Shown here piece after piece: positions 1 to 47,947 of a stretch of DNA of 47,947 bases (the first letter of the stretch is position 1; each line of letters starts with the position of its first letter). Below the pieces are notes generated by a model. It searched no databases and was not told the DNA's origin. It saw only the letters and a program-made list of their open reading frames with translations. The DNA comes from a virus. Both the position numbers and the translations under genes were made by a program. The stretch is taken from the IMG/VR virus record IMGVR_UViG_3300031576_000080, positions 1 to 47,947 of that record; one strand, 5' to 3'.

Positions 1-127
1 CTCGAATCTGCAAAGGGTTAGGACTCAATACAGATTTTGTGTTGACACGGCGGAGGGAAAGCCGATACCCTTGGAAGCGATGCCGAGATACCTGACCACC
101 GAAGAAGTCGCTGCGACCCACGGGTGT
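1..127. repeat. Left copy of the 127-bp terminal direct repeat
   Basis: These 127 bases are identical to the last 127 bases of the window. The copy holds a TTGACA box and the start of the first HTH gene. An exact repeat at both contig ends is the mark of a circular assembly. 127 is a common assembler k-mer length, so this is more likely an assembly overlap than a biological terminal repeat. Confidence 0.95.
42..71 (+). promoter_or_regulatory. Candidate sigma-70 promoter before the first HTH gene
   Basis: A perfect -35 box TTGACA lies at 42-47. The best -10 is TACCCT at 66-71, 18 bp away and only a 3/6 match, so the assignment rests mainly on the -35. A transcript would begin near 78, almost at the ATG at 80. 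That resembles the short-leader or leaderless arrangement of other promoters here, but the fit is weaker. Confidence 0.4.
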
Positions 128-274
128 ACCGTCGTGACCATCACGCGCAACGCCATGATACGCGGCATCAAGCCGACGAAGAAGATCGGCTGCAACTACC
201 TGTGGCGAACCGAGGACGTGCAGCAGCTCAAGCCGGGCACCCCCGGCAGAAAGAAGAAGACCTCACGTGTGTGA
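80..274 (+). CDS. Small HTH DNA-binding protein, excisionase/MerR-like
   Basis: This 64-residue protein begins MPRYLTTEEVAATHGC and continues with VTITRNAMIRGIKPTKK and YLWRTEDV. That is the layout of the winged-helix 'excisionase' fold: tteEvA...gvs..tVtr....G.ip..k.g..y.w...dv. The tail is basic (GRKKKTSRV). An in-frame TTG at 71 is an alternative start; the ATG at 80 is chosen because the candidate promoter would start the transcript close to it. It overlaps the next gene by 8 nt. No integrase was found, so a role as transcription regulator is more likely than true excisionase. DNA binding is inferred from fold only. Confidence 0.6.
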   Translation: MPRYLTTEEVAATHGCTVVTITRNAMIRGIKPTKKIGCNYLWRTEDVQQLKPGTPGRKKKTSRV

Positions 275-515
275 AGATTGCGATTGGAGATCGGCCATCA
301 CGCTTGCCGACGTGGCCAAGAACATGACAACCTCACCGAACCTGATCACGGCGATTCGGGTCATTCGTGCTTCCATCACAATGCACGAGTGCACGACCCC
401 AGAGCAGTGGCGCCGCCTAGAATCGCTGCGTGACGCTGTACTGGTGCACCACGACCCAGAATACATTGTTACCAGCGGCACAATCTTGGCACATGACGCG
501 GGCGTGCCAACGTGA
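267..515 (+). CDS. Small hypothetical protein
   Basis: An 82-residue ORF starting at GTG 267, overlapping the end of the HTH gene by 8 nt. It begins MCEDCDW, a CxxC pair, and then appears helical (LADVAKNM, LITAIRVIRAS). No second Cys pair completes a zinc ribbon. I do not recognise a family. Its stop overlaps the next start as GTGA, so it looks like part of a translationally coupled early operon. Confidence 0.5.
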   Translation: MCEDCDWRSAITLADVAKNMTTSPNLITAIRVIRASITMHECTTPEQWRRLESLRDAVLVHHDPEYIVTSGTILAHDAGVPT

Positions 516-676
516 AAGTCACCTACCGCGAGCGATACCGCGAGTGCAATCCGGCGGCGATGAAGATTCGCCTGCTGGTCGGCCTGCTGGAATTGGCCGC
601 CGACTATATCGCGGAACTGGGCAGCCCGAACATCGCCGAGGTCATTCGCAAAGCGATTGCAAGGGCGACGAAATGA
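512..676 (+). CDS. Small helical hypothetical protein (54 aa)
   Basis: GTG at 512 overlaps the previous stop (GTGA). It encodes 54 residues beginning MKVTYRERYRECNPAAM, with a helical middle (LLVGLLELAADYIAEL) and a basic end (IRKAIARATK). No family is recognised. It is supported by the overlap and by sitting exactly between two coupled genes. It may be a small DNA- or protein-binding accessory. Confidence 0.45.
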   Translation: MKVTYRERYRECNPAAMKIRLLVGLLELAADYIAELGSPNIAEVIRKAIARATK

Positions 677-697
677 GACTGGCCCACACCGTTTGAC

Positions 698-2320
698 GTG
701 GACACAACGACCGCCGTTTCCGGCGCGGCGACCGTTAGCAGAGCGACGACCAGACCAATGAAACCGCCTCTCTGGCAACATCAGCGCATCGGCATCGACC
801 TGCTCTGCGAGCGGCCGGCGAACATGCTGGCTTACGACATGGGCACCGGGAAGTCACGAACGGTCATCGAAGCAATCCAAGACCTCAAGCTTCACCGCGT
901 GCTCGTCGCCGCGCCCAAGACGGTCTGCGACGTGTGGCCGGAACAGTTCGCCCTCTGGCACGACTCCATGAACGTCTGCCTACTCAACCGCGGCGCGCTG
1001 CGAACCAGAATGTTCGAGCTCTTCCACGCCTGCGATCGCGGACTACCCACTGCCGTCATCGTCAACTACGACGCGCTCCATGGCGAGCTGGGCGACGACC
1101 TGGAAGAGTACGGCTGGGACATAATCGTCGCCGACGAATCCCACACTATCAAGTCGGCGTCGGCACAACGGTCCCGGTGGTTCAGTAAGATATACCGCAA
1201 AACGAAGCGGCGCGTGTGTTTGTCGGGCACGCCGATGCCGCACTCACCGCTCGACGTATACGGGCAGTACCGCTTCCTAGACCCCGGCATTTACGGGCTG
1301 AATTATCAAGCATTCCGCCACCGATACACCGTCTTCGTAGACCCAGAGCAGCGCAAGAAAGAAGCGAATGAACCGAAGAGAATGCTCCCGTGGAGCCCAC
1401 CGCCGCCGCCGAGCTACGTCGCCTGCTACGCAGGCGAGACCGAAGATGCTCTTCGCGTCGTCGAGGGAAGTCCCAGGAACAAGAAAGCATTCAAGATTCC
1501 GGTGGGCTTCAAAGACCTTGACCACCTGAGCGCTAAATTCCATCGCCTCGCCCACGTCGTGCGCAAGGCCGACGTACTGGACCTGCCGCCGCGGATCGTT
1601 GAACACCGCATCGTCCAACTCGGTCCAGAAGCCCGGCGCGTCTATACGGCGCTGCGCGAGTCCCTAAAGGCGAAGATCGCCGACGGCACGATCACCGTCA
1701 ACAACTGCCTGACGCAACTACTGAGGCTGCAACAGATCACCGGCGGCATCGTCGCCCTGGACGCCGGCGGCGTCCGTCGGGTGGACGACGTGAAGCGCGC
1801 GGCGCTGCGCGAGTTGTTCGACGACGTCGCTCGACCGGAGCACGTCGTCGTCTTCGCCCGCTTCCGCGCCGACCTCGACGCAATCGCCGAGGCAGCCGTG
1901 CAATCACTCCGGCCGTGCTACGAGCTCAGCGGCCGCCACGCCGCCGACCTGGACGTGTGGCGAACCCACCCCGGGGCCGTGCTCGCCGCGCAGATTCAGA
2001 CCGGCGGGCAGGGCATCGACCTCACGGCATCGGCCTACGCCGTGTATTACTCCGTGGGATTCTCGCTCGCGGAGTATGAGCAATCAGCAGCGCGACTGGA
2101 CCGACCAGGGCAGACGCGAAGCGTAACCTACACACACTTGATCGCGGAGGACACGATTGATGAAGTCATCTATCGGGCCATCGACAAACGTCGGGACCTT
2201 GTCGCCAGCATTATCGACGGACTACACCGAGGCCGGGATCATCTTGGCCCAGACAGGGAAGAAGTCGATCAGGGCGGAGACGCTGAATCGGCCACGCAAC
2301 CATCTCGCCTCTTCGTTTGA
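698..2320 (+). CDS. SNF2-type superfamily 2 DNA helicase/translocase
   Basis: A 540-residue DNA-dependent ATPase of the SNF2/DEAD branch. Motif I is DMGTGKS at residues 48-53. Motif II is DESH at 146-149 (DEAH in most relatives). Motif III is SGTPM at 176-180. The C-terminal helicase lobe ends with QTGGQGIDL and the SNF2-typical QSAARLDRPGQ near 460. It is compact, as phage versions are, and probably remodels replication or recombination intermediates. GTG 698 is the longest start; ATG 758 (MKPPLWQHQ) lies just before motif Q and could be the real one. The last ~30 codons have low GC at third positions and overlap the next gene, so the C-terminus may be an overprinted tail. Confidence 0.9.
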   Translation: MDTTTAVSGAATVSRATTRPMKPPLWQHQRIGIDLLCERPANMLAYDMGTGKSRTVIEAIQDLKLHRVLVAAPKTVCDVWPEQFALWHDSMNVCLLNRGALRTRMFELFHACDRGLPTAVIVNYDALHGELGDDLEEYGWDIIVADESHTIKSASAQRSRWFSKIYRKTKRRVCLSGTPMPHSPLDVYGQYRFLDPGIYGLNYQAFRHRYTVFVDPEQRKKEANEPKRMLPWSPPPPPSYVACYAGETEDALRVVEGSPRNKKAFKIPVGFKDLDHLSAKFHRLAHVVRKADVLDLPPRIVEHRIVQLGPEARRVYTALRESLKAKIADGTITVNNCLTQLLRLQQITGGIVALDAGGVRRVDDVKRAALRELFDDVARPEHVVVFARFRADLDAIAEAAVQSLRPCYELSGRHAADLDVWRTHPGAVLAAQIQTGGQGIDLTASAYAVYYSVGFSLAEYEQSAARLDRPGQTRSVTYTHLIAEDTIDEVIYRAIDKRRDLVASIIDGLHRGRDHLGPDREEVDQGGDAESATQPSRLFV

Positions 2321-2723
2321 CCTCAAGCGCTACGCCCAGTTGGAAGCCGAGGAGGACCGGCTCGACGATCTCTTGAAAGACGTGAAGCAAGAGAAGGCGC
2401 GCATCGGCGCAAAGATGCAGGAGGAGTTCCTTGTGTTAGCCATCGACAAACTCACATGTCACGGTCGGACCTTCTTCTTGAGGCGGGACATCAGCGTGAA
2501 ATCCAAGGGCGGTGACACGGCGGCCGTAGCCACGGCCCTGCGCAGAGCGCGGCTTGGCAGCATGATCGGCGTGAGCTGGCCGAGCTTCAAGGCGTGGTGT
2601 CGGGAGCGAATGTTTAACGAGACTATGGGCGACTGGGAAGCGAATCTAAACAAGCTCCCGCCGTCGATTCGCGCCGTCGTGGACGTGATCGAGTTCCACA
2701 CATTCCAGAGTAGAAAGGCATGA
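2160..2723 (+). CDS. Coiled-coil phage protein of unknown function
   Basis: This 187-residue protein starts at ATG 2160, where GGAGG sits 9-10 nt upstream inside the helicase gene. It overlaps the helicase by 161 nt in another frame. By hand count, third positions in this frame become strongly GC-rich from about 2226, while the helicase frame loses that bias, so this frame carries the real coding signal in most of the overlap. The middle is a charged coiled coil (LEAEEDRLDDLLKDVKQEK), followed by a compact C-terminal domain (GVSWPSFKAWCRER). A TTG at 2340 is an alternative start. Between a helicase and the next replication-region gene, a role in DNA metabolism is plausible but unproven. Confidence 0.65.
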   Translation: MKSSIGPSTNVGTLSPALSTDYTEAGIILAQTGKKSIRAETLNRPRNHLASSFDLKRYAQLEAEEDRLDDLLKDVKQEKARIGAKMQEEFLVLAIDKLTCHGRTFFLRRDISVKSKGGDTAAVATALRRARLGSMIGVSWPSFKAWCRERMFNETMGDWEANLNKLPPSIRAVVDVIEFHTFQSRKA

Positions 2724-2756
2724 ACATGACTTGGAAAACGGTACAAGGAGGACAAT

Positions 2757-3560
2757 GTGGGTAAAGGCAACCAGAAAGCAAATCAGATTGCGATCACCAC
2801 CGTAATGGCGCCTCCGCCGGCGTACTTGTCGAAGTTCTGCGATGGAGCGGGGGTCAAGGAGCTTGAAACCACGGCGACGATCCCGCGGCTGCGCATCGTG
2901 CAGTCGATGAGCGACACGGAACTGAAGGACGCCTTCGGCGAGGGCGCCGTCATCTTGAAGGACGATGCCGAGCTCATCGCGGAGAAGGAGAAGCCGTTCT
3001 CGGCGATCCCGATCATCTACTACGAATCGTTCGAGCAGTGGCGCGACGTGAACGACGCCGCGAACGCGAGTCCGATTGTGGCGGCCACGATGAACCGGAC
3101 GAGTGTGCTCGCCGACAGGGCCATGCAGCGCCTCATCGAGCCATACCCGGACAATGGCAAACTGTCATACTCGTATCGCCACTGCCTGAACCTGATCCTG
3201 CTGCTGCTGGACGCCAAGCACCGCGCCGGCGGGCAGTGCATCTACACATGGATGCGCGGCGAGTTCAAGCTCGGCACCGGCGTGGTCGGCTTTCTGCGTC
3301 GGCGATTGATGGTGGCCGCCAAGCCCGATGGAACGACGCCGCCCATCTTCTCGCTCGTCTTGTCCCTGCACAGCGAGCCGACCAAGAATCGCAAGAGCCA
3401 ATCGTGGTACGTGTTGAACGTGGACCGCGACGCTGTGGGCGACAAGTGGTGGACGCCGGAAGCGCTCATGCCCGGCGTCCGCGACCTGTACCTCGCCGCC
3501 AAGGAGAGCCGCGATCACGGGCGTGTGGATGCGCCAACGGCGGAGGGTGCTGAAGGATGA
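2757..3560 (+). CDS. Conserved phage protein in the replication region
   Basis: A 267-residue protein from GTG 2757, with a strong AAGGAGGA site 5-6 nt upstream. A 14-codon ORF (2720-2764) bridges it to the previous gene and may couple translation. The text PRLRIVQSMS...AFGEGAVILKDD and then PFSAIPIIYYESFEQW resembles phage proteins found beside helicases and recombinases that are sometimes proposed to bind single-stranded DNA. I cannot confirm that. The C-terminus (KSQSWYVLNVDRDAVGDKW) looks beta-rich. Confidence 0.7.
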   Translation: MGKGNQKANQIAITTVMAPPPAYLSKFCDGAGVKELETTATIPRLRIVQSMSDTELKDAFGEGAVILKDDAELIAEKEKPFSAIPIIYYESFEQWRDVNDAANASPIVAATMNRTSVLADRAMQRLIEPYPDNGKLSYSYRHCLNLILLLLDAKHRAGGQCIYTWMRGEFKLGTGVVGFLRRRLMVAAKPDGTTPPIFSLVLSLHSEPTKNRKSQSWYVLNVDRDAVGDKWWTPEALMPGVRDLYLAAKESRDHGRVDAPTAEGAEG

Positions 3561-3661
3561 AACCTCGTTTTTGCAAGTGTTGCGGAGAGGAACTGCCTTG
3601 CCGGAATAGGTGTGGCGCGAAGACGGCGGACGAGACAGAGTGCTTTGTGTTACTGCAATGA
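3557..3661 (+). CDS. Cys-rich miniprotein (34 aa)
   Basis: ATG 3557 overlaps the preceding stop as ATGA. The 34-residue product MKPRFCKCCGEELPCRNRC has seven cysteines in all, with CKCC followed by CRNRC, a compact zinc-binding spacing. It ends 4 nt before the primase start. It is one of several Cys-rich miniproteins in this genome. Function unknown. Confidence 0.55.
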   Translation: MKPRFCKCCGEELPCRNRCGAKTADETECFVLLQ

Positions 3662-3665
3662 CAGC

Positions 3666-5360
3666 ATGGACGCAGCCGAATTCCTCGATCGCCTGTTCGG
3701 GCAATGGATCGGGCCGGAAGCGCGGTTGTCCCTCTTCACGCTTCCGGGCGGGCGCACGGCTTGGTTCGAGGACCCCGCTGCTGCGGCCGAGTACGCAGTG
3801 CGTTGCCGGGATCAGTTCAACGTCTACTTCGGCGTCGGCCTATACCGACCGGGGATCGTGGCTGGTCGAGGCGGCGCTGCCGACGTGGTGTGCGTGACGA
3901 GCATGTGGGCCGACGTGGACTACGGGCCAGGACACAAGACGACGGTGGCGCCGGACCTGGCGTCGGCACGGAGGATTCTGACGCGCGTCGCGTTGGGGGT
4001 GTCCTTGCTGGTCAACTCCGGCCGCGGCCTGCACCCCTATTGGCTGCTGGCGGAGCCGTGTACACCGCCGCGGGCAGAGGAGTTGGCGAAGCGGTGGAGC
4101 AGTAACATCGTCGCCCATGCCGACACGCTGGGGTGGTCCTGCGACAGCGTGGGCGACCTCGCCCGCGTGCTCCGCGTACCAGGAACATACAACCACAAGG
4201 ACGGCGGGAAGGTTCTCGTCGAGGTCGTCGAGGCCAACGACGTGCTGTACTCCGAGGATGACGTTGAGGCAGCGCTGCCGGTCGCTTCGGTGGAGTCTAT
4301 CGCAACCAGCCCCGTCTATTACCAAGGGCCGCTGTCGCTTGATATGGAGCCGCCGGCGGCCAAACTCTATCGTTTTTTGAGCGAGAATCCACGATTTAGG
4401 AAGACGCTGGACCACAAACGCGGCGCTGATCTTAAGTCGGCGAGCGAGTACGACCTGTCGCTGTGTACCCAAGCTCACCAAGCCGGATGGTCGGACGAGG
4501 AGTGCGTCGCATTGATGATCATGTGCCGCAAAATGCACGGGCTGAATCCAGAGAAACTCCTGCGCCGAGATTACGCACAGCGTACCGTCGCGCTGTCCCA
4601 CCAAGCCGACGTGAACGTGATTGACATGCGCGAGTTGGAGTCGTTCTACGACGAGCCGGGCGGCTCAATGGTGTCGCCCGTTACTCCGCCGAGACCGAGC
4701 CCGGGATCGCCCGACGACACCCCCCTGAACAAACTCAGCCGTCTACTGGCCGCCGAACTGGGGGGATTCGTGCAGTACGGCCACGAGGATAGCCGTGTGT
4801 TCTACTGCTTCCGACTGGCCGACGGCCGCGCGGTCTACATCGCCAACGCCAGAATGCTCCTTGACTTCTCCGCCGTATCCGCTCGCTTCATCGAGGCCGT
4901 TCGCCGACCGATCCCCCACCACAAACCCGCCGTGTGGACCAAGATCGTCGAGCTGCTGCTGTCCATCGTCGAGGTCAACCGCGACGAGGAGTACACCCGC
5001 GCGGGCGATTGCCGCCGCTGGCTGACCGGCTACCTTCGCACCAACCAACCGCTGGCCGCCGACCAGAAGGGTTCGGCGCTGGAACGAAACTCACCCTACA
5101 CATCGGACGGACTTCTGAACGTTCACCTACCGTCGGTACACCGTTGGGTGCGACTCGTCGGAATGGAAAGCGTCCCCGCCGTCGCCATAAGAGAGGCCTT
5201 TCGCGCAGCCGGACTCTCCCCCGCGCGCGTGACGGCGAGGACCGAGAACGGCGTCGTCTGTAGAACCTATTGGAGTGTGCCTTTAGATTCGACAGTAGCA
5301 AACGAGGTTTACGGCGTAATACCTTGTGATACCAATGTAATACTAGACAACGAGTCGTAA
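3666..5360 (+). CDS. Archaeo-eukaryotic primase-like primase-polymerase
   Basis: A 564-residue protein with the three AEP motifs in order: hhDhD as WADVDY (D83, D85), the S-x-H motif as NSGRGLH (H123), and the third metal-binding Asp in VGDLARVLRVPGTYN (D164, with conserved R170 and PGTYN). This is the N-terminal prim-pol fold that makes primers and can extend them. A helical PriCT-like segment follows near 280-340 (YDLSLCTQAHQAGWSDEECVAL), then an uncharacterised C-terminal region. ATG 3666 is preferred because it follows the miniprotein stop; an upstream in-frame start at 3612 would overlap it. With no family A/B/C polymerase found, this enzyme probably primes and may help copy the genome. 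The gene's end carries three GTAATAC-like repeats. Confidence 0.85.
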   Translation: MDAAEFLDRLFGQWIGPEARLSLFTLPGGRTAWFEDPAAAAEYAVRCRDQFNVYFGVGLYRPGIVAGRGGAADVVCVTSMWADVDYGPGHKTTVAPDLASARRILTRVALGVSLLVNSGRGLHPYWLLAEPCTPPRAEELAKRWSSNIVAHADTLGWSCDSVGDLARVLRVPGTYNHKDGGKVLVEVVEANDVLYSEDDVEAALPVASVESIATSPVYYQGPLSLDMEPPAAKLYRFLSENPRFRKTLDHKRGADLKSASEYDLSLCTQAHQAGWSDEECVALMIMCRKMHGLNPEKLLRRDYAQRTVALSHQADVNVIDMRELESFYDEPGGSMVSPVTPPRPSPGSPDDTPLNKLSRLLAAELGGFVQYGHEDSRVFYCFRLADGRAVYIANARMLLDFSAVSARFIEAVRRPIPHHKPAVWTKIVELLLSIVEVNRDEEYTRAGDCRRWLTGYLRTNQPLAADQKGSALERNSPYTSDGLLNVHLPSVHRWVRLVGMESVPAVAIREAFRAAGLSPARVTARTENGVVCRTYWSVPLDSTVANEVYGVIPCDTNVILDNES

Positions 5361-5615
5361 GTCTTTGATTTACAACGATGTAATACCGTAATGCCCGTAA
5401 TACGCAAACTTTTTCTGAAAAACGAAAAGTAAAAAGGTCGCCGCATTACTGGGGTGCTAGATTATTCTACACATGACGCACAATCTACTGGTAACGCCGA
5501 CGTTACAACTTTGTATCTTATAGGACACCCCAAAAGGTCAAGCAACGATTGAATTGTCCTATAAAATGTACAGTTTAGGCGTCTCCGTGCGTACACGGTG
5601 GCCGTCTGTAATACC
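5316..5615. repeat. Iteron-like GTAATACC repeats, candidate replication origin
   Basis: GTAATAC-type octamers occur at 5316-5323, 5326-5333 (GTGATACC), 5337-5344, 5380-5387, 5388-5395 (GTAATGCC), 5397-5404 and 5608-5615, with an inverted partial copy at 5444-5449. The first three are spaced 10-11 bp, one DNA turn. An A/T-rich tract (5405-5437) follows, then hairpin GTAACG-CCGA-CGTTAC at 5491-5506 and inverted repeat TTATAGGAC (5518-5526)/GTCCTATAA (5556-5564). Iterons plus an AT-rich tract between primase and helicase genes is a typical origin layout. A multi-site operator is the alternative. Confidence 0.55.
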
Positions 5616-5642
5616 GCCCACTTCGGTAGGCGACACAAGGAC

Positions 5643-7469
5643 ATGAAACTTCTAGGACGTTATCTGACCGTCGGCCCGCCCGGGACAGGCAAGACGACGT
5701 GGCTCGCTGCCCAGGTGGAGGCGTGCTCGTGCTACGGACAGCGTGTGTTGGTCTGCTCGCTGACCCGCGCGGCCAAGGCCGAGATCGTCGGCCGAGGTCT
5801 CATGGTCCCCGCGGAGGCCGTTGGGACGCTCCACGGGCACGCCTACGCCGCGATCGGGCGTCCGACCATGATTCAGGCCAAAGACGTCGCTGCGTGGAAC
5901 GAGAGGTACCCCGTATTGCGCCTGGGTGGCACCCAGGCCGACGCCGACGACCCGTTCGTCGCGTCCCGGGAGACCGACGGCGACAAACTGCTGAACGCCT
6001 GGAACCTGGCGAGACACCGCCTCTTGATTCCACGCGGAACGCCACGGTACGCTGCGGACCATGAATCGAAAGCCCAACCACTGCGCAAGGTGCGAGAAGC
6101 CGGAGAATCTGCCGGGATCGGGGTTCTGTCGGGAGCACAAGGCGGAGTACATGAGGGATTGGCGCCTAACGAATCCACCAACGGACGCGCAACGAAAGCG
6201 CAACGCGACATACAAGAGGGAGTGGAGGCGTCGCAAGCGATCTCTCCCGACCTCCGCAACTTCGGCGTGAAGTGGGAGACGTGGAAGGCTGAGACCGGCC
6301 TAATCGACTTTGCCGACCAGATCGAACTGGCCATCGACGCTCCGGCGCCGGAGATAGACGTGATCCTGGTGGACGAGGCGCAGGACCTTTCGGCCCTGGA
6401 ATGGCGGCTTGTTGAATCGTGGGCCGAGACTGCCGAGGCCCTTGTGATGGTCGGCGATGCTTGGCAGGCGCTCTACACCTGGCGCGGGGCCGACCCGTCT
6501 TGCCTCGCCCAACCATCCGGTTTCGCCGGCCACAAGGTTCTTGGTCAGTCATACAGATTATCGCCCGCCGTCTACAGCGTCGCTGTGAAGTGGGTGTCGA
6601 TGCGCCTGTCGAGTTACGGGCCGGTCGAGTATCGGCCGACTGATCGGTGGGGGGACGGCGAGGTCCGCCCGATTGAGGCTTCCTGCCGGTTTCCAGAGCC
6701 TGCAGTTGACGAGGCGGAGCGCTTCGCTGACGCCGGCGAGTCCACCGTGTTCCTTGCGTCGTGCGCGTACATGCTGGCGCCGACCATCACCGTGCTCCGC
6801 CAACGAGGCCTGCCGTTTAGCAACCCGTGGCGGACGCACCGCGGCGCCTGGAACCCGCTGAGCCCGTCCCGCGACGGCGTCGGCGCCGCCAGTCGGCTGC
6901 TGTCGTTCCTGTCGGCCTACGACTTCGAATCCGAGGACGGGCATACCGTAGGTCGGCTGGCTCACTGGACGACGGCCTGCCCGGTGGCGGGGTTGATGCA
7001 GAAGGGCGGCCACCCGCGAATCGAGAAGGCGGCCGAGGAGAACCCCGGCGACGCCGCGGAACATTACGTCCGAACGTTGTTTCTGCCGGAGCGGATGGAG
7101 AACGTGTGGCGAATTCTGCGAGGCGAGATGCCGCTGGCCGAGGCGATCGCGTGGTTCTGCTCGTTCGTCCACGCAAAGTACGCCAAGGCGACGGACTACG
7201 CGGCGCGGGTGTTGAGCTTGCGCGGGTTCGCAGCGCTGCGCGAGCCGCCGCGGATTCACGTGGGGACGATCCACAGCTTAAAGGGGGGAGAGGCCGACAA
7301 CGTGGTGCTGTACCCCGACCTCTCGCTCGCCGCGCAGCAGGAGTGGGACGGCCGGCCGGAGCAACGGGATAATGTCGTGCGGACGTTCTACGTCGGCCTG
7401 ACGCGGGCGAGGAAGCGCGTGCTCCTCGCTCAGCAGGCAGGACCGTTCGCAGTGGAGATTCGGATCTGA
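5643..7469 (+). CDS. UvrD/PcrA-type superfamily 1 DNA helicase
   Basis: A 608-residue 3'-5' helicase. Motif I is GPPGTGKTT (11-19), motif II ILVDEAQDLS, motif III VGDAWQALYTWRGA, motif IV GQSYRLS, motif V GTIHSLKGGEADNV, motif VI TFYVGLTRARKRVLL. All key residues are present. ATG 5643 is chosen: it sits just before motif I, and the upstream GTG 5598 would put a GTAATACC repeat inside the gene. Between the end of domain 1A (RHRLLIPRGTPRY) and KWETWKAETGLIDFADQ is an extra stretch of about 60 residues that looks unlike UvrD and coincides with a nested ORF (6061-6270). The helicase frame stays open through it. Confidence 0.9.
   Translation: MKLLGRYLTVGPPGTGKTTWLAAQVEACSCYGQRVLVCSLTRAAKAEIVGRGLMVPAEAVGTLHGHAYAAIGRPTMIQAKDVAAWNERYPVLRLGGTQADADDPFVASRETDGDKLLNAWNLARHRLLIPRGTPRYAADHESKAQPLRKVREAGESAGIGVLSGAQGGVHEGLAPNESTNGRATKAQRDIQEGVEASQAISPDLRNFGVKWETWKAETGLIDFADQIELAIDAPAPEIDVILVDEAQDLSALEWRLVESWAETAEALVMVGDAWQALYTWRGADPSCLAQPSGFAGHKVLGQSYRLSPAVYSVAVKWVSMRLSSYGPVEYRPTDRWGDGEVRPIEASCRFPEPAVDEAERFADAGESTVFLASCAYMLAPTITVLRQRGLPFSNPWRTHRGAWNPLSPSRDGVGAASRLLSFLSAYDFESEDGHTVGRLAHWTTACPVAGLMQKGGHPRIEKAAEENPGDAAEHYVRTLFLPERMENVWRILRGEMPLAEAIAWFCSFVHAKYAKATDYAARVLSLRGFAALREPPRIHVGTIHSLKGGEADNVVLYPDLSLAAQQEWDGRPEQRDNVVRTFYVGLTRARKRVLLAQQAGPFAVEIRI
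6061..6270 (+). CDS. Zinc-ribbon-like small protein nested in the UvrD gene
   Basis: A 69-residue ORF in the +1 frame relative to UvrD. It begins MNRKPNHCARCEKPE, continues GFCREHKAEYMRDW and YKREWRRRKR. CxxC followed by C-x2-H, then repeated Y-M/K-R-x-W basic helices, is the layout of small phage proteins that begin with a zinc knuckle. By hand count about 45 of 62 third positions are G/C in this frame, against roughly half in the UvrD frame, so this frame was probably the original coding one. No strong ribosome site precedes it. It may be a captured small gene inserted in multiples of three, possibly expressed separately. Confidence 0.5.
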   Translation: MNRKPNHCARCEKPENLPGSGFCREHKAEYMRDWRLTNPPTDAQRKRNATYKREWRRRKRSLPTSATSA

Positions 7470-7538
7470 AATAGCGAGATTCGCGCGAGCACTCAGGTGC
7501 GATCTCTGAGTAAACCCTTATCTATGAGAGGAGTTTTT

Positions 7539-7883
7539 GTGGCAAAGAACGAAACAAAGGTCAACACGAGGTCCGACACGGAATTGCCACCGGGGCAGGT
7601 GAGCATCGAGGACGCCGAGGGCAATCCGATCGACGATCGGGTGCGCCACGCCGACATCGAGAAGGTAGTCGGCCAGATCGATGAGCTTCGGCTTGCGATC
7701 GGCTCATTAAAAGGCGAAGAGGAAGAGCTTCGAGACAAGAAGCTCAAGGAGCTGATGCACAAATACGGGCTTGAGGCGTACAAGTGCAAGGACAGCCGTT
7801 TCGAGGTTGTTCTGGACTCTGAAGCCACCGAGATTTGTCGTGTTCTCGGTCTTCGGGGTCGCCCTCGAAAGGAACAGGAGTAA
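7539..7883 (+). CDS. Small coiled-coil protein
   Basis: A 114-residue protein from GTG 7539, with AGGAG about 7 nt upstream. The longer reading from 7497 starts before that site and is less likely. The N-terminus is disordered (MAKNETKVNTR). Residues 40-75 form a charged helix (IEKVVGQIDELRLAIGSL). The C-terminus is basic (RGRPRKEQE), resembling an AT-hook-like RGRP core. It follows UvrD closely and could assist it. Family not recognised. Confidence 0.65.
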   Translation: MAKNETKVNTRSDTELPPGQVSIEDAEGNPIDDRVRHADIEKVVGQIDELRLAIGSLKGEEEELRDKKLKELMHKYGLEAYKCKDSRFEVVLDSEATEICRVLGLRGRPRKEQE

Positions 7884-7904
7884 GAAAAATCTAAAGAATC
7901 GCCC

Positions 7905-7933
7905 TTGACGGGCCGTCATCGGCGGAGTAGACT
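7905..7933 (+). promoter_or_regulatory. Sigma-70-type promoter with leaderless GTG downstream
   Basis: TTGACG (7905-7910), a 17-bp spacer, and TAGACT (7928-7933). A GTG follows after exactly 6 nt (7940), where transcription would be expected to begin. The -35 matches 5/6 and the -10 4/6, with ideal spacing. It would drive the 7940 leader ORF and the gene at 8124. Confidence 0.65.
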
Positions 7934-7939
7934 ACTTTC

Positions 7940-8080
7940 GTGAACCTCAACCATCCAGCGTCCGCTTCCGCCTGCCTGATGCTTCCTAAGTCGGGGTTCA
8001 CGTTCCCTCTGCGGGTACTTCGGGCAGGCGGAAACGGAGCGCTCCGCCCACCGCGCGACGTGGAGGGCGCTGACGGCTGA
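7940..8080 (+). CDS. Putative leaderless leader peptide (46 aa)
   Basis: GTG 7940 lies 6 nt after a -10 box, so the mRNA would start at the start codon. The product begins MNLNHPASASACLM and ends VEGADG, with no recognised domain. The ORF contains most of a 16-bp inverted repeat (7961-7976/8023-8038). An attenuation-like leader peptide is possible. Alternatively the transcript is a non-coding hairpin leader for the gene at 8124. Confidence 0.35.
   Translation: MNLNHPASASACLMLPKSGFTFPLRVLRAGGNGALRPPRDVEGADG
7961..8038 (+). repeat. 16-bp inverted repeat in a leader region
   Basis: The left arm TCCGCTTCCGCCTGCC (7961-7976) pairs with GGCAGGCGGAAACGGA (8023-8038), one mismatch in 16, around a 46-nt loop. 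It lies within the predicted transcript just after the promoter and before the gene at 8124. It lacks a U-tract after the right arm, so a simple terminator is unlikely. A regulatory RNA hairpin or two protein-binding half-sites fit better. Confidence 0.6.
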
Positions 8081-8123
8081 GCAGCGAATACAGATTGATC
8101 CCTATCAGAAAAGGAGTGACGAA

Positions 8124-9686
8124 GTGAATTGGACGAAAGTATCGCCAACTGGCGACGTGGAAGCCGTTGATATCGCGGCCGCGGTCGTAGTCAAAGACGG
8201 CCGCGGCGGCCGTATTGTGCTGAACGACGGAACGCAGCAGGAACCGGCCGGCTTGCGAGACTTGCTGGTGAAATGGCGGCCAGAAGTTCGCGCACGGTTT
8301 CTTGCCGGATATCCGTCAACATCGATCAGCATGGCGGCCTACATGTTCGCCAACGCGATGACGGAGGACGCGCGTCTGATGTGGTGGTCCACGATGCTCG
8401 CTCGCATCGACCTCGCCCCCCCGCCATGTCCGCCGCTAGACCCGAATGTCATCCAAGCGTGGCCGTTGGCAAACGCGCTGGAGGAACACCTCGACAAGTT
8501 CACTGGCCTGACCAATGGGTGGCTCGTCCACGTCCCCACGCTGCCGGTGCCGTGGTTCGTGCCCGTCGGTGCCTTGGCCGACTTGGAAGATGACGGGGTT
8601 GTCGTATACGTCCCGCAGACGCCCCCAATTCCGCCACCGGCTCCTCCCATTCCACCCCCGCCGACCGAGCCGACGGCGACGTGGACTGACCTTGGCACTG
8701 CTACGTCGGGCACGGGTCATCCGGCAGTAGCGATCGTCGCAATGGATGGTGATCTGCTGCTGCTCTGCACGCGAGACGGTGGACCCGTGGGCCGCACTTG
8801 GTCGGTGCAGGCGCAGTCGCTAAGCCTTGGCTTCCCACTTTCCGCCGACAGCGTGGGCGGTCAGGTCAACGCCATTTACACGACCGGCGGGGTAGTGCAG
8901 ATGTCTCTATACGCACACGGCGACGTGCAAGACTTCGACTCTGTTCCCAAGTCACTTCAACGCCGCGGCACGCCGATCAAGGGCACAGACACCAACGGTC
9001 GTTCCGTGCGGGCGCGGTCAGTGTTCCCGGCGGTTGGCGGCTTGATCTATACGTGCGGCGCGCTGACGCCGACGAAGGGATCGACCGGAGCAGCCGGCGG
9101 ATACGCCAGCGTGTGCGAGGGGGGAGTACAATCAATCCTGTTCCTGTCTACCCCTGTGATCATCGGCGGCGGAATGATCGGGGGGGCGCCACGATTCGTC
9201 ACCGCCCTGGGCACCATTTTGGACGCTTCGGGCGCCGTTCTCTACGACACTGGGATGACCGCTCTGCGCCGCGCCCTGGTAACGGAAACCTCGATTCACA
9301 TCGCCGTCGGCGCGCACACGCTCGAAACCGTCGCCGAAGGCTATCGGGTGAGTGAGACGCCAGGCGCGATTCACAGCGTTGCTACTTTCGGTGACGCCGG
9401 CGCTCGCGAGTGGCCGCTGCCGAACGGGTATACGTGGCCGCTCCGGGGCGTCGGGTTGGAGCTGATGCCGTTGTTCGAGGGGCCGGGCAGCGTGTATGCC
9501 CTCCTGACGGTGGATCACGGCATTCTCGACGCCGACTACTCGCTCTGGCGGGTAAGCGACACGAGTCTGATCCACGTCATCGACCTGGGAGCGTGGCAGA
9601 TGCTCGTCGCCTGTCGGTTCGGCGACAAGATCGCCGCGCTCGCCGTTAAGGATGGTGGGCACCACTTGGGGATCGTTGAGTGCTAG
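8124..9686 (+). CDS. Large Pro-rich, possibly beta-propeller protein, unknown function
   Basis: A 520-residue protein from GTG 8124 with AAGGAG upstream. The N-terminal 150 residues are mixed alpha/beta. A proline linker follows at roughly 165-182 (TPPIPPPAPPIPPPPTEP). The rest is beta-rich and repetitive (VAIVAMDGDLLLLCTRDG, FRVG-type blades, GAWQMLVACRFGDKIAALAV), reminiscent of a beta-propeller. No signal peptide or membrane segment is visible. It stands outside the virion module, next to a DNA methyltransferase, so it may be a non-structural accessory or a receptor-binding protein encoded away from the tail genes. Family not recognised. Confidence 0.6.
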   Translation: MNWTKVSPTGDVEAVDIAAAVVVKDGRGGRIVLNDGTQQEPAGLRDLLVKWRPEVRARFLAGYPSTSISMAAYMFANAMTEDARLMWWSTMLARIDLAPPPCPPLDPNVIQAWPLANALEEHLDKFTGLTNGWLVHVPTLPVPWFVPVGALADLEDDGVVVYVPQTPPIPPPAPPIPPPPTEPTATWTDLGTATSGTGHPAVAIVAMDGDLLLLCTRDGGPVGRTWSVQAQSLSLGFPLSADSVGGQVNAIYTTGGVVQMSLYAHGDVQDFDSVPKSLQRRGTPIKGTDTNGRSVRARSVFPAVGGLIYTCGALTPTKGSTGAAGGYASVCEGGVQSILFLSTPVIIGGGMIGGAPRFVTALGTILDASGAVLYDTGMTALRRALVTETSIHIAVGAHTLETVAEGYRVSETPGAIHSVATFGDAGAREWPLPNGYTWPLRGVGLELMPLFEGPGSVYALLTVDHGILDADYSLWRVSDTSLIHVIDLGAWQMLVACRFGDKIAALAVKDGGHHLGIVEC

Positions 9687-9694
9687 GGGGTGAA

Positions 9695-10459
9695 GTGAAG
9701 CAGTTGGTCTTGTCGTTGTTTCCTGGCATTGACCTGCTCGGCATAGCGTTCGAGCAGGAGGGCTTCTGCGTGGTGCGCGGCCCGGACGTGATCTTCGGCG
9801 GTGACATTCGCGGCTGGGACGTTCCGGCCGGGCGGTTCGACGGCGTGATCGGCGGTCCGCCGTGCCAGACATTCTCTCGGCTAGCGCACATGGTCCGTCA
9901 GAATGGGCATGAGCCGAAGTTCGGCAACCTCATCCCGGAGTTCGAGCGGGTCGTCTCCGAGGCTCGGCCGCAGTGGTTCGTGATGGAGGAAGTCCCCGAC
10001 GCCCCGACGCCAACCGTAGACGCTTACGGCGTGCACTCGTTCCTGCTCAACAACCGCCAACTCGGCGAGCGACAGAACCGCGTCCGGCGGTGGTCGTTCG
10101 GCTGGCGCGGCGAACGTCGCGTGCTCGCCGTCGAGACAGTGGTGTTCGAGAACCAGGAGTATGAGTACGCGGCAACGGGTAGGGGGGACTTCATCAGGCG
10201 CGGACCGATGATCACCATCGGCGGAAGCGGGAGGCGTAAGAAAGATCGAATGAGCAGGATGGGGTACAGAAACAAGGCCGCGTTTCCAGCCCTGTGTGAG
10301 CAGCAGGGCTTGCCGTGTGGATTCGCCCTGCCTGATTTCACGGCGAGAGCTCGTTTGCAGGCAGTGGGCAATGGCGTCCCGCTGCCGATGGGTCGGGCGA
10401 TCGCCAAGGCCGTCCGCCTAGCGAACGCTCCGCTGCTGAATCACAAGGGGGATCGTTGA
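9695..10459 (+). CDS. C5-cytosine DNA methyltransferase (first)
   Basis: A 254-residue Dcm-family enzyme. Motif I is LSLFPGID (6-13), motif IV GGPPCQTFS with nucleophile Cys57 (counting from GTG 9695), motif VI EEVPDA (ENV in most relatives, here EEV), motif VIII ERQNRVRR, motif X LQAVGNGVPLPMGRAIAKAV. It methylates carbon 5 of cytosine using S-adenosylmethionine. It is short, with a small target-recognition region. GTG 9695 has AGGGGG 4 nt upstream; GTG 9680 would overlap the previous gene by 7 nt. No restriction enzyme is adjacent, so it most likely protects phage DNA. Confidence 0.88.
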   Translation: MKQLVLSLFPGIDLLGIAFEQEGFCVVRGPDVIFGGDIRGWDVPAGRFDGVIGGPPCQTFSRLAHMVRQNGHEPKFGNLIPEFERVVSEARPQWFVMEEVPDAPTPTVDAYGVHSFLLNNRQLGERQNRVRRWSFGWRGERRVLAVETVVFENQEYEYAATGRGDFIRRGPMITIGGSGRRKKDRMSRMGYRNKAAFPALCEQQGLPCGFALPDFTARARLQAVGNGVPLPMGRAIAKAVRLANAPLLNHKGDR

Positions 10460-10460
10460 A

Positions 10461-10646
10461 GTGCTGAGCCATCCGAAACCAGGTCAGCGAGTGCGAATCC
10501 ACTACGCCAAACTGCGGGCGGCGTTGATGCCGTATCACGGCAAGATCGGCGTCGTACGGATCGAATCCCTGGCTCGTGGCCCGGGCCCCCGCCGAGGAAG
10601 GAGCAATGGGCGTGAGCGAAGAAACCAAGCCACTAACCGACGATGA
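10461..10646 (+). CDS. Small KOW/SH3-like protein
   Basis: A 61-residue ORF from GTG 10461, 1 nt after the methyltransferase stop. The text KPGQRVRIHY...YHGKIGVVRI fits a KOW/SH3-like barrel (kpGqrVri...HGkiGvV), seen in RNA- and nucleoid-binding proteins. The C-terminus is Arg/Gly-rich and overlaps the next gene by 41 nt. Function inferred only from the short motif. Confidence 0.5.
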   Translation: MLSHPKPGQRVRIHYAKLRAALMPYHGKIGVVRIESLARGPGPRRGRSNGRERRNQATNRR

Positions 10647-10953
10647 GCTTGCGGAGACTCAGACAATGACCAACAAAGAACGAACCGAAGCCCTCAATGC
10701 GGCGATACGGACAAAGTTCGCCAGACTGCCGGACGAGACGTTAGACCGCATCCTAGACGACACCGCCAAACCGTGGACTTACGAGCACGTGTCACGCCCC
10801 CTCGTCGTCACTGGCCAGGACACATCCCGCTGCGAGTACGGAGCGGAGAGCTTCGCGCCCGTTGATCTGCGGCAGGTGATCCTTGCCGTGCTCGGTACGT
10901 GCGTCGTCGCTGGCATACTCTTACTCGTCGTAGTGTGGGAGGCAATACGATGA
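10606..10953 (+). CDS. Small C-terminally anchored membrane protein
   Basis: A 115-residue protein from ATG 10606 with GAAGGAG about 5 nt upstream. The N-terminal 90 residues are soluble and charged. One strong transmembrane helix lies near the C-terminus (VILAVLGTCVVAGILLLVVV). A cytoplasmic head with a C-terminal anchor is the simplest topology. No family recognised. It is the first of several small membrane genes from 10.6 to 14.1 kb. Confidence 0.6.
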   Translation: MGVSEETKPLTDDELAETQTMTNKERTEALNAAIRTKFARLPDETLDRILDDTAKPWTYEHVSRPLVVTGQDTSRCEYGAESFAPVDLRQVILAVLGTCVVAGILLLVVVWEAIR

Positions 10954-11029
10954 TCAAGTTCGACGACGGCGATACGTGCAGGCCGACGCCATGATCCGCC
11001 GAGAAGCGGAAACGCGAAGGAGACAAAGC

Positions 11030-11419
11030 ATGACCATCGCCAGACGCGATGACGGCTCCGACGACAATCGCCGCCTGGCTAAGGCGTGGCGAACAATAGC
11101 TGCGTTCTGGGCGGAATCGGCCAGAAGGTTGCCGGGAGACTCCGTCGTCGTCATTATGCCGAACGGCATCGCAAGGGGTCTGTGTTCTTCGATTACATAC
11201 GCGGACCGAAACTGGACCATCGCATTACGTTGTAAGATGCAGCGCCAATTGCAGTGGTTTCATCCACCTCGGCTGCGAAAAGAATTGTGGTTCGGCCGGG
11301 ATCGGCGTGGTGCTGAGGAACGAAGCTTGGTGGCCTGTTTCCTGGCAACAGGCAATGAAGCGGGCGTCTTCGGGCACGTGCAGCGAAAGCCGCCCGTGAA
11401 GCGCTACTCGCGTGCCTGA
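11030..11419 (+). CDS. Hypothetical protein
   Basis: A 129-residue protein from ATG 11030, with AAGGAG 7-8 nt upstream. In-frame ATG 10991 gives a longer form and overlaps a 14-codon ORF (10950-10994) as ATGA. The product is basic, with a beta-like middle (SVVVIMPNGIARGLCSSI). No domain recognised. Confidence 0.5.
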   Translation: MTIARRDDGSDDNRRLAKAWRTIAAFWAESARRLPGDSVVVIMPNGIARGLCSSITYADRNWTIALRCKMQRQLQWFHPPRLRKELWFGRDRRGAEERSLVACFLATGNEAGVFGHVQRKPPVKRYSRA

Positions 11420-11473
11420 TCCACCTTCGGGATGCGTGTTGGGGATGATCTGGATCAGCGCGATGGTTAAACT

Positions 11474-12118
11474 ATGATGAACCTTCTCGCCATCGACCCA
11501 GGGAGCAAGACGACCGGCTACGCGATATTCGGCACTACCTGCCCACGCGCTGCCAGCAAACTGTCCGGCAAGTTGCGGCACATCGTCGCAGGGGCGTTGG
11601 TCGGCAAAGGCGGCGATCCATTCGATCGCGTTTCACAACAAATCGACGATTGGGGATACGGCGGCGGCATCGACGAGGTGGTAATAGAACACACCCCGGT
11701 TTCTCGGATCGGAGGAAACTTCCACGCCGCGCAGCACGTGGCCGTCGGGCGGTGGTACGAATACCTGCGGCAAGGTGTCTGCCCTCGAATCGTTATGGTC
11801 AACGCAAGAGCCTGGACGGGCGGCGTGCCGAAGGCTCAGCGGACTAGGTTGATCCACGCCCAGTACCCGGACCTGGATTGGTCGTCCGACCCCGGCGGCG
11901 ACATGGCCGACGCGATCGGGCTTGGACTTTTCCGCTTGCACGAGCTTGACGTGCTTGCTAGGATGACGCCCGTGGTCACGGAGGCGAGGCGTGGAATCGA
12001 AGCGGAAGGACTGGCCGGGGATTGTCTTCGGCGTCGGAGCGACGATGATCATAGCGCTGCTCGGCTTCGCGGAGCGAGACCGAGCGCGGCGCGACGCGGA
12101 GTACAAAGCCGATCGTGA
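11474..12118 (+). CDS. RuvC-type Holliday junction resolvase
   Basis: A 214-residue protein of the RNase H-fold RuvC family. The four acidic catalytic residues are recognisable: D8 in LLAIDPGSKTTGYA, E72 in EVVIEHTP, and D143 and D146 in DPGGDMADAIGLGLF. It would cut four-way junctions made during replication and recombination before packaging. ATG 11474 or 11477 are both possible. The last ~43 residues (after VLARMTPVVT) are Arg-rich and overlap the next gene by 128 nt, so the functional domain probably ends near 11,980. Confidence 0.85.
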   Translation: MMNLLAIDPGSKTTGYAIFGTTCPRAASKLSGKLRHIVAGALVGKGGDPFDRVSQQIDDWGYGGGIDEVVIEHTPVSRIGGNFHAAQHVAVGRWYEYLRQGVCPRIVMVNARAWTGGVPKAQRTRLIHAQYPDLDWSSDPGGDMADAIGLGLFRLHELDVLARMTPVVTEARRGIEAEGLAGDCLRRRSDDDHSAARLRGARPSAARRGVQSRS

Positions 12119-12275
12119 GGAGGCCACAATACGCCGTGAGCGAACGGCCGAGGCGTTGGCAGCGGTGAATCAGTCGCTTGCGGGCTTGACGGCGAGACTA
12201 GACGCCGATGACCGGCTAAGTCGTGTGCTTGAAAAACTGGACCGAACCCTGAACGCGATGGAGCAACGACCGTGA
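11991..12275 (+). CDS. Membrane-anchored coiled-coil protein, possible spanin or holin partner
   Basis: A 94-residue protein from GTG 11991, with GGAGG upstream inside the RuvC gene. One N-terminal transmembrane helix (IVFGVGATMIIALLGFA) is followed by a long charged helix to residue ~90. N-terminal anchor plus coiled coil is the shape of inner-membrane spanins (Rz type) and some holin accessories. Its stop overlaps the next start (GTGA). Confidence 0.55.
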   Translation: MESKRKDWPGIVFGVGATMIIALLGFAERDRARRDAEYKADREEATIRRERTAEALAAVNQSLAGLTARLDADDRLSRVLEKLDRTLNAMEQRP

Positions 12276-12547
12276 GACTGCTACCTCACAACGGCTGGCG
12301 ACTCGTATTTCTTCTCGGTGTCGGATTGGTTGTTGCAATAGCCATCGTGCTCACGGTCATCCCGACCTTGAATCTCGCGGCGGGGAAAAAATACTGGCGT
12401 CCGATCATCGACAAACAGAGCGTGGGAATCGACGCGAACACAGCATCGATAAAAAAGCTCAACACTGAGGTGGTGAAGCTGACCGAACAAACGGCCGACA
12501 TCAACAGGTTTCTTGGCCGCCCCGTGGAGAACGACGATGAGCAATAA
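12272..12547 (+). CDS. Membrane-anchored coiled-coil protein
   Basis: A 91-residue protein from GTG 12272, coupled to the previous gene (GTGA). It has an N-terminal transmembrane helix (LVFLLGVGLVVAIAIVLTVI), then a coiled coil (IDANTASIKKLNTEVVKL). Two neighbouring proteins of the same architecture suggest a duplicated pair or a heteromeric membrane complex, possibly for lysis. Confidence 0.55.
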   Translation: MRLLPHNGWRLVFLLGVGLVVAIAIVLTVIPTLNLAAGKKYWRPIIDKQSVGIDANTASIKKLNTEVVKLTEQTADINRFLGRPVENDDEQ

Positions 12548-12752
12548 GAACCCGCGCTTTCGACCAACAGAGTGCAAGTTTTGTCATCAGACGGTGTACT
12601 ACGATTGTGTCGCCGATCGTCTTGTGAATAACGCAGACGACCCGAAATCGTACCACGTAGACACGTGCTCGCGCCGGAAGGGATTCTATCACGAATCCGC
12701 GATGAACAACGCCGAAGCGCCAAGAAGAGTGCGCAACGAAAAGATTTTTTAA
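12537..12752 (+). CDS. Small zinc-ribbon-like protein
   Basis: A 71-residue protein from ATG 12537, overlapping the previous gene by 11 nt. It has CKFCHQTVYYDC and a later YHVDTC, a likely zinc-binding set (CxxC ... C). The C-terminus is basic. Function unknown; it belongs to the genome's set of Cys-rich miniproteins. Confidence 0.5.
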   Translation: MSNKNPRFRPTECKFCHQTVYYDCVADRLVNNADDPKSYHVDTCSRRKGFYHESAMNNAEAPRRVRNEKIF

Positions 12753-12781
12753 CGCGGCTCAGCCGCAGAAGGAGTACCCCG

Positions 12782-13360
12782 ATGAAGCGATTGTTCTGTG
12801 TATTGATAGTTCCATTGGGCGCGTGCTTGACGGCGTGTGCAGGTTGGCCTGCCGACACCACGAAGGTCGTGCAGCATGTCCAAGCGGGGGACATTGCAGC
12901 GACGCACGTGGACTACACGCTGGTCAATCTCGCAATTCTGCCGGAGGGACACCCGCTGCGCGACACGGCGGTTCTGTTGCCGCTACACCCCGGGAGCAAC
13001 GTGTCCCTCGTGATCCGCGACCCGGCGACGGGGGCGGCGATCGCGGAGTACCATTCGGATCGGTCGGCGGTCACGTCCGTCGCCTACGGCGGGGTAGAGT
13101 CGATCGACGAAGCCAAGTTCGCCTTCCAAGAGCGAATGTTCGAGCGAATCATGGATCGGATTGATTCTCTGCTGGATAGGTTCACGACTATGCTCGGCCC
13201 CGGCGGCGCGTTGGACCAGACACGACTACCACCCACGCCGGCCGAGCCGAAGAGCAGGTTCGACATCAACGCTCTACTGCCGCTGATCCCCGGCCTGGCG
13301 CCTGAGCAGAAGGCGTTCATCGAGGCGGCGCTGCAAGCTGCGAAGGAGCCGGAGCCGTGA
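12782..13360 (+). CDS. Putative lipoprotein
   Basis: A 192-residue protein from ATG 12782 with AGAAGGAG about 8 nt upstream. A short basic start, hydrophobic core and lipobox (KRLFCVLIVPLGACLTAC) predict lipidation at Cys19. The exported part has a beta-like domain (SNVSLVIRDPATGAAIAEY) and a helical C-terminus. It may be an outer lipoprotein of a lysis or superinfection-exclusion system. Family not recognised. Confidence 0.65.
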   Translation: MKRLFCVLIVPLGACLTACAGWPADTTKVVQHVQAGDIAATHVDYTLVNLAILPEGHPLRDTAVLLPLHPGSNVSLVIRDPATGAAIAEYHSDRSAVTSVAYGGVESIDEAKFAFQERMFERIMDRIDSLLDRFTTMLGPGGALDQTRLPPTPAEPKSRFDINALLPLIPGLAPEQKAFIEAALQAAKEPEP

Positions 13361-13485
13361 TGGTTTGCAAGGTAGGTGCCTGCGCCTGGATGAGCACTGA
13401 TCCCTTGATGCACTACGGGTCGGCCGCGATGATCGAAGCGTGGCGCGATCTATATGACGACCACAAGGCGGACTGGTGCGAATGA
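13357..13485 (+). CDS. Miniprotein (42 aa)
   Basis: GTG 13357 overlaps the lipoprotein stop (GTGA), and its own stop overlaps the next start (ATGA). It encodes 42 residues beginning MMVCKVGACAWM, ending DHKADWCE. The double overlap supports translation. Function unknown. Confidence 0.45.
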   Translation: MMVCKVGACAWMSTDPLMHYGSAAMIEAWRDLYDDHKADWCE

Positions 13486-13721
13486 TGGACGCCCCACAGA
13501 GACCTGAGCCGCTCTTCCAAGCCATATGGGTATTGTGGGCGGTCGCGTTCGTGGCGATGGAGTTCTACTGCGCGGGTCGGCCGGAACGATGGGATACGCT
13601 GACCGAGACGACGTGCTGGTGGACGAGCTTGCACTGGACCTTCAAGATCGGCCTGAGCTTGTTCTGGTTATGGTTGGCGTTGCACATGCTCTCGCGGTAC
13701 TGGGGGCGACCGATCCTGTGA
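13482..13721 (+). CDS. Two-helix membrane protein, holin candidate
   Basis: A 79-residue protein from ATG 13482. Two hydrophobic segments (AIWVLWAVAFVAMEFYC and FKIGLSLFWLWLALHML) are separated by a short polar loop. Size and two-pass topology match class II holins, which form the lysis pore. No endolysin was recognised next to it, so the call rests on topology and on the surrounding membrane genes. Confidence 0.5.
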   Translation: MMDAPQRPEPLFQAIWVLWAVAFVAMEFYCAGRPERWDTLTETTCWWTSLHWTFKIGLSLFWLWLALHMLSRYWGRPIL

Positions 13722-13826
13722 CAGACGGCGGCTTGAGGTCGTAAACTGACGATGGAATTGTCAAGGGCAATGTGCGGGTCTGGCTACCGACAAATGACGG
13801 GGATGGTTGCGGTCCCCTACACCGCA

Positions 13827-14096
13827 ATGGGCCGTAGACCTACCGCAGCCCTAGCCAGGCTGCTTCAAGCCGCCTTCTTTTTGTCCACGACCGGCTGCAC
13901 GGTCCACAACCACCACGACATTTACATCGGGTTCGGTAACGTGAGACAAGGGCCAGACAATGCGACCGGGCGCAGCGTCACGCCACCGACGGACGGTCCG
14001 TCGGCCGCCGCGCCCGATGATCTTCCGAATAGGCTTTACCCACTTGGCGGCGCGGTCGCTTTCCACCTCTTTCCCGGCCGCGCTGCCATCCCTTGA
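13827..14096 (+). CDS. Small putative lipoprotein, possible outer-membrane spanin
   Basis: An 89-residue reading from ATG 13827: basic start, hydrophobic stretch and a lipobox-like end (ARLLQAAFFLSTTGC), giving lipidation at Cys24. The rest is Pro/Ser/Asp-rich, like small o-spanins. The box is imperfect (Thr at -3). Longer starts at 13752 and 13791 exist. No clear ribosome site was seen, so confidence is modest. Confidence 0.4.
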   Translation: MGRRPTAALARLLQAAFFLSTTGCTVHNHHDIYIGFGNVRQGPDNATGRSVTPPTDGPSAAAPDDLPNRLYPLGGAVAFHLFPGRAAIP

Positions 14097-14511
14097 TTGC
14101 AATCGGGGCCGACGATGGCGCGAAGAGGTACGGGCGTAAGTTTCGGGGCTAAAGCCCGCCAGGATGCCCCAGGCCAGTACGCGCCGGAGGCGCCCCACAG
14201 AATACGTCGATTGAATGGAGTAGTTGCCGCCAATGTCTGGCGCGGTTCTAAAAGTGGGGGCAGGCGGTGATCGCCAAGGAATCGCCACGGATGGCGGCCC
14301 ACGAACCGCGCCGCTGTTGCAGTCGGGCTACGGACAGGCTGCGCCTGACCGGGGGCGAGTTGGATTCTCGCACGTGGCCCCAAGCTCCGGTCGGGCGAGA
14401 GTTCGACCGGAGCAATGTCGGATAGCTGGGGGCGTACCCCGGCGAGCGCCACACCGTCGCCCGTTCGTCTTAACCGTACCGGGCGGGCGACGGTGCTTAA
14501 AGGGGACGACC
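14097..14511 (+). ncRNA. Gene-free, hairpin-rich segment; candidate structured RNA
   Basis: No convincing gene lies here on either strand. Several near-perfect hairpins follow one another: GCGCC/GGCGC near 14190, CAGGC/GCCTG near 14335, GCGAG-7nt-CTCGC near 14355, a perfect 10-bp stem GCTCCGGTCG/CGACCGGAGC (14384-14393/14404-14413), GGGG-CGTA-CCCC near 14430, and a perfect 12-bp stem (14452-14463/14484-14495). This density suggests a folded RNA or an element bound by proteins. No tRNA, tmRNA or RNase P signature was seen. Confidence 0.35.
14452..14495 (+). repeat. Perfect 12-bp inverted repeat
   Basis: CACCGTCGCCCG (14452-14463) and CGGGCGACGGTG (14484-14495) are perfect complements around a 20-nt loop. 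It lies 16 nt before the gene at 14512. It has no T-run, so it is an unusual terminator at best; a stem controlling the downstream gene or the end of a structured RNA is equally likely. Confidence 0.65.
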
Positions 14512-14733
14512 ATGACGAGCATTCTGCCGTCTGGGGTAGATCGATGGCGAGCCAAGCGCAATGGGAAACGACGGTACGTAGGACAAATCATACGTTTCGG
14601 AAGTCCAAAACGAATGGTTATCGCAGAAGTGTACGGCAACACGCTTAGAGAAATGAGCCGCAGAAAACGTGCCGTTTGGGTAGCACTGAGAGATATTGAA
14701 GATGATCCACCCGGCCGACGTAATGATCTGTGA
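14512..14733 (+). CDS. Small basic protein
   Basis: A 73-residue protein from ATG 14512 with AAAGGGG upstream. It is very basic (DRWRAKRNGKRRYVGQ, MSRRKRAVW) with a short beta segment, consistent with nucleic-acid binding. The longer ORF reading back to 14224 runs through the hairpin region and is rejected. It overlaps the next gene by 32 nt. Confidence 0.5.
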   Translation: MTSILPSGVDRWRAKRNGKRRYVGQIIRFGSPKRMVIAEVYGNTLREMSRRKRAVWVALRDIEDDPPGRRNDL

Positions 14734-14923
14734 TGTATACGACCCCGCTGGCAGTTGGGATTACGCCGTCGGGCAGCGACGGATTATCCGGTTCCGCGAG
14801 CGGAAACAGTACGCGCGCGTCGTCGCTATCGGCGAAGTCCGCGACGGGTGCACCGTCGAGCTCGACACCGGCGAGCACTATCACCTTGTGCGAGAGCGGA
14901 AGTGGAAGGAGTTAGTGGGATGA
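14702..14923 (+). CDS. Small hypothetical protein
   Basis: A 73-residue protein from ATG 14702 (TTG 14696 is an alternative). The sequence looks like a small beta-barrel (RKQYARVVAIGEVRDGCTVE). No family recognised. Its stop overlaps the next start as ATGA. Confidence 0.5.
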   Translation: MIHPADVMICDVYDPAGSWDYAVGQRRIIRFRERKQYARVVAIGEVRDGCTVELDTGEHYHLVRERKWKELVG

Positions 14924-15012
14924 TAAATTGGTGTAGAGCTTGCGACGGAAGAGGTCGCCTCTGGTCTCGACCGTGCGTAGCGTGCGAAAGACGACGAGTG
15001 CATGACTTCTGA
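14920..15012 (+). CDS. DnaJ-type zinc-finger miniprotein (30 aa)
   Basis: ATG 14920 overlaps the preceding stop. The 30-residue product has CRACDGRGRLWSRPCVAC, i.e. CxxCxGxG followed by CxxC, one repeat of the DnaJ cysteine-rich zinc finger. Such lone fingers are common in phage accessory regions. Its role is unknown. Confidence 0.5.
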   Translation: MINWCRACDGRGRLWSRPCVACERRRVHDF

Positions 15013-15223
15013 ATCCGCCGCCGTCCGCGAAGAGCTGCGCCGCCGAGCCGAGCACTCGGTCATCAACCTCGTAAAGCGCGTCGCGTCGTATAACTGCGCC
15101 TGTCACGCGGGCGGTAAGCCGGAAGCGAAGCGCATCTGCGCTGCGTGCGAAGCAGACATTGTCTGGACCCGCATCGTCGAATATCACCTACTCGGATACG
15201 AGCCGGGCAAGGTGGTAGAATGA
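15002..15223 (+). CDS. Small Cys-rich protein
   Basis: A 73-residue protein from ATG 15002, overlapping the finger miniprotein by 11 nt. It has an N-terminal helix and two Cys/His groups (NCACHAG and ICAACEAD) that could bind one zinc. A 29-codon ORF (15220-15309) follows with an ATGA overlap and may be its coupled partner. Function unknown. Confidence 0.5.
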   Translation: MTSESAAVREELRRRAEHSVINLVKRVASYNCACHAGGKPEAKRICAACEADIVWTRIVEYHLLGYEPGKVVE

Positions 15224-15309
15224 GACTTGTACTCGACACACAATCTGCGAATGAGAGTCCTCCGCCTATTCAGCGACTCCGGTCGTGCCGCAAGTCGGCC
15301 GGGCGATAA
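15220..15309 (+). CDS. Possible miniprotein (29 aa)
   Basis: ATG 15220 overlaps the stop of the previous gene (ATGA) and reads MRLVLDTQSANESPP to a TAA at 15307. It is supported only by the overlap; composition gives no function. Confidence 0.25.
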   Translation: MRLVLDTQSANESPPPIQRLRSCRKSAGR

Positions 15310-15339
15310 TCGTATTCGACGCTCCGCTATTGAACCAGC

Positions 15340-15351
15340 TATAATGTTGAC
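15340..15351 (+). promoter_or_regulatory. Promoter -10 with leaderless start for the terminase operon
   Basis: A consensus TATAAT (15340-15345) is followed by 6 nt and then GTG 15352, where transcription should begin. A weak -35 (TTCGAC, 15315-15320) lies 19 bp upstream. There is no ribosome site for GTG 15352, which fits leaderless translation. Confidence 0.6.
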
Positions 15352-15876
15352 GTGAGACGAGATGCCCAATCAGGGAGCAACGGACAGCCCAAGGGCAACA
15401 GAAAGGCCCGCAGCCGCAACGATCGCACGGCTGCCGAGGCGGACCTCCGCATGTCACACTACGCCAGCATCTCGGCGGCCGAGTGGGAAGACATGGGAGG
15501 GATCAACCAGATGCTACGCAAACGGCACGAGAAGCTGTACGGCGTTCCGATTGCAACGGCGACGATCAGTCTCGGCGCCGTCATTCGCTGGCTTCATTCG
15601 TTCCTGTCCGACCTATCCGCCGGCAAGCGAAGCTACAACAAGGAAGAGGACACCGAACTATCGAAGCTCCGCGGCGTCAAAACGAAGCTCGAAGAGCTCA
15701 AGCTGGAACGGGAGTTGGGTATGACCATCCCGCGCGAACAGGTCCACCACACGATCACTCGCGTCGCCTCCATTCTCCGCCGCTGCGGCGGGAAGCTGCG
15801 CGAGAAGTTCGGCGACGACGCCGCCGATATACTAAATGACGCACTGGACGAAATTGATGAGGAAGCCAAAGAATGA
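15352..15876 (+). CDS. Terminase small subunit-like protein
   Basis: A 174-residue protein from GTG 15352. The N-terminus is basic and probably disordered, followed by a possible DNA-binding region. The C-terminal half, with ELSKLRGVKTKLEELKLERE, then MTIPREQVHHTITRV and a final acidic helix, resembles the C-terminus of Nu1/DNA-packaging proteins (KaeleLe.a.g.lip..ev...). It would recognise the packaging site and recruit the large subunit encoded at 18771. An unusually long gap, filled by methyltransferases, separates the two. Confidence 0.65.
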   Translation: MRRDAQSGSNGQPKGNRKARSRNDRTAAEADLRMSHYASISAAEWEDMGGINQMLRKRHEKLYGVPIATATISLGAVIRWLHSFLSDLSAGKRSYNKEEDTELSKLRGVKTKLEELKLERELGMTIPREQVHHTITRVASILRRCGGKLREKFGDDAADILNDALDEIDEEAKE

Positions 15877-16121
15877 TCCTGTTCAGAATTAGTTGGTTTA
15901 AAGGCGAACAAGAACATGGCATTGAAGACGCCAGCTCGACCAACGAAGAAGAGGCCGCGGAGGAAACCAGAGCAATACTAGGCAACAAAGCCCCCCCCGT
16001 GGTGTGTGTTGAGCGCATAGACCGAGACATCTTAGATTACTACGATGCGCAGGCAGTGTGCGTTCCAGGAGTGCGAGGGTTGCTGGACCCTTTGCCTCCA
16101 CCCTTCGCCTCCGCAAGTTGA
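15873..16121 (+). CDS. Small acidic hypothetical protein
   Basis: An 82-residue ORF, ATGA-coupled to the small terminase. The first half is acidic (EDASSTNEEEAAEETRAI) and the C-terminus Pro-rich. It stops 11 nt before the methyltransferase ATG. No family recognised. Confidence 0.45.
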   Translation: MILFRISWFKGEQEHGIEDASSTNEEEAAEETRAILGNKAPPVVCVERIDRDILDYYDAQAVCVPGVRGLLDPLPPPFASAS

Positions 16122-16132
16122 GTCGGACGATT

Positions 16133-18516
<2,384 letters not shown>

Positions 18517-18582
18517 CCCGTCCGATGTTGAACGACATTGTGGCCAAAGGAACTGATACGAAATCGAGGAAGAAGCGAAACG

Positions 18583-18774
18583 ATGAAGGACCAATACTTG
18601 GGAGATGGCGTCTATGCGTCTTACGACGGATATCACGGTTAGCTTGACTTGCGCGAGCAAGACGACACGACGCGGATCGCGATGGAGCCGCCCGTAATAA
18701 ACAGATTGCTTCGTTATATTGAGCAACTTCGACTCACCGTAAACCGTGCTGTAGTCGAGGCCGATTCCACGTGA
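18583..18774 (+). pseudogene. Conserved small phage protein interrupted by an in-frame amber codon
   Basis: ATG 18583 reads MKDQYLGDGVYASYDGYHG, then TAG at 18640-18642, then LDLREQDDTTRIAMEPPV and NRLLRYIEQLRLT to a TGA at 18772-18774. Both halves fit one phage protein pattern: Y-L-G-D-G-V-Y-A-x-x-D-G-Y...(W)L...I-x-L-E-P-x-V...L-x-R-Y-I. A Trp (TGG) is often found at about the interrupted position, so one G-to-A change explains the stop. The final TGA overlaps the terminase GTG, preserving coupling. TAG is a normal terminator elsewhere in this genome (e.g. 9684-9686), so genome-wide recoding is unlikely. A second short ORF (18510-18647) overlaps it. Confidence 0.65.
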
Positions 18775-20864
18775 CCACCGCCCTCGCCGACCATCCCGCA
18801 ATGCACGAAGAACTTCGTTGGCTTACCACCAACGCGAGGCCGCCAAAGCTGCGCAGTCTGCTTCAGTTCGCGGAAGAAGAGATCAGGCTGCCTCGCGGAC
18901 CATACCGCGCCGAGCGCTTCCGAGGTCGCACACAGCCGTGGATGATCCTCGCATTTGACCTGCTCGACTCCATGTCTCAGAACGGATGGAAGCGCGCGTT
19001 CCTCGTCGGCCCGCCACAAAGCGCCAAGACCTTCATCATCGTCGTTTACACGCTACACTGCCTGTTCGAGCGTGGCGAGACGGTCATCTTCGCCGGCCGA
19101 GACATCGACATGTGCAAGGAGAAGTGGCGCAATGACCTCTCCCCGGTCATCAAGACCACACGATTCGAGGAGTACATGCCCGCGACGGGAAAAGGCAGCC
19201 GCGGCGGCGACACCGACGAGATCGCCTTTGAGAACGGCGCCAACCTGAAGTTCATGGGCGGCGCCGGCGGAACTATCCAGCAAGCCGCCTACACCGCCCG
19301 GTACGTCGTTTGCACGGAGATCGACAAGTGGCCGGCTGCGACCCCAGGCGAGGCCGACCCGCTCAGCCTGATAGAGAAACGCACAGACGCCTACGGCGAC
19401 GCCGGTGTCATCATCGGCGAGTGCACCGTCACCGAGCCGCAGGGGCGAATTTGGAGCGAGTACGCGCGCGGCACGGCCACGAAGATCGTCGTCCCGTGCC
19501 AGCGTTGCGGAGAGTGGGTCAGCCCATCCCGCGATCACCTGCGCGGCTGGAACGACGCCATCGACGAGATTGAAGCCCGCCGCGCAGCCTTCCACTGCCC
19601 CGCGTGCGATACGCCGTGGACCGACCGGGATCGTTTCGAGGCCAACCACAAGTGCCGATTCGTTCATCGGCTGCGAACGTCAGACCACCAAGAAGTCACG
19701 CGAGCCGTTCACGGTCAGACGGACCACGCAGAAGTCTGGCAACATCTCACGAAAGACGGCGAAGTCGTTGGCGACGCCGTTCGAACGCGAACGCTCAGTT
19801 TCCGCTGGTCGGCGTTCAACAACATGTTCTGGGCGCAAGGGGCCATCGGACAGGACGAGTGGGCGGCGTCAAGGCGCAACGACGAGGACGAGGCCGCGAA
19901 AGACATGCTCCAAGGCCGATGGGCGATTCCGTACACGCCGCCGGAGATCGACCTGGCCGCGTTGAACCCGGACGCCCTCGAGCGCAAGTGCCTGCCATTC
20001 GGCCAAGGTTTCGTCCCGCCGTGGACCGACGTGCTCGCCGTCGGCATTGACCTGGGTCTGGACTACGGCCATGCCGTGACCGCCGCTTTCAGGCTCGACG
20101 GCACATCTCACGTCGTCAACTACGAGCGCATCGACGTACCAGGCCGCGACATCGGACCCGAACGCGGCATCAATGCAGCACTGGCCGCCTACAAAGACGT
20201 GTGCGACGCCGGCTGGTCGATGGAAGGCGGCTGCCGCAAGCCCGATGTCGTGGTTGTGGACTGCGGCTGGGAGACCGAGACGGTGTATCGGTCATGCCGG
20301 CCGCTCGGCTTCGTTCCTCTTATGGGCTGGGGCGCAGGCCAGTTCCTCAAGCAAAACCGCACCTACCGACACCCGTCGAAGACACAAGGCGCCGTCACCT
20401 GGCGGGGAGTCAACTGCCATCAGCGCAAGGTGACGCTCATCGGAGGAGGCGGATACTTCCGCATCGACGCCGACGCCGACTTCTGGAAATCGTGGGTTCA
20501 CGCGAGGTTGGGGACTCCGATCGGACAGCCAACCTCCATGACCTTGTATCAGTGCGTGCCCGGCAAGGCGCGGCGAACGTTCGTGTTGCACCTGAGCGCC
20601 GAACGGAAAAGGCAAGCATGGATTCCAGGCCGGGGAACGGTTATCGTGTGGGAGAGCCTGCGGCGTGGGAATCACTACCTCGACGCCCTGTACTACGCAG
20701 CGTGCGGAGCGCACCTGCGCGGCGTTCGAGTGAGCGAGAATCCGATCTCGGCGGTGGCGCCGAAGGTCGAAGCGAGTGAAGAAGTAAAGGCCGCGGTCGA
20801 GACGATCCAGAGTAGGGCGTCACGGTCGTCCGCGAGCAGACCTTATATTTTGAGCGGGAGATGA
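18771..20864 (+). CDS. Terminase large subunit, GpA family
   Basis: A 697-residue packaging motor of the lambda GpA type. Walker A is GPPQSAKT (80-87). The Walker B region is VVCTEIDKW (179-187). A zinc-binding pair, CQRC (243-246) and CPAC (276-279), is typical of GpA. The nuclease domain begins near 423 with VGIDLGLDYGHAV. It cuts concatemeric DNA and pumps it through the portal with ATP. GpA terminases usually make cohesive ends, so the virion DNA may have cos ends even though the assembly is circular. GTG 18771 is coupled to the upstream broken gene. Confidence 0.92.
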   Translation: MTTALADHPAMHEELRWLTTNARPPKLRSLLQFAEEEIRLPRGPYRAERFRGRTQPWMILAFDLLDSMSQNGWKRAFLVGPPQSAKTFIIVVYTLHCLFERGETVIFAGRDIDMCKEKWRNDLSPVIKTTRFEEYMPATGKGSRGGDTDEIAFENGANLKFMGGAGGTIQQAAYTARYVVCTEIDKWPAATPGEADPLSLIEKRTDAYGDAGVIIGECTVTEPQGRIWSEYARGTATKIVVPCQRCGEWVSPSRDHLRGWNDAIDEIEARRAAFHCPACDTPWTDRDRFEANHKCRFVHRLRTSDHQEVTRAVHGQTDHAEVWQHLTKDGEVVGDAVRTRTLSFRWSAFNNMFWAQGAIGQDEWAASRRNDEDEAAKDMLQGRWAIPYTPPEIDLAALNPDALERKCLPFGQGFVPPWTDVLAVGIDLGLDYGHAVTAAFRLDGTSHVVNYERIDVPGRDIGPERGINAALAAYKDVCDAGWSMEGGCRKPDVVVVDCGWETETVYRSCRPLGFVPLMGWGAGQFLKQNRTYRHPSKTQGAVTWRGVNCHQRKVTLIGGGGYFRIDADADFWKSWVHARLGTPIGQPTSMTLYQCVPGKARRTFVLHLSAERKRQAWIPGRGTVIVWESLRRGNHYLDALYYAACGAHLRGVRVSENPISAVAPKVEASEEVKAAVETIQSRASRSSASRPYILSGR

Positions 20865-20865
20865 C

Positions 20866-21255
20866 GTGGCCAAGGATAGGCAAGACACGATTTCGCCAGT
20901 GATGGGAAACACGACATTGACGGGAGCAACGACGTCGTCATCGACCAAGATGACGATCGTCCCTTCCAGGTCCGGGATCATCAACGTCATGGTGACGATC
21001 CCCGTGAAGATCGCAGACGCCTTCCGGCCCATGCACGCGCCGGTGCTGAACTACAGGTGCCAACCGGGAGCGGAAGCGATCGCGTTGACCATGATGCAGC
21101 GAGGACTCCAAGACTCAGATTGCCGAACGGCGGTCAACGGCGAGTCCGGCGGAACGCGCACGATGTACCAGCGCACGGACGTGATGCGGTACATTCTCAA
21201 TCAGGTGCTCGCCGACGACGCCATCGCGGAAGCAGTGAAGGAGGCGAACAAGTGA
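20866..21255 (+). CDS. Hypothetical protein after the large terminase
   Basis: A 129-residue protein from GTG 20866, 1 nt after the terminase stop. A Ser/Thr-rich N-terminus leads to a beta segment (GIINVMVTIPVKI) and a helical C-terminus. Family not recognised. The final codons overlap the next start (GTGA). Confidence 0.55.
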   Translation: MAKDRQDTISPVMGNTTLTGATTSSSTKMTIVPSRSGIINVMVTIPVKIADAFRPMHAPVLNYRCQPGAEAIALTMMQRGLQDSDCRTAVNGESGGTRTMYQRTDVMRYILNQVLADDAIAEAVKEANK

Positions 21256-21455
21256 ACGACGATGTCGTCAAGATGTTGGAGTGCATCCACGACAAAAACG
21301 CCAAAGCCGTTGCAGTAGTCCAAGCTGCCGGTGGAAGCGGCTTCCTCGTGGACCACACTATCGTCACCAACCGAATGCTCGCCGAGGTACTCCTGTGGAT
21401 TGGATTAGACGAGGTAGCGCGGATGGAGCGCAAAATGGCGGCGTCGGTAAACTGA
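21252..21455 (+). CDS. Small hypothetical protein, last rightward gene before the virion module
   Basis: A 67-residue protein from GTG 21252, coupled to the previous gene. It looks helical (MLECIHDKNAKAVAVV, LAEVLLWIGLDEVARM). It ends 1 nt before the stop of the convergent leftward gene, leaving no room for a terminator. Confidence 0.55.
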   Translation: MNDDVVKMLECIHDKNAKAVAVVQAAGGSGFLVDHTIVTNRMLAEVLLWIGLDEVARMERKMAASVN

Positions 21456-21456
21456 A

Positions 21457-21711
21457 TCACTCACCGCATTGTCGGCGAGCCTCGTCTTCGGTTTTGACAA
21501 CGCAGTCCAAGCAGATGTAAATGGGCGAGCAACAACTGCCCATCTGTTTAACCAGTGCAGCCGCGACCGCCTGATTGCAGAAAGAACAAGTCACAGTTCG
21601 TGCAACAGTCGCACGAGAGAGAGCCCCCAAAGCAACCTCCACGGCGCCCCCGCCAAAACGAGGATCGGCCGCTCTGGCAGCGTAGGCTCGCGCCAAGAGG
21701 GCATCATTCAT
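21457..21711 (-). CDS. Zinc-ribbon-like small protein, end of the leftward operon
   Basis: An 84-residue protein starting at ATG 21711, overlapping the preceding stop (ATGA). A helical N-terminus (NDALLARAYAARAADP) is followed by CSFC ... CCSPIYICLDC, two CxxC knuckles expected to bind one zinc. Last gene of the structural operon. Role unknown. Confidence 0.6.
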   Translation of the reverse strand: MNDALLARAYAARAADPRFGGGAVEVALGALSRATVARTVTCSFCNQAVAAALVKQMGSCCSPIYICLDCVVKTEDEARRQCGE

Positions 21712-22805
21712 GGCGCACAGTCTGGACCGGGCAATGTCCCATCCCACGCACACCCGAAGTAGAATGGTTCCTGCTCGGGCAAGTCCATTGGCGGGTAAAG
21801 ACCGGTATCGTCGGTCGGACTGACTCTCATAGACGGATAAGCCAGCCACGAGAAACCGCCGTCAATAAGCGGCGGCGGATCAATCAGCGTAACGCACGGC
21901 GACCAGTTGATCGCCGCCGAGGGATAGTGCGTGTCCACCGGGTACGGATCAGTGTGCTGAGTGAAGACGAACAGCGTGCTCGACGGCTTGAAACCCGGCG
22001 GTAAGGTCTCGTCGTAGAAGTTCTCGATGCTGACCTCGGTCGCGAAGTCGTAGTGGGTTGCCGTGCCGGTCAACTGATACGTCACGCTCGGATAGTTGAC
22101 GATCGGACCGGTCTGGCAACTTGCCCAGCGGTGTTGAGGGTAATACCTGGAAAAGAAGGCGTTGTTTTTAGACAGAATCAGACGAGCGCGATATCCGCCT
22201 TGTCCTCGCGGATCAATGAACGTGTACTTGTATCGCGGCTGCCCATTGAAGTACAGATACAGCGGACTCGGCATGTTGAAGAACGCGACCTGCCACGGCA
22301 CGCGCTGATAGCCGTCCTCTCCGTAGCCGCCGGGCACGGCGTCGTAGCAAACACACTCGGGCTTCTGTCCGGCCGGTCCGGCGTCGGAGTCGAACGAGAA
22401 GCAGCTCGGCACGATGATCTGTGAACCAGAACCAGGACGCTCTAACGTCATCCAGAAATGATGCCCATTCTGTGCAGCGCGCTCCATCTGACCGCGATAA
22501 AGGACTTCTTCGCCACAACACCTAAGCGCGAACAGACGGTGATGTCCTGTATCCGTTTGCGGTTCACTGTGTGGATATAGATGGATGTCTCGATACAGTA
22601 CGCCGGTCGGAGCACAGCACTTATCGCGCTGATCACCTACCCCCGACCAATAGAACGGCGTCCCCGGTATCCACCAATCAGGCAAACACGTTGCGGGAGG
22701 TGGTTCTGCAACCTCGACTCTGGCGCCGACGAATGGACGGAAGTAGCACGGTTCGTCGCCGGCAACGCCTATGGGAAGCATCGGCGATGGAACAGTCACC
22801 TCCAT
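21708..22805 (-). CDS. Putative tail-tip or virion protein, Cys-rich
   Basis: A 365-residue protein. ATG 22805 is preferred (TGATG overlap with the previous stop, GGAG upstream); 22826 is an alternative. It has many cysteines and aromatic residues and looks like an extracellular beta-rich protein (PSPLYLYFNGQPRYKYTF). At the distal end of the tail genes, it is most likely a tail-tip or host-binding component. Family not recognised. Confidence 0.55.
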   Translation of the reverse strand: MEVTVPSPMLPIGVAGDEPCYFRPFVGARVEVAEPPPATCLPDWWIPGTPFYWSGVGDQRDKCCAPTGVLYRDIHLYPHSEPQTDTGHHRLFALRCCGEEVLYRGQMERAAQNGHHFWMTLERPGSGSQIIVPSCFSFDSDAGPAGQKPECVCYDAVPGGYGEDGYQRVPWQVAFFNMPSPLYLYFNGQPRYKYTFIDPRGQGGYRARLILSKNNAFFSRYYPQHRWASCQTGPIVNYPSVTYQLTGTATHYDFATEVSIENFYDETLPPGFKPSSTLFVFTQHTDPYPVDTHYPSAAINWSPCVTLIDPPPLIDGGFSWLAYPSMRVSPTDDTGLYPPMDLPEQEPFYFGCAWDGTLPGPDCAP

Positions 22806-23272
22806 CAAGCTCCAGGAACCAGACATCCTGGAGCAATCTGCGTACCAGGAGCAAGGTTCGGACCCACATAAGGCGTCACCACGAACTTGAGAACAAGCTG
22901 GCCGCTTACGGTCTGCATTTCGTGGACCACGTCCAAGGCCGATAACGGCGAACCGTCCTTTGTATCCGTCGCTTGCGTTTTCTCCCTTAGAAACGTCGTA
23001 TAGGAAGCCTTGGGCCAGGGAATCACGTCAATCTCAGAATCGGAGAACTGCCATTGTAGAAGATCAACGTCATACTTGACGGCCTTCACTTTTAAAGACT
23101 CGGCGCCCGGCGTGTCGGTAACGGCGGTCACGACAACGGCCGTACCGCCGCCCGCTCCACCCCGCGGCTTCGCCGCCGTGACCAACGTCGACCCCCCGCG
23201 GGCGCGAGAGTGGTACGACTCTCGCCGTCGCCGGGCCCCGTCGGCCAATGCTTCGGAGATCGTTCGATTCAT
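22805..23272 (-). CDS. Virion-region protein of unknown function
   Basis: A 155-residue protein from ATG 23272 (ATGA overlap with the tail hub gene). A basic N-terminus (DGARRRRESYHSRARGG) and a Gly-rich linker precede a beta domain (VKAVKYDVDLLQWQF). Coupled on both sides, probably a tail-tip accessory. Confidence 0.55.
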   Translation of the reverse strand: MNRTISEALADGARRRRESYHSRARGGSTLVTAAKPRGGAGGGTAVVVTAVTDTPGAESLKVKAVKYDVDLLQWQFSDSEIDVIPWPKASYTTFLREKTQATDTKDGSPLSALDVVHEMQTVSGQLVLKFVVTPYVGPNLAPGTQIAPGCLVPGA

Positions 23273-25425
23273 TCCGCCCACCCCGCCTGGATCGTCGTGT
23301 TTCCGCCGCGACCCGCCCGCCATGTGACACCCGTAATCGGCCCGCCGACGTAGTGGATCACGCTGCGGTCCTTGATGACGCCGAGTATCTGCCCCAACAG
23401 TCCGTGCACCAAGGCGTAGCCCTTGAGCGAGATGTCGGCGCGGGAGCGATCGAAGCCGTATCGGGCAATCGCGCCGGCCATCGGCAGATACAGCTTTTCA
23501 ACGTCGTTGCGAAGAATGAGCGACGAGCTGCCGGTGTACAAGGGGTCGCCCTCCGGGCTTACCCCCCAGATCGTGAACGGCGCAACGATCCAGACCTCGC
23601 AGTCAGGAACTTCGATCAACTTCTCACTGCGCACTTTGTCGTCGGCGACGAACTGAGCGACCAGCTCGATCCGTTGGTCGGTCTCGATGGCGATCGTGGC
23701 CGTCATGCCGACGTAGGAGAACTCCGCGGGAATGGTCGTGTTGCCGGTGAACACGTCCAAAGCGATTTCGTGGTTGATTCTGCCCGTGAGAACGACGCCC
23801 CAATCGTCGTTCGGAGTGCGGACGTGAACGCCCTTGACATCTCCACTCTGAGTTATCATGGCACCGGCGTCCATCCAAGGCCCCACGCCGTTCGGTTCGG
23901 CGGAGATGAGCACGAACGGAGCCTTGGACTCCGGGTTCACGCCGGCGGGGTTCTTGTTCACAATGTCATTGTTGGTGTACTCGTAGCCTTCCAACAGCGG
24001 AATCCAGTGCAGCGTGCGACGCACTTCGTTCTGGAATTGAGCTATCTCGACTTCCTGGAGCTCACCCAATTCGTTGAACACCGGAGCGAAGTGTTTCCTG
24101 TGAATGAAGTCAATGTTAAAGTCCACGGGGGCGCCGAACTTGCTGTATACGGCCGCGAACCGATCGGTCTGCCGAGCGGCGTCGAGTTCCTTCAGGGTTG
24201 CGCCGGGATCATCCAACGGCTCGGCATACTCTGCTTCCTGTTCAGGCGTCCATTTTTCTTCCAGGTCCAGTCCGTGATAGAGCGTCGTACAAGCCACGAT
24301 CCGAGCGCCGACGACGCGAATGCGATCGAAGACGTTTCGCGACGACCGCGTAATCGTCGGCCGCTCTTCAACGTCGGCGCCGAGAACAAAGTCGGTCTGA
24401 TTCGCGTTGGCCGGCAAGGTCTCGCCTTTCACCGTGATCTCGTTCGGCAAGATGGAGTAGACAAAGACCTCGAAGGAGTCCACCGGCGTCGATCCGGTTC
24501 CGAACACCGGCTTGACCATGAACTCCATCCCTATACCAGGATGGACCAAGCGACGAATCACGTCGTGCGCCGTTTCGACGTCTGCCATGCGCACGAAATC
24601 GCGCATGTCAAGCAAGGCGCCATAGGCGCCGCCCTCGCCGCCGAAGCTGAACTTTGGAAGAGCGTCGCCGTTCTTACACAAGCCGAGGACATAAACAATG
24701 AACTCACGCCGCGACCAGAACTCGCTGCTGGAAGATGCCTCATAGATGAATCTCTCAAACGTCGGATCGCCCGGCGCCGGCACGAGCACGCTTGACCGAT
24801 TGCCCATGCGCAGGTGGCGCTCATCCACGAAGTTCATGTCCGGCACCCAGTCGATCTCCTGCTCGACCGCAGCCGTGGGCGACGGATCGCGTTGCACCAG
24901 CCACCGTGATCGCGAGATGTCGATCTTCCGCAAGAGGTGTGCGCCGTCGAATGCGATGAACCGCTGCCAGCCGGCGCCGCTTAGTGAGGCGTCGTCTTCC
25001 GCCACGGCGTTCGGATTGTCGATCTGCTCGTCGATGACACCCATCCAAACGGGGGTGATGACGCCGGCCTCGTCGAAGACGAACATCTTGATGTACCAGC
25101 CGGTGTAGTCCCGCGGCGAGCTAGCCCGAAACCCAGCCTCCCACTCTTTCTTCACTCCGCTTGCGGCCGCCGGCGGAATGCTGACGGCGGAAGAGTAGAC
25201 CCGCCGAACGTGAAGTTCACCGATCTGATCACCACGCCCACTCCACGTACAGCTTTCGAGCTCGATGTAGGTGTCGTAGGTGCCCGACGACCCGCCGGCA
25301 CCGTCGGCCCACGGATCGCTCCACTTCTCCCGAACCTGGAAAAGCGGGGCGAGCAGGCGCGGAACTGTCCCGGCCGCCGTTGGGGCGGGCGACGATGCTT
25401 GTCCCGATCCGGTTCCGGCACTCAT
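23269..25425 (-). CDS. Large tail protein, probable tail-tip/baseplate hub
   Basis: A 718-residue protein. After a low-complexity start comes a beta-rich N-terminal region (WYIKMFVFDEAGVITPVWMG). Positions ~280-420 contain an HHPGIGMEF-like hub segment (RRLVHPGIGMEFMVKPVF), and the C-terminus has repeated beta elements. Size, place after the fibre-like genes and content fit the hub protein at the tip of a siphovirus tail (analogous to Dit/Tal). No peptidase motif was recognised. Function inferred from context. Confidence 0.6.
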   Translation of the reverse strand: MSAGTGSGQASSPAPTAAGTVPRLLAPLFQVREKWSDPWADGAGGSSGTYDTYIELESCTWSGRGDQIGELHVRRVYSSAVSIPPAAASGVKKEWEAGFRASSPRDYTGWYIKMFVFDEAGVITPVWMGVIDEQIDNPNAVAEDDASLSGAGWQRFIAFDGAHLLRKIDISRSRWLVQRDPSPTAAVEQEIDWVPDMNFVDERHLRMGNRSSVLVPAPGDPTFERFIYEASSSSEFWSRREFIVYVLGLCKNGDALPKFSFGGEGGAYGALLDMRDFVRMADVETAHDVIRRLVHPGIGMEFMVKPVFGTGSTPVDSFEVFVYSILPNEITVKGETLPANANQTDFVLGADVEERPTITRSSRNVFDRIRVVGARIVACTTLYHGLDLEEKWTPEQEAEYAEPLDDPGATLKELDAARQTDRFAAVYSKFGAPVDFNIDFIHRKHFAPVFNELGELQEVEIAQFQNEVRRTLHWIPLLEGYEYTNNDIVNKNPAGVNPESKAPFVLISAEPNGVGPWMDAGAMITQSGDVKGVHVRTPNDDWGVVLTGRINHEIALDVFTGNTTIPAEFSYVGMTATIAIETDQRIELVAQFVADDKVRSEKLIEVPDCEVWIVAPFTIWGVSPEGDPLYTGSSSLILRNDVEKLYLPMAGAIARYGFDRSRADISLKGYALVHGLLGQILGVIKDRSVIHYVGGPITGVTWRAGRGGNTTIQAGWAE

Positions 25426-26384
25426 TGCGGGAATCTACCGGGGAAACGATTGATCTGGGCCGGCGCCGACGGCCCCGTCGCGTCCGCCGTCGTCGTCAGC
25501 ACCGTCGAGCCTTCGCTATACCGCTGTGTCACGCCATCCAGCCGCCGCGTCTGAACCCGCGCCTTCACGGTCGTTCCGTGGGCTTGCGCGGGCAGATTGT
25601 ATTCGAGTACGGCGAGGACGCCGGCGGGAATCGTCACGGTGTCCGTCGGCGTCACCGCAGGCGGCGTGCCCGGCGTCGAACTGTTCGTAGTGTACGTGAT
25701 CGCCCATTCAGTTGCCCGAAGCGCCCCAGCCTGCAAGTAGACGCCCATGACGCGGACGACGCCGCCGGCGAGCTGGACCAGTCGGGCATCGCCGGGGGCA
25801 TTAGGGGGTGCATTGATCTGCAAAGCAGCGGACACGTCCAGCCGCAGGGCCGTTTCGCCGTTCGGGCCGATGGCCAAGAAGCCGCTGCCGATGACGCCGT
25901 TGAAGAAGTCCATCGAGATGAACCACGCCGCATCGCCGAACGTCGTCGCCGGCGTCGCGGGGAGCGTGGCGCTGGTCGCGTAGGGAACATCGGCTTCCGT
26001 CGGCGGCGCGCCGTTGGTCCGGTAGAAGCGATAAACGGCGTTGTTGAACACCCGGTACTCGCCGCGGCCGTCGTGGTAATACTTCGTTCGGCGAGGTCCG
26101 GTTTCGGAGCGAATGCGGCGCGTTTCCAAGAGGTCTTCCAGCTCCATCGCCACAGCTCGTCCCCGCGACCGCGGAGGCGTTCCACGAGTCGCCTGCTCGA
26201 CCACGAGCATCCCCGCCGCGTTACCGATCCGGCGACGACTCGGTGAGTCCGCTTCCTCGTCGTCAACCGTGCGCCGTCTCGACGTGGACGCGAAAAGAAG
26301 CTCGCTCTCCGTCTGCGTTTTCCCGGCGAACGAACCGTACCGCCGAGTCGGAACCGCGCAGGGATTAGTCTGGGTGATCTTCAT
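25422..26384 (-). CDS. Virion protein, unknown
   Basis: A 320-residue protein from ATG 26384. The first 100 residues are Arg-rich and probably disordered. The rest is beta-rich (FGDAAWFISMDFFNGVIG; GALRATEWAITYTT), with a C-terminal stretch resembling an immunoglobulin/Fn3-like fold. ATGA-coupled to the hub gene. Probably a tail-tip or fibre-attachment protein. Confidence 0.55.
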   Translation of the reverse strand: MKITQTNPCAVPTRRYGSFAGKTQTESELLFASTSRRRTVDDEEADSPSRRRIGNAAGMLVVEQATRGTPPRSRGRAVAMELEDLLETRRIRSETGPRRTKYYHDGRGEYRVFNNAVYRFYRTNGAPPTEADVPYATSATLPATPATTFGDAAWFISMDFFNGVIGSGFLAIGPNGETALRLDVSAALQINAPPNAPGDARLVQLAGGVVRVMGVYLQAGALRATEWAITYTTNSSTPGTPPAVTPTDTVTIPAGVLAVLEYNLPAQAHGTTVKARVQTRRLDGVTQRYSEGSTVLTTTADATGPSAPAQINRFPGRFPQ

Positions 26385-26387
26385 GCG

Positions 26388-28274
26388 TCAGACCCCCGTG
26401 AAGGTGTCTCCACTGACCGGGGCGGTAGTCAGTGCCGTAACCGTGAGGACGCCGCCCGCCGTGGAAGCAGTGATGTCCGTGGCCTGCCCACGCAGATTGA
26501 CGGTCGTCGTGGTCTCATCGAAGATGACGATCCGCCCCTTGAACTGATCCGTTACCGCAGCCGCCGGATCGAGGCTTGATGTAACGATACTCGTCGTGCT
26601 GGACGCCGCACCGACCGTGCCCTTGATGATGGTTCTGGCGCTGCGCTCCAGCCGCGACACTGGACTGGTGTTGTTGTTGATCGCCTGAACGTCACTACTC
26701 ATTCGACCGCCGCTAAGAGCGGCCGGGAGTCGAGTCTGAATATTGTCAGTGTCGGCCTGGACGGTAGCTAGGGCAGCGCTTGTGGCGAGACCGACTTGGA
26801 TTTCGGTCACGGCGTCAGCGGCGAGTTCGGAGGCCCCGATGGCATCCGGCGCGATCTTCGCCGCCGTGATGGCATCCGCAGCGATCGCAGCCGCGTCGAT
26901 CGCACCGGCGGCGAACTTGGCCGCCGTAATCGCCCCGGTTGCAATGGCCGCCGCGTCAATGGCTCCGGCCGCGAATGAGGCAGCGGCAATCCCTCCTACC
27001 GCTGGGTTGGCAGTAAGCGTTTCCGTGACGTTGAATGCGGCATTGTCGATCGCCCCCGCTCCGAACGAGGCAGCGGTAATCCCGCCGGCCGCCGGGTTCG
27101 CAGTCAGCGTCTCTGTAACGTTAAAGGCCGCGTTGTCGATCGCGCCGGCCGCGAAACTCCCCGCCACGACTGCTCCCGTACCGACGACCTGAGCGTTGGC
27201 GTTCACGCGGCCGGAGATGAGGGCGTTGACGGCCGACCCATCCCACAACTCCACATCCGACCGGGCCGCCAGAAGAATCTCGTAGGTCTGGGTGGCCACC
27301 GCCTGAGTCGTCGCCGGAGCGAAAGTAAAGGTCGCGGCATCGAATGCAGTGATAAGTCGAACCTGGCCGCTGATCGTCCCGCTGGTAAAGAGAAGCAGAC
27401 ACCCCTTCCAGTAATCCGTGTCGGCCTCGGTTCTCGCGGCGTCCACCATCGTCGTCGTCGAGCCGGAGTCCGCTGTACCACTGACCAACGATCTGATCTT
27501 GGTCACGGCGTCGGTTGCCAGAGCGTCGGCGTCGATCGCCCCCGTGGCCACGGCTGCCGCCGTGATCACTCCCGCAGCCATCGCCCCCACACTGGCGTCG
27601 ATGCGACCGGAGACCAGAGCAGCGGGGAGCCGCGCCTGGATGTCATTGGTGTCGGCCTGAATGGAGGCCGTCTCCGTCTTGATCGTGTCCAACGTCGCCG
27701 TCGTCGCGGCCCCGGCGACGTGGGTGATGTCAACCTCTGGAACCCCGGCTACCGTAGGCGTTGCCGCCGCCGTGCCGAGCCAGCGCACCACGTTTCCGTC
27801 GATCATGCCGTTGGCTGGCTGGTTGATCTGACCCGCCCCCGTTCCGCGCGTGTACAGCCCCCCGGCAGCTTCCGCCGCGACGTTCGGGATCGCTCCGCCG
27901 GTGGTGGCGAAGAGGGCATCGTACAGTGCAGCATTCAGAACCATGAACTCGTGAAATACCGGAACATGATTCGCGGCATCTGTGATTGACAGGAACATCC
28001 TACCCAGACGGTTCACATCCGCTGCCGCCAATTCCATCTGCATCAGACCAGCATCGCCGCCGGTGATGTAGTTCAGGTCGTTCGCCGTCGCCGCTGTGGC
28101 TCCGGTGATGTTGTCCAGGATCAGCGTCGGCGCAGCACCGTCGTCGGTATCCGCCGTCAACGTGATGCGCTCATTGGTGATGGTCAGGGCGTTCTCGATG
28201 GTCACGCCGTCCGTCTTGTCATAGAACGGGCCGACTGTGATGATAACCGCCGTGTTTTTCCGCAGAAAGCGCAT
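26388..28274 (-). CDS. Tail-fibre-like protein with Ala-rich repeats
   Basis: A 628-residue protein. Its middle is made of repeats typical of fibrous trimers: two 30-residue units (FAAGAIDNAAFNVTETLT...), then 20-residue units (AGAIDAAAIATGAITAAKF) and shorter A-I-x-A-A steps. Beta-rich domains flank them. Such A-G-A-I repeats form beta-solenoid or coiled shafts in fibres. The N-terminus (MRFLRKNTAVIITVGPF) may attach to the tail. Repeat number probably varies between strains. Confidence 0.7.
   Translation of the reverse strand: MRFLRKNTAVIITVGPFYDKTDGVTIENALTITNERITLTADTDDGAAPTLILDNITGATAATANDLNYITGGDAGLMQMELAAADVNRLGRMFLSITDAANHVPVFHEFMVLNAALYDALFATTGGAIPNVAAEAAGGLYTRGTGAGQINQPANGMIDGNVVRWLGTAAATPTVAGVPEVDITHVAGAATTATLDTIKTETASIQADTNDIQARLPAALVSGRIDASVGAMAAGVITAAAVATGAIDADALATDAVTKIRSLVSGTADSGSTTTMVDAARTEADTDYWKGCLLLFTSGTISGQVRLITAFDAATFTFAPATTQAVATQTYEILLAARSDVELWDGSAVNALISGRVNANAQVVGTGAVVAGSFAAGAIDNAAFNVTETLTANPAAGGITAASFGAGAIDNAAFNVTETLTANPAVGGIAAASFAAGAIDAAAIATGAITAAKFAAGAIDAAAIAADAITAAKIAPDAIGASELAADAVTEIQVGLATSAALATVQADTDNIQTRLPAALSGGRMSSDVQAINNNTSPVSRLERSARTIIKGTVGAASSTTSIVTSSLDPAAAVTDQFKGRIVIFDETTTTVNLRGQATDITASTAGGVLTVTALTTAPVSGDTFTGV
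26916..27155 (-). repeat. Tandem repeats inside the fibre gene
   Basis: Two 90-bp units (27066-27155 and 26976-27065) encode nearly identical 30-residue blocks starting FAAG/FGAG and ending AAS. A 60-bp unit follows (26916-26975). The units differ at several silent positions, so the duplication is not recent. Confidence 0.75.
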
Positions 28275-28275
28275 A

Positions 28276-28950
28276 TCAATCTCGCCTCCGTCGATATTGA
28301 CTCATCACCACCGGAACCACGGACTGTGACGACTGAAAGGTCAGGTTCTCCGCAAACTCGAACCAGCCGTTGAACGTCGATCCGGTCTCTGTGTCGTTTT
28401 CCGCCAAATCGGACGCCTGGTCGTCGCCCATGCGCAGTGTGCCGTTGTGGCCGTTCACGCCGCCAGCCGCAGTGGCCAAGCCGCCGATGCCGAGCTCAAG
28501 AACGAGACGATCACCCTCCTCCAGGACGGCCAAAATGACCGTTCCTGAGTCTCCACGATTGACGATGCTGGTCGTGAGCTCCAAGCCATCGCGCCGGATT
28601 GCGACAAGCGTTTCCTTGATGGTCGTGCCGTCATTGGAGCACACGAACAATTTCCAAGTCAGCGAGCAATTGTTGCCGGCGTTCGACTCGCTACCCTGGA
28701 CCTGTATCTTGACCGTCTGCCCGATGATGGTCTGCGCGGTCAGCGGATCGCTGACGAACTGAAAGAAGTGAGAGTCCTTGTCAGTGTGATCATCGGCGGC
28801 ATCGGGCGAGTAAGCCTGGTTGGCCATCGCCGTGCTGCTCTTGGTGGTTTTGGTCGGACGCCGCGTAGTTTGAACGTGCTCCCACTCGGCGCTGATCGCC
28901 GGTGACGCCGGGGCCGTGCCGGAAGACGGAAGGTAGAATCGCGTCGCCAT
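28276..28950 (-). CDS. Beta-rich structural protein
   Basis: A 224-residue protein from ATG 28950. The text MATRFYLPSSGTAP at the start and the later SNAGNNCSLTWKLFVCSNDG and RLVLELGIGG resemble jelly-roll-type phage surface proteins. It ends with a basic tail (YRRRRD). Part of the fibre/appendage set. Confidence 0.65.
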   Translation of the reverse strand: MATRFYLPSSGTAPASPAISAEWEHVQTTRRPTKTTKSSTAMANQAYSPDAADDHTDKDSHFFQFVSDPLTAQTIIGQTVKIQVQGSESNAGNNCSLTWKLFVCSNDGTTIKETLVAIRRDGLELTTSIVNRGDSGTVILAVLEEGDRLVLELGIGGLATAAGGVNGHNGTLRMGDDQASDLAENDTETGSTFNGWFEFAENLTFQSSQSVVPVVMSQYRRRRD

Positions 28951-28954
28951 TCTA

Positions 28955-29455
28955 CTAGAACTGCTCGTACTCCAACGTGATCGTCACCGGGGCCGCATTG
29001 ACCGTTGAGACCCGCGGCGACACCAGCACGCCGAGGAGCATGTCGCGGTCGATCGTCGGAGCATCCACGGACGACCACGCCTCGTCGATCTTGCCGCCGA
29101 TGGCGTTGAACTCGCCCTCGAACAACGGCTTGGTGTCGTAGACGGTCGGCTCCACGGTGAACGTGTGGCCGCCGGTGATAACCGTGGCCAGCGACGCGGA
29201 ATCCTTTTTGGCCATGTTCGCAGCCGAGATCGCCGTGCTCGTTCCGGCGCCGCCGGCGGACACGTCGGACACACGGTTGAGCTTGACGGCGATATTGCCG
29301 TTCACCGGTGCGTCCATCGAACCCGCGACTGCCAATCGGCGCAGCCGCGCACGATGACCCGCCGTGTCGGCCGAGATGATCGCCAGCATCGTCACGAACG
29401 TGTCCGGCGTACTGCCGATCACCACGTTGCTGATTGAACAGACGTATCGACTCAT
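28955..29455 (-). CDS. Virion-module protein
   Basis: A 166-residue protein from ATG 29455 (ATGA overlap with the next gene upstream). It is beta-rich with a conserved-looking core (FTVEPTVYDTKPLFEGEF). Likely part of the tail tip. Family not recognised. Confidence 0.55.
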   Translation of the reverse strand: MSRYVCSISNVVIGSTPDTFVTMLAIISADTAGHRARLRRLAVAGSMDAPVNGNIAVKLNRVSDVSAGGAGTSTAISAANMAKKDSASLATVITGGHTFTVEPTVYDTKPLFEGEFNAIGGKIDEAWSSVDAPTIDRDMLLGVLVSPRVSTVNAAPVTITLEYEQF

Positions 29456-30285
29456 TCGATGACCTCCCAAGAAAAGATCAGGTGATTGATGACATCGGGA
29501 TCGCTCGCCGCCGCGGCACCGATCGTTCGTCTCACGTGAAGGGCGTCCGCCTGGCCGGAGACGATATCGCCGAGCAGAACAACATCCGCGTGGGTCTCAG
29601 AAGTCGGCTGGACCCAGACCGCGCCGTCGGCGCCGATGTTGAGCTCACCGAAGCCCTCGACGGTCGGGTCGAGCCACGCCTTCACGTTGAAGATCGGGTA
29701 GGCTGCGTCGTTGGCGACGGTCAGGACGTAGGCGAGCACGTTGCCCACCGCCGCCTGGGCGGCGGTCACGTCGGCCTGGGCTACGGCGTTGTTATATACG
29801 TCCCGCAGGTGAACCCGAACACTTTGCGGAGCAAACAACATGAACGCCATATACGCCTGCACGCGAAGCCACTTGTCGGGGTCGGCGCCGTCTTCCAGGA
29901 GATAGTCGCCGTCGGCGAAGATGTAGACGACTGAACCCCAATACGCAGAACCGGGCGCCTTCCAACTCAGGTAGCGACCCGCGGAACCGGTGATGCGGAG
30001 GTCGCCCTTGCCGGGTCCATTGCGGCCGGCGGCAGCGAGAATCTTGATCCCCGGCAGCGTGCCGAGATAGTCGAGGTGAACAACGACCCCCCCCGTGGTC
30101 GTCTTAATTCGCACGGCGTCGCCCCGCCGGCCATCGAGAACCAGCGACGCGATCGACGTGCGACCGAGCACGCGGTCGTAGCGGCGTCTGTTCGTCAGCG
30201 GCCTGTTCGCCGGATTGACGAACGCCGGCTTCAACGGCCGTGAAAACGGTCTGTCGCGGACCGGCGGTGGAAACTGGATCGGCAT
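29452..30285 (-). CDS. Virion-module protein
   Basis: A 277-residue protein from ATG 30285, adjacent to its upstream neighbour. Basic, Pro-rich N-terminus (MPIQFPPPVRDRPFSRP), then beta-rich domains (AVRIKTTTGGVVVHLDYL). Function unknown; context suggests tail tip or fibre. Confidence 0.55.
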   Translation of the reverse strand: MPIQFPPPVRDRPFSRPLKPAFVNPANRPLTNRRRYDRVLGRTSIASLVLDGRRGDAVRIKTTTGGVVVHLDYLGTLPGIKILAAAGRNGPGKGDLRITGSAGRYLSWKAPGSAYWGSVVYIFADGDYLLEDGADPDKWLRVQAYMAFMLFAPQSVRVHLRDVYNNAVAQADVTAAQAAVGNVLAYVLTVANDAAYPIFNVKAWLDPTVEGFGELNIGADGAVWVQPTSETHADVVLLGDIVSGQADALHVRRTIGAAAASDPDVINHLIFSWEVIE

Positions 30286-30837
30286 CTAGTTCACTACGTC
30301 AACGCGATAGTTGTGGACCGTGAACGATCCCGTGGCTACCGTCTGAGTAAAGAACACATCAATAATGCTCTGCGCCGTGTTGTCCATGCCGGCCCCCACC
30401 GCGGGCGTGCCGACCGGAACGTTGAGGAACCCGTTGCCGCCGACGCTGGGCAGCGGCGCGGCGATGATCGCCTCGGACGCGAACCAGGCGCTGGGGAAGA
30501 ACGTCGTGGACGTTCCGGCGCCGACCGCTCGGCAGACGAGCAGGCAGTCGAAGTACCACGGCACGGTCGTTTTTGCGACGACGTTCAGGTTGAGGGCCAA
30601 TGTGTCGAAAACGATGGTCGTACCAGCCGCGCCAAGGCAGATGTCCAGCCGAGCGGTCCCCGGCGTCGTGATGACACACGAGATGCGCCCGGCCATTTGG
30701 ATGCGGATGCCCCGGCCGATGTAGAAGAAGTTGCTCGGCATGGTGAGTCGGTTCGCCGTCGGGATGCAGGATGCCCTGGCCGCCGCAGTGAGCGTCGGGC
30801 CGTCGGTCGAGCCGAGGATGATGTTTTCAATCGCCAC
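30286..30837 (-). CDS. Beta-sandwich-like virion protein
   Basis: A 183-residue protein from ATG 30837 with GGAGA upstream, ending in TAG. Strands such as RLDICLGAAGTTIVFDTL and a hydrophobic, Gly-rich body suggest a jelly-roll. It resembles phage surface proteins with no assigned function. Confidence 0.6.
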   Translation of the reverse strand: MAIENIILGSTDGPTLTAAARASCIPTANRLTMPSNFFYIGRGIRIQMAGRISCVITTPGTARLDICLGAAGTTIVFDTLALNLNVVAKTTVPWYFDCLLVCRAVGAGTSTTFFPSAWFASEAIIAAPLPSVGGNGFLNVPVGTPAVGAGMDNTAQSIIDVFFTQTVATGSFTVHNYRVDVVN

Positions 30838-31009
30838 AGGAAATCTCCCTTGTTCGCCTGAATCGGTTGCCTACAACCACATCGACCATCAGAGGCAACG
30901 GAGTGCCCCATTCCCAGACGATCCGGCCTCCGAAGCCGCCCCCGCCCCGCCGGTGACGCTGGCGCGGCCTTGCCGTGCGTTTCCGGGGGCTTTGTAGCGT
31001 TGTGGTCAT
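30827..31009 (-). CDS. Small basic protein in the tail module
   Basis: A 60-residue ORF from ATG 31009, ATGA-coupled to the previous gene and overlapping the next by 11 nt. It has a basic N-terminus (RKRTARPRQRHRRGG) and a hydrophobic end (WEWGTPLPLMVDVVVG). Supported by position and coupling only. Confidence 0.4.
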   Translation of the reverse strand: MTTTLQSPRKRTARPRQRHRRGGGGFGGRIVWEWGTPLPLMVDVVVGNRFRRTREISCGD

Positions 31010-31563
31010 GCTGCCGCCAGCGTCACTCTCGTCGTCGCCGCCGAGTACGTCGCCGTGAACATCGGTGGATCAGGCCGACGAACCACCCTTACTGTCTCCT
31101 TGGCAACGACGGCACCGTCGTTGCCGGCAGCGTCCATCGGAACCACCCGCCACTCATAATCGGTCAGATCGTCCAGCCGCGGAGTCGTCGTCCGATACGA
31201 CCATTGTCGGACGGCGTGGCGGACGCTGGCGATCTGAATCCAGGGCTCGGCGGCTCGCCGCTGTTCGACGCGGTAGTGGGCGATCGTCGGGTCCGTCGAG
31301 GCCACCCACTCGATGACGCGACGGGCGGTGTGTTCGACCGGGGCATTGGCCAAGGCATCGAAGTTGGGGTTGGCGGAGTCCAGGACCTCAACGCGGGCGA
31401 AGGCCGTGTCCGGCAAGCTCAGCCAGAACTCGCCCGCGGCCGTGGAGTAGGCGTGAACGCCGTCCACGTACCAGTAGAACTTGAACGGCGCGGTGAGGCT
31501 GCTGACCACAACGAATCGCGTCGTGCGCCCATGACGAGTCGAGGTGAAGCTGGTAATGGCCAT
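31006..31563 (-). CDS. Tail-module protein with Fn3-like fold
   Basis: A 185-residue protein from ATG 31563 (MAITSFTSTRHGRTTRF). The C-terminal half (EWVASTDPTIAHYRVEQR; LTDYEWRVVPMDAAGNDG) has the spacing of a fibronectin type III domain (Y-V..., W-R-V-x-x-x-D-x-x-G-N). Such domains decorate tail tubes and fibres. The longer reading to 31800 is a shadow. Confidence 0.65.
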   Translation of the reverse strand: MAITSFTSTRHGRTTRFVVVSSLTAPFKFYWYVDGVHAYSTAAGEFWLSLPDTAFARVEVLDSANPNFDALANAPVEHTARRVIEWVASTDPTIAHYRVEQRRAAEPWIQIASVRHAVRQWSYRTTTPRLDDLTDYEWRVVPMDAAGNDGAVVAKETVRVVRRPDPPMFTATYSAATTRVTLAAA

Positions 31564-31567
31564 GACG

Positions 31568-31972
31568 TTACGGCGGAATCGACGGCTGAAAAACCACCTG
31601 ACACTCTCCGCGCACGCCCGTGAACGGAACCGAATGACCGGACGCCACGGCGGTTGTGATCCAACACGCCTCCATACGCACGGCGTTCTCCGGGAACTCT
31701 TTGACGAGGACGTTGGTATCCGTCGATGCCTGATCCGTCTCCACGTCCGTGTACGTTCCGGCCAGTTTCCGAATCGAGTCGATCCAAGCGAACACGTCAT
31801 CGACTTCGTCGTACCGCACGAAGGTCAGCGTGTACTCGCCGCCGCCCTTACCGGTTCGCAGCGCGGCGTGGCCGTCGTAGCCTTCCGTGCGCCAAACCTC
31901 GACCTGCGCGGACGGCGTGCCGAGCTGTCCTTTCACGAAGTCGCAGACGATTGCTCCGATTCCGGCTGCCAT
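31568..31972 (-). CDS. Small protein following the tape measure
   Basis: A 134-residue protein from ATG 31972, 1 nt past the tape measure stop. It reads DMAAGIGAIVCDFVKGQLG then a beta-rich body (EYTLTFVRYDEVDDVF). Genes in this position usually encode tail-tip proteins. Family not recognised. Confidence 0.6.
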   Translation of the reverse strand: MAAGIGAIVCDFVKGQLGTPSAQVEVWRTEGYDGHAALRTGKGGGEYTLTFVRYDEVDDVFAWIDSIRKLAGTYTDVETDQASTDTNVLVKEFPENAVRMEACWITTAVASGHSVPFTGVRGECQVVFQPSIPP

Positions 31973-31973
31973 G

Positions 31974-33932
31974 TCAGCGATCCGCGGTTGTGTCCACCAA
32001 GGCCGGTTTTCCAAAAAACGGACGGTAGTTTTTCTCCCGAACAGTCGCCGATTCTTCCTCTCTGACGTTCTTCAACATGGCGACAAGTAAGTCTTTTAAG
32101 ATGTCGCGCTGCTCTCGCATAAGAGCGACCGTGCTTTCATTAAGCCCACCCCCCTGTGTAGTGGCTGGAATCTCTGCGCCATATCCATACGTACGACCAT
32201 ATACGCCCATAGCGCGAGTCGCTGGTATCACTTTGTCAGGGTCCACAAGATCAATCAAACCTTGAAGTCGCTGAATCGGACTCTCTCTCGATTTTGCAGC
32301 CCGCTCCATCCAGCCCTTGAAATCGGCGGACCACTGATCCAAAACGTGGCCCTCGGTCGCCGCCACCTGTTGAAGGGTACTTTCATACCCGGCGATGCCC
32401 GTCGCCAGCATAGATGCACGTTGCTGCTCCGGCTTAAACTGAAACCGTTCCAGTGCGGCGGCTTGTGCTCGCTGCGCTACGGCTATTGGCTCGCCAGGCA
32501 CTTCCTCTCTGGCCCTTAAGTAGTCCACCCCGCGCTGAGCGAAGGTTTCCGCGCTTACATTGAACTGTTCCAGATACGCATCATAATACTTTCGTATCGC
32601 CGAGTCTGAATTCGTGAAAAACTCCTCGACGATCGGGCGAGCCTTGCCCTGAACGTTCATCACGTCTAAGAACTCGGCAAGTATTCTCGGCTTAGATGCC
32701 AAAAGCGCACTGCGACCCTCGAGTGTTCCTGGGTCTCTCTTGCCGAAGTTCTCTTTCATAAACCTGCCCAGCGAGTTTACGATATCAACCATCGCCTGGC
32801 CGGACCGTCTGCCCGATGGGTCGGTCATTACCTGCGAGAAGGCCGAGACTCCTGCCGCAGACTGTTGCCACGAAGTCCCCGTGCCCGGCTGTGACGCAGC
32901 CACGATAGCTCCGATGATCTGAGTAGCGTCTTCAACCGAGGTAATGCTGCGGTGTTGGGTGGAGATCGTTTGAAAGACGCCCAGGGCGGCGTCGAGGTTT
33001 TCTGCCAACTCCGGCGCCGCCTTAACTAAATCGAGCAGTCCGGCCGCGAAGCCTGGTCCGGCCGTGGGGACGTCGGCGGCGACACGGGAGCTGATCTCGG
33101 CCGCCCGTGCAGCCATTGCGGGATTCAACGCACCGGACGCGCCAAGAGCACCGCTGTACATAGCCGCCATCTGGCTCGGCGCGATACCCGTCCGCGCCGA
33201 ACTGGCCGTAACAGACGCAAACACGCCTTGCTGCTGAGCGCTCGTCAACGTGGACATATTCCGCAGCAACCCCTGATACGCACCGGCGAGGTTCACCACC
33301 GCCTTCGCATTCTCGGAGAGCAGCGTCGCTTGCTTCTCCATCGCGGCGAACGTGCCGACGACTGCGGCTTTGACGGAATGGTAGATGCCGACGAGAAGCA
33401 GCGCCCGCCGACCAATATCAACGAGGCTCATGGCGTGTTTTTGGGCAGCCTTCGTAGCAGCGATCGTGCTCGGTACGACGACAGCCCCTTGCATCTTGCC
33501 AAGCTCTTGTAGTGCGGCTTGTTGGTCCCGAATGGCCGCAGTCTCAGACGTAAGAACGAATTGCCCTCGTTCAAGGGGTATCTGAGGCATGGCCTTGGAC
33601 TTAGCAAACTGTGTTGCCGCGGCCGCTGCGCTAGCCTGAAACCTCGCCAACTTTTGATGAGCGTCCGCGCCGGCGCGCGAAAGCCGTTGAATTGCAGTGT
33701 TCTGCTCTTGTAAAGCATAGGTCCCGGCTCGGAGGCTTTTCGTGTAAGACCCGGCAGACCTGGCCATCCGTTCATGAGTCGCCGTACCAACAGTCCCCGT
33801 TTTGTTTATGGCGGTGGCGAGCTTTTCATAATGCACCGACTGTTGGCGGACTGAACGATTCAGTGATTCGGTCGATGCAATCAGTGACGCTATTGCACCG
33901 GCGAACTCTACTGTGACTTGTGCGTCCGCCAC
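31974..33932 (-). CDS. Tape measure protein
   Basis: A 652-residue, Ala-rich helical protein. The N-terminal third is coiled coil (LNRSVRQQSVHYEKLATAI); a hydrophobic segment is at ~175-200 (SLVDIGRRALLLVGIYHSV); the rest is helical. It sets tail length and passes through the tail on injection. At ~0.15 nm per residue the tail would be near 100 nm. GTG 33932 starts 1 nt after the -1-frame extension of the upstream chaperone gene, the classic G-T/tape measure order. Confidence 0.88.
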   Translation of the reverse strand: MADAQVTVEFAGAIASLIASTESLNRSVRQQSVHYEKLATAINKTGTVGTATHERMARSAGSYTKSLRAGTYALQEQNTAIQRLSRAGADAHQKLARFQASAAAAATQFAKSKAMPQIPLERGQFVLTSETAAIRDQQAALQELGKMQGAVVVPSTIAATKAAQKHAMSLVDIGRRALLLVGIYHSVKAAVVGTFAAMEKQATLLSENAKAVVNLAGAYQGLLRNMSTLTSAQQQGVFASVTASSARTGIAPSQMAAMYSGALGASGALNPAMAARAAEISSRVAADVPTAGPGFAAGLLDLVKAAPELAENLDAALGVFQTISTQHRSITSVEDATQIIGAIVAASQPGTGTSWQQSAAGVSAFSQVMTDPSGRRSGQAMVDIVNSLGRFMKENFGKRDPGTLEGRSALLASKPRILAEFLDVMNVQGKARPIVEEFFTNSDSAIRKYYDAYLEQFNVSAETFAQRGVDYLRAREEVPGEPIAVAQRAQAAALERFQFKPEQQRASMLATGIAGYESTLQQVAATEGHVLDQWSADFKGWMERAAKSRESPIQRLQGLIDLVDPDKVIPATRAMGVYGRTYGYGAEIPATTQGGGLNESTVALMREQRDILKDLLVAMLKNVREEESATVREKNYRPFFGKPALVDTTADR

Positions 33933-33933
33933 G

Positions 33934-34820
33934 TCAGAAAAACCTCACAAGATCGCCCCATCCGGCCGCCAACGCCATCAAGTCGGCGCGGGTTGGACCG
34001 TATCCGGGAGCGAGACCTCTTGACCAACGGATGAACTCCTGCCAGCGAGGTCCGCATCGATTTTTTTTTGACGCCATAGGTCCGCGTTATCGAGATCGTT
34101 CAACACGCGGACGATCTTGTCGCCCACCAAAAGATCAATCAGGCCGAGAGCGCGTATCTCCTCCACGCCGACGCGGTAGTTGGTCTGCAAGCACACTCTG
34201 GCACACTGGATAACTAACTCCGCCATGCGAACGTTGTTGCTGCGCACTTCGTTCGGCGGGTCGTTGATCCGATCCGACAACCTCTGCAACTCAACGTACC
34301 TGTCAACCACGCCGACGACGGTGAGGGAGTACCCAGGAATCTCACTGGCAGGATCGTCCGAGGCCACGAAGTCGAGCTTGGGCGGCAGCAGCAACGTGTA
34401 CTGCACCATCGAGTCATCAACGTCAAAGGCGCGGGCCTTGGGCATCTGCCACAGGTTGCCGTCGCCCAACTCGACGTTCTCGCCCTTGATCTGTTCCGAC
34501 CGCGCCAGACCGGCCGGCGTCGGCAGCTTCGCGCTCTCCCAGCCCATCCACCAAGGGAACCGCACCGCCTTGACCCAAGTCTGGTTCGTGCCGACGATCC
34601 GGCCTTCCGAGGACTCCACAACGTCGCCGACCGCATAGGAAATTGGACCTTGGCCAGCGGTGACGAGGACGCCCTGCCCGCCGGCCGGGCCGTGCTGACA
34701 CCCGACCTGGGTGACGACGGCGCCGCGTTTCAACCGCTCGAAGGCGTGGCCGAGTCCGGCCTTCAGGAGATCGTCGTCGGACGCCTCGCGCAAGTTCGGG
34801 ATGAAATACACCATGCCCAT
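33934..34820 (-). CDS. Tail assembly chaperone, G-T form made by -1 frameshift
   Basis: At 34069-34061 the coding strand reads C-AAA-AAA-AAA-T. The zero frame is CAA AAA AAA ATC, giving the slippery heptamer A-AAA-AAA. A -1 slip continues with NRCGPRWQEFIRWSRG and ends ADLMALAAGWGDLVRFF, stopping at TGA 33936-33934, 1 nt before the tape measure start. The fused product is about 295 residues. A conserved frameshift at exactly this place is established for dsDNA tailed phages. The 42-residue tail is clearly protein-like. Confidence 0.82.
33978..34820 (-). CDS. Tail assembly chaperone, G-like form
   Basis: A 280-residue protein from ATG 34820 (TAATG overlap with the tail tube stop). The N-terminal ~150 residues are beta-rich; the C-terminus is helical (NNVRMAELVIQCARVCLQ; IVRVLNDLDNADLW). 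It ends shortly after a run of nine A residues on the coding strand (34061-34069). Ordinary translation ends at TGA 33980-33978. It would guard the tape measure during tail assembly. It is longer than most G proteins, so the N-terminal domain may be an added function. Confidence 0.7.
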   Translation of the reverse strand: MGMVYFIPNLREASDDDLLKAGLGHAFERLKRGAVVTQVGCQHGPAGGQGVLVTAGQGPISYAVGDVVESSEGRIVGTNQTWVKAVRFPWWMGWESAKLPTPAGLARSEQIKGENVELGDGNLWQMPKARAFDVDDSMVQYTLLLPPKLDFVASDDPASEIPGYSLTVVGVVDRYVELQRLSDRINDPPNEVRSNNVRMAELVIQCARVCLQTNYRVGVEEIRALGLIDLLVGDKIVRVLNDLDNADLWRQKKIDADLAGRSSSVGQEVSLPDTVQPAPT

Positions 34821-35845
34821 TACCAGGCGCTCGTATCAATGAGGACGTTTGGATAGATTTTGATCGGCGGATCCATCGTCGCCGGAGCACCGACGACGAT
34901 GCTGTTGCACTTCACCATCAAACTCGTCTCGCCGGCCTGAGTCACGCGCCGCCGCGCCACCGCGTCGGGCACGACCATGCCGTTGAAAGTCAAACGAACG
35001 TGCTGCGGCACAGCGTCGGCGACAAACGAACCGCCCTGCAACCGCTTCCGAAGGTAGACTTCGGTGGCCAACGGCCCGGCATGAGTACAATCAGACCCCG
35101 TCGTCGGAATCCCCGTCACCGTTACGTCGTCCACCCAATCGGGGTCAATGCCGGTCAACGACAACTCAGGCAGAACCGCGCCCACCGTCGCCATCGTCGG
35201 CCAAATGTCACTCTCGGCGCCCTCGCGGTCCACGCGAATGCCGGAACTTATTCTAAGCTCTCGGAAAGCCCGCAGTCTAATGCCGGCAACGCGAACCGGC
35301 CCCAACGTGAAACACTCCTCGGCGACGTTGGTCGGCAACGCAGCGCTGCTTGTCTTCACGATCGGATTGTTAGTTCCATCCCACGTCGGCGCGATCGAAC
35401 AGGACAAACGAGCCTCATCCTGGTGCGTGCAACTCAAATCATTCCACCATGCGCACCCCTTTGTAATGTTGTACTTGTGGTGCCCCGCAGTAGTTCCACC
35501 CACGTAAGTAGCTTCTGCGTATTTGTGGCCGAAAAGGCTGAGGCCGCCAGTCAGTGCTGCAATGCTGATCGGAAACAATCTGCCCTCTTCGGCGAGCGCA
35601 TACGGAAACGGCACGACCGCTGGACTCAGAAGCGTGAACGCCCTGGCAAGCTGATAAGTCGTAAACGTCACTCCCGGATTCTGCGCCGCCATTGATGTCC
35701 GATAGGGGAACACATCTCCACCGTAGGCTTCCGATCGGAGCTCTGAGTCGAGCATGACATTGTCATCCTCAATCCCGCCAAGCTCGGCCGACCCAACCGT
35801 GCCGAATTGAATGACGTGCAACTTGAATGTGTTGGTAACGCCCAT
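34820..35845 (-). CDS. Major tail tube protein (probable)
   Basis: A 341-residue protein just upstream of the chaperone, where the tube gene normally sits. It is beta-rich with no membrane segment (GVTNTFKLHVIQFGT at the start; RLTFNGMVVPDAVARRR near the end). Assignment is by gene order rather than motif. It is long for a tube protein, so a C-terminal decoration domain may be present. Confidence 0.6.
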   Translation of the reverse strand: MGVTNTFKLHVIQFGTVGSAELGGIEDDNVMLDSELRSEAYGGDVFPYRTSMAAQNPGVTFTTYQLARAFTLLSPAVVPFPYALAEEGRLFPISIAALTGGLSLFGHKYAEATYVGGTTAGHHKYNITKGCAWWNDLSCTHQDEARLSCSIAPTWDGTNNPIVKTSSAALPTNVAEECFTLGPVRVAGIRLRAFRELRISSGIRVDREGAESDIWPTMATVGAVLPELSLTGIDPDWVDDVTVTGIPTTGSDCTHAGPLATEVYLRKRLQGGSFVADAVPQHVRLTFNGMVVPDAVARRRVTQAGETSLMVKCNSIVVGAPATMDPPIKIYPNVLIDTSAW

Positions 35846-35859
35846 AATTCATCACTCCC

Positions 35860-36375
35860 TTACGCGGCCGCGAATCCAATCGTCAACTGCTTCCTCGCGC
35901 CCCGCATTCGCCGAATCTCTTCGATGATCGCCTTTTGACACACGGCCGCGAGGTTGACCGCCTCTTTCACGCTCACGTCGGTCAACTCCTCCGGCTTGTT
36001 GATCTGCGAGCCGGCGGGGTGCTTCTTGAAGTAACTCGGCACCGGCATCGTGATCCGCACGCGGTTGTATACCGCCCGAACCGTCGCCCCCGCCCGCGCC
36101 ATGCGTTCGGTATCGCCGGAGAGCACGAGCGGTCGATTGTGCCCGACGTGGGCACGCTTCCAGCGCACGTACTTCGCCGCCCGCGGCTTGTACGCGGCAT
36201 ACTCGTGGAAGGCGTGCACCTTGAAGTGCGTCGGCAGCATCCGCTTCGCCCAATAGTCGCCCATCGCCTGAAACCCGGCGCGCGTCACCTTCCGAACGAA
36301 CCGCTGTGGCGTCGAGTTCATCAACTCGGCCACCCAGCCAGTGTAGGTGATTCGGATGACGACGGGAATGTTCAT
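35860..36375 (-). CDS. HK97 gp10-like neck or tail-completion protein
   Basis: A 171-residue protein from ATG 36375 (ATGA overlap). The stretch MLPTHFKVHAFHEYAAYKP, then RAAKYVRWKRAHVGHNRPLV and LSGDTERM, matches the phage 'virion morphogenesis/HK97 gp10' pattern (HF...yY..R..kY...K..r.g...pLv.sG). It joins head and tail or closes the tail. Confidence 0.65.
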   Translation of the reverse strand: MNIPVVIRITYTGWVAELMNSTPQRFVRKVTRAGFQAMGDYWAKRMLPTHFKVHAFHEYAAYKPRAAKYVRWKRAHVGHNRPLVLSGDTERMARAGATVRAVYNRVRITMPVPSYFKKHPAGSQINKPEELTDVSVKEAVNLAAVCQKAIIEEIRRMRGARKQLTIGFAAA

Positions 36376-36890
36376 GCCACGTCCAGGATCAACTCGATGC
36401 TCACGGCGTCGCCGACACCCGTCTCCTCGTTGCGGTGCGTCCGCGTCCACGGAGGAGCCTGCACGTGCTCGATGTTGGCCAAGCCGCCCGTACCGGAGAG
36501 CTGTTCCAGATCGCCGATGATGCCGCCCCACAGGTCGCCGATGATGAAGAAAATCGCATCCGGGTCGTCCTCGTCGATAGCGGCCACGTCGCGCTCCAGG
36601 CGGACGTGAAACTGCATCCGCCGATCACGGTCCTGGCCCGGCCCCGCGCCGGCTACGGGATCGGACTGATAGCCCTGTGAGGCCACGGAGATCAAAGCAA
36701 ACGGCCGGGCGGCGGTTTGGAGCTGAGTCAGCGTCCACCGTCCACCCGACGGCGCCGGGAAACCATCGATGTAGATGTGATCCAGCGCCAGCACGGCCGT
36801 GGCGACACCGACGAACGACTGAAACTTCGCCGACTGCGAAAGCGTCGTCCGCAGATAGTCCGTAGCCAGACTGATCCATCCCGTCGGCAT
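36372..36890 (-). CDS. Tail terminator-like protein
   Basis: A 172-residue protein from ATG 36890. By order (between two neck genes and upstream of the tube), and by its alpha/beta content with LERDVAAIDEDDPDAIFF, it is a candidate tail terminator. No diagnostic motif was recognised. Confidence 0.5.
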   Translation of the reverse strand: MPTGWISLATDYLRTTLSQSAKFQSFVGVATAVLALDHIYIDGFPAPSGGRWTLTQLQTAARPFALISVASQGYQSDPVAGAGPGQDRDRRMQFHVRLERDVAAIDEDDPDAIFFIIGDLWGGIIGDLEQLSGTGGLANIEHVQAPPWTRTHRNEETGVGDAVSIELILDVA

Positions 36891-36893
36891 CGA

Positions 36894-37271
36894 CTAGCCC
36901 CTCCCACGGTATCCCTCGCGGGTGATGTCGAGCACCTGAGTAATGACGAGGCGCAGGCGCGCCGTTCCGCCCCCTTTGTGGAGGATTTCCGCGACCTTCC
37001 AGGTCTCAGAGTTCACCACTACCTCGTCACGCTCCGTCGGCGACGCCACCCCGCCATCCTCACCCAACGGATCGGTCGAGATGACCCCGGTACGTTCGCG
37101 GAGGACGACCTCGTCGCCTTGGTTGGTAAAGTCCCGCCGCGCAATCTCCGGCATCAAGTTGATCTTCGTCGCCACTGCAGCCGACCCGAACCGCGTATAG
37201 GAGCACGCCACACCGAGGAAGCGTGTCTGGCCGACGTGCGCATGACCGAAGGCAGTATCAAAGATGGTCAC
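36894..37271 (-). CDS. Head-tail connector (neck) protein
   Basis: A 125-residue protein from GTG 37271, GTGA-coupled to the LamG gene. Beta-rich (DEVVVNSETWKVAEIL), in the position of the head-tail stopper/connector. The longer reading to 37331 is less likely. Confidence 0.5.
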   Translation of the reverse strand: MTIFDTAFGHAHVGQTRFLGVACSYTRFGSAAVATKINLMPEIARRDFTNQGDEVVLRERTGVISTDPLGEDGGVASPTERDEVVVNSETWKVAEILHKGGGTARLRLVITQVLDITREGYRGRG

Positions 37272-38101
37272 AGCGTCCTCGCAGCCTGCAACTCGGCGTG
37301 CCCGCCCTCGCCCAGATAGTCCGACCAGCACCCGACGAAGGCAAAGTTCCCCTTGAAGTATGCTTGCTCCGTGGCAGAATTGCCGAATCCGCCGATGCTA
37401 TCGTGTTTGGTGCCGTAGGGATCGTTCGCAACGCCGGTGCCGGCGTAAAGCGTCCGCGGAAAGGCCCCGACGGGAATCTTCCGTCCCCCCACATAGTGAT
37501 CGCGGCCGGACGGCCCCCACTCGACACCCAGCAGTTGCCACGTGTTCGCAATCAACACGCCGGCGCTGATGTAGGTTTCCGTATTATAGGCCGGATTGTT
37601 GTCGGGCGGATCGGCACAGGTGTCGGCCGCCCAGCCGCCGGCGATCTCGATGCGCGTGTCGATGTTGCCGTTGGCAATGTTGCCGTGAAATTGAATGTTG
37701 AGGCCGGCCTTCTGAAAGCAGTGTGGTGGTGTATTGCTGGCGTCGGTAATGATGCGCCGACTCGATCCGGCGCCGGCCTGCGGACTAGCAAACCATACCA
37801 GCGCAACCAACGTGCCTCGCGCCCGCGAGTCCAGAAAGCCGCTCTGCATGTCCACGCAGTCGTCAACACCGTCGAGTTGCAGAGCAAAGCCGCCGCAACC
37901 GACCTTCTGGGTCCACGTCGGAACACTCTGAATCGACCCAGCAGGCCACCGATGATTCACGGCGTGATTGAAAACGGTCGTCGTCGAGCCGTAGTCGAGA
38001 CCGTCGAAGCGCAACTCGTATTCCAAGTTGCGACGCAAATTACGAGGAACGACCAGTGCCGCCCCGCGTCGCTCCGCCCTGTTCCGACGCACTGCGATCA
38101 C
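37268..38101 (-). CDS. LamG/concanavalin A-like lectin-fold protein
   Basis: A 277-residue protein from GTG 38101. The pattern ALQLDGVDDCVDMQSGFL, then GTLVALVWFAS, and near the end FKGNFAFVGCWSDYLG is the LamG/pentraxin jelly-roll (l.fDG.dDyV......f....w.k..... G.I..v.iw...L). Such domains bind carbohydrates. It lies between capsid and neck genes, so it may decorate the head or neck. GTGA-coupled at both ends. Confidence 0.75.
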   Translation of the reverse strand: MIAVRRNRAERRGAALVVPRNLRRNLEYELRFDGLDYGSTTTVFNHAVNHRWPAGSIQSVPTWTQKVGCGGFALQLDGVDDCVDMQSGFLDSRARGTLVALVWFASPQAGAGSSRRIITDASNTPPHCFQKAGLNIQFHGNIANGNIDTRIEIAGGWAADTCADPPDNNPAYNTETYISAGVLIANTWQLLGVEWGPSGRDHYVGGRKIPVGAFPRTLYAGTGVANDPYGTKHDSIGGFGNSATEQAYFKGNFAFVGCWSDYLGEGGHAELQAARTL

Positions 38102-38517
38102 GTCTGACGGTACTCCCCGGCTTTCAGATACCGAAGCAACAGATCATTCACCGTCTGAGCGCCGGCCGGCGCAGCTGTCAACTTGAATGCAGTACCGACC
38201 TCCTGCGCAGTCAGCGCCACGATCTTTCTCGCCTGTGTCACGCTAACTGCCACGTGCGCCTCCTGCGAAGGAACGCTTGCAAAAGTCGTTCCGTCGATTG
38301 AAGGAAAGCACTTTACGACCAAATCATCCGTAGCCGCCCCCACCACGGCGTGGATTTCGACAAACACATCGGTGAACGGGCTGCCCGTACCAAGGCCCAC
38401 AACGCTCTCCGTGGTCAGAGGAGCTGCCGCCGTCACGCCGTCTACAGCCGTGATGTCCGCACCGCCGGCGGCATTCTTGAAGTATGCCAACGGCCCGGCC
38501 GGCCAGTAACCATTCAT
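38098..38517 (-). CDS. Small structural protein after the capsid gene
   Basis: A 139-residue Ala/Val-rich, beta-type protein from ATG 38517 (DVFVEIHAVVGAATDDLV). GTGA-coupled to the LamG gene. Possibly a head-decoration or completion protein. Confidence 0.55.
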   Translation of the reverse strand: MNGYWPAGPLAYFKNAAGGADITAVDGVTAAAPLTTESVVGLGTGSPFTDVFVEIHAVVGAATDDLVVKCFPSIDGTTFASVPSQEAHVAVSVTQARKIVALTAQEVGTAFKLTAAPAGAQTVNDLLLRYLKAGEYRQT

Positions 38518-38538
38518 CCGTCCAACCCCCTTTCGACT

Positions 38539-39564
38539 TTACACGAACGGCCAAATGCCCTGGTCGCTCACGTTTTGGATCAGGTGCGCGGCGTTCGGCG
38601 TGTAAATCTTGACGCCCGTGTCGTGTCGGAACCGCACCACGTCGCCGCGGACCTGGTTCTCGAAGTAGGTCTCGGCGATCCCTCCGACACTCAAGTCCGA
38701 GCCGTCGCCCGTCCAGTTCATCGTCCGACCCAAGCACGGAAATTGCTTCGGCGCACCAGGCGAAGCGATCTTCGCCAACATGGCGTACTCCACGGACCAC
38801 CGATCGGTGATGACCGCAGCGAGCCCCTGGTTCGCCGTGTTCCGCAGAGCACCGGCCACGATGACCTGCTCAATGTCGAAGACCTGCGCCAGCACGGCCT
38901 CGTTGATCTTGGAGACCTCGAAGCTCGCCCCGGCACCGGTGGACGCGATCGCAGTCTGAATCGCGGCGTTGAGCTTCAAGAACTCGAATACGTCGCGCGA
39001 GAGGATGAGTGCGTTCGGGCGAAAGCCCAACTTCCGCATCTTGCGCTTGGCGGCGATGACATCCTTGATCGGGTTTGCCGTGGCCAGGACGTTCCATTCG
39101 GAACCACCCGGCAGCGTCGTCGTCAGAGAGGCCCCTGTCCACGTCGTCGTGTTGAATACCGCATCCGCAGCCCGCTGCTCAAGTTCCGACAGGGCCGCAA
39201 AGCGCGAGATTCTGGCCGCCTCCACGACCGGGTCGGCGATGAAGTCGCGGTAGTTCGCGGCAGCGTGCTGGTCCACCGGGTATTCCAGGCCATACTCTTT
39301 CGTCGCGTACTCGATCGTCGCGAAGCGGAAGGTGTCACGCGCATACGCGGAACCCTCGGCGCGCTGCAACGCACGATCTCGCAGGATTTCCTCGATAGCG
39401 ATCGTCGTCAGCGTGCCGGAGATGTTGCCCACATCGGCCGGCGGCAGCACCCTCAAGGCGATAAAGCCAGCCTCCTCCATGTCGATGTCGAGTAACGGCA
39501 TCGCTGCGGCAACGTCCGGTCGCGGAACGGCAACTGCCGCAGTCGGTTGTGGTGAGTATCCCAT
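38539..39564 (-). CDS. Major capsid protein (HK97 fold, gpE-like)
   Basis: A 341-residue protein from ATG 39564. It has a long N-terminal helical arm, a segment FATIEYATKEYGLEYPVD, the spine-helix region PVVEAARISRFAALSELEQR, and P/A-domain text RKMRKLGFRPNALILSRDVF and WSVEYAMLAKIASPGAPKQF, as in gpE-like capsids. No maturation cleavage site is obvious. Position between decoration and neck genes and length both fit. Confidence 0.85.
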   Translation of the reverse strand: MGYSPQPTAAVAVPRPDVAAAMPLLDIDMEEAGFIALRVLPPADVGNISGTLTTIAIEEILRDRALQRAEGSAYARDTFRFATIEYATKEYGLEYPVDQHAAANYRDFIADPVVEAARISRFAALSELEQRAADAVFNTTTWTGASLTTTLPGGSEWNVLATANPIKDVIAAKRKMRKLGFRPNALILSRDVFEFLKLNAAIQTAIASTGAGASFEVSKINEAVLAQVFDIEQVIVAGALRNTANQGLAAVITDRWSVEYAMLAKIASPGAPKQFPCLGRTMNWTGDGSDLSVGGIAETYFENQVRGDVVRFRHDTGVKIYTPNAAHLIQNVSDQGIWPFV

Positions 39565-39596
39565 GTCAAACCTCCCTATCTAAGACGGCCACGCCG

Positions 39597-39791
39597 TCAG
39601 TTCTCTCCGATCTCTGCCAACCGAGGAGCCAACGGCGCCTCTCCGTTCCCGCCGACGGCGGATTCTACCATCGCCGCCTTGCGCATCTCGGCGACGATCT
39701 TGGCCAGATTCGCGCTGTTCGCTTCGAGAACGCGAATCTTCACGGTCTGCTCGCCGATGAACGCCATCAACTGTTCCGTCGTTACTTGCAC
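39597..39791 (-). CDS. Small coiled-coil protein upstream of the capsid gene
   Basis: A 64-residue protein from GTG 39791, with GGAGGTG upstream (TTG 39803 is less likely). It is one helix with heptads (LMAFIGEQTVKIRVLEANS) and a flexible end. Candidate capsid-assembly helper; role unknown. Confidence 0.55.
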   Translation of the reverse strand: MQVTTEQLMAFIGEQTVKIRVLEANSANLAKIVAEMRKAAMVESAVGGNGEAPLAPRLAEIGEN

Positions 39792-39835
39792 AAACACCTC
39801 CAATGTCGCCGTCGCGTCAAGCCCAACGTTGCACG

Positions 39836-40801
39836 TTAGGCGGCACCCTTGATGATTCCAGCATCGACGAGCGCCGTTCGCATGGCGACGACCAGATTGT
39901 AAAAGGCCAGCATGTTTGCGTCGGAATTCAACCCAAACGCGCCGGTAACGTAAGCAGCCGGCGCAGCCTGTGCCGCGCCGGCCGGTTGAACAATCGGCGT
40001 AGCGTTCCAGAAGCCAAGCTTCTGCGTCGTCGCCGATCCGATCTTCGTCCCAGTTGTCGATCCCACCGCCACAACCAAGGCATCAGCGATGGTCAACGAC
40101 GAGTTGGCCACCGTCAGTCGTGCCGTACCAGCCGTTTTCAGTTCCAGTGTAGTGCCGCCAACAACGTCGATCAGCGCCGTAGTCCCGTCGTGAGACCCAA
40201 TCAACAGATAGTCCGTGATCGGCGTGGTGTTGCTGTGAATGTACACCGTCGGATGCGTCGGCGACGTGATCGCCCAATCGCTCGCCTTGGCCCCCAAGTC
40301 GGTGACGTGCAACATCTGGCTCGTATCGCCCAACGCGAGAACGAAGCTGTGATCGCTGGCGTCCGCCGTGGACCACAACAGATTCACGTCCAGCCCCGTC
40401 CCGAAGACGGCCGGCTCGTCGTCGATGAACAAATCACCCCCGGCACCACCCCCTCCACTGCCAGAAATCCAGACGCCGATGACCGAGTTGTTGGCGCTGG
40501 CTGCCTCGATAGCCACGCCGATCGGGGCGCCGTTGGCCACATCGTCGAGCTTCCCGCCGGCCGCAACGTACAGTTGCGCGCCAATGAGACACGAACTGGC
40601 AACTGTGCACTTGTGAATGCCCGCCGACTTTAAGTCGCGGATGGTCTGCCCATCCCCCGCGGCGAAGGAGGCGTTTTGCGTCACACCGACGGGAGTGTCG
40701 CCGACCCCCGCGAGAGCACCGTCATACTTGACGAGAAGATGAGCGCCGACGGCGCCCAAGGCGACCACGGTGAAAGTATCACCCGTTACTTCGACTGCCA
40801 T
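39836..40801 (-). CDS. Capsid decoration/cement protein with extra C-terminal domain
   Basis: A 321-residue protein from ATG 40801. The N-terminal ~110 residues (GVTQNASFAAGDGQTIRDL; VASSCLIGAQLYVAAGGKL) match the DUF2190/gpD-like capsid cement pattern. The C-terminal part carries GTKIGSATTQKLGFWNATPI, a motif common in phage surface proteins. It stabilises the expanded head. Confidence 0.75.
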   Translation of the reverse strand: MAVEVTGDTFTVVALGAVGAHLLVKYDGALAGVGDTPVGVTQNASFAAGDGQTIRDLKSAGIHKCTVASSCLIGAQLYVAAGGKLDDVANGAPIGVAIEAASANNSVIGVWISGSGGGGAGGDLFIDDEPAVFGTGLDVNLLWSTADASDHSFVLALGDTSQMLHVTDLGAKASDWAITSPTHPTVYIHSNTTPITDYLLIGSHDGTTALIDVVGGTTLELKTAGTARLTVANSSLTIADALVVAVGSTTGTKIGSATTQKLGFWNATPIVQPAGAAQAAPAAYVTGAFGLNSDANMLAFYNLVVAMRTALVDAGIIKGAA

Positions 40802-40838
40802 TGAAAGCCCTCCATTGGCTGTTCAGGGTTCATTTGTC

Positions 40839-42293
40839 TCAGATGGCCACGGAAGCCATCAACTTGTTCCGCTCGGCGTCGCCCTTCGGCAACCCTCGCA
40901 CCTTATCGCCCACCTCGATGCACCGAGCAACGTAGGCTTGGTGCGCAGAACGATTCAATCGCACCGCCGTCGCCACAGCGTCGTGACGCTTCGTTCCGCC
41001 GGCCATGCGGACGCGACAGTCGTGGATGAAGGCGTCGGCATCATCTCCGCCGGTCCCGCCGTCGTCGGCAGCGTGAACGCCGCTGCCCAACGGCTTGATC
41101 CCAGACCCGGGCCCGGCCAACTTCGCGCCGGCCAACTCCTCCTCGACCGCCTTCAACTTCGCCGCCTGCTCGGCGATCGTCGCCTGCTGAATCTTGGAGA
41201 ACTCGGCCTGCGCCGCCACGAGCGTCAGGCTCCGCTCCACACAGGACTCGCGGAACTCGGCCGTGCTAGTCGGCATCGCAGCCTTCAACTCCGTAAACGT
41301 CGCCGGCTGCGGACCGGACGACGTACCCTTATCAGTCGCCGTACTCATGTCATCCTCCGCCGCCTCAGCGGCATTCATATCCACGGGCGCTTCGGCGCCC
41401 ACCAAGTCAATCTTCGCCTCCTCATGTGCCATCAACAGCACGCCAAGGTCACCGCTCGCTCCCTTTTTGATTCCCAGGCTCGCTTCCATCTCGCCGATCA
41501 CGTCGTCGAGACTGCCCACCGCGTCGGCCAAGCCCACCTTCACCGCGTCCGCCCCAACCCATATCGCGCCCGTGGCCAACTCGCGCACTTCCTTCACGCT
41601 CATGCCGCGGCCGGAAGCGACGGCCTTGACGAAGCGATCCGTGATCACGTCAATAGTGCTCTGCAACTCGGCTTCCTGCTCGGCAGTCAAAGGGTCGCCA
41701 GCGACCACCCCAATGAGCTTGAACCGGCCGCCACGAATCACCTTCGTGACCTTGCCCTGCATCTCAAACATCTTGGAACTGTCAACGACCCAATCCACAG
41801 CCGCAAGTGACCCGACGATCGCAGTAGAGTTCACGACGATCCGATCCGCCTGCGACGCCGCCCAATACGCAGCCGAGGCGCCAACATCGTCGATGTACGC
41901 AATCAGTTTTTTTCGTTGCCCATACCGCTTCAAATCGTCGGCCAAGTCGGCGGTGCCTGCCACGCTTCCACCAGGCGAATCGAACCGAACCACGAGGGAC
42001 CGATTCTCCTTGTCCTCCATCAGCCCGCGGACCGCACGCCTCATCCGCACCGTGCCCGCCCGATTGAACAACGACGACCCGTACTTGGTCATCGTCCCGC
42101 GAACATCCATGACCGCGATCCCGCTTGGAAGCCGCGTGACAAAGTTGTCTTCCTCGTCGTCCTCGTCCCGTGCCGCCTGAGCCGCAATGTGCGCGTTCAG
42201 ATCAATCGTTCCCAGACGATCGAGAATGCCGTTCATCGCATGCTCGTGGATCGCCCACGCGCCGTTGTACTGTTCCAAACGGAGATCGGTCAC
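40839..42293 (-). CDS. S49-family prohead protease with scaffold-like C-terminus
   Basis: A 484-residue ClpP-fold serine protease of the SppA/gpC type. Motifs: VRFDSPGGSVAG (102-113), catalytic GASAAYW with Ser140, and STAIVGSLA (156-164). From ~290 the protein is a helical, Lys/Glu-rich tail (AEFSKIQQATIAEQAAKLKA) like the scaffold in gpC/Nu3. It cleaves head proteins during maturation and clears the scaffold. GTGA-coupled to the portal gene. Confidence 0.88.
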   Translation of the reverse strand: MTDLRLEQYNGAWAIHEHAMNGILDRLGTIDLNAHIAAQAARDEDDEEDNFVTRLPSGIAVMDVRGTMTKYGSSLFNRAGTVRMRRAVRGLMEDKENRSLVVRFDSPGGSVAGTADLADDLKRYGQRKKLIAYIDDVGASAAYWAASQADRIVVNSTAIVGSLAAVDWVVDSSKMFEMQGKVTKVIRGGRFKLIGVVAGDPLTAEQEAELQSTIDVITDRFVKAVASGRGMSVKEVRELATGAIWVGADAVKVGLADAVGSLDDVIGEMEASLGIKKGASGDLGVLLMAHEEAKIDLVGAEAPVDMNAAEAAEDDMSTATDKGTSSGPQPATFTELKAAMPTSTAEFRESCVERSLTLVAAQAEFSKIQQATIAEQAAKLKAVEEELAGAKLAGPGSGIKPLGSGVHAADDGGTGGDDADAFIHDCRVRMAGGTKRHDAVATAVRLNRSAHQAYVARCIEVGDKVRGLPKGDAERNKLMASVAI

Positions 42294-43972
42294 GTGTTGC
42301 TCTCCGAACCATTACGATCCTGCCGATCCGCCACTTCCTCAGCCACGTCGGCCGCGACCAGGGCGTCCTCGCTCGGGGCCGCACCGGGGCCGTAGGCCAA
42401 CTCTCGCCAGCTCACCGGATCGTCGTCGCCGAACTGTGCATTGACCTCATCGGCCTTCGTCTTCGCCGTGCGCACCAGCAGCGCCCGATCCTCCACGATC
42501 TGCGGGACCTCGTCCTCCCAGTCAATGCCACGGTCCGCGTATATCCGCGACTTGGAAGACATGTTCTTCTCGTCGCGCATCACGTCGGCCTTGATATCCT
42601 TGTCTGGGTCGATGTACGGCCACCGACCACGCCGGACATCGTGCTTGAAGACGTTCACCCCAACTCGACCGGCCAATCTCCGCAGCGCCGCGTCTTGCCG
42701 AATCCAGTTTCGGACCCGCCACAGCCACGTTGGCCGAATGAAAGACCGCGCCAGCCAATCCTGCCAGACCTCCCAACTCTGCCGTGCGTCTTCCTTCACA
42801 CCGCGCATCGAGGACCAATTCGTCTGGCTGCTGTCAAAAAGAAGGATAATCAACGGCAAGTCCATGTTGATCGCAATAAACGTCAACAAGAGCAGCGCAT
42901 ACGGCTTGAACTCCGGGTTGGGCACGTCGGCGGTCATAAAGTCCAGCTTCTTGCCGCGCAGCAGGTCCACCTTGAAGATCGGGCCGTCAATGTCCTGCTG
43001 GCGGATCGTGGTGCTGCCATCGCGCGCCGTGCTCGTCGCCTCAGAACCAAACGCCGTACCCGGCGCCGTGATTGACGCCTCGGCGTCGCCCGCCACAAAC
43101 GACTCCACGAGACCAAGCATTGACGCGAGCTTCTGCTGTATGCCCCTCGCCCACTGGATGTCGTCGTGCATCTGTGCTGCGTCGCAACCTGGCGCCAGCA
43201 CGCTCGCGCCCCGCGTCTGTGACGTCCGAATCGGACGCATCACGTGAAGCACCTGCGGGTTCCCATCGCCATCCAGTGCCGGATACCGCGTGAACCTTGT
43301 CCCCGCCATCGACACGTTCGCCAAACCCACGTCGTCGTTCGTGAACCAGTAGGCCATCTCCTCGCGCACCGGACTCAGCTCGACACCGTGGACCACGTTT
43401 AACCTCGCGTCGTTCGGCGACCGACACCGATGAGCCTCAACGTACTGAAGTCTCACATCCGGCAACAACAACGCGAAGTGGTCGCCGTCCACGAGAGACT
43501 GCGAAAAAGTGAGCTTCTGGCCGATTGAGAAGTCGTAGCGGCCCGAAACGTCCACCGCGCGCGGGTCGTTCGACCACTCTTCGTCGTAAGCCTTCAACGT
43601 GGCATCCAACTCGTCGTCGCCTGTCCGAGGCTCATCTCGCAGCGGCTTGTTCAGAACGAAGTCCGTCACCCGCCGAATGCCCTGCGCGACTACGATGTCG
43701 TCCCGCGCGAACATCCGATGCCGCTCCATCGCCCGAAGCCACTCCGTCGTCTGCTTAACGTGGTAGTCATGGCCGCTGCCCATCGGATGTGTGCCGGGGG
43801 GAGGCTGACGATATCGCGTGACTTCACCAGACTTGTAGCTCGCCGAATACTCCCGCCCGAAGTCGCGCAGCAAGTCCCGCACGGAATCGAGATCGCCGGC
43901 GAATTGCTTCACCGTGTCCCGAACGGACTTCACGAACGGCGCACGCCGCGTTGTTCCGTTCGTCCCCGTCAC
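42290..43972 (-). CDS. Portal protein, lambda gpB family
   Basis: A 560-residue protein from GTG 43972. gpB-type features: YSASYKSGEVTRYRQPPPGT, HDYHVKQTTEWLRAMERHRM, the long crown helix region LLLLTFIAINMDLPLIILL and DSSQTNWSSMRGVKEDARQS, the last strongly typical of gpB portals. It forms the dodecamer through which DNA enters and leaves. GTGA-coupled to its neighbour. Confidence 0.9.
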   Translation of the reverse strand: MTGTNGTTRRAPFVKSVRDTVKQFAGDLDSVRDLLRDFGREYSASYKSGEVTRYRQPPPGTHPMGSGHDYHVKQTTEWLRAMERHRMFARDDIVVAQGIRRVTDFVLNKPLRDEPRTGDDELDATLKAYDEEWSNDPRAVDVSGRYDFSIGQKLTFSQSLVDGDHFALLLPDVRLQYVEAHRCRSPNDARLNVVHGVELSPVREEMAYWFTNDDVGLANVSMAGTRFTRYPALDGDGNPQVLHVMRPIRTSQTRGASVLAPGCDAAQMHDDIQWARGIQQKLASMLGLVESFVAGDAEASITAPGTAFGSEATSTARDGSTTIRQQDIDGPIFKVDLLRGKKLDFMTADVPNPEFKPYALLLLTFIAINMDLPLIILLFDSSQTNWSSMRGVKEDARQSWEVWQDWLARSFIRPTWLWRVRNWIRQDAALRRLAGRVGVNVFKHDVRRGRWPYIDPDKDIKADVMRDEKNMSSKSRIYADRGIDWEDEVPQIVEDRALLVRTAKTKADEVNAQFGDDDPVSWRELAYGPGAAPSEDALVAADVAEEVADRQDRNGSESNT

Positions 43973-44247
43973 CGAGCACCCCAGTTGTAAAATTGCGGGT
44001 AGGTCACCCGACTCCCCGACGCCGTCGCCCCAGCGTAGAACGCCTCGACCTTCGCCTGCTCACGCATCCAGTAGTCGCCGTCGAACCGAATCCGCTGATC
44101 ACCGTTCTCAACCTCCCGCGGGCTGAACACGATCAACTGCCGGATCGCCTGCACCCGCCGAAACGCCAACGCCCCCGTCGCATCGCTCTCGTACCCCACG
44201 GTGTCAAACAGCTCGACGTAGACCCCCGCGAGGGTGTCGATCGCCAT
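43969..44247 (-). CDS. Small connector-like protein before the portal
   Basis: A 92-residue protein from ATG 44247 (MAIDTLAGVYVELFDTVG). Helical with a central RVQAIRQLIVFSPREVENGD. In lambda the small protein W lies just before portal B, so a similar head-tail joining role is possible, though length and text differ. The longer reading from 44409 runs through the tandem repeats and is rejected as the main start. Confidence 0.6.
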   Translation of the reverse strand: MAIDTLAGVYVELFDTVGYESDATGALAFRRVQAIRQLIVFSPREVENGDQRIRFDGDYWMREQAKVEAFYAGATASGSRVTYPQFYNWGAR

Positions 44248-44286
44248 GAAACAACCGTCAACACCACCAAACACCGCGTCAAGGGC

Positions 44287-44373
44287 TGTACCACCGTGGT
44301 ACAGCCTGTACCACCGTGTACCACCGTGTACCACCGTGTACCACCGTGTACCACCGTGTACCACGGTGGTACA
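44287..44373. repeat. 10-bp tandem array bounded by 17-bp palindromes, divergent control region
   Basis: Five exact copies of TGTACCACCG (44307-44356) and one variant TGTACCACGG (44357-44366). On the left is the palindrome TGTACCACCGTGGTACA (44287-44303), on the right TGTACCACGGTGGTACA (44357-44373). All use the half-site TGTACCAC. Spacing of 10 bp puts each site on the same DNA face. Placed between divergent operons, it may be an operator for a cooperative repressor, a partition-like site, or a second set of iterons. Confidence 0.85.
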
Positions 44374-44389
44374 CGTTACAAACCCCCAC

Positions 44390-44395
44390 GTTATA
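44390..44395 (-). promoter_or_regulatory. Possible -10 box for the leftward structural operon
   Basis: TATAAC on the minus strand. Transcription would start near 44383 and run through the repeat array before the first structural gene. No good -35 was found 17 bp upstream, so support is limited. Confidence 0.3.
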
Positions 44396-44589
44396 GGAAC
44401 CAAAAACACGAAAGTAGCACAACCGCCCCAAGGGCACTCGCTCTAGGAGGCAAGATAGAACCTATGGCGTGGTTTTCAGAGCGCAAGCACCCCCGGCCAC
44501 CCACCACTCGCATTATAAGCCCTCGGAAGGCCGCAGGAAACCAGCCGGAATCGCCACGAAAAAAACTTGAAATATTTCCGAAATGGGTC

Positions 44590-44618
44590 TTGACAAGGGC
44601 AGAGATAGACGATATGCT
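44590..44618 (+). promoter_or_regulatory. Sigma-70 promoter for the rightward 44.7-kb operon
   Basis: TTGACA (44590-44595), 17-bp spacer, TATGCT (44613-44618). Perfect -35, 4/6 -10, ideal spacing. Transcription should begin near 44625. A GTG at 44626 follows, but the ORF from it looks non-coding; the probable first gene is at 44670 with its own ribosome site. Confidence 0.7.
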
Positions 44619-44669
44619 ACTGACCGTGCGATCGGGATTGTCCGACCGACAAATACGGGAGAATCGAAC

Positions 44670-44879
44670 ATGCAGCTTTCTTGCTCGACAATCTGGGAAG
44701 GATACGCGACCGACGCCGACGCGAAAGCCGCGCGCGACGCCGAGTATCGTATTCGCCGAGCAGCCGGCCAGCGCTGCCGGCGATTCGTCCTACGAAACCA
44801 GCTCCACAAGTATGCCAGCTTCGACGTCCCCGACGGGCGCGTTTGTGACGTGTACCGTCTAGACGTCGTGGCCGCCTGA
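44670..44879 (+). CDS. Small hypothetical protein
   Basis: A 69-residue protein from ATG 44670 with GGGAGAA about 7 nt upstream. Text: MQLSCSTIWEGYATDADAKA, basic helix YRIRRAAGQRCRR, then a beta end (SFDVPDGRVCDVYRLDV). First gene after the best promoter in this region, so it is probably expressed early. Family not recognised. Confidence 0.6.
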   Translation: MQLSCSTIWEGYATDADAKAARDAEYRIRRAAGQRCRRFVLRNQLHKYASFDVPDGRVCDVYRLDVVAA

Positions 44880-44962
44880 CGATCCCCGACAACCGCGCCC
44901 GGGGGGCGGGGGCGCCGGGGGAATGACGAATCGACTCGGAAACATGTCGGGAGTGCTGAACT

Positions 44963-45652
44963 ATGCTAAGCGAGCGATACAGACCGAAAACGTGGGCGGA
45001 CTTCGTCGGCCAGCCAATCATCGACGACATCCGCCAAGCGTGCGGTGACGCGCACCTGTTCGACGGCTGCGGGGAGCGCTGGCTATTCGAGTCCGACGGG
45101 CACGCCGGCTGCGGGAAAACATCCGCAGCCTACATGGTCGCGCGCGCGCTCGGCGTCGGCGAACACGCGACCGAGTGCATCGACTCGCGGGCGGTGACGA
45201 TTGCCGACCTGCGAGAGTTGTCGGCGTCCATGCGGTTCTACGGATGGGGCGGCAACGGCCAGCGAGCGTACATCGTCGATGAAGTCCACGACCTGAATCC
45301 GGCGTGCCTGCGGATGCTGCTCGGCTTGCTGGAATCGCTTCCGCCTCACGTCATCGTCATCGGGACCACGACGCGAACGGACTGGGCCGACAGCGTGAAC
45401 GGTCTGTATTCGCGGTGGCGGCGCTTCACCTTCCGCAAGCCGGCGGCGCCGGAGATAGCGGAGCTGCTCGAGCGCATCGCCTTGCGGGAGGGTTACGACG
45501 TTCCGGCCGGTTTCCGCTGGCTATCCTATGTGCAGGGCAAGTGCGGCGCCCGCCTGGTCGGCAACAACGTCCGTGATTGCATCGACCAGCTCCCGGACGC
45601 GCTGCGGAGATACAAGAGATCGGCCGTAGCGGCCGTAGAGTGCGCAGCATGA
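44963..45652 (+). CDS. AAA+ clamp-loader-like ATPase (RFC small subunit/DnaX type)
   Basis: A 229-residue ATPase. Signature RYRPKTWADFVGQ (5-17), Walker A GHAGCGKT (46-53), Walker B YIVDEVHDL (103-111), sensor 1 VIGTTTR (132-138) and an SRW at 150-152 in place of the SRC arginine finger. These are the features of RFC/DnaX clamp-loader subunits, but the C-terminal collar domain is short. No sliding clamp or polymerase gene was recognised, so it may load the host clamp or have another remodelling job. GGGAG precedes ATG 44963. A G-rich tract (44901-44921) lies in its upstream region. Confidence 0.85.
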   Translation: MLSERYRPKTWADFVGQPIIDDIRQACGDAHLFDGCGERWLFESDGHAGCGKTSAAYMVARALGVGEHATECIDSRAVTIADLRELSASMRFYGWGGNGQRAYIVDEVHDLNPACLRMLLGLLESLPPHVIVIGTTTRTDWADSVNGLYSRWRRFTFRKPAAPEIAELLERIALREGYDVPAGFRWLSYVQGKCGARLVGNNVRDCIDQLPDALRRYKRSAVAAVECAA

Positions 45653-45903
45653 CGTGCTGTGTGTGGCCTTCGGCCAGTTTCCAAAGTAGGTGTAGTGTCG
45701 CCCTTCCTCCCAGCGAATCGGCCGTTTGCACAAAAAAGACCTGGTGCGACAGGTGTGCAGACAGTCGGGCGTCGGATATCGAAGCCCTCTACGCACGATA
45801 TGCGGCGCCCTGCCGGGCGAAGCGCATCGACGGACAACGACCTGAACCCGTCCGACCTCGCCCGTCAGGATTGCCGGCGGGCGCGAGCGGATCGGCTCGG
45901 TGA
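45649..45903 (+). CDS. Small Cys-rich protein
   Basis: An 84-residue ORF from ATG 45649, overlapping the clamp-loader stop (ATGA). Cysteines cluster in MTCCVW and TKKTWCDRCADS, a possible zinc knuckle; the end is Pro/Arg-rich. Supported by coupling only. Confidence 0.4.
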   Translation: MTCCVWPSASFQSRCSVALPPSESAVCTKKTWCDRCADSRASDIEALYARYAAPCRAKRIDGQRPEPVRPRPSGLPAGASGSAR

Positions 45904-45922
45904 TAGTGCCAGCCCTTCGGAG
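45897..45922 (+). repeat. 26-bp element, copy A, upstream of the DUF932 gene
   Basis: TCGGTGATAGTGCC...GGAG, matching 47101-47126 at 24 of 26 positions. Its last bases form the ribosome site (GGAG, 9 nt before ATG 45932). It may be a conserved translation-initiation or operator element. Confidence 0.6.
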
Positions 45923-45931
45923 TATCGAACA

Positions 45932-46968
45932 ATGGCAAGTGAAATTTCCAAGCTGGATGAGAAGGCGTGCACGTTCTGCAGGCGAGCGGCTTTTGGCACG
46001 GTCTCGGGTTCGTCGAAGACGAGCCGAATATCGTGGATGTGCGGAAACGGCTCGGCTGGCTGGTTGGCAAAGAGCCGAGTTACACGTACGAGGGCTTACG
46101 GACGCCCTACTATCACACCGTACGGGACGACCTTCCCCGCGATGACGTGCGGCGCGTGCTGGGCATTGTAGGCGATCGGTACACGCCGTTGCAGAACTCG
46201 GCGCTTTGCGACTTGGCGGAAGCGCTCTGCGGCGAGGGCGGCTTGACCATCGAAGCGGCCGGCGCACTCAAGGGAGGAAAACACGTCTGGTTACTCGCCC
46301 ATGATCCCGGCGCCGACGCGATTAAAGGGGATGAAGTCAAGCGCTACCTGTTGCTGCGGAACACTCACGACGGGACGGGCAAGCTGAGGATCGGCTTCAC
46401 CTTGGTGCGCGTGGTGTGCTGGAACACCATCAGCGCAGCCTTGCGCAAGCTGGACTCGGACCTGAGCTTGCGGCATACCGCGTCGATCGTCGATCGTGTC
46501 GCGCAGGCGGCGCGGGCGATCCAGCGGGCCGGCTCATATTTTGAGGGGATTGAGCAGCGGCTCGGCTGGTTAGCCGATCAAGTCGTAACTCCCGGACTGG
46601 TGGACGATGTGCTACACAAGACGTTCCCCGACAACCCGAACGCTAAGACCACGAACAAGCGGACGGCGAACGCCCGCGCCGACGTGCGGCGGCTGTTCAA
46701 CGGAGCGCAGGCCGGCGGAAGCGCGCCAGCGGCGAAGGGAACTGCTTACGGTCTCTACAACGCCTTACAGGAATATCGGCAGTATTCCTACAGCGAGGCG
46801 CCGACACGAACGCAACGCGAAACGCGGCTTGAATCCGTCTGGTTCGGGTCGCGGGCGGCGGCGCGGACCAGCGACATGGAGACCATCGCTGGCGCGCTCG
46901 CCGGGGTGAACCTGGATGGCGCAGCACCGACCGACGTGGAGTCGGCCCTTGCCGATGTGATGTTCTAG
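45932..46968 (+). CDS. DUF932 (phage/plasmid-like TIGR03299) protein with shifted N-terminus
   Basis: The continuous reading from GTG 45967 is 333 residues and shows the family text: GFWHGLGF, VLGIVGDRYTPLQN, LLLRNTHDGTGKLRIGFT and VRVVCWNTISAAL. Family members usually begin ~20 residues before WHGLG with M-(A/S)-x-E-I... Here that start, MASEISKLDEKA, is present at ATG 45932 with a good ribosome site, but in a different frame. A -1 shift between about 45958 and 45985 would join them. GTG 45967 has a poorly placed ribosome site. Function of the family is unknown; it is common on phages and plasmids. Confidence 0.75.
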
Positions 46969-47005
46969 CAGAGCACGTCCGACCGCCCGCTGCACTCTTC
47001 TCCCC

Positions 47006-47050
47006 CGCCGCCAAGGGAGCGCAGCGGGACATTGTTCGACCTTGGCGGCG
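47006..47050 (+). terminator. Perfect 11-bp inverted repeat after the DUF932 gene
   Basis: CGCCGCCAAGG (47006-47016) pairs perfectly with CCTTGGCGGCG (47040-47050) around a 23-nt loop, 37 nt past the gene. No T-tract follows, so it would be a non-canonical terminator; an mRNA 3' stabiliser is possible. The rest of 46969-47325 holds no convincing gene besides the 26-bp element and the promoter listed next. Confidence 0.45.
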
Positions 47051-47100
47051 CACGCCCGCAGCAGCACTACGTCGGTGCGACTCCGGCGGCGGGCAGTCGG

Positions 47101-47126
47101 TCGGTGATAGTGCCGGCCCATCGGAG
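47101..47126 (+). repeat. 26-bp element, copy B
   Basis: Second copy of the element at 45897-45922, with 2 mismatches. Similarity continues weakly to AAACAA, where copy A has its ATG; here the start codon is lost (ACC). It looks like a decayed duplicate of the initiation region, or a binding site kept at both places. Confidence 0.55.
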
Positions 47127-47291
47127 AACTAAACAACCTGGACGACATACACGACCACGGGATAAACTCGCACGATGTCGCCCAAGATCAGGCGAGTCGG
47201 CGGCCGCGAAGCCGACCACCGACCCGGCCGGCGGGACCGGGGAGCCGCGCGACCAACCGCCGCGTTCGCCAGATTCCAAGACTTCTCCCCC

Positions 47292-47325
47292 TTGTGTCTT
47301 CGGGAGGCTCCCCTATACTGGCAGC
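47292..47325 (+). promoter_or_regulatory. Promoter with leaderless start for the second HTH gene
   Basis: TTGTGT (47292-47297), 16-bp spacer, TATACT (47314-47319), then 6 nt to GTG 47326. The -10 matches 5/6. A small GGGAG-G-CTCCC palindrome (47302-47312) lies in the spacer and could be an operator. Confidence 0.6.
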
Positions 47326-47538
47326 GTGAACGTCGGCGGCGAACGTTTTTCGTGCTTGCGCTCCGCCGCCGCCCAGCTCGGCGTCCCGGCGCGCTGGCTA
47401 CGCGCTGAAGCTGACACCGATCGCGTCCCACACTTGCGCGTCGGTCGGCGCGTGTTGTTCGACGTAGGCAGTGCCCGGCGTGTGTTGTTGAAGCGATCCA
47501 CTGAATGCGAGGACGACAATGGCGAACCTGCAAGCTGA
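47326..47538 (+). CDS. Small HTH protein, excisionase/MerR-like
   Basis: A 70-residue protein from GTG 47326. SAAAQLGVPARWLRAEADTD, then RVPHLRVGRRVLFD, fits the excisionase-type winged helix (aA..Lgvp..wLr.e...G.iPhlr.Gr..lfd). The end is acidic. It starts 6 nt after a -10 box and has no ribosome site, consistent with leaderless translation. It may control neighbouring promoters. The ORF reading back to 47032 has no coding character. Confidence 0.7.
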   Translation: MNVGGERFSCLRSAAAQLGVPARWLRAEADTDRVPHLRVGRRVLFDVGSARRVLLKRSTECEDDNGEPAS

Positions 47539-47583
47539 ATCCCCGCCCTGGAATCGAACGGACGACACGGGGCTTCCGGGCCG

Positions 47584-47709
47584 GTGGAGACGATCGACGA
47601 CGCGACGGGCGAGGCTCTCGCGGCACGCTGCGTGGCGCCGAAGCGCGGGCGGCGATCTCGGCGATTGCCGGCCGGCTTTGGTTTCGGCGGACACGTCGAG
47701 CGGGCGTAA
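47584..47709 (+). CDS. Possible small protein (41 aa)
   Basis: GTG 47584 reads VETIDDATGEALAARC and a basic RGRRSRRLPAGFGFGG to TAA at 47707. Third positions are GC-rich (about 33 of 41 by hand). No ribosome site; a competing ORF in another frame (47519-47731) looks less protein-like. Weakly supported. Confidence 0.3.
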   Translation: METIDDATGEALAARCVAPKRGRRSRRLPAGFGFGGHVERA

Positions 47710-47727
47710 ACAAGGAGACCATGAGCG

Positions 47728-47841
47728 ATGATCCTGCTCGCCGCCGTCGCCGTCCTGTCGCCCACGGTCGCAGTGTACGTGGTTCTGGTGCGGTGGCTGG
47801 CCCTCTGGCGTCGCCTAACCCTCGAATCTGCAAAGGGTTAG
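47728..47841 (+). CDS. Membrane microprotein (37 aa) crossing the circular junction
   Basis: ATG 47728 has AAGGAG 10 nt upstream. The product begins MILLAAVAVLSPTVAVYVVL and ends RWLALWRRLTLESAKG: one transmembrane helix with a basic cytoplasmic end. It stops at TAG 47839-47841, inside the repeated 127 bp (equal to bases 19-21), so it is whole only when the circle is closed. Possible small lysis or exclusion factor; function unknown. Confidence 0.5.
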   Translation: MILLAAVAVLSPTVAVYVVLVRWLALWRRLTLESAKG

Positions 47842-47947
47842 GACTCAATACAGATTTTGTGTTGACACGGCGGAGGGAAAGCCGATACCCTTGGAAGCGA
47901 TGCCGAGATACCTGACCACCGAAGAAGTCGCTGCGACCCACGGGTGT
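47821..47947. repeat. Right copy of the 127-bp terminal repeat
   Basis: Identical to bases 1-127. It repeats the end of the membrane microprotein and the start of the first HTH gene. Confidence 0.95.

What the first reader, a model, noticed from the sequence alone, without database searches (positions are those of the whole stretch)
5316..5615. GTAATACC iterons flanking an AT-rich tract: candidate origin
Seven GTAATAC-type octamers, three of them one helical turn apart and three nearly contiguous, surround an A/T-rich stretch and two inverted repeats between primase and UvrD genes in a GC-rich genome. Some copies lie inside the primase gene's end, so the coding sequence has been constrained by them.
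Basis: partly seen in the sequence, partly recalled or inferred. Interest (0 to 1): 0.7.

Follow-up and report, generated by a model that had tools for sequence, protein, structure and literature searches.

The report
Iteron origin behind a phage primase
A tailed phage carries, right behind the gene for its DNA primase, a cluster of short repeats around the easiest-to-melt stretch of its genome, very likely the place where its DNA replication starts; the same layout, with different repeat sequences, recurs behind related primases in many other phages and plasmids, where we found no description of it.

Summary
Seven GTAATACC-type octamers lie at 5316-5615, six within 89 bp; no local shuffle among 1,000 gave more than four. 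It is one of only two strong short-repeat clusters in this complete 47.8-kb phage genome and coincides with the genome's least stable DNA. The first three copies encode a predicted-disordered, unconserved tail of the primase, just after a predicted winged-helix domain.

GTAATACC was found behind no other primase, but the arrangement recurs. In 92 dereplicated loci encoding relatives of the primase, the strongest repeat cluster lies at the primase 3' end in 41. Thirty-two beat all 100 local shuffles there, against 1 of 91 control gene ends; regions upstream of the primase never score. Repeats usually flank an AT-rich minimum. This is the layout of PICI/SaPI replication origins, published as unique to those elements.

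Best explanation: a replication origin bound by the primase's own C-terminal winged helix. Neither binding nor replication was shown. The site is not at a GC-skew extreme, about two thirds of the closest helicase-less primase relatives lack significant repeats, and a second array at 44.3 kb lies near the skew minimum.

The parts
698..2320 (+). SNF2-type helicase gene, first gene of the conserved replication cassette
   Evidence: Pfam SNF2-rel_dom E 9e-23; relatives in the same cassette
2757..3560 (+). Pam3 gp34-like gene of the cassette, function unknown
   Evidence: Pfam PF23977 E 4.5e-10; relative in L036
3612..5360 (+). primase-polymerase (AEP/PrimPol) gene, 582 aa, no helicase domain; proposed initiator
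   Evidence: PHROG 2478 E 3.8e-24; fold matches 6zp9 E 1.8e-9 and 3h20 E 7.1e-8; no Walker A motif; family alignment
5097..5312 (+). part of the primase gene that encodes the predicted winged helix (residues 496-567); proposed iteron-binding domain
   Evidence: AlphaFold2 models; generic winged-helix matches in the PDB
5313..5357 (+). codons of the disordered, unconserved primase tail (residues 568-582) that contain the first iteron triad
   Evidence: pLDDT under 50; unaligned in the family; GC3 0.40 against 0.77
5316..5344 (+). iteron triad 1: 5316-5323, 5326-5333, 5337-5344, about one helical turn apart
5335..5384 (.). least stable 50 bp of the genome, between the triads; proposed unwinding element
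   Evidence: nearest-neighbour stability
5380..5404 (+). iteron triad 2: 5380-5387, 5388-5395, 5397-5404, nearly contiguous
5405..5437 (.). A/T-rich tract next to triad 2
   Evidence: sequence; lies in the lowest-GC stretch of the genome
5442..5449 (-). weak inverted copy GTAATGCG
   Evidence: matrix scan
5491..5506 (.). short inverted repeat GTAACG-CCGA-CGTTAC
5518..5564 (.). inverted repeat with 10-bp perfect arms (5518-5527 and 5555-5564) and 27-nt loop; possible hairpin for priming
5608..5615 (+). seventh, distal iteron GTAATACC
5643..7469 (+). UvrD-type helicase gene of the cassette; proposed replicative or loading partner
   Evidence: Pfam UvrD-helicase E 2.3e-16; 35% identical to the L027 relative in the same position; synteny

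Best explanation
5316-5615 is the replication origin of the phage, of the iteron plus AT-rich type seen in PICIs, placed directly behind the gene of its own initiator. Inferred steps: the C-terminal winged helix of the primase binds the GTAATACC octamers; the two triads, on either side of the least stable DNA of the genome, seed an assembly that melts the spacer and the adjacent A/T tract; the N-terminal PrimPol domain primes on the exposed strands, perhaps at the hairpins; the UvrD helicase encoded next door, perhaps with the SNF2 enzyme, extends the bubble. Shown here by computation: the repeats and their improbability, the stability minimum, a helicase-less primase with a predicted winged helix, the conserved SNF2-primase-UvrD cassette, and the recurrence of the arrangement behind related primases. 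Not shown: protein binding, melting, or initiation at this place.
For: Repeat cluster beyond chance at the least stable DNA of the genome. Among 92 dereplicated loci with a related primase, the strongest repeat cluster lies at the primase 3' end in 41, with at most 6 in any other 600-bp bin; 32 beat all 100 local shuffles against 1 of 91 control ORF ends; 0 of 91 on the 5' side. In 25 of 37 clear cases the same zone holds the least stable 80 bp of the locus (1.8 expected), and in 31 of 37 repeats lie on both sides of the AT minimum. L045 has the same primase - repeats around AT tract - UvrD junction. Genes behind the repeats differ between relatives, which fits an origin tied to the primase better than an operator of a given downstream gene. 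In the TM4-like family repeat identity tracks the primase C-terminus. PICI origins have this layout and can drive plasmid replication (PMC6092414); C-terminal or winged-helix domains bind the repeats in SaPI, SCCmec and P4 systems.
Against: The GC-skew extremes lie at 44.9 and 22.3 kb, not here. The octamer was found behind no other primase. 12 of 18 scored helicase-less or nearest relatives have no significant cluster, several with primase and UvrD genes almost contiguous. No close relative allows a test of conservation at short distance. The link between repeats and C-terminus can come from physical linkage alone. No binding or replication data.
Confidence: 0.74

Rival explanations
1. The octamers are operator sites for a transcription regulator (perhaps the primase itself, autoregulating) that controls a promoter in the 282-bp gap in front of UvrD.
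For: One copy (5608) lies just upstream of the UvrD start; spacing by helical turns suits a regulator as well as an initiator; the gap lies inside an operon-like row of genes.
Against: No sigma-70-like promoter was found there (other promoter types are not covered). In relatives the repeats stay with the primase 3' end while the downstream gene changes, and they sit on the stability minimum.
Confidence: 0.14
2. Replication starts at the other array, TGTACCACCG x8 at 44287-44368, and the 5.3-kb repeats do something else.
For: It is the strongest repeat cluster of the genome, lies about 0.6 kb from the GC-skew minimum and between oppositely directed gene blocks.
Against: 17-bp palindromes TGTACCAC-N-GTGGTACA at both ends look like operators of a dimeric repressor between divergent operons (inference). 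The skew follows gene direction, which can explain its minimum without an origin. The array is not next to the primase and not in the least stable DNA.
Confidence: 0.1
3. The octamers or hairpins are single-stranded priming signals recognised by the PrimPol domain (as NrS-1 polymerase recognises TTTGGTTA, or RepB' its ssi hairpins), not double-stranded binding sites of an initiator.
For: The primase fold matches RepB'; NrS-1 polymerase primes at an 8-nt motif (PMC8718748); a hairpin with 10-bp arms lies in the gap.
Against: Priming signals need not be clustered around a stability minimum nor be phased by helical turns; all seven octamers point the same way; the hairpin is only modestly unusual. 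Partly compatible with the best explanation.
Confidence: 0.1
4. The cluster is a chance product of AT-rich sequence.
For: The octamer is AT-rich and the region is the most AT-rich of the genome.
Against: 0 of 1,000 shuffles of the same region reach more than 4 copies; 0 of 100 with both strands.
Confidence: 0.01

Closest known systems
PICI/SaPI replication origins (e.g. SaPIbov1, EcCICFT073)
   Same: Directly 3' of the gene of the replication protein; [quoted passage not shown] initiator with a C-terminal DNA-binding domain (PMC6092414, PMC7581432).
   Different: Element is a phage with its own structural genes, not a satellite; the adjacent protein is a primase without a helicase domain; some iterons lie inside its coding end; iteron sequence unrelated.
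Phage P4 alpha protein with its origin repeats
   Same: Primase with a winged helix proposed to bind origin repeats (PMC4234260 on P4).
   Different: P4 alpha has a bacterial Toprim primase and a helicase domain (PMC4234260); here an AEP PrimPol with a separate UvrD helicase.
pRN1 replicon of Sulfolobus (ORF904 and its 3' stem-loop)
   Same: PrimPol gene with C-terminal winged helix and an essential origin region directly 3' of the gene (PMC4234260).
   Different: pRN1 origin is a 100-nt stem-loop without iterons, and ORF904 has a helicase domain.
SCCmec Cch2 / CCPol-MP putative origin
   Same: Short direct repeats in the gap behind a replication gene, bound by a C-terminal domain; separate primase and helicase proteins (PMC7581432).
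   Different: There the helicase binds the repeats; here the binder is proposed to be the primase. Three 5-nt repeats there, seven octamers here.
RSF1010 oriV with RepA, RepB' and RepC
   Same: Iterons plus hairpins used with a PrimPol-fold primase; RepB' is the second-best fold match (3h20).
   Different: In RSF1010 three separate proteins bind, unwind and prime; here binding and priming may be joined in one protein.

Membership tests
PICI/SaPI-type origin | lies immediately 3' of the replication-protein gene | tested here: met
   repeats from 44 bp before to 255 bp after the primase stop
[quoted passage not shown]
   triads 5316-5344 and 5380-5404 around the least stable 50 bp, centred at 5360
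PICI/SaPI-type origin | adjacent initiator is a helicase (Rep) | tested here: not met
   no Walker A motif in the primase; the helicase-like UvrD is the next gene
PICI/SaPI-type origin | element is a phage satellite | tested here: not met
   terminase, portal, protease and major head protein genes present
PICI/SaPI-type origin | initiator binds the iterons and the region drives plasmid replication | not testable with these tools
   needs gel shift and plasmid maintenance tests
pRN1-type stem-loop origin | about 100-nt stem-loop (21-nt stem) 3' of the gene, no iterons | tested here: not met
   largest perfect stem 10 bp with 27-nt loop, and iterons present
DnaA-assisted iteron plasmid origin | DnaA boxes next to the iterons | tested here: inconclusive
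   only two one-mismatch sites (5414, 5465) near the array; 20 matches genome-wide against 24.7 expected; host DnaA box unknown
AEP/PrimPol primases | homology and fold of the AEP catalytic domain | tested here: met
   PHROG 2478; 6zp9, 3h20; invariant D101 and D103 in the family
winged-helix DNA-binding domain (primase C-terminus) | strand-helix-helix-strand-wing order with confident model and fold match | tested here: met
   models; matches are generic winged helices with Z 5-7; DNA binding itself not tested

The most novel reading that the evidence does not exclude
A PrimPol without a helicase domain is itself the iteron-binding initiator: winged helix for recognition, PrimPol domain for priming, and a separately encoded UvrD-type (SF1) enzyme as helicase. 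The initiator-linked iteron/AT-rich origin is then not a PICI peculiarity but a general origin class of phages and plasmids with AEP primases, including TM4 and its relatives, in which the iteron sequence changes freely while position and layout persist.
Probability: 0.42. Interest if true: 0.78.

Novelty: new variant of a known kind. Interest (0 to 1): 0.62.

Why it matters
Replication origins are unknown for most tailed phages, and they are hard to recognise because their sequence changes from phage to phage. Here position and layout, not sequence, identify them: behind the AEP-primase gene, repeats around the local stability minimum. That gives a direct, testable origin prediction for many phages, including TM4 and its cluster K relatives, whose founding comparative paper does not mention such repeats there. 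[quoted passage not shown]

Tried and rejected
Close relatives by DNA or single-protein search: none for the primase or UvrD in phages, viral contigs or genome contigs, and only weak or fragmentary ones for terminase and portal, so conservation could not be tested at short distance; a PrimPol-domain alignment (A2) was needed to find relatives.

So the iteron sequence looks private to this phage.

GC-skew inflection: not at this site. DnaA boxes: not above chance. Sigma-70 promoter scan: nothing. Rfam and tRNA: nothing. PDB sequence search with the primase: nothing.

A first UvrD synteny search failed because the start was taken as 5644, out of frame; corrected to 5643. Two primase stops (L114, L032) were first read through an internal stop, then corrected.

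Relatives where the primase 3' end shows no clear cluster: Anoxybacillus and Parageobacillus plasmids, the Rubrobacter plasmid, Oceanotoga phage, Yappy, pXZ1, Riverbug. Winged-helix matches in the PDB are generic and name no closer family. The 10-bp-arm hairpin was considered as the origin proper (pRN1-like) but is only modestly unusual.

Full report
WHAT THE WINDOW IS. The window is a virus record with a 127-bp direct terminal repeat, hence a complete, circularly permuted genome of 47,820 bp. Terminase, portal, head protease and major head protein genes make it a tailed phage. It has no close relative in the collections. The nearest relatives of its primase are a metagenome phage (L027) and loci in Planctomycetota genomes.

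THE OBSERVATION. Seven GTAATACC-type octamers lie in one orientation at 5316, 5326, 5337, 5380, 5388, 5397 and 5608. Six fall within 89 bp. In 1,000 dinucleotide shuffles of the region no octamer reached more than 4 copies per 100 bp. Genome-wide only one other cluster is stronger, a 10-bp array at 44287-44368. The spacer between the triads and the A/T tract after them make the least stable 50, 80 and 120 bp of the genome. Two inverted repeats follow; the larger, with 10-bp arms, is matched by 6 of 300 shuffles.

THE IN-GENE COPIES. The first triad encodes residues 569-578 of the primase. In the family alignment the conserved protein ends before that, and in the AlphaFold2 model residues 568-582 have pLDDT under 50. 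GC at third positions falls from 0.77 to 0.40 in this tail (5 of 552 body windows are as low). The simplest reading (inference) is that the reading frame runs on into the repeat region and the tail tolerates what the repeats dictate.

THE PROTEINS. The 582-aa primase has an AEP/PrimPol domain (fold matches S-2L PrimPol and RepB'), a helical bundle, and a C-terminal part that ends in a predicted winged helix (residues 496-567; domain model pLDDT 92; PDB matches are generic winged helices). It has no Walker A motif. Full-length relatives at 23-34% identity share this build. Many lie in a cassette SNF2 helicase - primase - UvrD helicase, as here.

THE COMPARATIVE TEST. I asked whether repeat clusters sit behind related primases more than elsewhere, whatever their sequence. 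In a first sample of annotated phages and plasmids the best cluster of the 10-13-kb locus lay at the primase 3' end in 13 of 16 actinobacterial cases, and second in one more (Shaobing); Yappy and the Rubrobacter plasmid lack a clear one. I then fetched 157 loci from viral and genome contigs with a PrimPol-domain alignment. After dereplication at 60% identity, together with the annotated loci, 92 remained. The strongest cluster of the locus lies within -150 to +449 of the primase stop in 41 of them; no other 600-bp bin has more than 6. A clear score (at least 6) occurs in 40% of these zones and 1.7% of other blocks, and in 0 of 91 zones at the 5' side of the PrimPol domain. With each zone's own composition as the null, 32 of 92 beat all 100 shuffles, against 1 of 91 control ORF ends. 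In the 37 loci with a clear cluster, 25 hold the least stable 80 bp of the locus in the same zone (1.8 expected), and in 31 repeats lie on both sides of the AT minimum.

WHAT IS AND IS NOT CONSERVED. Repeat sequences differ between lineages, for example GGCACAGA in DarthP, ATGTGGAC in a Nonomuraea plasmid, CAGCAAAC in Nadeem, GTTACCCA in a Clostridia locus. The gene behind them differs too. Among the nearest relatives, L045 has the same primase - repeats around AT tract - UvrD junction; L112, L036, L048 and L107 have clear repeats and L027 weak ones; 12 of the 18 scored have no significant cluster, several with the primase and UvrD genes almost contiguous. By eye L028, L032 and L050 also have short repeats in the gap, but they do not pass the test. 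Where the rest start replication is unexplained. GTAATACC itself was found behind no other primase.

WHAT BINDS. In SaPI Rep and SCCmec Cch2 the C-terminal domain, and in P4 alpha a winged helix, binds the repeats (PMC7581432; PMC4234260). By analogy the primase's winged helix is the likely binder. In the TM4-like family, similarity of repeats between phages goes with similarity of the primase C-terminus (partial r 0.44 given the N-terminal part; the reverse is 0.13). TM4 and Findley share about 80% of the rest of the primase but only 34% of the C-terminus, and their repeats are unrelated. Neighbouring sequences are inherited together, so this is suggestive only.

COMPARISON WITH THE KNOWN. 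[quoted passage not shown] The window resembles such an origin in anatomy but is not one by membership: the element is a phage with its own structural genes, and the adjacent protein is not a helicase. The cluster K paper on TM4 describes other repeats but none here (PMC3203893; a search of its text for primase, repeats, iteron, replication and origin terms). The literature searched is the open-access part only, so earlier notice elsewhere is possible.

POINTS AGAINST. The site is not at a skew extreme, though in this genome the skew follows gene direction. The 44.3-kb array near the skew minimum is a possible rival, although its palindromic ends look like repressor operators between divergent operons. 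No experiment is available. I put the origin reading at 0.74.

Noticed in passing
window 44287-44371: Strongest repeat array of the genome: about eight 10-bp units TGTACCACCG, with 17-bp palindromes TGTACCAC-N-GTGGTACA at both ends, between oppositely directed gene blocks and close to the GC-skew minimum (44.9 kb). Looks like an operator array of a divergent promoter; a second origin candidate.
   Followed up: partly
window 44963-45652: Gene resembling a clamp-loader (DnaX/RFC-like AAA+) subunit by eye (GHAGCGKT P-loop; no family search made), while no DNA polymerase gene was recognised among the proteins searched.
   Followed up: no
window 9680-10459, 16058-17095, 17092-18516: Three DNA methyltransferase genes (two C5-cytosine, one N4/N6 type) in one phage genome.
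   Followed up: no
L035 +2287, L047 +2292, L049 +2314 from the PrimPol stop: Where the PrimPol ORF is short (about 210-235 aa), the strong repeat cluster lies about 2.3 kb further on, possibly behind a separate helicase gene; this would fit repeats following the gene with the C-terminal DNA-binding domain. The gene in between was not identified.
   Followed up: no
L005 (Thermus phage Riverbug), near 5711 and 9781: Two very strong short-repeat clusters (10 copies of TAGTCAGA inside the primase gene, 14 copies of TGGTGAAC 3.8 kb downstream), not at the primase 3' end.
   Followed up: no
window 26972-27143: 90-bp tandem repeat, 1.9 copies, inside a minus-strand structural-region gene.
   Followed up: no

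Follow-up and report, generated by a model that had tools for sequence, protein, structure and literature searches.

Apl of phage 186 acts at seven direct repeats, spaced at 10–11 bp between pR and pL, and represses both promoters (PMC7498355). BldC, a 68-aa MerR-like protein, forms head-to-tail filaments on direct repeats (PMC5859096), and RdfS shows a behaviour similar to that of BldC and Apl (PMC11963761). P2 Cox and lambda Xis, which are small winged HTH proteins of the excisionase type, build cooperative filaments on tandem direct sites (PMC7498355, PMC11963761).

The window (the whole stretch of viral DNA that was analysed, 47,947 nucleotides) is a complete and circular record whose ends share 127 bp, which gives a genome of about 47,820 bp. 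In the gap between its leftward virion-gene block and its rightward replication-gene block, nine 8-bp half-sites of TGTACCAC lie within 44284–44375, seven in forward (F) and two in reverse (R) orientation. They follow each other in the order F44287, R44296, F44307, F44317, F44327, F44337, F44347, F44357 and R44366, with centre spacings of 9, 11, five times 10 and finally 9 bp. The array consists of the following elements:

44284–44306, no strand: left cap, a perfect 23-bp palindrome GGCTGTACCACCGTGGTACAGCC with half-sites F 44287–44294 and R 44296–44303 (palindrome scan)
44296–44314, no strand: perfect 19-bp palindrome GTGGTACAGCCTGTACCAC, bridging the left cap and the first tandem unit (palindrome scan)
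44307–44356, plus strand: five contiguous exact 10-bp units TGTACCACCG (sequence, TRF, motif count)
44355–44375, no strand: right cap, a perfect 21-bp palindrome CGTGTACCACGGTGGTACACG with half-sites F 44357–44364 and R 44366–44373 (palindrome scan)

The five exact contiguous repeats plus a variant that the initial annotation had described were confirmed, and a sixth exact forward copy was found besides. The exact unit TGTACCACCG starts at 44287, 44307, 44317, 44327, 44337 and 44347, the forward variant TGTACCACGG starts at 44357, and reverse copies of TGTACCACCG occupy 44294–44303 (one mismatch) and 44364–44373 (exact). The direct repeats (six exact and one variant forward copy) are spaced by about a helix turn, and six of them are joined by five consecutive 10-bp steps; each end palindrome contains one inverted half-site, so that two of the nine deviate from the common orientation. 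Palindromic caps had been noted as 17 bp long; they are present at both ends, but are perfect over 23 and 21 bp. The further proposal that all sites lie on one face of the helix holds approximately, as a pitch of 10.0 against about 10.5 bp per turn would produce a drift of about 100 degrees over six units.

The regularity of the array, which had been called unusual, is beyond chance in the shuffle and lag-10 comparisons, and array and caps together are far beyond chance. Its TRF score of 127 ranks second among the 23 rows listed for the window. Matches with at most one mismatch numbered 13 in the window, compared with a mean of 2.35 and a maximum of 8 in 100 shuffles. Lag-10 identity in the best 40-bp stretch reached 40/40 in the array, compared with at most 24 in the rest of the window and at most 26 in 30 Markov shuffles. 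Outside the array, the exact half-site occurs in the whole genome as a single forward copy at 27474, and no second array of such sites was found in the circular genome; a binding protein would therefore have one array to occupy. A coding repeat was rejected, as a unit of 10 bp is not divisible by three and the overlapping frames have no gene-like context. The array region gave no Rfam match above threshold and no terminator in the promoter/terminator scan, and no tRNA was found. Other tandem repeats, with 90-bp and 30-bp units, are located at 26972–27143 and 26837–26927 within a 628-aa Ala/Asp-repeat-rich gene of the virion-gene block. Directly before the array, on the plus strand, stands CGTCAAGGGC; several portal loci that are unrelated also have a TGTCAA(G) motif shortly before their array (L210 at 1602, L216 at 2018, L225 at 1479, L230 at 1651, as well as L231 and L243, where it follows the HTH gene).

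The genes and signals that bear on the function of the array are:

40839–42293, minus strand: head maturation protease (family profile match)
42290–43972, minus strand: portal protein, lambda family, PF05136 (family profile match)
43969–44247, minus strand: 92-aa opening gene of the structural operon, without family match, gpW/head-tail-joining by position
44277–44282, minus strand (that of the structural operon): TTGACG, a -35-like hexamer 4 bp beyond the array, read from the sequence and absent from the promoter-scan output
44590–44618, plus strand: sigma-70-like promoter TTGACA-17-TATGCT, into the replication operon (promoter scan)
44670–44879, plus strand: small gene, 69 aa, function not recognised (ORF; Pfam and PHROG scans)
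44963–45652, plus strand: clamp loader AAA+ ATPase (family match; 70% identical in the viral record G001)
47326–47538, plus strand: 70-aa excisionase-like HTH protein, second candidate for binding (phrog_1840, E = 0.0011, marginal)
80–274, plus strand: 64-aa HTH protein, candidate for binding (phrog_66 “excisionase and transcriptional regulator”, E = 1.6e-4; HTH_17, E = 0.04)
3612–5360: primase-like gene (family match)
15352–15876: small terminase (family match)
18771–20864: large terminase (family match)

Between the array and the leftward structural operon, whose first gene starts at 44247, lie 40 bp; annotated phages whose portals are related have a gene in this position that is named head-tail joining or gpW-like. 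A promoter at TTGACG is a conjecture, and no good -10 element follows the hexamer. The only sigma-70-like promoter found in the region (one, compared with 0.2 expected) points away from the structural operon and starts about 215 bp from the array. On the replication side the clamp loader is followed by a DUF932 gene on the plus strand, and past the circular junction by the 64-aa HTH gene, a SNF2 helicase, the primase-like gene and UvrD. No integrase was found among the proteins scanned against Pfam and PHROGs, and no attachment site was recognised. The genome also carries three DNA methyltransferase genes, two C5 and one N6/N4 (9680–10459, 16058–17095 and 17092–18516). A further frame at 44464–44862, which overlaps the gene at 44670 and has no family match, is preceded by AGGAGG; its start, MAWFSERK, recalls the start MAWLERKEG of the array-adjacent HTH protein in locus L279.

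Comparison with the Apl operators of phage 186 revealed direct repeats at a spacing of 10–11 bp in a promoter control region (a putative one in the window) in both cases, together with a cooperative small excisionase-type protein in 186 (PMC7498355) and a putative one in the window. In 186, however, inverted caps are not described, the promoters face each other and the sites belong to a lysis-lysogeny switch, whereas the window array precedes a structural operon in a genome in which no integrase was found. The BldC operators of Streptomyces (whiI, smeA-sffA) share direct repeats of about one turn and a small HTH protein; BldC is winged and has 68 aa, and the HTH_17-like window candidate of 64 aa is likened to it by size and class (PMC5859096). 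They differ in serving a host regulon instead of a single phage site, in their imperfect AT-rich repeats and in that palindromic caps are not described for them. The P2 Cox and lambda Xis sites resemble the window array in their tandem direct arrangement, but lie beside attachment sites or in a P2-type switch.

The initial annotation had suggested one of two small HTH proteins as the cognate binder, and for the protein encoded at 80–274 this idea was partly borne out. It belongs weakly to a family whose members directly adjoin the array in two related phages; phrog_66 is its best PHROG match, though a weak one, and its HTH_17 score lies under the curated cut-off. It may be regarded as the leading candidate for the array-binding protein. 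The HTH matches of the protein encoded at 47326–47538 are marginal only. The gene at 80–274 lies on the far side of the circular junction, some 3.5 kb downstream from the array, and neither HTH gene of the window adjoins the array, unlike in several other array-bearing phages. Neither protein had a sequence match in the PDB, and unaligned AlphaFold models of both (pLDDT 55–56) were unusable.

Searching viral contigs for an exact 20-mer of the array unit gave no match. Relatives were sought through the clamp loader, portal and DUF932 proteins, which yielded one mosaic relative, G001, with the clamp loader alone at 70% identity. This record lacks the window unit and carries other 10–13-bp repeats (CCTACTATAC, CCCTACCCCA) between primase-like and small-terminase-like genes. 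Its non-coding gap from a D5-like primase-helicase to a small-terminase-like gene (L005, 4306–4958) is crowded with 10–13-bp repeat families (ACTATACCCT, AAACCCTACCCCA, GTTATCGGACGT). Absence of the array from relatives had been named as evidence against a function, and the outcome is mixed: the sole close gene match found has different repeats, while distant portal-related phages have arrays at the matching place.

Three copies of the core GTACCA at 10-bp spacing were present at 79 viral loci, on many contigs that are apparently unrelated and differ in their linkers. The scan was compared with one control hexamer of the same composition, AGTCCA, which gave 30 loci; plain tandem repetition therefore explains part of the GTACCA excess. 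Against this single control, inverted cores in the flank (26/76 compared with 3/37) and non-identical linkers (41/76 compared with 14/37) were more frequent in the GTACCA arrays. Within one group of related phages, the GTACCA copy outside the search requirement was 92–100% conserved, whereas linkers fell to 46%; cores kept while linkers vary are as expected of binding sites, which these may be. GTACCA arrays often lie between primase/helicase genes and terminase/portal genes. An array of closely similar design (G004, locus L051) has TGTACCA units at 10 bp and an inverted, cap-like copy at its end (15-bp match, one mismatch), and is likewise placed between divergent operons ahead of a packaging/structural module. 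It differs in having three forward units only, a shorter cap and an adjacent XRE-type HTH gene, after which small terminase, large terminase and portal follow downstream. Among 35 array records, G004 was the only one with such a cap, and palindromic caps are thus not a general feature. Two further GTACCA arrays were noted in other settings: one immediately after a tyrosine-integrase-like gene, at its 3' end (L009, 2408–2433), where arm-type or excisionase sites would be expected, and one of about fourteen copies, with ten-bp units ATTGTACCAC, in the bacterial genome of an Akkermansiaceae contig (L102, 6109–6165).

Among the large array records that the GTACCA and control scans had yielded, only two, G013 and G014, encode a window-like portal (E below 1e-12). 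In both, the array is located directly ahead of a gpW-like gene and the portal and behind an HTH-like gene; that of G014 matches a regulator family only weakly (phrog_14076). For a motif-independent comparison, at least 80 loci with related portals were collected (distant relatives, about 22–28% identity), one of which, L279, is G013; among the matches listed, 52 non-redundant loci had at least 1 kb of upstream sequence each. An array with 7–11-bp units was found just upstream of the portal in 12 of these 52 listed loci, and in the other 40 any array was below the threshold used. The controls gave no arrays in an equal stretch inside the portal gene and a mean of 0.03 in shuffles. The units differ among the loci (GTTTCCATGTT, CCGTTTCCATA, CACCAAAACG, TTTGTTCCC, GTGAACC and others). 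L231 and L243, which were not seed loci, showed weaker 11-bp repeats by eye.

Upstream of the array, L210, L215, L225, L227, L228 and L279 carry an HTH-like gene of 72–80 aa, directly before the array except in L210 (two genes between) and, less closely, L227. Those of L228 and L279 are clear members of HTH_17 and of phrog_66 “excisionase and transcriptional regulator”, the PHROG that is also the best, though weak, match of the window protein encoded at 80–274. The genes of L210, L215, L225 and L227 matched no known HTH family and were called by length, position and eye. Such a gene accompanied 7 of the 12 arrays, compared with 5 of the 40 loci without an array, a comparison that is biased by the use of array-bearing loci as seeds for the models. 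In other phages the neighbour of the array is instead an XRE-type or DUF1492/late-activator-like gene, and the binders of such arrays may belong to more than one family. Several loci have a AAAACCCC element before gpW, which in some forms an inverted repeat with a terminal T run and was read by eye as a terminator hairpin. In L215, L218, L225, L227 and L243 an inverted repeat AAAACCCCATG...GGGGTTTTTT with the appearance of an intrinsic terminator lies directly 5' of the gpW start codon, at the entrance of the structural operon. The -35/array geometry of L048 and the AAAACCCC element were also considered as promoters, which could not be supported.

The sites might instead be iterons recognised by an initiator of the phage (its primase, for instance, or a different early protein), with the AT-rich stretch at about 44556 as the unwinding element. 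A replication initiator had been among the binders first proposed, with GC skew as the check. Cumulative GC skew indeed has its minimum at 44899 (44.9 kb) and its maximum at 22280, about half a genome apart, the 60-mer starting at 44556 is among the most AT-rich of the genome, and several other GTACCA arrays lie beside primase/helicase genes. However, the skew switch coincides with the gene-strand switch, so that its support is confounded, and in other array genomes the skew minimum is rarely near the array. No DnaA box was found near the array and no initiator gene beside the repeats; the nearest replication gene is the clamp loader at 590 bp, and the primase-like gene is about 7 kb away. Since arrays moreover recur before portal genes and not with one initiator family, an origin appears unlikely. 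A pac or cos-like region, on whose regularly spaced sites a small terminase ring or its HTH subunits would assemble, is judged improbable as well. HTH domains occur in small terminases, an oligomer would match a set of nine half-sites, and in many other phages terminase genes lie within a few kb of the array. In many of them, however, terminase is merely the neighbouring module, and array units vary widely among phages with related portals. In the window genome the array sits with the portal, and both terminase genes, the small one included, are about 19–24 kb from it.

Lambda-type operators are palindromes of about 17 bp. The array could accordingly be an ordinary phage-repressor operator (17–21-bp palindromes) whose half-site was amplified by replication slippage, the tandem part having no function of its own; the 17-bp palindrome size, the exact copies, which fit recent slippage, and the XRE gene beside the G004 array would agree with this. 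Yet unrelated phages whose units differ have arrays at the corresponding position, and in the phage group tested the cores are kept and the linkers vary. Repetition itself would therefore seem to be selected, which argues against slippage; in addition, no repressor gene was recognised in the window, and this explanation also has little probability. In some partition centromeres, such as the ParR-bound parC repeats, direct and inverted units are mixed. The omega/parS heptad arrays of pSM19035 are likewise made of short units placed end to end, some direct and some inverted, a layout that they share with the window array. The repeat pitch and mixed orientation recall such centromeres, of which pSM19035 parS is treated in PMC9499535. 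The pSM19035 units, however, are 7 bp long and depend on a ribbon-helix-helix protein with a ParA partner. Scanning the window proteins against Pfam and PHROGs revealed no ParA, ParM, TubZ or ribbon-helix-helix protein, so that the partition protein that had been listed as a binder found no counterpart and a centromere is very improbable.

Cooperative, filament-like binding by a regulator, which the initial annotation had already suggested, is the best-supported reading here. Pitch, number of sites and candidate size fit it, but the inverted caps do not. We consider it marginally probable that a winged-helix regulator of the BldC/Xis/Apl kind binds the array cooperatively and head to tail and controls the structural operon, the caps possibly limiting the filament. 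Monomers of a small HTH protein would line up head to tail on the direct 10-bp sites, with one monomer for each helix turn, and their cooperative build-up would form a short nucleoprotein filament ahead of the gpW-portal-protease operon. By activation or by repression, this filament could set the timing of transcription of the structural operon and perhaps of the divergent replication operon too. By analogy, its pitch and number of sites appear to fit the array to the Apl/BldC/RdfS mode, for which the phage has a candidate protein of suitable size and, by a weak match, of the suitable family. The inverted caps are the distinctive part and seem to lie outside the published head-to-tail binding mode, which does not explain them because the known binders use direct repeats. 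A role of the inverted end half-sites as stops, or as high-affinity anchors bounding the filament, is a proposal only.

Filament-forming HTH regulators on direct repeats are known in few systems, mostly from prophage excision and Streptomyces development. A broader interpretation, which we put forward tentatively and with some doubt, is that short direct-repeat arrays with units of 7–11 bp, whose unit sequence differs in nearly every phage and which often lie beside a small winged-HTH gene, stand at the entrance of the gpW-portal operon in many tailed phages that are not related to each other. Such arrays would then represent an undescribed, fast-diverging, filament-based module of late-gene control, of which the window array would be an elaborate example with a filament length fixed by its caps. 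If this is true of unrelated phages generally, sequence could be used to predict how late genes are controlled in many uncultured phages, and the capped array would offer a compact test of how filaments stop, a question left open by the spreading of Apl into non-specific DNA.
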